Positions 1 to 35,613 of a stretch of 35,613 nt of DNA are shown piece by piece (position 1 is the stretch's first letter; the number at the start of each line of letters is the position of its first letter). The position numbers were made by a program, and so were the translations under genes. The DNA comes from Synechococcales cyanobacterium M55_K2018_004 (GTDB taxonomy: Bacteria; Cyanobacteriota; Cyanobacteriia; Elainellales; Elainellaceae). Location of the stretch: NCBI GenBank assembly GCA_015295905.1, contig DVEB01000351.1, positions 1 to 35,613 on the forward strand. Direction: 5' to 3'. Under the pieces are notes generated by a model. The model was not told where the DNA came from. It made no database searches and saw only the letters and a program-made list of their open reading frames with translations.

Positions 1-2
1 AG

Positions 3-84
3 CAGTTAGTTTTTGGTAGAACGCGCGCGCAGCGCGCGTTCTACCAAAAACTAACTGACTCTATAAGCAACGGATTCCGTATTA
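3..84. repeat. R2 palindromic repeat, copy 1
   Basis: Two perfect 26-bp arms flank a GCA loop (positions 29-31). They are followed by a tail that ends CGGATTCCGTATTA. The same layout recurs near 3.6, 5.7, 11.8 and 14.6 kb, with different arm sequences but the same loop and tail. It lies downstream of the histidine kinase gene. The rest of positions 1-184 shows nothing else recognisable. Confidence 0.85.
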
Positions 85-184
85 ATGTTGAACAGATGCT
101 TATTCCGGCAGAAGTTCTGGAGTGGGATGAGTGCAATTCACTCACCCCACTCTACGGGCAAACTGACTCCAAGGGCAAACTGTG

Positions 185-2113
185 TCACGCGGGTACTTGC
201 AGCGCTGTCTGGGCGGGGGCCAGGGTGTCCGATGGTTCTGCCTTGGACAAAGCGGCGTGACGGATTGGCAGCGCAATGGTGAATTCCGTGCCGCTGCCGG
301 GTTCTGAAACACAGTGGATGGTGCCGCCATGCTTCTCAACGACAATCTGACGGGTAATTGCCAGTCCTAACCCCGTCCCCACTCCAATCGGTTTCGTTGT
401 AAAGAAGATTTCAAAAATCTTCTGTAGGTTCTCGGGGGGAATGCCACAACCGTTGTCTTTAATTTTGACCAAAACCCGTTCAGCACCATCCCGTTCTAGG
501 GCGATCGCAATACAGGGTTGAAAAGCGGCTTGCGTAGATGAACTTGACGAATTCATAGACTGTGCTTTGGCGATCGCCTCATCCAGTGCATCGAGGGCAT
601 TGCTCAACAGGTTCATAAACACCTGGTAGAGCAGACCACTATAGCCTTCAATCAATGGCACGTCCTGGTATTGCCGTTCAATTGCAACCCCCTTCTTGAT
701 GCGATTGTTGAGGATGAGCAGCGTACTGTCTAGACACTCCACCAAATTCACGGGGTGGGCCGCTGCGTCGTCTAGTCGCGAAAAGTTCTTGAGGCTGAGC
801 ACAATCTGTCGGGTACGATCGGCTCCTACCTTCATCGATTGCAGGAGCTTGGGTAGGTCAGCTTGGAGAAATTCGAGGTCAATGTCTTCCGCATGGTTGC
901 GGACGCTCTGGGGAGGCTGGGGGATGGCCTCACGGTATGCTTCCAGGTGAGCCAGCAGGTCGTCAACGTAGTCACCAGCGTGAGATAGATTGCCATAGAG
1001 AAAGTTGACGGGATTGTTGATCTCATGGGCCACGCCCGCCAGCATTCGACCCAAGCTCGACATTTTCTCGCTCTGCACCAGTTGCTCCTGCTGCATCTCC
1101 TGCTGGCGTCTAGCGGCTGCCCGCTGTTCCTCCAGCAAAGTTTTGACCCGGTGGATCAGGTTGTTGAGGGAATGGGCGAGGATACCAACTTCATCGGCGG
1201 TGGTGACAGGCACTTGCAGGTCAAAGTTTGCCTCAGTGGTACTGCGTTGAGCAATTGCGGTGACGACAGCTAGGGGACGAGCGATCGCCCGACTCACATA
1301 AACTGCCAACAGAATGGCGATCGCCCCCGACAACACCATACTCCCAGCAATAATCTGCCACCGTAGTTGCTCCACGGCGGCTAACTTTTTTTGCGCTGCC
1401 TCACGTTGAATGCGAGCATTCGCCACCAGTGCCTTAAACGTCTCAGTAAATTGGTCTAACCTCTGGGCCGTTGGGCTGACAGCAAAGTCATGCAGTCGCT
1501 CGTGAACTGCCGCCGTCAGGCTTTCAGGAGTCATGGCAGGTGCTGCCGAATCGGTCGTCCGCGCTGTAAGACCATTCACGCTAGCGGTGGCTGCCTCGAG
1601 CAACGCCTCCAACTCTGTCAAATACGTATTGACCGTTTGCTCGTTCTGGGCGAGCAAGATAGCCATATCATCCGCAACAGCACCATGCCGATCGTGTGTA
1701 TAGCGCTGATGCAAAAAGATTTGAAACCGCAGGAGCAATGCCTCAAGCCGATCAATGCGATCCCGTAGCAGCGATTGTTTTACTGCCAGCAGTTCAGGCT
1801 GGGTGAGGAGAGTTGATAGTTGCAACTCGCGCGATCGCACACTCAACAATGCCAGCTTAAACTCTTGCGCCAGTTCAAGCTTGAGATCGGCAGTATCTTG
1901 CTCCAATTTGGCCTGCTGCTGAATGTGATGGCTGATCAACAAGCCACTCAGGGTGCCTAGTATGGAAACTCCCAAAGCCAGCCCATACCCTAAACCAATT
2001 TTTGTTCCAATGTTGAAACGGTCGAGCCACTGATAGGTTGAAACTTGCAACTTGTCTTTCAAACTGGAGAGGCTGGTCATTGCAGTAACGTTAGAGAATT
2101 GAGGGAATTCCAT
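185..2113 (-). CDS. Membrane-bound sensor histidine kinase with HAMP domain
   Basis: This is a two-component sensor kinase that autophosphorylates a histidine in response to an unknown signal. The first membrane segment is at about residues 41-63, followed by a helical extracytoplasmic region of about 190 residues. The second membrane segment is at about 254-273, followed by a HAMP linker and a short coiled coil (about 325-350). The phospho-acceptor is His363 in AHEINNP. The ATPase domain has the N box at NLLSNALDAL (501-510), the G1 box DNGCG (553-557) and the G2 box GTGLGLA (579-585). It is complete, with no receiver domain and no response regulator gene next to it. The ATG at 2113 opens the frame; a second ATG at residue 12 is possible. 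The gene is divergent from the bisphosphatase gene. The family call is firm but the ligand and partner are unknown. Confidence 0.93.
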   Translation of the reverse strand: MEFPQFSNVTAMTSLSSLKDKLQVSTYQWLDRFNIGTKIGLGYGLALGVSILGTLSGLLISHHIQQQAKLEQDTADLKLELAQEFKLALLSVRSRELQLSTLLTQPELLAVKQSLLRDRIDRLEALLLRFQIFLHQRYTHDRHGAVADDMAILLAQNEQTVNTYLTELEALLEAATASVNGLTARTTDSAAPAMTPESLTAAVHERLHDFAVSPTAQRLDQFTETFKALVANARIQREAAQKKLAAVEQLRWQIIAGSMVLSGAIAILLAVYVSRAIARPLAVVTAIAQRSTTEANFDLQVPVTTADEVGILAHSLNNLIHRVKTLLEEQRAAARRQQEMQQEQLVQSEKMSSLGRMLAGVAHEINNPVNFLYGNLSHAGDYVDDLLAHLEAYREAIPQPPQSVRNHAEDIDLEFLQADLPKLLQSMKVGADRTRQIVLSLKNFSRLDDAAAHPVNLVECLDSTLLILNNRIKKGVAIERQYQDVPLIEGYSGLLYQVFMNLLSNALDALDEAIAKAQSMNSSSSSTQAAFQPCIAIALERDGAERVLVKIKDNGCGIPPENLQKIFEIFFTTKPIGVGTGLGLAITRQIVVEKHGGTIHCVSEPGSGTEFTIALPIRHAALSKAEPSDTLAPAQTALQVPA

Positions 2114-2409
2114 CGGTCAGAGACACATGCAAATCAACACGAATACCAACCCTGACGCTTTCATCATTCCCATAATCTCCGTAGAAGCAACAAAAACTCG
2201 TATCAATTCGCTTACAACCATACGGAGACGAACTGCTTGAGGTTAGCCAACTCTTGCCCTACCACCTCAACACCTGATGGATTAACACTGCTCTCTAGCT
2301 CAGAGAAAGATCCTGTCCCCTTTTCTTTGCGATCCCCACACTCTGATAAACTTTTAGACGTGTGGTAGAGGCCGCATCATAAACGATTTTGAGCAGTTTG
2401 GAGGGGCGA
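2114..2409. other. Divergent intergenic region between kinase and bisphosphatase genes
   Basis: This 296-bp gap must hold the promoters of both flanking genes. I see no convincing operator, repeat or small gene. A strong Shine-Dalgarno GGAGGGG at 2400-2406 serves the bisphosphatase start at 2410. Confidence 0.5.
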
Positions 2410-3453
2410 ATGCTGGAGACAACGCTCGGTTTAGAGATTATCGAAGTGGTAGAGCAGGCCGCACTTGCTTCTGCGCGCTGGATGGGCAAGGGCGACAAAA
2501 ATACTGCCGACGAAGTGGCAGTGCAAGCCATGCGGGAGCGAATGAATAAGATCCATATGCGGGGGCGCATTGTGATTGGGGAGGGCGAACGGGACGAAGC
2601 ACCTATGCTCTACATTGGTGAAGAAGTCGGGATCTGCACCCAACCTAACGCAAAGGACTTCTGCAACCCCGATGAACTGATTGAAATTGACATCGCAGTT
2701 GATCCCTGCGAAGGAACAAATCTCTGTGCCTATGGTCAACCCGGTTCGATGGCAGTGCTGGCCATCTCCGAGAAGGGGGGCCTGTTTAATGCGCCAGACT
2801 TCTACATGAACAAGCTAGCGGCTCCTGCGGCGGCTAAGGGCAAGGTTGACATCCGCAAGTCTCCCACGGAAAACCTGAAGATCCTGGCAGAGTGCCTCGA
2901 TCGTGCTATTGATGAATTGGTGGTCGTTGTGATGAAGCGCGAGCGCCACGATGACCTGATTCGGGAGATCCGTGAAGCTGGTGCTCGCGTCCGCCTGATC
3001 ACCGATGGTGACGTTTCGGCGGCCATTTCTTGCGCCTTCTCTGGAACCAACACCCATGCCCTCATGGGGATTGGGGCTGCTCCCGAAGGGGTGATTTCTG
3101 CGGCGGCAATGCGCTGTCTGGGTGGTCACTTCCAGGGCCAACTGGTATATGACCCCGCTGTCGTGAAGACGAAAGAGTGGGCCAACATGACCAAGGAAGG
3201 CAACTTGGCCCGCCTGGCAGAAATGAATATCACCGATCCCGATAAGGTCTACGAAACCGAAGAACTCGCCTCTGGTGAGACGGTTCTCTTTGCCGCCTGC
3301 GGTATTACCCCCGGCACCTTGATGGAGGGTGTTCGCTACTTCCACGGTGGCGCTCGTACTCAAAGCCTGGTGATTTCGAGTCAGTCGAAAACGGCTCGAT
3401 TTGTCGATACCATCCATATGTTTGACCAGCCCAAAACGCTACAACTGCGGTAA
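2410..3453 (+). CDS. glpX: Class II fructose-1,6-/sedoheptulose-1,7-bisphosphatase
   Basis: The enzyme hydrolyses fructose-1,6-bisphosphate and, in cyanobacteria, also sedoheptulose-1,7-bisphosphate, so it serves the Calvin cycle and gluconeogenesis in the cytoplasm. The N-terminus ([20 protein letters not shown]) matches what I recall of cyanobacterial FBP/SBPases. The metal and phosphate motifs are at GEGERDEAP (58-65) and DPCEGTN (98-104). At 347 residues it is full length for the family. I chose the ATG at 2410 because GGAGGGG ends four bases before it and the family starts here. The frame is open to a TTG at 2389, which would add seven residues. A stem-loop terminator follows the stop, so the gene is probably transcribed alone. 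It is also called glpX or fbpI-type; the dual activity is known for the family and was not tested here. Confidence 0.96.
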
Positions 3454-3495
3454 GGAATTGCAACTTGCGTTTCTGGCGCAAAGTCTATAGATCAC

Positions 3496-3542
3496 CACAG
3501 CGGGGAACAGCACTAAGTGTTACTCCCCGCTGTGATGTTTTG
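3496..3542 (+). terminator. Stem-loop terminator after the bisphosphatase gene
   Basis: The arms CACAGCGGGG (3496-3505) and CCCCGCTGTG (3525-3534) are perfect, with a smaller CACT/AGTG pairing inside the loop. A modest T-rich stretch (ATGTTTTGT) follows. It starts 43 bases after the stop codon. Confidence 0.7.
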
Positions 3543-3556
3543 TCTGCATTGGCAAC

Positions 3557-3665
3557 TAATACCGACTCCATTGGTTATTGAGTCGGTTTATCGTGGTGTA
3601 AAACGTGCGCGCAGCGCACGTTTTACACCACGATAAACTGCTACTTTACAGACGGATTCTGTATA
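3557..3665. repeat. R2 palindromic repeat, copy 2
   Basis: Perfect 24-bp arms (3587-3610 and 3614-3637) flank a GCA loop. The tail CTGCTACTTTACAGACGGAT leads to an end that resembles the inverse of the left end TAATACCGACTCC, so the unit has short terminal inverted repeats. The rest of the gap up to 3892 holds only fragments of R1 and R3. Confidence 0.85.
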
Positions 3666-3693
3666 ACGTGAATTCAGGAGAACCTGAAGCCCT
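3663..3693. repeat. R1 repeat end fragment
   Basis: The segment begins TAACGTGAATTCAGGAGAAC, a degenerate form of the R1 terminal sequence TAACGTGAATTCGGGATA, and runs on with CTGAAGCCC as in full R1 copies. It abuts R2 copy 2, so the two families are juxtaposed here, as they are near 14.7 kb. Confidence 0.55.
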
Positions 3694-3808
3694 TGATTTT
3701 GCGGGCGCGTCTCGCGCAGGTAAAGCTGCCCAAAGATGGGAGAGAAATTTAAGGGTGTAGCTTGCTGCCTGCAGGGTGGACGGGTTGAACGGTTACCTGC
3801 CATTTATG

Positions 3809-3829
3809 TATGGCGCTACGTGCTCATGA
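3809..3829. repeat. R3 repeat end fragment
   Basis: A 21-bp stretch, beginning TATGGCGCTACGTG, is identical to positions 30755-30775, where it precedes an R3 hairpin. Here it is followed by AAAACGCG but only a degenerate remainder of the hairpin. Confidence 0.6.
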
Positions 3830-3892
3830 CGGAAAACGCGCTTTGTCCTAGCCTATGCCTGTAGAGCTACATCGGCAAAAGGTGACTTGCGA

Positions 3893-5617
3893 TTAGTGCA
3901 AAGAGGGCATCGCCTCTGATGGTTGGGACGCTAACTGGGATGCTAACACGTCCGCATCGGTTAGATCGGCATCCTGCTTGGCCTCCATAAGGGCGATCGC
4001 ACTCTCGCGGTGCTTCACCAACGTGGCTTTGGGCAAAGGGCCGCGCAGGTGTTCCCAGGGGAGCACTTGATCTAGCGCCCAGTCTTGATGCACATAGTAG
4101 TCGAGGTCAGGCACCTGCCCCCGCAACTCCTTAAAGGCGCGGCGATAACTGCCTAGAGAATCCCCGTAGTGCCGCACCCGCTCCAACAGCAGCGCCAAAC
4201 GCCGATCGCCGCGCGAGATCAACGCCTGGATCACCGACCAGTTATAGCTTTCAGGACGAAAATCAATGCCGTAGGGACGCAGTTGCTTTTGCAGCAGCTT
4301 CAGTCGCTTCTCGGCCTCTGGATTCACGCCAAACCACTGAAAGGGCGTGTGAGCCTTGGGGACAAACGTGCTGCAGCCCAGCGTCAGGCGCAGACCGGGC
4401 GCTGCCTGCTTGAGCGATCGCATCATGGCAACGGTGGCCTCTAGGTCTTCTGGTCGTTCCCCTGGCACCCCCACCATCCCGTACAGCTTCATCGCACTTA
4501 AGCCACCGGCCTTTGCATTGACTGCCGCCTGAACAATCTCTTCGTTTTCCAGTTTCTTGTTGATCACCTGTCGCAGGCGATCGCTGCCACTCTCCACCGC
4601 GATAGTGACAGAACGGGTATCGTGCTTGACGAGCGATCGCGCCAGCTTTTGCGTCAGGGTATTCGTCCGCACAGAAGCAATGCTGAGGCGCACGTCATCA
4701 TACTTGGGCTGGTCAAGGTAATCGAGCAGCATGTCAAATTCAGGGTGCTGGGTCACAGAGGCTCCCAGCAGCCCCAGACGATGGGTCACCGCCAGCCCTC
4801 GGTCAATGGCGGGGATCAGCGACCCTTCCAGGCTGGCGGTGCGAAACGGCAACGTCAGGTAGCTGGCGAGGCAGAAGCGACACATCTCTGGGCAACTGCG
4901 CACCACTTCCACCATGTAAATATTTTCCCAAGCGGCCTTCTCCGTCACCACTGTCGATGCAGACAGGACGTTGCCCCGATAGGTCTGCTTCTCGACTACA
5001 GGTGGGATAGCAGCATCGCTGGGAGCGATCGCCCGAATGCACCCGCTACCTGCACCAGAGGCGATCGCCCTGGCATCATCCGCGTAAGTCACGTCGTACA
5101 ACGATGGTACGTATACCCCCGGCACCTGCACCAAATGCTTGAGTTGTTCCGAGCGTTCTGCTCCCCGCACCTGATGAAACGCGGTGATGAAGTCATCCAC
5201 CAGGGTTTCACCATCTCCCAGCAAAATGACATCAAAGAAAGCAGCAAACGGTTCTGGGTTGGCTGTCAGCACCGACCCCCCCCCAAACACCAGCGGATAG
5301 TCATCCCCACGTTCCTCAGCACGAATAGGGATACCCAAGCGCTCTAGCATTGCCAGGATGTTGGCATAATCGAGCTCCCAGGAGAGTGAAAACCCCAGCA
5401 ATTCGGGATGGCTCGGCAAGGATTCCTGGGCATCGGTAAACAGGCGGCTCACCTGAAGATCGGCGCGAGTAGCCAGTGTTGCCCAGACAACTTGATATCC
5501 CAAGCTGGTGATCCCAACGGAGTATGCGTTGGGAAACGCAAAGACCACAGGAATCGCATCTAATCCTGGCTGGGCAGGCGTGAAGAGCAAACGCTCAGCG
5601 TCAAACAAAGCAGTCAC
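3893..5617 (-). CDS. Radical SAM protein with B12-binding-like N-terminal domain
   Basis: This is a radical S-adenosylmethionine enzyme; the substrate is unknown. The CxxxCxxC cluster that holds the 4Fe-4S centre is SCPEMCRFC, with cysteines at 242, 246 and 249. The N-terminal 200 residues look like the Rossmann-type B12-binding-like domain of this group (PNAYSVGITSLGYQ, then GGGSVLTANPEPFAAFFDV). The later SVTIAVESGSDRLRQVINKK and KLYGMVGVPGERPEDLEA segments are typical of the SAM barrel. The layout recalls the TIGR03960 family of unassigned radical SAM proteins. The start is a GTG, and AGGAG lies about 16 bases upstream, which is rather far. The gene stands alone, flanked by repeats on both sides, so context gives no hint of its job. 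Confidence 0.88.
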   Translation of the reverse strand: MTALFDAERLLFTPAQPGLDAIPVVFAFPNAYSVGITSLGYQVVWATLATRADLQVSRLFTDAQESLPSHPELLGFSLSWELDYANILAMLERLGIPIRAEERGDDYPLVFGGGSVLTANPEPFAAFFDVILLGDGETLVDDFITAFHQVRGAERSEQLKHLVQVPGVYVPSLYDVTYADDARAIASGAGSGCIRAIAPSDAAIPPVVEKQTYRGNVLSASTVVTEKAAWENIYMVEVVRSCPEMCRFCLASYLTLPFRTASLEGSLIPAIDRGLAVTHRLGLLGASVTQHPEFDMLLDYLDQPKYDDVRLSIASVRTNTLTQKLARSLVKHDTRSVTIAVESGSDRLRQVINKKLENEEIVQAAVNAKAGGLSAMKLYGMVGVPGERPEDLEATVAMMRSLKQAAPGLRLTLGCSTFVPKAHTPFQWFGVNPEAEKRLKLLQKQLRPYGIDFRPESYNWSVIQALISRGDRRLALLLERVRHYGDSLGSYRRAFKELRGQVPDLDYYVHQDWALDQVLPWEHLRGPLPKATLVKHRESAIALMEAKQDADLTDADVLASQLASQPSEAMPSLH

Positions 5618-5715
5618 CGCAATTGCTAAACCTCTCCTTTCAGGCTAACACTACACCACTAGACTGGCCGATACCTCCCCATACCAACTTCATGGGTTGT
5701 AGAATCGCTTGTCTT

Positions 5716-5787
5716 GTTGGTGAAGCGCCCGTTGCGCGGGCGCTTCACCAACAAAAAAACGGCCACTTTATAGGCGGGCTCCATATT
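5716..5787. repeat. R2 palindromic repeat, copy 3
   Basis: Perfect 16-bp arms (GTTGGTGAAGCGCCCG at 5716-5731, its complement at 5737-5752) flank TTGCG. The family tail follows as CCACTTTATAGGCGGGCTCC. It lies upstream of the radical SAM gene. Confidence 0.8.
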
Positions 5788-5800
5788 AATAGAGCGTAAG

Positions 5801-5926
5801 TAACGTCAGTTCTGGTTAAAAAGGTGTTGGAGCACCGCGCTCGGTACGGTGCCCCAACACCCTTGATGTTCCGTGCATGACGCGCACGGAACATCAAGGG
5901 TGTTAGCTGATCCGGAATTCACGTTA
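5801..5926. repeat. R1 twin-hairpin repeat, full copy
   Basis: The 126-bp unit starts TAACGTCAGTTCTGGTTA and ends with the inverse of TAACGTGAATTCCGGATC, so it has imperfect terminal inverted repeats of about 18 bp. Inside are two GC-rich hairpins, one with GGTGTTGG-type arms around 5823-5863 and one with TGATGTTCCGTGC-type arms around 5864-5902. It is the same length as the copy after the photolyase gene. Confidence 0.85.
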
Positions 5927-6323
5927 AGTCACGTTAAGTAATTAATAGAGCATGGGTAGAGCAGGGGCGAACTGCTCGTTGGATGCACTCGCCGTCGGAC
6001 TTGCTCATCCCGAAGAAAAATCAATACTTTTTAACAGTGATTGCCCGTATAAATACGGAAATTATTCATAATTTCATCTTGCGAATTACCCTAATTTCAG
6101 AGGTTTTACCCTGGGTTCTAGCGATCCCGCTGTGACAGGCTTGAAGGGTAAAAAAGATACTAATTTGTATCGTTTTCATTCATTGTTGCCGACACAGCCT
6201 GGTCATCTCGCAACATGGACTCCGAAACCCCCTTTGCTCTCTTTCAGGTTGGTCGGGCAAGTTGTGCAGACCAAGGTCTCCTAAGACCACAGGGAGTGAC
6301 CAAGCCATACGGAGACAGTCTTT

Positions 6324-7346
6324 ATGCAAGAACCATTTGACAGCCATCGGGGAACCTTTGTTCCGGCAGTAGAACGCCTCTGGGAGCAAACAGAGATTGG
6401 CCCCGCCGGGTTAGACAAGGCGGAACTAGATGCCTTGCTGGAGAAGGCAATCGAGCTTTACCAGATCCGCAGTTATGACAAGTCCCTGAAGTACTTCACG
6501 CGAGTGTTGCGGAGTTTCCGTGCCCTAGAGGATGCTCAAGGTGAGGCCAGAGCGTTAAGCGGCATGGGGCTGACCTACTATGCCCTGGGTAATTATGGGG
6601 AAGCGATCGCCGCCTCCCACGAAGCCCTAGCGATCGCCCGTCAGACCCTCGACCGTCGCACTGAACGGCAAGCACTAGGCAACTTGGGCAACGCCTATCG
6701 CCACCTCAACAATCTACCCAAGGCAATTGAGTACAAGCAACAAAGCCTGGATGTGGCACGAGAAATCGGCGATCGTCGAGGTGAAATGGCAGCGCTGAAT
6801 AACCTGGGCATGGCCTATAAAGCCCTGGGCGACTGTCCAACGGCGATCGCCTACTACGAGGAGAGCCTGGCGTTGGCCCGTGAATTAGAAGATCCCCAAG
6901 TCGAGAGCCAAGTGCTGCGGAACTTGGGGAATGCTCACCATGCCCTGGCAAACTATGGTCAAACGATCCACTGCTATGAGCAATTGCTGGCGATCGCGCA
7001 ACACTTGGAAGACCAGCCGCTTGAGATGCAGATCCTGAAGAACTTGGCCAGTGCTTGCTACACCCTAGGCGACAACGATCGTGCCGTCATTTATCAGCAC
7101 CAGCGCTTAGAACTAGCCTATCAACTGCGAGACCACCGCAACGCTGCCCAGGCACTCGAAAGCTTAGGCGTGATCTACGAAACTTTAGGTGATTTTCAGC
7201 GAGCATTGGATTGCTACGAACAACGCCTCTCCGTTGCCCGGGCCATTCCCGACAGTCACTTAGAGCAACAAGCGATTGATTCGCTGAAAACGGTTTGTTA
7301 CTCATTGGGCGATTACGCTAGAGCCAACCAATACGATCAGGCTTGA
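6324..7346 (+). CDS. Tetratricopeptide repeat protein
   Basis: The protein is a 340-residue solenoid of about seven 40-residue TPR units, of the long tetratricopeptide type seen in LGN/Rapsyn-like and signalling scaffolds. The units carry repeated LGNLGNAYRHLNN, LNNLGMAYKALGD and LRNLGNAHHALAN helices, each followed by A-x-x-YYEESLALARE-type helices. The first 45 residues lack repeats. There is no signal peptide or membrane segment, so it is probably a cytoplasmic scaffold for protein contacts; the partner is unknown. The ATG has GGAGAC about nine bases upstream. No enzyme domain is fused and no gene is co-directional nearby. The repeat class is certain and the function is not. Confidence 0.9.
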   Translation: MQEPFDSHRGTFVPAVERLWEQTEIGPAGLDKAELDALLEKAIELYQIRSYDKSLKYFTRVLRSFRALEDAQGEARALSGMGLTYYALGNYGEAIAASHEALAIARQTLDRRTERQALGNLGNAYRHLNNLPKAIEYKQQSLDVAREIGDRRGEMAALNNLGMAYKALGDCPTAIAYYEESLALARELEDPQVESQVLRNLGNAHHALANYGQTIHCYEQLLAIAQHLEDQPLEMQILKNLASACYTLGDNDRAVIYQHQRLELAYQLRDHRNAAQALESLGVIYETLGDFQRALDCYEQRLSVARAIPDSHLEQQAIDSLKTVCYSLGDYARANQYDQA

Positions 7347-7361
7347 ACACACTAATATAGT

Positions 7362-7434
7362 GCTACACGCACAGGTTAGAACAAAGGGTTTTGTGGGAAA
7401 CCCCGCGCAGCGGGGGGGCCACAAAACCCTTTTT
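7362..7434. repeat. R3 palindromic repeat, copy 1
   Basis: After GTGCTACACGCACAGGTTAG comes a hairpin with outer arms AAAGGGTTTTGTGG and CCACAAAACCCTTT and an inner CCCCGC/GCGGGG stem. The same design recurs at 30.8 kb and at the right edge of the window. It starts 16 bases past the TPR stop codon and may also act as a terminator. Confidence 0.75.
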
Positions 7435-7507
7435 AGCATGCATTCCGGATAAGCTGAAACCCTCGCTCCTGCGTGCGCGGCGTGCATCGGAAAGCGAGGG
7501 TTTTGCA
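7435..7507. repeat. R1-related hairpin fused to R3 copy
   Basis: The sequence GCATTCCGGATAAGCTGAAA matches the R1 end. It leads into a hairpin with arms AAACCCTCGCT and AGCGAGGGTTT. The unit directly abuts R3 copy 1, forming a compound of two families. Confidence 0.6.
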
Positions 7508-7592
7508 GTACTGCACCGGGCGCGGCCTGCTCTTGCAACAGGGAGTGATTTAATCTTGCATCCTATTCCCGTTACTGAAGTGATCACACGTT

Positions 7593-8342
7593 TCAGTAAG
7601 AACCTACCCCTCTTAAGACAACCAAAACTGTTTTCGCAATAATCATTAGATCACGAGCAGGCGTCCACTGATGCTGATATTTCATGTCAAGACTAAAGAT
7701 ATCCTCAAAATTGGAAATATGTGAACGCCCACTCACTTGCCACTCACCCGTTAATCCTGGCTTGACGTCTAGTCGCCGCCAGTGCTCTTCAGAGTAGTGC
7801 GACACTTCATCAGGCGTTGGGGGGCGAGTTCCCACCAAGCTCATCTCACCTAGAAGAACATTCCAAAACTGGGGAAACTCGTCCAGGCTACTGCGTCGCA
7901 AGAACCGACCGACGCGGGTAATTCTAGGATCGCTCTTGCTCTTAAAAATTGGCCCCTCTGCTTCATTTTTCACAAGTTTCTTGAGTTGCTCTGCACCATT
8001 GACCATCGTGCGGAACTTATACATCTTAAAACGCTTTCCCTTTAGTCCACAGCGTTCTTGACGATAAAGAATCGGTCCAGAGCTATCCAACTTAATGGCG
8101 ATCGCAATTGGAAGAAAAATAATGACTAGAATTAACAATCCAATCAAACTAATACCAATATCGATCAACCTTTTAGAAATAGAATTGACTGATGGGTGAT
8201 AGCTATCTAATCTGGGGGAAAGTTGCTCAGCGTCAACTTTGGTTTTTGCGGAGGTTACTTCCTCTGTTGCTTTCTTCCCTTCATTGAGGATACCTTCGAC
8301 AACAGAGTTTTTAACTTCATCCCGCAAATGTAGGTTTGTCAT
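7593..8342 (-). CDS. Polyprenyl-phosphate sugar-1-phosphate transferase (exopolysaccharide priming)
   Basis: This membrane enzyme belongs to the bacterial sugar transferase family (PF02397), which moves a sugar-1-phosphate from a nucleotide sugar to undecaprenyl phosphate and so starts exopolysaccharide or O-antigen repeat units. One membrane helix lies at about residues 61-82, preceded by a 55-residue polar tail. The catalytic core shows KMYKFRTM, LRRSSLDEFPQFWNVLLGEM, SLVGTRPP and KPGLTGEWQVSGRS. It lacks the long multi-helix N-terminus of WbaP or WcaJ types. I chose the ATG at 8342 because AGAGGA sits six bases upstream; the frame is open to 8369. It faces away from the glycan gene trio across a 2.2 kb gap and probably belongs to the same surface-glycan function. 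Confidence 0.92.
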   Translation of the reverse strand: MTNLHLRDEVKNSVVEGILNEGKKATEEVTSAKTKVDAEQLSPRLDSYHPSVNSISKRLIDIGISLIGLLILVIIFLPIAIAIKLDSSGPILYRQERCGLKGKRFKMYKFRTMVNGAEQLKKLVKNEAEGPIFKSKSDPRITRVGRFLRRSSLDEFPQFWNVLLGEMSLVGTRPPTPDEVSHYSEEHWRRLDVKPGLTGEWQVSGRSHISNFEDIFSLDMKYQHQWTPARDLMIIAKTVLVVLRGVGSY

Positions 8343-8668
8343 GAAGTTTCCTCTTCTAGGAATATGCAATGACTAAAAGTAAAGCTTCCTCTCTGCGCAT
8401 TTTCTGATTAGAAAATGTGCAATGACCAAAGATGAATACTCTAGACAGTACACACAAGTGCATCATCAAACCAATCCACTAGTTCACAGGAGGTGAATCC
8501 ACTAGGAGTTGAACTCGCTTTTAGACGTAGAGAGCACTCTCATCAGAAAAACACCCTCACGAAAATACGAAGTGCTCCGACAGGATCAATCCTTAGATTA
8601 ATCTAACTAGAGTCTTATAAACTAATGACTCAATAGACTTAAAACAGTAGACTCAAAACACAGAATCT

Positions 8669-8718
8669 ACAAAACACAGAATTTAAGAAGATATACAAAA
8701 CACAGAACTCAAGAAGAT
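8669..8718. repeat. Imperfect tandem repeat, 24-bp unit
   Basis: Two copies (8669-8692 and 8695-8718) of ACAAAACACAGAA followed by a TTTAAGAAGAT-like stretch differ at about three positions. A partial third match (AAAACACAGAATCT) lies just before them. Confidence 0.7.
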
Positions 8719-9236
8719 GCTCTAAAAGGAGTAGGCTTGAGGAGCAAGAGCTACCTGTACGGATTCTTCGATCCTTGAAACCCCTATTCCTGAGTAACAA
8801 TTTATCTGTGATCAAGGTAGTTCAAGCTGCTCCATAGGATTTTTCCAACGCCCTCTAATAAAATCCATTTCCCCCGTAACACTGGACTTAAGTACGGTGG
8901 AACTTTCCATGAGCAGCAGCAAATTGCCCGTAAGCCTGTTCAGAGACTAAGCAAAACACTGCTGTCAAGTCTTCATTCCGCAATACTCCACAAGCTGCAC
9001 CCTAGCATAACAAAACGATTTCAAGGACTTAAACCCCACTAGATCTGAATGACAATTTTCTAAAAATTACCTGAGCTTGACCGAACCTATATCCAGTAAA
9101 ACCGTCTGCCCCCCTTGTGATCTTGCGTGGAGAAAATCCTAGCTCCCACAAAGACAACTTTTGCCAATATTCAGCTAAGTAACCGCACGACACTTCTGGA
9201 AAACCACCGGTCACAGCAGAAAACTTTTAAGTATTC

Positions 9237-9348
9237 GGTAGTCCCATTTCTTAAAGGATGGAGAATAATCGGGCAATTTTGAAGGCTTTGCAGCAAGAGG
9301 CTGCCAATTTTAGGCTATTTTCTCTGTCCTTTACGAAAGGGCACTACC
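9237..9348. mobile_element. 112-bp MITE with 29-bp inverted repeats and 8-bp target duplication
   Basis: The left end 9237-9265 and the reverse complement of the right end 9320-9348 agree at 24 of 29 positions. Both begin GGTAGT. The element is flanked on each side by the identical octamer AAGTATTC (9229-9236 and 9349-9356), which is best read as a target-site duplication. The 54-bp interior has no coding capacity. The 8-bp duplication and a GGTAGTG tip, close to the GGTAATG tip of IS1 ends, suggest mobilisation by an IS1-family transposase supplied elsewhere. The structural call is strong and the family guess is tentative. Confidence 0.8.
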
Positions 9349-9626
9349 AAGTATTCCTACTGAAGACTATTAGCATTCTGAACCGATCAAGTTCAAGAGA
9401 GATTAATTTTCTTTATTAAATCTTTATTGAAAATCTACAAAATATGGTCCGGATTTGTTCGACAAAGTTCTTCAAAGGGGGGGCAGCCACTAAAGTAGCC
9501 CTCCGACAACTCTCTTGCAAGATGTTTTCTCTCTCTTAATATGAACTTGGTAAGCGCTGTTCAATCAGTGTCCCGCAAAGGAAGGGCGCTAAGAAGTAGC
9601 GGTAGACACCTCAAGTAGACTGCAGC

Positions 9627-9657
9627 GGTTTTCCTATTGATGAGAGACAGTCACGTA
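9627..9657. repeat. R4 dispersed repeat, copy 1
   Basis: The segment GCGGTTTTCCTATTGATGAG followed by AGACAGTCACGTAG matches 20098-20134 except for a few bases. Only two copies are in the window. Confidence 0.6.
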
Positions 9658-9685
9658 GCACAAGATTCTGCTGGTTAAGGGGGTG

Positions 9686-9712
9686 AGTGGTGTGGTCACA
9701 GGCCACACCACT
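9686..9712. terminator. GC-rich hairpin without T tract
   Basis: Perfect 10-bp arms AGTGGTGTGG and CCACACCACT enclose a 7-base loop. No U-run follows on either strand, so a terminator role is uncertain. It could also be part of the R4 repeat unit. Confidence 0.4.
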
Positions 9713-9940
9713 GTAAGCAGCTACATATCACCATGTCTAGGGTAGAGGCTCTGTAATTCAGAAAGTAACCCAAGAAATTGTGAAGCTTATATGAAAAACT
9801 CCAGTGCATCTGGACTTTCTCTTACCCAATGAATTATCTCTATTTGATAAGTTTCCGTAGATTTTCGGATGCCTCTCAGGTTTCGCTCTTTGCCACAGGT
9901 CAGATTCACGGAGGAAAAGGGTTGTTGGGATTTATGGAAT

Positions 9941-9972
9941 TTAATGGTGTTAGCATTTAATGGTGTTAGCAT
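9941..9972. repeat. 16-bp tandem duplication
   Basis: The unit TTAATGGTGTTAGCAT is repeated twice exactly, head to tail. Confidence 0.85.
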
Positions 9973-10385
9973 TGCCTAATCTGAACGAGGTCAGTGGTTC
10001 GTTGTTCATAAAGTTTGTTTCTTCAGCAATATGCAAGAGCGCTGAAGCAGCTTTTACCTTTCACCCTGGGCAAAGCGTAGTACGCTCATAGATCGCTTAT
10101 AGATTGAGAACAGTAGAAGAGATGGATATATGGATATGCACTGCTTTGCCCATCTTGCCAACTCATTGCCAACTCAAATGATTCAGAAGAGTGGGCAGTC
10201 TGTTATCCGTAAGATTTCGGAGTCAGAGTTTTTAGGTACATTGCAGTCGTGGGATTAGCCCTATATAGTGAGTGAAATTTACAGAAAGCAGAACTTACAA
10301 ATATTTTTGCTGAGTCGCCTAAACCACTGTTTTCTTTATAGAACTAACGCAAGCTTGGTAGAGCTAACGCAAGCTTGCAGGAAAA

Positions 10386-10496
10386 GCTACCGATTTAGGT
10401 GTCTGAGGAGTCTCGTCCCCGACTAGGTTCTCGTCTCCAATTGCGCCTGCAGTTTTTGCTACCGATTTAGGTGTCTGAGGAGTCTCGTCCCCGACT
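10386..10496. repeat. 39-bp perfect direct repeat, two copies, 33 bp apart
   Basis: Positions 10386-10424 and 10458-10496 are identical. The spacer holds a degenerate partial copy (TTCTCGTCTCC against GTCTCGTCCCC). On the minus strand the unit would read VGDETPQTPKSVA, but no credible gene contains it. A second, shorter repeat (CTAACGCAAGCTTG) occurs twice just upstream at 10344-10377. The block ends 54 bases before the start of the GT2 gene. Confidence 0.85.
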
Positions 10497-10550
10497 GTTA
10501 GTTGTATAGCGATTTGCTGTAAAAGATGATATTTCTGGGAGGAAACTACT

Positions 10551-11660
10551 TTGGTTAATACTGTACTTGCTCGGTCTTCAAGGTCATCGTCCATCCCTGA
10601 GGAAGCTAAGCCACTAGTGTCACTCGTTACACCAGCCTACAATGAGGCGCTCATCCTTGAGAAGAACCTGGCAATCCTCTGCGACTACATGGAGTCCCTT
10701 GAAACTGAATATCGTTGGGAGTTGGTGATCGTTAACGATGGAAGTCGCGATAATACGGGTGAGCTTGCTGAGGCGTTTGCAAGAACTCGGAAGAATGTTA
10801 AAGTTGCCCATCACCCAACCAATTTTGGCATGGGTCAGGCGCTCAGAACTGGTTTTGAACGGTGTGAAGGTGAATATATTATCGTTCTGGATATGGATCT
10901 GAGCTTCGCTCCGGAGCATGTCGAGCGGTTGTTAGATAAAATTCGTCAAACCCATGCAAAGATCGTTACTGCCTCTCCTTACATGAAAGGGGGTAAGGTT
11001 TCCAATGTTCCCTTCTTTCGGTTGTTGTTGAGTGTCTGTGCCAACTGGTTTCTTTCCTTTACAACAAAAGGAAACTTCACTAGCATTACAGGCATGGCTA
11101 GGGTATACGATGCTGAATTCCTCAGAAGCCTCAACCTGAGATCTAAAGGGATGGACATCAATCCTGAAATCCTTCACAAAGCTACCTTGTTGGAGGCGAG
11201 AGTTGTAGAAATTCCAGCTCATCTCCGGTGGATTCCTCAAACAGATGTTCCAAGGTCAAAACGTCGTAAGTCAAGCATGACAACGATGAAAATCCTGAAG
11301 CACACTTGGTCTATCGGGTTCTTTGGATTTTTGTTCCGTCCGGTCATGTTTTTTGTGCTCCCAAGTCTTTTCTTCTTCGCGATCGCTCTCTACTCAAATG
11401 CTTGGGCGCTCATTCATTGCTGGAATCATTACCACAGACTGGTGCAGCAGACTTCCTTTGAAAATTTTGACACAGCAGTTTCAGCAGCGGTTGCAGCAGC
11501 ATTCCAGCAATCTCCTCACTCATTTGTCATTGGCGGCATTACGCTAATGTTAGGGATTCAGCTTTTTGGGCTGGGTGTTCTGTCGATGCAGAATAAGAGT
11601 TATTTCGAGGAACTCTTCTATCTGGGCACATCAATCTACAAGTCATCATCTCGGAAGTAG
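10551..11660 (+). CDS. Family 2 glycosyltransferase with C-terminal membrane segments
   Basis: This GT-A enzyme resembles dolichol- or polyprenyl-phosphate mannose/glucose synthases and probably transfers a sugar from a nucleotide donor to a lipid carrier or glycan at the inner membrane. The N-terminal fold shows VSLVTPAYNEA (23-33), ELVIVNDGSRDNTG (57-70) and the metal-binding D114-M-D116. Two hydrophobic segments lie near the C-terminus (about 255-290 and 323-345), as in membrane-anchored DPMS-like proteins. The start is a TTG, chosen because GGGAGGAAA ends about six bases upstream and no ATG is available nearby. It is the first of three co-directional genes (268 and 122 bp gaps). The acceptor is unknown. 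Confidence 0.9.
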   Translation: MVNTVLARSSRSSSIPEEAKPLVSLVTPAYNEALILEKNLAILCDYMESLETEYRWELVIVNDGSRDNTGELAEAFARTRKNVKVAHHPTNFGMGQALRTGFERCEGEYIIVLDMDLSFAPEHVERLLDKIRQTHAKIVTASPYMKGGKVSNVPFFRLLLSVCANWFLSFTTKGNFTSITGMARVYDAEFLRSLNLRSKGMDINPEILHKATLLEARVVEIPAHLRWIPQTDVPRSKRRKSSMTTMKILKHTWSIGFFGFLFRPVMFFVLPSLFFFAIALYSNAWALIHCWNHYHRLVQQTSFENFDTAVSAAVAAAFQQSPHSFVIGGITLMLGIQLFGLGVLSMQNKSYFEELFYLGTSIYKSSSRK

Positions 11661-11805
11661 TTCCTGCTACTGTGCGATTTCGATTTCGTATTTGACGGAT
11701 TTCGATATAGGTTTGGGTTTCACTCAGTCATTGACTATCGTTCGCAGTTCTTCAAAGCAGACAGGATAGTTATTTCTCTCTTGACGTCCTACGAAATCTG
11801 GTCAT

Positions 11806-11872
11806 AAAGTAGCAGTTTTCCTGTGAAGCGTACGCATCGCGTGCGCTTCACAAGACATAATCTGACTTCACA
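11806..11872. repeat. R2 palindromic repeat, copy 4 (inverted)
   Basis: The tail comes first here (TCATAAAGTAGCAG is the inverse of CTGCTACTTTATGA), followed by the hairpin with arms 11822-11835 and 11839-11852 (one mismatch) and an ATC loop. It sits between the GT2 and oxidoreductase genes. Confidence 0.8.
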
Positions 11873-11928
11873 ACCAGTGAATTTCTTATTTGAATTCCGT
11901 CAATCATTTACGTGAGATCTTTTGAGAA

Positions 11929-13224
11929 ATGAATATTGCGATCATCGGTGGAGGAATGATGGGATTGACGACTGCCTATCGTCTTTCCAAGCAGGGTCAC
12001 CAAGTAACTGTGTTTGAAAGTGCACCGCAATTAGGTGGATTAGCAACTCATCATGACTATGGCCCCTTCGTGTGGGATCGGTTCTATCACGTCATCCTGC
12101 CTTCTGATCAGCACCTCATTGGTTTGTTGAGAGAAATTGGCTTGGGCGAGCAATTGAGGTGGCAAAAAACACTGACGGGCTTTTACGCAAATCGTAAATA
12201 TTATTCAGTCAGTAACACAATTGAGTTTCTTCGTTTTCCAGCGCTGAATTTACTAGACAAGGTAAGACTTGCGTTCACGTTGCTCTACGGCTCACGCATT
12301 AATAATTGGAGAAAACTTGAACAGATCCCCGTTGAAGATTGGCTGGTTCGTCTGTCTGGTCGCAGTACATACGAAAAGTTTTGGGAACCTCTATTACGCG
12401 CAAAGCTTGGTGAATACTATCAGCGAGTTTCAGCAGTTTTTATCTGGTCTTACATCAAACGTCTTTTTTCAGCCCGTGATTCTTCCCTAAGTAAAGAACA
12501 GCTTGGTTATGTTCAGGGAGGCTATAAAACTGTTTTCGAGCGGCTAGCCACACTCATTCACCAGGCTAATGGTAACATTCGTACTGGAGTGACTGTTGAG
12601 TACATTGGGCCTGCCCCTAATGGTGGATTGCTAATTGAACACAGTGGTACGAAAGAGCACTTCGACAAAGTTTTCTTTACTGGACCTGTCAATATTCTCC
12701 AACGTGTTGCTGCCCGGGAGTTGTTTCATCTTTCAAAGCAAGATAACCCCATAGATTATTTAGGAGTAATTTGCATGGTGCTAATTACTCGTAAGCCTCT
12801 TGTCCCATTCTATATTGTTAACATTGCCGATCAGCAGATTCCCTTTACTGGGGTGATTGGTATGAGTAACATAGTTGCTTTAGAAGAAACAGCGGGCTTT
12901 CATATCACCTACTTACCTAAGTACATTCCCTCAGATGATCCACTTTTGCAACAGCCAAATGAGGAAATCAAAAGACAGTTTGCCTCGGGAATTCGCTCCA
13001 TGTTTCCTGATCTAAAGGAAGAGGATGTTTTGTCTGTCCATATCAATCGTGCAACCAAGGTTCAACCGATGCAGGTGCTCAACTATTCTCAAATTGTTCC
13101 ACAAGTGACTGCTGCAAACAAAGATTTCTTTGTTCTTAATACTTCTCAGTTTCTTCGCGATAATTCTAACAATAACGCGGTTGTTAGGCATGTGACTGAA
13201 TTCTTTGAGCACGGCTTTCTATAG
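11929..13224 (+). CDS. FAD/NAD(P)-binding oxidoreductase (amine oxidase/protoporphyrinogen oxidase-like)
   Basis: The protein has an N-terminal FAD-binding Rossmann motif, IAIIGGGMMGLTTAYRLS (residues 3-20), then the ribose-binding glutamate in VTVFESAPQLGGLA. The rest follows the amine-oxidase-like fold that includes UDP-galactopyranose mutases and protoporphyrinogen oxidases, with a YVQGGYKTVFERLA segment before the second cofactor-binding part. It is 431 residues long with no signal peptide. Such proteins are common in polysaccharide gene clusters, where they are thought to act on sugar or lipid-linked sugar intermediates. Here it lies between a GT2 and a deacetylase gene, which supports glycan or lipid-carrier chemistry. 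No substrate can be named. The ATG follows GAGATCTTTTGAGAA, a weak ribosome site. Confidence 0.85.
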   Translation: MNIAIIGGGMMGLTTAYRLSKQGHQVTVFESAPQLGGLATHHDYGPFVWDRFYHVILPSDQHLIGLLREIGLGEQLRWQKTLTGFYANRKYYSVSNTIEFLRFPALNLLDKVRLAFTLLYGSRINNWRKLEQIPVEDWLVRLSGRSTYEKFWEPLLRAKLGEYYQRVSAVFIWSYIKRLFSARDSSLSKEQLGYVQGGYKTVFERLATLIHQANGNIRTGVTVEYIGPAPNGGLLIEHSGTKEHFDKVFFTGPVNILQRVAARELFHLSKQDNPIDYLGVICMVLITRKPLVPFYIVNIADQQIPFTGVIGMSNIVALEETAGFHITYLPKYIPSDDPLLQQPNEEIKRQFASGIRSMFPDLKEEDVLSVHINRATKVQPMQVLNYSQIVPQVTAANKDFFVLNTSQFLRDNSNNNAVVRHVTEFFEHGFL

Positions 13225-13346
13225 CATAACGATAGATTGGCTGACTTCCACATCGCTATAGGTCTCCATCAACCTTCTAAATCAAGATAAGAATTTGTCG
13301 CTAAGTCAGATATCTCCTACTTATTGAGTTATCAGAATCAGTACCT

Positions 13347-14354
13347 ATGATAGAAGCAAAGCCTGTTGCCAGCCTCTCTCTTGACTTGGATAATCTGTGG
13401 TCTTATCTCAAAATTCATGGTGATTCTGGTTGGGAATTATTTCCGTCTTACCTGGATCTGGCAGTCCCGCGTGCTCTAGCCTTTCTCAAGGAACGTGACC
13501 TCACTATTACCTTTTTTCTGGTTGGTCAAGATGTTGCTCTGGAAAAGAATCATAGGGCAATCAGAGCGATCGCCCAGGCTGGTCATGAAATTGGTAACCA
13601 TTCCTTCCATCATGAGTCGTGGCTACACTTATACTCCGAAAAGGAGATTAACGAAGAAGTCGCTCGGGCTGAACAGGTCATCGAAGAAGTGACGGGAGTG
13701 CGCCCAATTGGCTTTCGCGGCCCAGGCTTTAGTTACTCCTGTTCATTGCTGCAAGTTCTAGCACGACGCGGATATCGCTACGACGCTTCTACATTCCCCA
13801 CATTTTTGGGGCCAATCGCGCGTGCCTACTATTTCATGACTAGTAACTTAAGTAAGGAGGAGCGGGAAAAGCGCAAAGCCTTATACGGGAGTTTTCGAGA
13901 TGGTTTACAGCCTCTCAAGCCTTTTTGGTGGAAAATGGATTGTCCTCAAGCATTGATTGAAATTCCTGTTACCACAATGCCAGTGTTCAAAATCCCAATT
14001 CACTTTACGTATATTCTCTACCTGAGTAGTTTTTCAAAAGCACTGGCAATGCTTTATTTCAAAACTGCTCTCTGGATGTGCAAAGTCTTTGGAATTCAAC
14101 CTTCTTTATTGCTTCATCCAGTAGACTTCCTAGGCTGTGAGGATGTCCCTGAATTGTCCTTCTTTCCTGGTATGAAGTTACCGGCCTACAAAAAACTAGC
14201 AACTTTAGGTGAAGCGATTGACCTGCTCAATCAACAGTTTACAATTCTGCCCATGGGAGAGCACGCTGACTTGGTTAGAGAAACGCTGCGATTGCCCAGC
14301 CTGGAACCACGAGTAACGAATATTGAAACGCAAGCTTCACCGGTAAAACTCTAA
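13347..14354 (+). CDS. Polysaccharide deacetylase family protein (NodB domain)
   Basis: This is a carbohydrate esterase 4-type enzyme expected to remove acetyl groups from N-acetyl sugars. The five NodB motifs are visible in modified form: SLDLDNL (D13, D15), the metal-binding HSFHH (H85, H89), RGPGFSYS (R124), RYDASTF (D146) and LLLHPVDFL near residue 254. There is no signal peptide or secretory segment, so it probably acts in the cytoplasm on a precursor, unlike secreted chitin or peptidoglycan deacetylases. It is the last gene of the trio with the GT2 and the FAD oxidoreductase. Catalysis is plausible because the metal ligands are present, but the substrate is unknown. Confidence 0.88.
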   Translation: MIEAKPVASLSLDLDNLWSYLKIHGDSGWELFPSYLDLAVPRALAFLKERDLTITFFLVGQDVALEKNHRAIRAIAQAGHEIGNHSFHHESWLHLYSEKEINEEVARAEQVIEEVTGVRPIGFRGPGFSYSCSLLQVLARRGYRYDASTFPTFLGPIARAYYFMTSNLSKEEREKRKALYGSFRDGLQPLKPFWWKMDCPQALIEIPVTTMPVFKIPIHFTYILYLSSFSKALAMLYFKTALWMCKVFGIQPSLLLHPVDFLGCEDVPELSFFPGMKLPAYKKLATLGEAIDLLNQQFTILPMGEHADLVRETLRLPSLEPRVTNIETQASPVKL

Positions 14355-14599
14355 GTGCTTGGGGGGCTTCACGCCCTTCCTAGAGGTTGGACTAAATCAC
14401 ATCAGAAGATCTGAAATACTTGTATACTGACGTTTCAGATTTTCTAATGTAGCAGCGTGCAGGTTTATTAAGTATAAAGTGCATAGCACTATGCGTTCAA
14501 TGATACGCATCGGAAACCGCTCTCTGAAAGTGCGTCTCCGTGCGCAGTTAGTCAAAATAGCCCAAACTCCAGTTGTACTGATTCTGTTAGTGATTAAGT

Positions 14600-14680
14600 C
14601 AGTTGGTTGTGGTGTAAAAGTGTGCAGCGCGCACGTTTTGCACCACAACCAACTGCTACTTTACATACAGATTTCGTATT
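14600..14680. repeat. R2 palindromic repeat, copy 5
   Basis: The arms begin CAGTTGGTTGTGGTG and close at 14655, with a few mismatches around an AGC loop. The family tail CTGCTACTTTACATACAGAT follows, ending TTCGTATTGCATTA. Confidence 0.8.
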
Positions 14681-14684
14681 GCAT

Positions 14685-14718
14685 TAACATCAGTTCAGCT
14701 TATCCTGAATTCACGTTA
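14685..14718. repeat. Minimal R1 element: two ends, no hairpins
   Basis: The two R1 ends are fused directly: TAACATCAGTTCAGC and TTATCCTGAATTCACGTTA. This 34-bp form has lost, or never had, the internal hairpins. It shows that the ends themselves behave as a unit. Confidence 0.7.
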
Positions 14719-14753
14719 CATTAGGAGGCAGAAGCTGGTTGTAACGCTTGTGC

Positions 14754-16415
14754 ATGAACTGTACCATCGTCTGGTTTCGTCGCGATCTGAGGGTATATGA
14801 CCACGCACCGCTCTACCGGGCGGCGCTCCGGGGGGCAGTGATTCCTGTCTTTATCCTCGATCGCGCCTTGCTCTTTCATCCAGAAACTGCTGTGGCGCGG
14901 GTCGCCTTTATGTTGGAGTGTCTGCGATCGCTCGATCAGGACTTGCGCGATCGCGGCGGGCGGCTTATCTTGCGCCACGGCGACCCGGTGGAAATCCTGC
15001 CACAACTGATCCGTGCAACCCAGGCAGATGGTATCTACGCTTACGTAGATTTTGAGCGGATCTATGGACGGGTGCGTGATGCTCGATTGAACGATGCCTT
15101 GGCCCGCGCACGCATGAAAATTCGCTGGTTTGAGCCACCGGGGACAACCCCCGACCTCATTCCCTATCCCCGCTACCGCGATCGATGGTTTGCTGACATG
15201 ATGGCAGACCAAGTGCCTGCGCCTCAGCGGGTGCAGGTGCCAGAGAGCGTACTCAGTGACCCCATACCAACCCTACAGGAGTTGGGGCTGGTGGCTGACG
15301 GCAAGCCCATTCCTCCGGGTGGCACTGCGCCAGCGCGGCAGACCTTGCAAGAATTTCTATCGGAAAAGAGCGATCGCTACTACTGGCAACTGTCCTACCC
15401 TGGTGCAGAAGCCACTTCGGGGTTGAGTCCCTACATCAAGTTTGGGGTGATCTCCATACGAGAGTGTTTCCAAACCACCCAAGCCACCCTGGAAGATGCC
15501 CAGGACAAACGGGTGCAGCGCAGTCGGCAACAGTTCATTGCGCGATTGCGCTGGGGCAGCGGCTTTGCCCAGCGGTTTCGCTACCTCCCACAGCTAGAGG
15601 TGCGATCGCTCTACCAAGTGTTTGACGAAGACGGTTGGGAGTTTGACGAAGACCTGTACAATGCCTGGAGACGGGGCGAGACAGGCTTCCCGATGATTGA
15701 TGCTGCAGCCCGCTGTCTTCAGGCAACCGGAGGGTGGAAGCAACTGAATTTTCGTAGTCGCGCTATTTATGCCAGTTTTTTGAGTAACTTGCTGGGCATG
15801 GACTGGCGTTGGGGAGCGCTCCATTTTATGCGCCACCTGATTGATGGCGATTGCCCGATCGACCACTATCAATGGGCCATGCAGGCAGGGGTGACCCACT
15901 GTGTGGATAAGACCTGGACGCGCATTTACAGTCCAGAACAGTGTGCGGTTGACCGTTGTGATCCTGAAGGGTTGTTTATTAAACAATGGGTGCCCGAAGT
16001 CGCACACCTTACACCAGCAGACTTGGGTCTTCCCCCCCGCTTAAAGGATTATCCACCGCCCATTCTGACCTACAAGGCTGCCCGGCAGCGGCGCGTCAAA
16101 CAACTGGAACGGCAGCGGCAGACGTTTTTAAACCAGGACAATATTTTGCCCCATCTGGCTCCTTTGCCAGCCTCTTTGATGCCGTTTGGGGCAGAACAAT
16201 TTAAGAGCGAAGTTGGTTGGGCCCAGGCGACTCACCTCCCTTTATTTCCAGCGGCGCTAGCACTGGAGCAGCTTGACCTAGAGGAGGCGATCGCCCTCCG
16301 TAGCTGGTTTGTTGCCCATGTTGAGATCCGTCCTCACCGCATCTCTAAACGCAAGCAGTCTGCTCGCACCAAGGAAGACCCTGAAAAATATGGAATCCAA
16401 TTGAGCTTACTGTAA
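14754..16415 (+). CDS. Photolyase/cryptochrome-family flavoprotein
   Basis: The N-terminal antenna domain (VWFRRDLRVYDHAPLYRA) and the C-terminal FAD domain are both present, 553 residues in all. FAD-domain landmarks are SGLSPYIKFG, WRRGETGFPMIDAAARCL, FRSRAIYASFLSNLLGMDWRW and EGLFIKQWVPE. The active-site loop differs from classical CPD photolyases: where they have ANNGGWQW-type sequence this protein has DHYQWAMQAG, and the usual WMHNRMRM is QLNFRSRA. It therefore belongs to a divergent branch and may be a photoreceptor or a repair enzyme with other specificity. I chose the ATG at 14754; an in-frame stop at 14742 excludes starts further up and a TTG at 14748 is the only alternative. The TAA stop is the first three bases of an R1 repeat. 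Confidence 0.9.
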   Translation: MNCTIVWFRRDLRVYDHAPLYRAALRGAVIPVFILDRALLFHPETAVARVAFMLECLRSLDQDLRDRGGRLILRHGDPVEILPQLIRATQADGIYAYVDFERIYGRVRDARLNDALARARMKIRWFEPPGTTPDLIPYPRYRDRWFADMMADQVPAPQRVQVPESVLSDPIPTLQELGLVADGKPIPPGGTAPARQTLQEFLSEKSDRYYWQLSYPGAEATSGLSPYIKFGVISIRECFQTTQATLEDAQDKRVQRSRQQFIARLRWGSGFAQRFRYLPQLEVRSLYQVFDEDGWEFDEDLYNAWRRGETGFPMIDAAARCLQATGGWKQLNFRSRAIYASFLSNLLGMDWRWGALHFMRHLIDGDCPIDHYQWAMQAGVTHCVDKTWTRIYSPEQCAVDRCDPEGLFIKQWVPEVAHLTPADLGLPPRLKDYPPPILTYKAARQRRVKQLERQRQTFLNQDNILPHLAPLPASLMPFGAEQFKSEVGWAQATHLPLFPAALALEQLDLEEAIALRSWFVAHVEIRPHRISKRKQSARTKEDPEKYGIQLSLL

Positions 16416-16538
16416 CGTCAATTCTAGTTAAGCGGGTTTTGGGTCACCGCGCCGAGCGCGGTGACCCAAAACCCTTGCTTTTCCGTGCGCGCCGCGCACG
16501 GAAAAGCAAGGGTTTCAGCCTATCCCGAATTTACGTTA
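16413..16538. repeat. R1 twin-hairpin repeat, full copy overlapping a stop codon
   Basis: This 126-bp copy starts TAACGTCAATTCTAGTTA and ends with the inverse of TAACGTAAATTCGGGATA. The first hairpin pairs GGGTTTTGGGTCACCGCGC with its complement. The second pairs TTGCTTTTCCGTGCGC with its complement. The opening TAA is the stop codon of the photolyase gene. The hairpins may also serve as its terminator. Confidence 0.88.
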
Positions 16539-16576
16539 GTCTAAAACTGCTTTCGAGCAAGCCATGAGTTGAACTC

Positions 16577-16642
16577 ACGTCAGTTCAGGTTAATGTCAAC
16601 TCGGGTTAGGCGGTTTTTAGCGTATTCCGAATTCAGGTTGAA
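16577..16642. repeat. Cluster of degenerate R1 ends
   Basis: Three R1-end-like segments follow each other: ACGTCAGTTCAGGTTAA, TAATGTCAACTCGGGTTA and, inverted, TATTCCGAATTCAGGTT. The hairpins are missing. It abuts the stop codon of the coiled-coil/HEPN-like ORF. Confidence 0.55.
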
Positions 16643-16657
16643 CTTGTTTCGACCAAA

Positions 16658-17425
16658 CTATTTTCGACTCGAGAAGATTTCTTGCAAGATGCCTCGTTGG
16701 TCGTCATCACCGACAATGAGGGCAGCCATGAAATCAAACTGCCAGCGGTGCAAGATGTCTTCTGCATGGGCGCAGATGTTGCGGAGTTTATTGATTTGAT
16801 CAATGGCAGAGGCGGCTTGCGTGGGGTGGTTGAGTAGCCAAGGGCCAAGGGGGTGTTCCCAGGACTGAAGGAATTGTTGAATTTGAGTGCGATCGCTCTC
16901 ACTCACCTGTTGTCCGTAGGAAACCGTCCCAAATAATTCCAGATTGTTGGACTGACTGCGTTTTTTTAACGCAGATTCCTTAAATGTTGTCCATTGTTCT
17001 GCGATCAACGCAGGCATCATCCCCAGCGTAAACTTTTTATTGTTACTCAGCATTAACCCGGCAATCTCATCCACGTGCCCATTATTGATCAGAAACTCTC
17101 GCAGGGATTTGAAAAAGGGCTGAACGACTTCTCGTTCAGCGACAAAGCCCAGACGAATTCCGGCTTCTGAGAAATCGGAAGCATCGGCGGTGAAATCGTC
17201 AGCGCGAATGAGGAAATCGTGTTTGTAGGCCGTTACTAAATCTCTCTGACTACGTTGGTCGAGGCAAAACCAGACAGAATTTCCTAGGTGTTTTTTGAGC
17301 GATCGCTTAATTTCTTCCTCATCCACCTCAGGGATAGCCTGCTGAATCTGTGCTTGTAATTTTAAAATCTGCGTTTCGTGGTGTTGAATTGCCAGTTCTC
17401 GTTGTTGGATGTCGGACTGGAGCAT
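16658..17425 (-). CDS. Coiled-coil protein with HEPN-like C-terminus, in -1 frame after recJ
   Basis: The first ATG of this frame gives 255 residues, but the frame stays open upstream to the A run in recJ, about 37 codons earlier. It contains no ATG, GTG or TTG there. That upstream part encodes a Gln- and Leu-rich heptad sequence that runs on to about residue 30, so the ATG falls in the middle of one coiled coil and has no Shine-Dalgarno. The C-terminal half is helical: FSEAGIRLGFVAEREVVQPF, then KFTLGMMPALIA, then INKLRNICAHAEDIL. The RNICAH segment fits the R-x4-H signature of HEPN domains, many of which are RNases. It may be made as an extension of RecJ by frameshifting or from a rare start. 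I do not recognise the family and the HEPN assignment is by pattern only. Confidence 0.72.
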   Translation of the reverse strand: MLQSDIQQRELAIQHHETQILKLQAQIQQAIPEVDEEEIKRSLKKHLGNSVWFCLDQRSQRDLVTAYKHDFLIRADDFTADASDFSEAGIRLGFVAEREVVQPFFKSLREFLINNGHVDEIAGLMLSNNKKFTLGMMPALIAEQWTTFKESALKKRSQSNNLELFGTVSYGQQVSESDRTQIQQFLQSWEHPLGPWLLNHPTQAASAIDQINKLRNICAHAEDILHRWQFDFMAALIVGDDDQRGILQEIFSSRK

Positions 17426-17499
17426 CTCAAAATGCTGCTGTTGCTCCGTAGTCAGTTGATCCAGTTGTTGTTGTAATAACTGAATTTGTTGCTGTAAAT

Positions 17500-17545
17500 G
17501 ATCGATCTGCTCATCCTTTTCCTTTAGCAGTCGATCTTTTTTTTT
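17500..17545 (-). promoter_or_regulatory. Candidate -1 frameshift signal at the end of recJ
   Basis: In mRNA sense, nine A residues (17545-17537) are followed by G, giving AAA AAA AAG in the recJ frame and so the heptamer A_AAA_AAG used by dnaX. Directly after it GATCGA and CTGCT pair with AGCAG and TCGATC, an 11-bp stem with one bulged base and a 14-base purine-rich loop. The recJ stop codon lies inside the stem. Slipping back one base, or adding one A during transcription, enters the downstream ORF. The stem begins almost without spacer, closer than in dnaX. On the plus strand the same bases read as a hairpin followed by T9, the form of an intrinsic terminator. Confidence 0.6.
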
Positions 17546-19809
17546 AGCAGTTCTGACAGGTCGGCGATCTGCAAAGCATTCAACGCAGCCCGGATCAGGT
17601 TATAAAAATGCGGATGGGCAATGTCCACTTCCTGCGCTTCCTCGCGGCGCTTGCCCAACAGTCCCCGCTTCTGGTGGGGATGTACCGCCAGCACCAATCC
17701 ATCGGGGTTACGGATCCGCAGCTCTCGCACGTCCTCTAGGGCCGCCAAGCTGCAGGTGTACTTGCGACTGTTGTAATAAAATTCTGCCTTGGGTAACGAC
17801 TCGGGTGACTCCGCTCCATTGAGGTCAGACTCATTGCCGACAGGAGCGATCGCACCGTAGTCAGCCCCCTCCTGCATACCCTCTTCCAGCAGCTCCTCAA
17901 CGATCTCCTCAATCACTGCCGTTGCAACTGGTGGGGCAGGAGTAGGCGTTGCCTTTAGCGGAGGGGAGTCTACCGGGATCACGGTTACCGGCGCTGGTTT
18001 TTCTGGCTCAACCGCTGGACTTTCCGCCGCTTGTGCCAAGGGCAAACGGACTCCCACCAGTTCTAACTCGACACTGCGATCGCCATTCCATTCATTCAAG
18101 CGCAATTTGTAGGCGATATCCACCCGGTTGGGCAGGGGGAAATACTCGCCCCAGCGCCACGCGATCGCTTTCATCCCCACTTCCTCGCCCTCCTCTGCGA
18201 CGATGAGTTTGAGGTGGTTGCGATCGCGCCCCAACGTGCTTTGCTCGACAATACGAACATCGGGTGTCCAAAACACGGGGTCAGGGTTCTCAATGCCACA
18301 GGGATGCAGATGGTCAATTTGTTCGTAGAGGTCTAGGTCAAGATCCCGGAGGGAAGCCTGCACATCAACATTGACCAGGGGTTTCAGGTGTTGGGGTTGG
18401 AGGTGCAGGTTAGCGAAAATGCGGAGGCGCGATCGCATTTCTTGCAAATTCTCCGCCTTGAGTGTGAACCCCCCTGCTGCTTTGTGGCCGCCAAATTTCT
18501 CTAAGAGATCGCCGCAGCACTGCAGCGCTTCAAACACGTTAAATTCAGGAATCCCCCGTGCTGAACCACGAATTTCCTGCTGGTCGTCGTCTTCGTAGGT
18601 GCCGATGAACACAGGTACGCCATACCGTTCTACTAGGCGAGAGGCGACAATTCCAATCACGCCGTGGTGCCAGCCGGGATGCACCACCACCAACACCCGG
18701 TCGTCTTGCAGGTCAAACTGGTTTTGCTCACACCAGGCGATCGCCTCCTGCTCAATCAACTCGCACAACCGCTGCCGGAGTTGGTTCACTTGTTCGCACT
18801 GCATTGCCTGAGCCAAGGCAACCCCTGGATCATCCGTCGTGAGTAACTCAATCACGATCTGGGGGTCTGCAAGGCGACCAACGGCATTAATCCGGGGGCC
18901 AAGTCGGAAGCCGATCGCCTCCGGCTTCAAAGCCTCTTTCTCATTACCTAGACCAGCAACCTGAATCAGGGCTTGCACACCTGCCAACTGCGATCGCGGC
19001 AACAGCGACAGTCCCCGCCGTACCCAGCGACGATTCACCCCCGTCAGCGGAGCTAAGTCTGCGATCGTCCCCAAAGTGAACAACTCCAGCAGGGGGCGAG
19101 TGAGGTCTTGGGTTTGCCCCAAGTTTTGGGCCAGACTAACAGCCAGGATGTAGGCTACTCCCACGCCAGCAACCCCCCAATAGGGCGACTGCTGAGCAAT
19201 CAGTTTGGGGTTGAGGATGGCATTGGCAGGCGGGAGTTCGGGTGGGATGTCGTGGTGGTCGGTGATGATCACCCCCATACCCAGTTCGCGGGCACGAGCA
19301 ATCGGCGCTATGGCAGCAATGCCGTTGTCTACCGTCAGGATGAGGCGCACCCCCTCGGCATAGAATTCTTCAACAATGCGGTTGTTGATGCCGTAGCCCT
19401 CGCTCATGCGGCTGGGAATGGCGTAATTGACTCTGGCACCGAGCGATCGCAAGGCCCGCAGCAACAAGGCTGTACTGGTCATGCCGTCTGCATCGTAGTC
19501 GCCACAGATGGCAATCTTGTGTTGGTGGGCGATCGCCTCCATCAGTAAGGCGATCGCCGTCCGCAGGTCGGGAAATTCCTCCAGCGGTGAGGGCAAAACC
19601 TGCTTCTCTGGCTCCATAAAAACCTCGGCCTCTGCTGCCGACCCAATCCCCCGGTTCAACAGCACCTGTGCCAACAGCGGATCCAGGCCAGTGCGCCCCG
19701 CCAGCATCGCCACCTTTTGCGGGTGCGCTACAGCAATGTGCCACCGCTGGTCAGGCAGCTTTGCCGCACGATAGGTTGGACGTAGCGAAGGGAAATCCGG
19801 CACAGCCAA
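17524..19809 (-). CDS. recJ: Single-stranded-DNA-specific exonuclease RecJ
   Basis: RecJ degrades single-stranded DNA 5' to 3' in recombination, mismatch and base-excision repair. The DHH phosphoesterase core shows CGDYDADGMTS (D104, D106, D108), TDHHDIPPE (D184, H185, H186) and the DHHA1 segment FGGHKAAGGFTL, with GWHHGVIGIVASRL between them. The OB-fold region follows. A Pro/Ala-rich, acidic linker and a small C-terminal domain (FYYNSRKYTCSLAALEDV onward) make the protein 761 residues, longer than the roughly 577 of E. coli. The start is a TTG (or GTG two codons on) with no clear ribosome site. The reading ends ELLKKKIDC at a slippery A run; see the frameshift entry. Confidence 0.94.
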   Translation of the reverse strand: MAVPDFPSLRPTYRAAKLPDQRWHIAVAHPQKVAMLAGRTGLDPLLAQVLLNRGIGSAAEAEVFMEPEKQVLPSPLEEFPDLRTAIALLMEAIAHQHKIAICGDYDADGMTSTALLLRALRSLGARVNYAIPSRMSEGYGINNRIVEEFYAEGVRLILTVDNGIAAIAPIARARELGMGVIITDHHDIPPELPPANAILNPKLIAQQSPYWGVAGVGVAYILAVSLAQNLGQTQDLTRPLLELFTLGTIADLAPLTGVNRRWVRRGLSLLPRSQLAGVQALIQVAGLGNEKEALKPEAIGFRLGPRINAVGRLADPQIVIELLTTDDPGVALAQAMQCEQVNQLRQRLCELIEQEAIAWCEQNQFDLQDDRVLVVVHPGWHHGVIGIVASRLVERYGVPVFIGTYEDDDQQEIRGSARGIPEFNVFEALQCCGDLLEKFGGHKAAGGFTLKAENLQEMRSRLRIFANLHLQPQHLKPLVNVDVQASLRDLDLDLYEQIDHLHPCGIENPDPVFWTPDVRIVEQSTLGRDRNHLKLIVAEEGEEVGMKAIAWRWGEYFPLPNRVDIAYKLRLNEWNGDRSVELELVGVRLPLAQAAESPAVEPEKPAPVTVIPVDSPPLKATPTPAPPVATAVIEEIVEELLEEGMQEGADYGAIAPVGNESDLNGAESPESLPKAEFYYNSRKYTCSLAALEDVRELRIRNPDGLVLAVHPHQKRGLLGKRREEAQEVDIAHPHFYNLIRAALNALQIADLSELLKKKIDC

Positions 19810-19933
19810 TCGTTAGAATAGAAGAGCCATTTGACTAGGAAAACCCTAGCCCATCATACAGAGGCGTTTGGCAATTCGCCCAAACTCTTAGCATCTCAGA
19901 TTTATTCCACCCCAACTCTTGCTCCCTCGCTTT

Positions 19934-19971
19934 GCTGCCTCCTATTTACTGCCTCCTATTTACTGCCTCCT
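19934..19971. repeat. 14-bp tandem repeat, 2.7 copies
   Basis: The unit CTGCCTCCTATTTA occurs twice in full and once in part, head to tail. It reads as a simple local expansion. Confidence 0.85.
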
Positions 19972-20097
19972 AGACTGTGGGGAAACAGCGCACCCCCAGC
20001 GCTCCATCGCTGACTGACAAGAATCTCAAGGATTTGAGATCTGATCTTTTGATTATAGTATCTCTGGTCTCCCACAATCTCAATCCATGTATAGCGG

Positions 20098-20134
20098 ATA
20101 TAGCGGTTTTCATCATGATGAGAGGCAGTCACGT
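20098..20134. repeat. R4 dispersed repeat, copy 2
   Basis: TAGCGGTTTTCATCATGATG followed by AGAGGCAGTCACGTAG matches 9627-9657. It contains a small palindrome CATCATGATG. Confidence 0.6.
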
Positions 20135-20152
20135 AGAGAGCATGTCCCCTTT

Positions 20153-20215
20153 GCACCGCACCGAGCGCGGTGCCCCAAAACCCTCTTAACTAGATCTTAA
20201 CCAGAACTGACGTTA
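20153..20215. repeat. Truncated inverted R1 copy
   Basis: Only one hairpin (GCACCGC and GCGGTGC arms) and one end (TTAACCAGAACTGACGTTA) remain. The other half is absent and is replaced by the R4 repeat. Confidence 0.75.
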
Positions 20216-20454
20216 GAAGAAGTGGGGGGGTGGCAGCCGGTTGGGAGGGTGGGCTACCCCCTTGCAAGGCTTGCAAGACAAGATCTGTGCACGATTGCCG
20301 TATGCCGATCGCCCTACCCCAGATTCCCGTAATTCCCGAACTAGCTTTCCGTCCTCTCCACCTCCCCTTCACGCTACTATGGTAAAAACAAGACCCAGTG
20401 TCGTAGTTAGCCCCAGCGCAACTGCTCAGGTCATTTTTTAGGCAACTAAGCTCT

Positions 20455-21144
20455 ATGAGTTCACCGATCAAGGCTGTTCAGTCTCCCTACTATGGGGACG
20501 CGTCGTTCCGCACTCCCCCACCTGACCTCCCCTCACTGCTGCTCAAAGAGCGGATTATTTATTTGGGGTTGCCCCTCGTTTCTTCGGATGACTTCAAGCG
20601 GCAGATGGGTGTCGATGTCACCAAGCTCATCATTGCCCAGTTGCTCTATCTGCAATTTGACGATCCCGAAAAGCCCATCTTCTTCTACATCAACTCCACT
20701 GGCACCTCCTGGTACACTGGCGATGCGATCGGCTACGAGACCGAAGCCTTCGCAATTTGCGACACCATGAGCTACATCAAGCCCCCTGTCCACACCATCT
20801 GCATTGGTCAAGCAATGGGGACAGCGGCGATGATTCTGTCGGCAGGAACGAAAGGTTTCCGGGCTAGCCTGCCTCACGCGACTATTGTGCTCAATCAACC
20901 CCGCACTGGCATGGGTCAGGCTCAGGCAACAGACATCCAGATTCGGGCCAGAGAAGTGTTGGCAAACAAGCAGGCCATGCTTAGTATTCTGTCGAAGAAT
21001 ACAGGGCAAACACCTGAAAAGATCGCCAAAGATACCGATCGAATGTTCTACATGACTCCCCAGGAAGCTAAGGAGTATGGCCTGATTGACCGGGTACTGG
21101 AAAGCACCAAGCAACTACCCAAGCAGATTCCAGCTTTGATTTAG
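20455..21144 (+). CDS. clpR: ClpR, catalytically inactive ClpP-family subunit
   Basis: ClpR is a ClpP paralogue that joins the mixed ClpP/R core of cyanobacteria and chloroplasts without cutting peptides itself. The N-terminus (SPIKAVQSPYYGDASFRTPP) and the overall 229 residues match the cyanobacterial form I recall. The nucleophile serine region is CIGQAMGTAAM instead of [11 protein letters not shown], so Ser is replaced by Gly. The catalytic His position reads LPHATIVLNQP instead of [11 protein letters not shown], so His is replaced by Asn. It heads a run of four genes with 69, 57 and 39 bp gaps, probably one operon. There is no clear Shine-Dalgarno, only AGG 13 bases upstream. Confidence 0.92.
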   Translation: MSSPIKAVQSPYYGDASFRTPPPDLPSLLLKERIIYLGLPLVSSDDFKRQMGVDVTKLIIAQLLYLQFDDPEKPIFFYINSTGTSWYTGDAIGYETEAFAICDTMSYIKPPVHTICIGQAMGTAAMILSAGTKGFRASLPHATIVLNQPRTGMGQAQATDIQIRAREVLANKQAMLSILSKNTGQTPEKIAKDTDRMFYMTPQEAKEYGLIDRVLESTKQLPKQIPALI

Positions 21145-21213
21145 TTGATCTAGTTGATCTAGTTCAGGGCGATCGCCCCCTACTCTATCCATCCCCTTAT
21201 CTCCCTCATCTCC

Positions 21214-21876
21214 ATGCCTGTTGACGAGATCCTCCGCGTCCCGTACAACCTTCCTGGCAGCCAATACTGGCAGTGGATCAACATCTACACCCGCATGAGC
21301 CAGGAGCGAATTCTGTTCCTTAACCAACCCCTAACGGATGGTGTGGCAAATTCGCTGATATCCGCAATGTTGTATTTAGACTCTCAAGACCAGAACAAGC
21401 CCATCTATCTCTATATCAATTCCTTGGGCGACCCAGTCGCAGCGGGTATGGGCAACATAACTGCTGGCATGATCTCCATTACGGCAGGGTTGGCTATCTA
21501 CGACACCATGCAGCACATCAAGTCGGAAGTCGTTACCATCTGTATGGGGATGGCGATGGGGATGGCCGCTGTCCTACTTTCCTCGGGTGCTAAAGGCAAG
21601 CGCAGCAGCCTGCCCCACGCCATGATTGCTCTCGCCCATCCCCAGATGGGAACCCAGGGGCAAGCCTCTGACATTCTGGTGAACGCTGATGAAGTCCTTG
21701 AGAAAGAAGCGCTGATCCGTCAAATCTTGGCTGAAAACACCGGCCAGCCCATCGAAAAGATTGCCAAGGACATGGATCGCACCTTCTACCTAACGCCTCA
21801 GCAAGCAAAAGAATATGGCTTGATCGATCGCGTTCTGGAAAGCACCAAAGGTGCCCCCGCCGTTGCCGGTCACTAA
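21214..21876 (+). CDS. Second ClpR-like inactive ClpP-family protein with inserted loop
   Basis: This is a ClpP-family protein of 220 residues. Its N-terminus ([20 protein letters not shown]) resembles the intact ClpP encoded next to it. Its C-terminus ([13 protein letters not shown]) is identical to that part of ClpR. The serine site reads [11 protein letters not shown], so Ser is lost, and the catalytic His position is Ala in [12 protein letters not shown], with a His one residue later. After the second strand the usual [16 protein letters not shown] becomes [10 protein letters not shown], a roughly 14-residue insertion repeating TAGM/TAGL, then AIYDTM. The insertion lies where substrates bind in ClpP. 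The gene is extra relative to the usual clpR-clpP pair. The leader before the ATG is pyrimidine-rich without a Shine-Dalgarno. Confidence 0.85.
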
Positions 21877-21933
21877 AGATCACTAACTTAGATCACTAAT
21901 CTATCCATTTCCCTCACCTTCTCCTCTAGACCT

Positions 21934-22545
21934 ATGCCAATTGGAATCCCCAGTGTCCCCTATCGCCTGCCGGGCAGCACCTACGAGCAGTGGATTAGCA
22001 TCTACGAGCGGCTGTTCCGAGAGCGTATTATCTTCCTTGCAGAAGAAGTTGATGATGGCATTGCCAATGCGATCGTCGCCTATATGCTCTATCTGGACTC
22101 CGACGACCAAAACAAGCCAATCTACCTTTATATCAACTCACCTGGTGGTTCGGTCACTGCTGGCATGGCCATTTACGACACCATGCAGCACATCAAGTCA
22201 GAAGTGGTCACCATCTGTGTTGGCCTTGCGGCTTCGATGGGGGCTTTTTTGCTGGCAGCGGGTACTAAAGGTAAGCGGCTAGCTCTGCCCCACTCCCGTA
22301 TCATGATCCACCAGCCGTTGGGGGGCACGGGTCGTCGGCAGGCTACAGATATTGAAATCGAAGCGAAGCAGATCCTGCGGGTACGGCGTGAACTGAACGA
22401 GCTGATGGCGTTCCATACGGGCAAGTCCATCGAGCAAATAGAGAAAGACACTGACCGTGACTACTTTATGTCTGCGGAAGAGGCAAAGGAGTATGGCCTA
22501 ATTGACCGGGTGATTGAGGATCAGGCCGCCGCCCAACACGCCTAA
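21934..22545 (+). CDS. clpP: ATP-dependent Clp protease proteolytic subunit (active type)
   Basis: This 203-residue serine protease subunit has the complete ClpP triad environment: the oxyanion segment [16 protein letters not shown], the nucleophile in [11 protein letters not shown], the histidine in [11 protein letters not shown] and the aspartate near EKDTDRDYF. It degrades unfolded or tagged proteins together with ClpC or ClpX. In model cyanobacteria the copy beside clpR is called ClpP3; that numbering is likely here but not proven. It follows the inactive paralogue by 57 bp and precedes a J-domain gene by 39 bp. As with the preceding gene, the leader before ATG is pyrimidine-rich and lacks a Shine-Dalgarno. 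Confidence 0.94.
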
Positions 22546-22584
22546 GATGCTGTGAGTGATGTGAGGTAGTCTGGCAGTTAGAGT

Positions 22585-23241
22585 ATGGAGCTTGCAGCCT
22601 GCTATCGGCTATTGGGTTTACAGAGAGGAGCCTCCTACGAGGAAATTAAAACCTCTTACCGTCGGCTAGCGCGAAAGTATCACCCCGACGTCAACCCTGA
22701 TAATCGGCAGCAGGCTCAAGAGAAATTCATTCAAATCACAGCCGCCTACGAGTTGCTAATGGCTGCCAGTGAGGATGCGCCGCGGCGATCGCCCCAACCG
22801 CGCCAACCGCGATCGCCCCGCCCCTCTCAGGCCACTCCTCCGACCAGCCCTCAGGCCACCTCCGTCGTCCCATCTGCCACACCGCCTGCTGCGACGCCTC
22901 GCAAAAAGCCCACCATTCGCCGCGACCCTGAGACTCTGCCAACGGATTACCAGTTCAAGGTGGATGCCTACGATCAGACACAGCGACTTTTGCAGGAACG
23001 GCGTTTTCCCAGAGCGATCGCCCTCCTAGAGGGACTGCAACAGCGCCTGCCCAACGACCGAGAAGTGAGACAGTGGTTGGCGATCGCCTACTACAAATGG
23101 GGCAACTACCTAATTGCCACCCACGAAACCGATAAGGCCAGACTCTATTTGAACAAAGCCCTGCGGACGGCTCCCGACTACAAAGAACTCTGGTATGAAG
23201 TCGATCGTGCCTTACAGAAGATCGATGCCGAGTTTTTGTAA
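22585..23241 (+). CDS. J-domain protein with TPR-like C-terminus
   Basis: Residues 4-60 form a J domain with the HPD motif (RKYHPDVNP) that stimulates Hsp70/DnaK ATPase activity. A Pro/Ser/Ala-rich linker of about 50 residues follows, then a helical C-terminus (residues about 125-218) with [20 protein letters not shown] and [17 protein letters not shown], which resembles TPR units. There are no Gly/Phe or zinc-finger regions, so it is not a classical DnaJ. The tight spacing after clpP suggests co-transcription and a link between Hsp70 delivery and the Clp core. This is an inference from position. There is no signal peptide or membrane helix. Confidence 0.88.
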
Positions 23242-23330
23242 GAACCCTGAAGCAATGGGAATGGATTCGGGCATTAGGACGCCGTAGTGCATAGAACCGC
23301 AGCAGCACATCGACACAGCCCGCTTAGAAA

Positions 23331-23356
23331 ACATAGAGCAGCAAAATTGCTCTGTG
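23331..23356. terminator. Weak hairpin between convergent genes
   Basis: AGAGCA and TGCTCT pair around a seven-base loop, with partial outer pairing. A run of CTCTGTG repeats follows, a pattern often dispersed in cyanobacterial genomes. It may end transcription of the clp cluster, but no strong T tract is present. Confidence 0.35.
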
Positions 23357-23459
23357 TTCTCTGTGTCTCTGTGGTTAGAGACTTGCGCCATCATCACTCC
23401 CCGCCTGCGTTATGGCCACCGCCTCATACATCGCGGATACATGCTTGAATAGCAAATCC

Positions 23460-23765
23460 TCAATCCCAATCATTTTTTTCGAGATCCTTCTCAGCGTTGC
23501 GTTGCTCAAGCCGAAAAAGCCAAACCATCAGAGCCACAATGCCCATCTGGAGCGCAAAATTTGGGAGCGTAGCCGTCACATCCTGACCTGCAACAATCTG
23601 CATCAGGAAAATGAATCCGCCAATCAAGCCTGAGATTCCAAAGGCGATATATACAAACTGCCGCAATCCTCGATAGGGGGCTTTTGCTTCTGCCCTTAAG
23701 CGAGCATACTTTTCAGGGCCAAGTCGCTCACCGGGGGGACGTTGATTTTGAGGAGACTGAGGCAT
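23460..23765 (-). CDS. DUF3493 small membrane protein (LPA1/Rep27-like)
   Basis: The 101-residue protein has a charged N-terminal half with RLGPEKYARLRAEAKAPYRGLRQF, then two hydrophobic helices (about residues 40-60 and 70-87) and an acidic tail. This matches the DUF3493 domain, which I recall as the part shared with plant LPA1/Rep27 proteins that help photosystem II assembly and D1 repair. A thylakoid or plasma membrane location is likely. I chose the ATG at 23765; a GTG three codons further up is also possible. It is convergent with the J-domain gene. The family call is good and the photosystem role is by analogy. Confidence 0.82.
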   Translation of the reverse strand: MPQSPQNQRPPGERLGPEKYARLRAEAKAPYRGLRQFVYIAFGISGLIGGFIFLMQIVAGQDVTATLPNFALQMGIVALMVWLFRLEQRNAEKDLEKNDWD

Positions 23766-23954
23766 ACCAGCCACAACGCAACTGAGGTAATAGCAAACTC
23801 CTCTATTATTAACCCTTTACGCTGCCACAAACCACGCTTGAATTTAGATTTGCAAGCAATAGGTTCAGCCAAGCCGATTGCCAGTGGCCCTTATTCTTTT
23901 CTTATATTTTTTCTCTACACTGGCTGCAAACGTCACAAAACCGGGAGTGACAGG

Positions 23955-24425
23955 ATGGAGATTCTTCAATTGCAAGATTCAGCAGCTCAGGTATGTTGCC
24001 CAACGTTTGAACCCCGATCGGCGATCGCAATTGTTCGGCGCGAGCAAGCACGAGGTTCAACTCAGGTCATCGCTAGGGAAACCCCCAAGCCAGCTCATCT
24101 CCATCTACACACTCAGGACGCTCCAGCAGAATCAGAAAACACAAGTCGGAGTTACCTCCGATACATCAGCACACATCAGACCATCGCGATTCGGGCGATC
24201 GCCCCGGAGTATTGCAAAATCTTGCAGGAACACCCCCTGACCAAACGAGAACTAGAGATTTTGCAACTGATTGTGAATGGCAAAAGCAACTGTGAGATTG
24301 CTCAACACCTGCATGTGTCGGCTGGCACCGTCAAAACCCATGTCCGCAACATTTTGAACAAGTTGGGGGTGAGCGATCGCACCCAAGCCGCAGTTTTCGC
24401 CCTGCGGTCTGGCCTGGTGGACTAG
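23955..24425 (+). CDS. LuxR-type DNA-binding regulator without receiver domain
   Basis: The 156-residue protein ends in a LuxR/NarL helix-turn-helix: LTKRELEILQLIVNGKSNCE, then IAQHLHVSAGTVKTHVRNIL and NKLGVSDRTQAAV. The first 85 residues are variable and show no receiver, PAS or GAF domain. Stand-alone LuxR proteins of this kind occur in cyanobacteria, and PedR, which senses photosynthetic electron transport, is one example. Similarity to PedR beyond the shared fold cannot be judged here. I chose the ATG at 23955 with GGGAG seven bases upstream; the frame is open to 23742, but that extension overlaps the DUF3493 start and looks random. A hairpin follows the stop. Confidence 0.85.
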   Translation: MEILQLQDSAAQVCCPTFEPRSAIAIVRREQARGSTQVIARETPKPAHLHLHTQDAPAESENTSRSYLRYISTHQTIAIRAIAPEYCKILQEHPLTKRELEILQLIVNGKSNCEIAQHLHVSAGTVKTHVRNILNKLGVSDRTQAAVFALRSGLVD

Positions 24426-24447
24426 TGACTGTTTCCGGGGCAAGTGG

Positions 24448-24470
24448 TATTGGCATTGGCTTTGCCAATA
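24448..24470 (+). terminator. Hairpin after the LuxR-type gene
   Basis: The arms TATTGGCA and TGCCAATA are perfect around a seven-base loop, starting 22 bases after the stop. No clear T run follows, so it may only protect the mRNA end. Confidence 0.45.
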
Positions 24471-24522
24471 GGCGGAGGGAGTGTCGTCTATTTTTCTTGA
24501 GGCAGGGATGACTCCCCGATAG

Positions 24523-26238
<1,716 letters not shown>

Positions 26239-26246
26239 TAGTCTCC

Positions 26247-27608
26247 ATGTCTCTCGCGTCTCTCCTGCTTGCCCCCCTGCTTGTGGCCCAGACCCCGACC
26301 CCGCCGCCAGCAGACGTTGTCCAGGTGCAGCAGGTGCGTCCGTTGCCGGGGCAGTTGGATCAGGTGCCCGTGTTCAACAGCAATAGTCCTGAACTGGTGG
26401 GAAGCGAAGGGATTTTGTTGTCGACGTTTCCGCCGCAGGGCAAACAGCACCCCCAGGCCCACCTCAACTATGCGTTCAACGGCAGGTTTGATGTGTTTGC
26501 CCACCATGTGTTTCGGGCGATCGCCCCCGACACCCTGACCGGCCTCTACCTGGGCATCCTCCTCTACAACCCTGGCCCCCGCCCGGTGCGAGTGGATGTG
26601 TTGCAGGCGGCCAGCTACCTGAGCCAGCCCGATGCCCCCTTCATCGCCCTCCCCTCGCGCGTCGAGAACCCCCGTGGCGATGTGTTTGCAGGGCCGGGCA
26701 GTCGGGTGATGAGCGATCTGCTGCGGGGGAGGCGCGACCCCCAGTTTCCAGCGGTGATCGAGATCCCAGCAGGAGCCTACCATCTGCTGATGAACCTGCC
26801 GATCCCTGTGGCAACGCTAAACCCGCCGCTGAATGGACGCTCAACCTATCTGTATCTGCGTAGTAGTGGCAGCGTGTATGCGGCTAGTCTGGCCCTGTTG
26901 GCGCGGAAAAATGCCGATGGCACAGAACGGGCACCCACTCTGGAGGAATGGCAGAATCTCTTGCAGACGGGTAATCTTTCCACCCCGCGCGATCGCCCCC
27001 CCACACCGCTGGATGCCACCGGCCAATTCATCTATAGCCGGGTTGCGGGTGTTTCGCTTGGCTCTCGCTGGCAGGCAAGGCTGACGGACTCTGACAGCCG
27101 CGGCCAACTCAGCATTCCCCCACAAGGACAGGCATTCTCCTACGGCCTCAGTACACTGGTGCGAGGCCGACTGGGGACAGAGCAGGTGCAGACGGCTCCC
27201 ATGCTGGTGCGCTACCCCGATACAGCCTTGCAAGCCCACGGCAACTACGGCGTGCAGTACGATCTGTCGCTGCCACTGGTCAACAATACAGGGGCAACGC
27301 AACGAGTCGCGATCGCCCTCCAAACCCCCATCAAAGAAGACACCCTCAGCCGCAATGGACTACGGTTTTTTGCAGTGCAGCAACCACAGACTTTCTTTCG
27401 GGGGACGGTGCGAGTCCGGTATAACGACGACAACGGTCGCCGTCGCATCGAGTATTTCCATCTGGTGCAGCGCCGGGGACAACGGGGTGATTCTCTCGCT
27501 GTGCTAGTCATGCCTGCGGGCGATCGCCGCCTCGTGGAGTTCTCGTTCCTCTATCCCCCGGATGCAACACCTCCCCAAGTGCTCACCGTTGAGACGCTCC
27601 CCTATTAA
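26247..27608 (+). CDS. Secreted DUF3370-family protein
   Basis: The 453-residue protein starts with a short signal peptide (SLASLLLAPLLVAQ, cleavage probably after residue 14-16), so it is exported to the periplasm or outer layers. The mature part is rich in beta structure and prolines, with no catalytic motif that I recognise. Its overall sequence matches the DUF3370 family of cyanobacteria, whose function is unknown. It follows pgm by eight bases and is convergent with mgtE. The tight spacing may mean shared expression only. The family call is moderately sure. Confidence 0.8.
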   Translation: MSLASLLLAPLLVAQTPTPPPADVVQVQQVRPLPGQLDQVPVFNSNSPELVGSEGILLSTFPPQGKQHPQAHLNYAFNGRFDVFAHHVFRAIAPDTLTGLYLGILLYNPGPRPVRVDVLQAASYLSQPDAPFIALPSRVENPRGDVFAGPGSRVMSDLLRGRRDPQFPAVIEIPAGAYHLLMNLPIPVATLNPPLNGRSTYLYLRSSGSVYAASLALLARKNADGTERAPTLEEWQNLLQTGNLSTPRDRPPTPLDATGQFIYSRVAGVSLGSRWQARLTDSDSRGQLSIPPQGQAFSYGLSTLVRGRLGTEQVQTAPMLVRYPDTALQAHGNYGVQYDLSLPLVNNTGATQRVAIALQTPIKEDTLSRNGLRFFAVQQPQTFFRGTVRVRYNDDNGRRRIEYFHLVQRRGQRGDSLAVLVMPAGDRRLVEFSFLYPPDATPPQVLTVETLPY

Positions 27609-27621
27609 GCGTTGAGTGGCA

Positions 27622-28977
27622 TCAGGCAGTGTGACCCATCATCCCTAAAACGACAGAGATCAGACTGAGAAACGTCATAAAGCCGATCGCATCCAGAGAG
27701 GTGGTTAGCAGCGGGCCGCTGATCAGGGCTGGATCTAGGTTAATCCGCTTGAGGCCCATGGGCAGCAGCGTGCCCAGGCTGGCTGCAACAAAAACGTTAA
27801 TCATCATTACACAGGCGGCCACTAGTGCTACCCAGCGATCGGCGGGATGCGCCCAGATCAGGGATAGGATCCCCAAGGTCAACCCCAGCGCGACGGAGGT
27901 GCCCAAACCTGCCAGAATTTCCTTGCGGAGGATGCGGAAGGTGTCGGCAACGGTGACTTCGCCAATGCCCAGGCCGCGCACTGTCACAGAGAGCGCCTGA
28001 ATAGCCACATTGCCGCTGGTGTTTGACAGAATCGGCATGATCACTGCCAGCACTGGCACCACCGAAATCACTCCCTGAAACGGGGCGATCGCACTGGCTG
28101 CCCCAATGTACAACCCAATATTTCCCAACAGCCAGGGAAGCCGCTTACGGATAGTGACTTGGGGGGCAGACAGCGCAGCTTCGTCTCCCCCACTCACCCC
28201 AGCAAGCTTCTGGATATCTTCGGTGGCCTCCTCTTCCAGCACGTCCACCATGTCATCAATCGTCACAATGCCCACCAGTCGGTCTTCCCGATCAACCACC
28301 GGACAAGCCAGCAAGTCATAGCGCTTCATGAGTTGCGCGGCTTCCTCCTGGGGCGTTTCGGTGTAGACCTTGATGACGCGCTCGCTGGCAATGTCACGCA
28401 CCAACACCTCCGGGCGGGCAAACAGCAGTTGTCGAAGTGACACGACCCGCACTAACCGCCGCTCGTCATCCGTGACGTAGGCATAATAGATGGTCTCCTT
28501 GTCGTCGTCGGCCAGACGGATCTTTTCGAGGGCCTCCCCCACAGTCAACCCTTGCCGCAGCCGCACGTACTCCGTAGTCATGACCCGTCCAGTTGTCCCC
28601 TCGGCATAGCCGAGGATCTTGGCAGTTGCCTGCCGCTCCGCCGGACTCAGTTGCTCCAGCAGCTTACGGACGATGCGTGCAGGCAGTTCATCAAACAACT
28701 CCGCCCGGTCATCTGGGTGCATCGACTCCACAAGCTGTCGCACTTCTGCCGCGTGCAGAGAACTGATCAGGTCTTCCTGCACATCAGCAGGCAAATACTC
28801 AAACACAGCAGTCGCTTTGTCTTTCTGGAGTAGCCGAAAGGCGATCGCTTGACGGTCGGGGGGAAGGGCTGAAATATACTCCCCGACATCCACTGCCGGA
28901 AGCTGATTTAGCTCCCACTTCAACTGGTTTAAGCCAGTAAATTCCAGCAAGACTTGTTTCTTCTCCTGGGTGAGCAT
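27622..28977 (-). CDS. mgtE: MgtE magnesium transporter
   Basis: MgtE is a Mg2+-gated, Mg2+-selective channel of the plasma membrane. The order of domains is typical: the alpha-helical N domain with helical repeats (about 30-135), two CBS domains (about 135-255, for example VRVVSLRQLLFARPEVLVRD and LVGIVTIDDMVDVLEEEA), a plug helix, then five membrane helices from about residue 283. The pore aspartate appears in TTSLDAIGFM. The 451 residues are normal for the family. The ATG has a perfect AGGAGG nine bases upstream. The leader is long and can form alternative hairpins. The gene is divergent from an MgtC-like membrane gene, which suggests a common ion-homeostasis theme. Confidence 0.95.
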   Translation of the reverse strand: MLTQEKKQVLLEFTGLNQLKWELNQLPAVDVGEYISALPPDRQAIAFRLLQKDKATAVFEYLPADVQEDLISSLHAAEVRQLVESMHPDDRAELFDELPARIVRKLLEQLSPAERQATAKILGYAEGTTGRVMTTEYVRLRQGLTVGEALEKIRLADDDKETIYYAYVTDDERRLVRVVSLRQLLFARPEVLVRDIASERVIKVYTETPQEEAAQLMKRYDLLACPVVDREDRLVGIVTIDDMVDVLEEEATEDIQKLAGVSGGDEAALSAPQVTIRKRLPWLLGNIGLYIGAASAIAPFQGVISVVPVLAVIMPILSNTSGNVAIQALSVTVRGLGIGEVTVADTFRILRKEILAGLGTSVALGLTLGILSLIWAHPADRWVALVAACVMMINVFVAASLGTLLPMGLKRINLDPALISGPLLTTSLDAIGFMTFLSLISVVLGMMGHTA

Positions 28978-29160
28978 GACAACCTCCTATTGACATCTCC
29001 CACACGCTGGGAGACGAGGTTCGCCAGCGTTAGCAGGAGATAATTTGACCGTGGGGGAATGGACTTCGGTCCATGTAAAGGAAAGAACTCAGCATCGGCA
29101 TAACTAAGCGATGTAATGCCGCTAACGGCTTATTTTAGACCCGCAGGGAGCATTTGGGTA
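28978..29160 (-). promoter_or_regulatory. Structured mgtE leader, candidate RNA switch
   Basis: Reading the mgtE strand, hairpin A pairs 29029-29024 with 29010-29005 (CGCTGG/CCAGCG). Hairpin B pairs 29014-29008 with 29002-28996 (TCTCCCA/TGGGAGA). They share bases, so only one can form. A CTCCT at 29039-29035 could pair with the AGGAG of the ribosome site at 28988-28984. Further up are a 6-bp stem with a four-base loop at 29074-29059 (ATGGAC/GTCCAT) and a GCCG/CGGC stem. It does not match the M-box or the manganese yybP motif as I remember them. Switching is an inference. Confidence 0.4.
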
Positions 29161-29228
29161 GGACGTTCGGGTAACTTTTATACTTTTGGCGAAGGGGGAG
29201 TCGGTTAATCTGCGGAGGTTAATCTGTA

Positions 29229-29259
29229 GGAGGTTTGCACCCGCAGGGTGCAAACCTCC
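29229..29259. repeat. Perfect 14-bp palindrome with GCA loop
   Basis: GGAGGTTTGCACCC and its complement flank GCA, the same loop as in most R2 copies, but the R2 tail is missing. A second, looser inverted repeat (TGGTTTTTG and CGAAAACCA) follows at 29271-29303. The rest of the 485-bp gap shows an operator-like palindrome and nothing else. Confidence 0.75.
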
Positions 29260-29408
29260 CACTTCTTGGGTGGTTTTTGCCTAGCACGGGCGAGCGAAAA
29301 CCACACGAGAGATTCAAAATGAGAATTGCTGCCAAAATCCACAAGGGAGAGTCAATTTTCGTGACTAACGGACACAGGCGACTGGGAAGTGTGGCAGGGT
29401 GCAGGTAA

Positions 29409-29422
29409 GTGTTCTAGAACAC
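29409..29422. promoter_or_regulatory. 14-bp perfect palindrome, candidate operator
   Basis: GTGTTCTAGAACAC is fully self-complementary and lies 40 bases before the GTG of the MgtC-like gene. This is a suitable place for a dimeric regulator. The regulator is unknown. Confidence 0.4.
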
Positions 29423-29462
29423 ATTTTATTCCAACAGGAGTGGTTGACTCTGGAGGGGGAGA

Positions 29463-30728
29463 GTGGATGAGATTAACTTCTTGATTGTGTTTCGGCTGGC
29501 GATCGCCCTGGCCCTGGGACTGATCATCGGCATGGAACGAGGTTGGGAGCGGCGCACTGAAGCAGAAGGAACAACAGTCGCGGGGATACGGACCTTCGGC
29601 TTCCTGGGGTTGCTAGGGGGGCTGGCCGCGTTGTTGACGGATCGGTTTGGCAGCATAGCATTGGCAATTGCCTTCTTGAGTGTGGCAGTCATGGCAGCTA
29701 TCTCTTACGTCGTCACAAGTCGTCCCACCCAAGACTTTGGCATCACCACCGAACTGGCCATGCTGATCACCTTTGTGCTAGGGGCACTAGCAGGGGGTGG
29801 GTTACCCGCTGAGGCACTGGCTGCTGCGGTGGTGACTGCTGTTGTGTTGGGCTTTAAGCAGGAATTGCATCAGTCGTTGGCCCAGCTCGACCGACGCGAG
29901 TTGATCGCGACACTACAACTGCTGTTGCTGGCGGTGGTTGCCTTGCCTCTGCTGCCCGACCGTCATTTGGGACCGTGGCAGGCACTCAATCCCCGATCGA
30001 TTGGCTGGCTGGTGTTGCTGATTGCTGGAATTTCCTACACAGGCTACTTTGCCATGCGGTTGCTGGGGTCGCGGGTGGGACTGTTGGCAACGGCAGTTTT
30101 AGGCGGATTGGTGTCTTCCACAGCAGTGACGCTCTCCTTTGGGCAGATGGCGCGTCGTGGCGAAGGGGCACTGCCTATCCTGGGTGCGGGGATTTCCCTG
30201 GCCGCAGGAATTATGGCAGTCCGCATCCTGCTCCAGGTGAGTGTGGTGAATCCTGCCCTCTTGCCGTTGTTGATTGTGCCCATCTCGCTGCTGGCGATCG
30301 TGCCGTTGATTGCCGCCGTGCTGATTGCCACCCGCATCCCAACTCCCAAAACGGCCCATGAGATGGCGTTACGTAACCCGATTGAGCTGGGGTCAGCCCT
30401 GGCGCTGGGTGCTGTGTTTGCTGTTCTGTTTATCCTGATTCGAGCGTTTGAAGCTTGGTTTGGTGATGCGGGGATCTATCTACTGGCAGCCATTTCAGGG
30501 ATTACGGATGTGGATGCTGTCAGTCTGTCTCTCGCGCAGTCTACCCGGTCGGGAGCGATACCAATGCAGGTGGGCGCAACCGGGATCTTGATTGCGGCAA
30601 TGGTGAACACGGTGGTCAAAGCGACCCTGGCCACCACAATTGGTGGTTGGAAACTGGCCCGCTGGTGTGCAACGATTTTGCTGACGGCTTTGGGGTTGAG
30701 TGCGATCGCCCTGTTGTTGATTCGATGA
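29463..30728 (+). CDS. MgtC/SapB and DUF4010 membrane protein
   Basis: The protein is 421 residues with about twelve hydrophobic helices. The N-terminal part is an MgtC/SapB domain (RLAIALALGLIIGMERGWER, then TVAGIRTFGFLGLLGGLAAL), and the C-terminal part fits DUF4010 (AGISYTGYFAMRLLGSRVGL, VSSTAVTLSFGQMARR, AISGITDVDAVSLSLAQ). MgtC proteins help bacteria cope with low magnesium or modulate the ATP synthase; the role of the DUF4010 fusion is unknown. The GTG start has GGAGGGGGAG just upstream. It is divergent from mgtE, which may be a functional link. Confidence 0.88.
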   Translation: MDEINFLIVFRLAIALALGLIIGMERGWERRTEAEGTTVAGIRTFGFLGLLGGLAALLTDRFGSIALAIAFLSVAVMAAISYVVTSRPTQDFGITTELAMLITFVLGALAGGGLPAEALAAAVVTAVVLGFKQELHQSLAQLDRRELIATLQLLLLAVVALPLLPDRHLGPWQALNPRSIGWLVLLIAGISYTGYFAMRLLGSRVGLLATAVLGGLVSSTAVTLSFGQMARRGEGALPILGAGISLAAGIMAVRILLQVSVVNPALLPLLIVPISLLAIVPLIAAVLIATRIPTPKTAHEMALRNPIELGSALALGAVFAVLFILIRAFEAWFGDAGIYLLAAISGITDVDAVSLSLAQSTRSGAIPMQVGATGILIAAMVNTVVKATLATTIGGWKLARWCATILLTALGLSAIALLLIR

Positions 30729-30754
30729 ACGATTAATTCGATATGGTGATTCGA

Positions 30755-30840
30755 TATGGCGCTACGTGCTCATGATGTAAAACGCGTTTCGTGGCAATCT
30801 CGTGCATCGGGGGGGGCACAAAACGCGTTGCCCTAATCTA
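30755..30840. repeat. R3 palindromic repeat, copy 2
   Basis: After the 21-bp segment shared with 3809-3829 comes a hairpin with arms AACGCGTTTCGTG and CACAAAACGCGTT and a G-rich interior. The R3 end CCCTAATCTAG follows. It starts 26 bases after the MgtC-like gene. Confidence 0.75.
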
Positions 30841-30852
30841 GTTGTCCTAATC

Positions 30853-30957
30853 TAACGTGAATTCGGGATAAGGAACCCCTTGCTTTTCCGTGCGCCCCGT
30901 ATTCCGTGCGACGCGCACAAGGAGCATGGAGGGTTTCAACGTATCCCAAATGCACCC
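30853..30957. repeat. R1 repeat overlapping the metallophosphoesterase 3' end
   Basis: The copy begins TAACGTGAATTCGGGATA and ends with the inverse of a similar end (TATCCCAAATGCAC). The interior hairpins are degenerate (TTGCTTTTCCGTGCG against CGCGCACAAGGAGCA). About 22 bases at its right end are coding sequence of the convergent gene. Confidence 0.75.
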
Positions 30958-32090
30958 TGACGAACGCCTAGATTCAAGACAGATCGATTGTCGATGGGAG
31001 CGTATTCGCCATGGACGTTGAGGGCACTGAACTGGTACAGGTAGCGGCGTGCCTCTGCGGGAAAGTGGGCAAAATCGAACAGAGCGTCGCCTTGGGCAAT
31101 GTCGGCCCAGAAGTAGCGCAGGTCGGGAACGAGTTGGGTCGCCAATTCCACCGGCAGGTTTAATGGCGGCAGAGTCAGGAGTTTCAGCATAAAGGAAAAG
31201 GAGCGATCGCCCATCCACTCACGCGATCGCAGGGAGAGATCCTCCCATCCTTCCACAGCAGAGACACGCTCCGACTCGATATAGAGTTGAGCGCTTCCAG
31301 AGCGATCGCTGCGGTAGTGGAGTAATCGGTAGGGGTGGGGATAGCTGACCAAGGAACCTGTGGTGACTTCGTAAAGCCCATCTTGCTGAGCGATGTCCTG
31401 CACGTGCAGGTGTCCAGTGAACAGAAGTTGTACGCCCGCCTGCCGCAGGAGCCTGAGCAAATCCGGCGCATTTTCGAGCATATAGCGCCGTCCCATGCTG
31501 TGCGAGGTCTGCCCTGGCAGGTGTTCCAAGACGTTGTGGTGCACCAGCACCAGCACCAGTTCATCTCGGCAGGTTTCCAGCACTTCTGCTAACCACTGAA
31601 GTTGGGCCGCATCCAACCGTCCGTGGGGAAGCTGGGTACCCGCCTCATCAAAATCATTCGAGTTCAACCCGATCAGGCGGACTCCTGGCAACACCTCGCA
31701 AGTGTAGTAGGGGCGGGATGGATCCTCGTAGCCAAATTTTTGGTAGTACTGGGGAAAGTCAGACAGGCCAATGGTCTGGCGGTTGCTATCGGGGGAAAGG
31801 CTGGCGATCGCCGCAGGGACGTCGTGGTTCCCCGGCACCACGTAGACTGGGTAGGGCAGTTGCGCCAGTCGTTCTGCTAACCAGGCATGGTTCTCCGGTT
31901 CGCCGTGCTGGGTCAAATCTCCTGGCAGCAGCAAGAAATCGAGGTCGATTTGAGCCAGTTCTGTTAAGACAACCTCCAGCGCAGGAATACTGACCTCAAC
32001 CATGTGAAAGCGGTAGGGGTTGTCCCAGATTGTCGTCGGCAGAGCGATGTGGGGGTCGCTAATAATCGCGAAACGAAAGTCGAGTGGCAT
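30936..32090 (-). CDS. Calcineurin-like metallophosphoesterase
   Basis: The 384-residue protein is a dinuclear metal phosphatase or phosphodiesterase. The ligand motifs are in order: ISDPHI (D-x-H) near residue 12, LLPGDLTQHGE near 57, VPGNHD near 86, VLVHHN near 187, and FTGHLHV near 230. Its pattern resembles CpdA and Icc-type phosphodiesterases, and an additional C-terminal domain of about 100 residues follows. There is no signal peptide, so it is cytoplasmic. The substrate is unknown. The last six residues (GAFGIR) and the stop are encoded by an R1 repeat, so the native C-terminus may have been altered by insertion. The start ATG lacks a ribosome site. Confidence 0.9.
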   Translation of the reverse strand: MPLDFRFAIISDPHIALPTTIWDNPYRFHMVEVSIPALEVVLTELAQIDLDFLLLPGDLTQHGEPENHAWLAERLAQLPYPVYVVPGNHDVPAAIASLSPDSNRQTIGLSDFPQYYQKFGYEDPSRPYYTCEVLPGVRLIGLNSNDFDEAGTQLPHGRLDAAQLQWLAEVLETCRDELVLVLVHHNVLEHLPGQTSHSMGRRYMLENAPDLLRLLRQAGVQLLFTGHLHVQDIAQQDGLYEVTTGSLVSYPHPYRLLHYRSDRSGSAQLYIESERVSAVEGWEDLSLRSREWMGDRSFSFMLKLLTLPPLNLPVELATQLVPDLRYFWADIAQGDALFDFAHFPAEARRYLYQFSALNVHGEYAPIDNRSVLNLGVRQGAFGIR

Positions 32091-32720
32091 GGGGCACGGA
32101 GAAGCAGGGTTAAGAGCAAGGAACCTTGGAGATATTGCTACCGGGAGGAGAGTAGCATGGTTTGGACAAGCATCGGCTTGGATAAGTATTTAGTAATTCT
32201 CAGGATGAAAATTAAAAACCCAAGATGAGAATTGCTGAAAGCGGTTTGGACAAGGATGGACTCAACCTTAAATTTTAGTGAATTCTGTCTGGCTACACTG
32301 AGGGGATGTCAGGCTGAGCATATTGATCCGTATTTTCTCGGATATCAGTAATCGAGTTTTCAGGGGCGGTGCATAACAGGCACTACCCCTGAAAGCCCGG
32401 TGATGTGCAATCTGTATTTTCTCGGATGCGAGGTTAATTGCCTTGAGGGTGAGCCTTCACATTCTCCGTAAGAAGCCGGAGAAGAGCGTAAAAGATCCTT
32501 AAAGACCATCCTGATTCTCAGGGCGAGGCGTTGCTTTACGTGAGTAAGGGATTGTGACGAGAGGGGGTTTGCTTCTACTGCCTCGCCTGAGTCCGACTGT
32601 TTTTCTGCGATGACTCTCCCCCAGCAAGGGGGCGATCGCCCGCTGTTGGAACTCAGCGGCAGGCGAAGGGTTGGGGCACTTTGGACACGGAGCTGCGTCA
32701 AACGTCAGAGGATGGCAGGT
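32091..32720. other. 630-bp intergenic region with several hairpins
   Basis: The segment 32325-32490 is dense in pairing. TTTCAGGGG and CCCCTGAAA (32358-32394) enclose a smaller stem, TTCTCCG and CGGAGAA follow near 32463-32485, and GTATTTTCTCGGAT occurs twice (about 32329 and 32415). This could be a small RNA or a leader of the next gene. The sequence GATGAGAATTGCTG also occurs near 29.3 kb. No credible ORF is present before the glycosyltransferase-like gene. Confidence 0.45.
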
Positions 32721-34082
32721 ATGGCGGACGGAAGTGACTTGCAACAGGTGACACAGATGCTGGTGGAGGAAGCAGGCCAGCTTGCTAGGCGGGAGAGCGA
32801 TCGCTCCCAACCCCAGCGATTGCTATTGTTGGAATTGTTTAACCGGCGTGAGTCCTTTGCTTACCTCTGGTACTTAGTCCACTACTGGAGTGAGTGGCGG
32901 CTGGCTGGACACCTGGATGTAGTCCTCACGCCGCAGTTTTTGCAAAACCATCCAGAGATTTTGGATCTGGTTAAGCGGCAGGCAACCCCAAATATTCAAA
33001 TCACGGCCATTGCACCTGAAATGGCGGCTCTGTTAATAGCCAGCGATCGCCCCCCAAAGCGGAACAATCGTCCTCAGCAGATGTTGCAACCGTTCCGAGC
33101 CTGGAGCGTTCTCTGTCACTACGCCCGCCAATTGCAGTCTACCCAGTGCCTAGTGATGGATCTGGATGGCGTAGCCTTGCCACTGGCTCTAGCGGCGCAG
33201 GCTCCCTGCCCTATCTCTGGACTATGCTTCCATCCACTGCGCGATCGCCTGGGTGATCACCGCCCTCGTGATCAGAAATTTAGTTGCAGCGTGATTCGCA
33301 GTTGGCAACAAAGAACCCTACTGCACCGAATACTCAAGCGAGATCATCTGAAGCAACTGTTCTGCGTCGATCCGCTGGTGGTTAAACTGCCGTTGCATCT
33401 GGACCCCTACGGTAAAGCAGTCCCCTTGCCTGACCCAGTGCATCTCCAGTGGGAAGTGCCCCCAGCAGAGAACTGGTGCGAGCAGTGGGCGATCGAACCG
33501 GGTCGCCGGGTGTTTCTCTACTGCACGAATGACGCTGACCATCGCAGTGACCACAGCAGTGACATCGCTGGAGTGAGTGCCATGCTAGAGGCGATCGCCC
33601 ACCTCCCGCCTAGCCTTTGTCGGCAGATGTGTCTGGTCATAGTAGGGCAATTGGAGCCAGAAGCCCAATCTCGTCTGGCCTACCAAGTTGCAGCGCTACG
33701 TCGTCAGCGCCCTGTCCAGGTGCTGTCGCAGGTGCAAGCGGAAGGGAGGCAGCCGCTGCCCATCCCCCTGCACCTCGCCGATGTCGTTGTAGTACCCTCC
33801 AGGAAAACTGGCTACCATGGTGGCCTGCTGACCCAGGCCGCCAGACTACAAACGCCAATTCTGACAACCGATGAGGGGCTGATAGGCGAGTTGGTCAAAC
33901 GCGGTCAGTTGGGTCTTACAGTGCGGGCAGGGAGTACCCAACACCTCGCAGTGGCACTAGCCTACCTACTCGAAACGCCTCTAGAACAGGTGGGCGATCG
34001 CCAACAAATGCAACAGTTTGCCGCCTGGAACACGGATGTGCGCTTTGCCGCAACTGTGTTTCGCTATCTGTGTCCCTTGTAG
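32721..34082 (+). CDS. Glycosyltransferase-like protein (GT-B, family 4-type C-terminus)
   Basis: The 453-residue protein has a C-terminal part like the nucleotide-sugar-binding half of GT4 enzymes: GRRVFLYCTNDA near residue 270, CLVIVGQLEPEAQSRL, then ADVVVVPSRKTGYHGGLLTQAARLQTPILTT and a final EGLIGELVKRGQLGLTV. The equivalent of the usual E-x7-E site is weak, with a Tyr-His-Gly-Gly pattern in place of the first Glu. The N-terminal half is poorly conserved. No membrane helix is seen. I chose the ATG at 32721 because AGAGG lies nine bases upstream; an ATG three codons before is possible, and the frame is open to 32610. It is probably a transferase of unknown donor and acceptor, and an R1 repeat follows it. 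Confidence 0.75.
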   Translation: MADGSDLQQVTQMLVEEAGQLARRESDRSQPQRLLLLELFNRRESFAYLWYLVHYWSEWRLAGHLDVVLTPQFLQNHPEILDLVKRQATPNIQITAIAPEMAALLIASDRPPKRNNRPQQMLQPFRAWSVLCHYARQLQSTQCLVMDLDGVALPLALAAQAPCPISGLCFHPLRDRLGDHRPRDQKFSCSVIRSWQQRTLLHRILKRDHLKQLFCVDPLVVKLPLHLDPYGKAVPLPDPVHLQWEVPPAENWCEQWAIEPGRRVFLYCTNDADHRSDHSSDIAGVSAMLEAIAHLPPSLCRQMCLVIVGQLEPEAQSRLAYQVAALRRQRPVQVLSQVQAEGRQPLPIPLHLADVVVVPSRKTGYHGGLLTQAARLQTPILTTDEGLIGELVKRGQLGLTVRAGSTQHLAVALAYLLETPLEQVGDRQQMQQFAAWNTDVRFAATVFRYLCPL

Positions 34083-34108
34083 GCATCATCGTCCCTGTTT
34101 CTTGAGAA

Positions 34109-34193
34109 AACGTGAATTCCGGAAAAGCAAAAGGGGTTTGGGGCATCGCGCTTGGCGCGGTGCCTCAAACCCCACTTAACCAGAACTGACGTT
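34109..34193. repeat. R1 repeat, single-hairpin form (inverted)
   Basis: Between ends AACGTGAATTCCGGA and the inverse of AACGTCAGTTCTGGTTAA lies only the larger hairpin, GGGGTTTGGGGCATCGCGC against its near complement. It fills the gap between two convergent genes, where it may act as a two-way terminator. Confidence 0.85.
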
Positions 34194-34204
34194 CGAAAGT
34201 TTCC

Positions 34205-35467
34205 TTAGATGGACGTCCTGCTTAAGCGCCGATCGAGGTGGCGCAGAATGACGAGGCTGATCAATACACTGGCAGCCCAGCCCAGCCAGGAGCGATGGGC
34301 GATCGCACTCGACTGGTCCATCGTCCACCCACCTACTACTGGCCCGACGAAATACCCCACTGCCCAGCAGAGCGAGTTAATGGACAGGTAGACTCCGCGC
34401 AGCGACTCCGGCGCAAAGTCTACCACCAAGGCAGAGGCCGCGGGCATATAGACAACAGTGGCGATCGCCATCATGCCTAGGGCTGCCACTGCCCAAACCA
34501 AGTGCCCCATGGGAGCAACTCCTGTGACCCACACCAGCACAAAACTCACCCCCCAGAGCAACGAAGAAAGCATGAGTAACTGGGTGCGACGGTACCCCTT
34601 CAGGGCGCGAGCAACAGGTAACTGGGTCAGAGCCGCTAGCACAACGTGCCAAGAGAATAACAAGCTGAGAGCGCTAGAGGAAAACCCAGTGGCATTGGCC
34701 AGCGGCACAAACTTACTAAAGTAAAGCGGCAGCGTGCTGTTGACGTGGGCCAGGTAGGTGGTCATGAGGATGTTGACGGTGACGTAGATCAGCAGCGTGC
34801 GATCGCCCAAGGCTAAAGCCCAGCCCTGCAAAACTCGATGACTGGGAGTGGCCGGGTTACGAGTTTCGGCGATCGCCCCATAGACAATGCCAAAAAAGAT
34901 CAGGAAGGAAATCCCATCAATCACGAATAGAGCACGGTAAGCCCCCGTCGCTGCGATCAATGCGCCCCCCAGTACGACTCCCAACCCTAGCCCCAAACTA
35001 TCAGCCAAGCGCGTCAGGGCAAAGGCTTCATTGCGCTCATCGAGCGTCGTTAGGTCAGCAACTGTGGCCTCTGTTGCAGGCCAGTAAAGGCCAATCCCAA
35101 AGCCCATGAGGAGATTCCCCATCAGGAAGGTGGAGAAGTCGTGGGTCAGGGCCAGAAACAAGTCGGCCAGAGCAGAGACGGCTGCCGACAGCAACAGCGT
35201 GTAGCGTCGGCCAACTCGAGGCGAGTCTGAGAAAGTCCCCCCCAAAATGCGCCCCAACACCCCGGCTAGGGAACCACTGCCAATCCCAACGCCAACTAGG
35301 GTTGCTGGTAGCCCCACCTGTTGCACAAAAAAGATCGGGGCATAAAACAGTGTGAACCCGCTCCCCAACTGCGATAGCAACCGCCCTGCAATTAAAATCC
35401 AGACTCGGTGGTCTAGTGGTGGCAGCCAGCGCAAAAGATTGTTCATAGAGGGGGGGCGGGGTTTCAT
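34205..35467 (-). CDS. Major facilitator superfamily transporter
   Basis: The 420-residue protein has about twelve hydrophobic helices in two halves. The first shows the MFS loop 2-3 region (GRILGGTFSDSPRVGRRYTLL) with the conserved G-x-x-x-D-x-x-G-R-R-like spacing, and the second half has ARALKGYRRTQLLMLSSLLWG at the matching site. It resembles drug-efflux or sugar MFS carriers of the MFS_1 group; the substrate is not evident. The ATG at 35467 opens the frame and an ATG at 35446 is an alternative; neither has a clear ribosome site. It is convergent with the glycosyltransferase-like gene. Confidence 0.9.
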   Translation of the reverse strand: MKPRPPSMNNLLRWLPPLDHRVWILIAGRLLSQLGSGFTLFYAPIFFVQQVGLPATLVGVGIGSGSLAGVLGRILGGTFSDSPRVGRRYTLLLSAAVSALADLFLALTHDFSTFLMGNLLMGFGIGLYWPATEATVADLTTLDERNEAFALTRLADSLGLGLGVVLGGALIAATGAYRALFVIDGISFLIFFGIVYGAIAETRNPATPSHRVLQGWALALGDRTLLIYVTVNILMTTYLAHVNSTLPLYFSKFVPLANATGFSSSALSLLFSWHVVLAALTQLPVARALKGYRRTQLLMLSSLLWGVSFVLVWVTGVAPMGHLVWAVAALGMMAIATVVYMPAASALVVDFAPESLRGVYLSINSLCWAVGYFVGPVVGGWTMDQSSAIAHRSWLGWAASVLISLVILRHLDRRLSRTSI

Positions 35468-35543
35468 CGCATTTTAGAGTGATAGTGCTGTGCGCGTTGA
35501 TTCAGGACGGCATTGTGGCGCACAGAGCGCTAGAGCGTGAATT

Positions 35544-35613
35544 TACAGCGCGACACGCATAGGTTAGGACAATGGTTAGGATAATGCGTTTTGTGGGAAC
35601 CCCGGCGCAGCGG
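35544..35613. repeat. R3 palindromic repeat, copy 3 (cut by window end)
   Basis: ACACGCATAGGTTAGGACAA is followed by TGGTTAGGATAATGCGTTTT and the left part of the R3 hairpin with its GCGCAGCGG core. The right arm lies beyond the window. Confidence 0.7.

Follow-up and report, generated by a model that had tools for sequence, protein, structure and literature searches.

The window, by which we mean the whole analysed stretch of 35,613 nucleotides from Synechococcales cyanobacterium M55_K2018_004, carries a tandem trio of ClpP-family genes on the + strand. These are clpR, a middle gene (MID) and clpP3, all with intact open reading frames (ORFs) and separated by spacers of 69 bases (clpR to MID) and 57 bases (MID to clpP3). 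A reading made from the sequence only had described two inactive paralogues followed by one active subunit, and the three ORFs and the residues read at their catalytic positions bear this out:

20455..21144, + strand: clpR, 229 aa; inactive ClpP paralogue with G122, N147 and M197 at the Ser, His and Asp positions
21214..21876, + strand: MID (middle gene), 220 aa; inactive, with a ClpP3-like N half and a ClpR-like C half; G116, A141 and T190
21934..22545, + strand: clpP3, 203 aa; active subunit with S101, H126 and D176

The CLP_protease profile is matched by clpR, MID and clpP3 alike. In NCBIfam, clpR is identified as NF009204 (431.8 bits, cut-off 263) and clpP3 scores 310.3 bits, above the cut-off of the general ClpP subfamily (249). 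Outside the trio, two full ClpP genes are present in the source genome, along with two partial matches of low score. The gene 3′ of clpP3 (22585–23241) is J-domain-like at its beginning (motif HPDVNPDN); it is a possible co-chaperone gene adjoining the protease operon.

Catalytic residues, insertion and predicted fold

The catalytic columns were located by E. coli ClpP motifs that we assume to mark them, which gives the following features of MID, together with an insertion upstream of them:

21436..21477, + strand: 14-residue insertion, MID residues 75–88, resembling two extra 7-residue units of type xxAGMxx
21559..21561, + strand: codon at the catalytic Ser position, Gly
21634..21636, + strand: codon at the catalytic His position, Ala
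21781..21783, + strand: codon at the catalytic Asp position, Thr

Gly at the Ser position and Ala at the His position had been reported in the sequence-only reading and are confirmed as G116 and A141; the Asp position is T190, and therefore all three catalytic residues are absent. Judged by the Ser-His-Asp triad of an active ClpP peptidase (S14), MID is not such an enzyme. Of 70 MID sequences, 67 lack Ser and 69 lack His; Asp is missing from all 69 that have a residue at its position, and a complete triad occurs in 0 of 70 (catalytic-residue counts exclude ORF pieces of <150 residues). ClpP3 keeps the whole triad in 85 of 85 rows; ClpR has Gly at the Ser position in 88 of 88 and retains His in 6 of 88. 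In DIV, a divergent middle gene, Ser is retained in 4 of 6 sequences, His and Asp in none of the 6. Two single cases depart from these patterns: one MID (locus L012, genome G303) has Ser and His but Met at the Asp position, so that its site is partly intact although the family is otherwise dead, and one clpR (locus L208, genome G057) lacks Ser, keeps His (MHQP) and has a shorter insertion.

The insertion of MID sits before a helix that is also found in ClpP3. Across the 65 of 70 MIDs in which it has equal length, its self-identity at an offset of 7 residues is 0.281, the next best offset giving 0.128, and only 1 of 2,000 column shuffles reached 0.281.

MID passes PF00574 with 213.2 bits against a cut-off of 20.2, and 35 of 35 rows of its alignment match the profile. 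An AlphaFold model, for which the alignment comprised 34 of 80 named loci and the window protein, predicts a ClpP fold (mean pLDDT 76.7, pTM 0.76) with a long helix at the handle position (151–176); residues 71–81 form a loop and the next helix begins at 82. The best PDB match of the model is ClpP 6hwn_B (TMt 0.90). Orthology of MID to a plastid ClpR was considered and rejected, as no plastid chain is singled out among the best 60 of 110 structure matches; in these, 7eko_B, which we take to be from Chlamydomonas, scores 187.7 bits against the MID profile, below many bacterial ClpP.

Relation to cyanobacterial ClpR and ClpP3

MID reaches the cut-off of none of the NCBIfam families that it matches, with 209.7 bits against 263 for ClpR and 226.7 against 249 for the general subfamily. 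Eight other MIDs pass no cut-off among the matches listed at E ≤ 1e-55, and their NF009204 scores are at most 221.6 bits. MID shares the missing triad with ClpR and stays below the score that defines ClpR. Cyanobacterial ClpR (NF009204 / PRK12552) resembles MID in lacking the triad, in its linkage to clpP3 and in the C half, which in MID groups there, whereas MID has a ClpP3-like N half and a different insertion at the same place. The motif of the ClpR-type N half (RTPPPDLPSLLL...) is absent from MID. Cyanobacterial ClpP3 resembles MID in the N half, including the VPYxxPG...QW motif and the first helices, whereas the catalytic triad is missing from MID and its C half is ClpR-like.

Distribution of the middle gene

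ClpP-family matches were found in 388 of 388 class genomes searched. An orthologue of MID is present, by score, in 70 of these 388 cyanobacterial genomes, the window's included, and in 11 of 43 families as given by assigned codes. The 70 matches have E below 1e-83 and 62–78% identity (100% for the window itself); a score gap follows, beneath which the next matches are DIV or ClpP3. DIV was found in 16 of 388 genomes with a typed consensus query, again by score, and in G233 later, about 17 in total; the weakest match is G227 with 63% identity, and DIV was checked at the locus in 10 of these genomes. The MID and DIV lists have no genome in common. The rarity of the three-gene arrangement that had been implied at the outset is thus not upheld: a widespread orthologue had been named as what would speak against any peculiarity, and this is what the occurrence of MID in 70 of 388 genomes amounts to.

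The order clpR-MID-clpP3 is clean in 66 of the 70 MID loci and is found with broken ORFs in 2 more; of the remaining two, one (G005) has clpP3 elsewhere and the other shows no clpR in the stretch examined. Six DIV loci inspected have the same order, clpR-DIV-clpP3. Among 80 named loci, 64 show the trio order, and in 6 more MID is fragmented or stands at a contig end; 9 have clpR and clpP3 only and 1 has a clpR-like match only. Named carriers include Arthrospira, Microcoleus, Dolichospermum, Nostoc, Chroococcus, Chamaesiphon and Leptolyngbya. In L078, L079, L081, L083, L084, L090 and G233, DIV stands at the same place; it differs in its insertions and in a changed His motif, and its C half is nearer to ClpR than that of MID is. 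Extra ClpP-like stretches were seen in two genomes, one a gene (G135, C1:5214030-5214542, 232.8 bits) besides P1, P2, R, MID and P3, the other weak and in a relative (G024, C1:4047589-4047990, 89.5 bits). Viral spread of MID was rejected, no relative being found in viral contigs with the patterns tried.

A second dead subunit thus stands beside ClpR in about a fifth of the sampled genomes, by score. A 2021 review of cyanobacterial and plastid Clp proteases states, for a limited species set, that there is one ClpR per cyanobacterium (PMC7966870), which contrasts with MID carriers such as Arthrospira, Microcoleus, Dolichospermum and Leptolyngbya. No title or opening of an abstract found in the open-access literature names a second cyanobacterial ClpR.

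Affinities of the two halves

The sequence-only reading had noted that the N-terminus of MID resembles the active subunit and its C-terminus ClpR. With the break set at ClpP3 residue 88, the 30 informative columns in the N half of MID favour ClpP3, with 16.2 against 3.4 for ClpR; the 27 in the C half favour ClpR, with 12.8 against 5.4 for ClpP3. The best breakpoint lies at ClpP3 residue 92 for MID and 89 for DIV, which delimits a putative crossover zone:

21523..21534, + strand: inferred crossover zone, about MID residues 104–107, corresponding to ClpP3 residues 89–92; from the best breakpoints

None of 20,000 column shuffles reached the observed contrast between the halves, with or without the columns near the active site. 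The contrast is therefore real and non-random along the gene; column permutation establishes a difference between the halves and not its cause.

We computed a 138-row tree with FastTree and used smaller, careful sets for trees of the halves and for AU tests. The N half of MID and DIV joins ClpP3 (71/89; 92/89 with basal rows) and falls inside crown ClpP3 (87/84), outside the clade that unites the N halves of all ClpR (100/100, starred). The C half joins ClpR (100/99, starred) when columns within 3 of each catalytic residue are removed, and the AU test rejects its placement with ClpP3 (p 0.00015; p 0.0197 in a smaller set). These last results bear on convergence, in which MID would be a plain ClpP3 duplicate that lost catalysis and drifted towards ClpR in its C half. 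Both MID and ClpR are without the triad, so similar constraints would have been relaxed in them; the signal, however, persists without the near-catalytic columns and includes sites that lie away from the catalytic centre, among them the last 30 residues, and we regard convergence as very improbable.

The best C-half tree places MID and DIV with crown ClpR and leaves the deep-branching ClpR of family f14 outside (100/99, starred). The corresponding arrangement of the N half, with crown ClpR and with f14 ClpR outside, is rejected (p 0.0017); because this arrangement also splits crown from f14 ClpR, the test counters the arrangement seen in the C half and not all placements near ClpR. Several other arrangements are not rejected: (i) in the N half, ClpP3 together with MID outside (p 0.27) and, in the small set, MID, DIV and ClpR together (p 0.54); (ii) in the C half, crown ClpR, MID and DIV without the G057 ClpR (p 0.30), MID and DIV together (p 0.25) and MID alone (p 0.29). 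The N half makes DIV the sister of MID (85/90), whereas in the C half DIV goes with ClpR (97/83, starred).

A history without recombination would make MID an early side branch of ClpR that kept a ClpP3-like N half, while the N half of ClpR itself changed fast. A single history with MID and DIV sister to all ClpR is not rejected in either half (p 0.38 for the N half and 0.29 for the C half), nor is a C half that unites all ClpR and excludes MID (p 0.19), and the N half of ClpR does sit on a long branch (1.85). Against it stand the best C-half trees, which exclude f14 ClpR from the group of MID, DIV and crown ClpR, and the N half of MID and DIV inside crown ClpP3. In addition, the N half of f14 ClpR is already of ClpR type, yet this ClpR falls outside the group that includes MID in the best C-half tree, a conflict that favours recombination as far as these trees can tell, and both the position and the polarity of MID match one crossover. 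We consider the recombination-free account somewhat unlikely.

Proposed origin by unequal crossover

Recombination is our favoured, though not proven, source of the contrast between the halves. As to the origin by duplication and recombination put forward in the sequence-only reading, the halves group with different genes in the best trees and the AU test rejects two swapped placements, but a tree free of recombination is not rejected. In our proposal, an unequal crossover within a clpR-clpP3 tandem would have fused a 5′ portion of clpP3 with a 3′ portion of clpR. A single such event between sister copies would account for hybrid polarity and middle position together, and MID does lie between its presumed parents, with an N half like that of the downstream gene. 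The hybrid would then have lost its remaining catalytic residues and gained the 14-residue insertion resembling copies of a 7-residue unit, and selection would have retained it. A test for duplicated spacer DNA flanking MID gave p ≤ 0.05 in 5 of 42 loci, and 3 of 200 shuffles for the window itself, and shows no clear trace of a crossover.

The anti-Lepore haemoglobin genes are hybrids of this kind, formed by unequal crossover and lying between both intact parents. The proposal for MID likewise has a hybrid flanked by two intact parents; whereas anti-Lepore genes are human alleles, the event behind MID would be old and its product has been kept across many species.

Selection on the middle gene

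The median dN/dS is 0.127 for MID, 0.024 for ClpR and 0.040 for ClpP3 (23 close, non-independent pairs), which indicates that MID is maintained by selection. Across 64 loci, in comparisons that exclude ORFs of 180 residues or less, the mean pairwise difference is 0.343 for MID, 0.184 for ClpR and 0.183 for ClpP3, which puts MID at about 1.9 times the divergence of either neighbour. Its divergence proceeds in step with that of ClpR and ClpP3 (Spearman 0.60 and 0.59; 0 of 500 permutations, 64 loci).

Apparent exchange of the operon as a module

We compared the presence of a middle gene on trees of the operon's own genes and of RecJ as a species marker, phosphoglucomutase having been dropped because its matches were weak and confined to 7 of 30 genomes. 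From 128 state-scored genomes, 88 had RecJ of >300 and ClpR and ClpP3 of >150 residues: 38 with MID, 10 with DIV and 40 without, the non-carrier loci being a non-random draw from genomes with listed ClpP3 coordinates. On the RecJ tree, presence requires 19 changes, of which starred branches force at least 13, and 24 when three states are scored; on FastTree trees of ClpR and ClpP3 from the same genomes it requires 1 change each, and 2 for three states. An earlier set of 83 loci needed 1 change on ClpR and 3 on ClpP3. Carriers form one clade in a careful rooted ClpR tree of 48 rows (89/88). In the careful ClpP3 tree, also of 48 rows, a clade of 15 non-carriers lies among carriers, and the AU test gives p 0.084 for carriers as one clade. 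Few gains or losses are thus needed on the operon's own trees (1–3 changes) and many on RecJ.

The contrast recurs within genus g97, which comprises 3 carriers and 4 non-carriers. Between carriers and non-carriers, identity is 88–96% in RecJ, 66–68% in ClpR and 83–84% in ClpP3; within either group, ClpR is 96–99% identical. Each of the seven genomes has one operon, and in carrier/non-carrier pairs the flanks match on both sides in one pair and on the downstream side in the other. RecJ adjoins the operon in the window and lies on a different contig in, for example, G173.

The many presence changes on the RecJ tree against 1–3 on the clpR and clpP3 trees, and the contrast within g97, are what is new here, and from them it follows that the operon has apparently been swapped as a module: clpR-MID-clpP3 would have been exchanged between cyanobacteria against the two-gene version clpR-clpP3. 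Swapping within a genus is unexpected for a protease that is called essential in Synechococcus (PMC4673316).

The same patchy spread could stem from old paralogous operons, of two and three genes, sorted by loss and not by transfer. Trees cannot date the events, and RecJ is one marker; in g97, however, all seven genomes have a single operon, which lies at one shared site in both pairs that were compared, and carriers and non-carriers are 88–96% identical in RecJ. We judge such sorting to be unlikely. That co-adaptation of ClpR or ClpP3 to MID produced the tree pattern was rejected: no column is fixed differently (≥80% each) in carriers and non-carriers; the whole-gene divergence in g97 also counters it.

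A proposed third subunit of the ClpP3/R core

The co-inheritance seen in these trees shows that ClpR, MID and ClpP3 belong together; a shared ring does not follow from it. A setting for a third subunit is given by the core of Synechococcus elongatus, which is a mixed ring of active and inactive subunits, R-P3-R-P3-R-P3-R (3 ClpP3 and 4 ClpR), with ClpC as its partner, and in which restoring the catalytic site of ClpR does not make the core faster (PMC4673316). Its subunits correspond to the outer two genes of the operon described here; it has two subunit types only, whereas this operon has a third. The plastid ClpPR core likewise unites several inactive paralogues in one protease system, with four ClpR types (PMC7966870).

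From the sequences we infer that MID assembles jointly with ClpP3 and ClpR. Our main reading, to which we assign a probability of about 0.5, is that MID serves the ClpC-dependent ClpP3/R core as a second pseudo-protease subunit, born as a hybrid, exchanged with its operon as a module and kept by selection. MID would occupy ring positions beside ClpP3 and ClpR as a structural subunit and would work through assembly and chaperone docking, without catalysis. Its N-terminus and first helices, of ClpP3 type, would lie at the ring surface and form the contact with one neighbour; its dead chamber side and its handle, of ClpR type, would serve the contact between rings. Such a natural mix of active and inactive subunit parts lets one ask which half sets the position in the ring, chaperone docking and ring-ring contact.

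MID might instead be made and remain outside the ClpP3/R core, as a ring of its own, a free decoy or an assembly factor. That it evolves faster than its neighbours would fit such a role; its operon position, constant in nearly all loci checked, its tight co-inheritance with its own ClpR and ClpP3 lineages and its predicted ClpP fold with a handle helix do not, and we find a role outside the core distinctly unlikely.

Within the preferred reading of MID as a core subunit, a more specific placement can be drawn. A seven-membered ring that alternates ClpR and ClpP3 has one unavoidable ClpR-ClpR contact, and MID might be the subunit at this seam, in a ring R-P3-R-P3-R-P3-MID. It would show a ClpP3 face on one side and a ClpR face on the other, turning the odd contact into two mixed contacts. 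That the N half bears one lateral face is our assumption from the ClpP pocket residues (E. coli L48, F49 and F82), and we offer this placement as a long shot. If it is true, the share of active sites, expected in the sequence-only reading to be exceptionally low should all three proteins join one core, would remain 3/7; it would likewise be unchanged in general if MID substitutes for ClpR and not for ClpP3.
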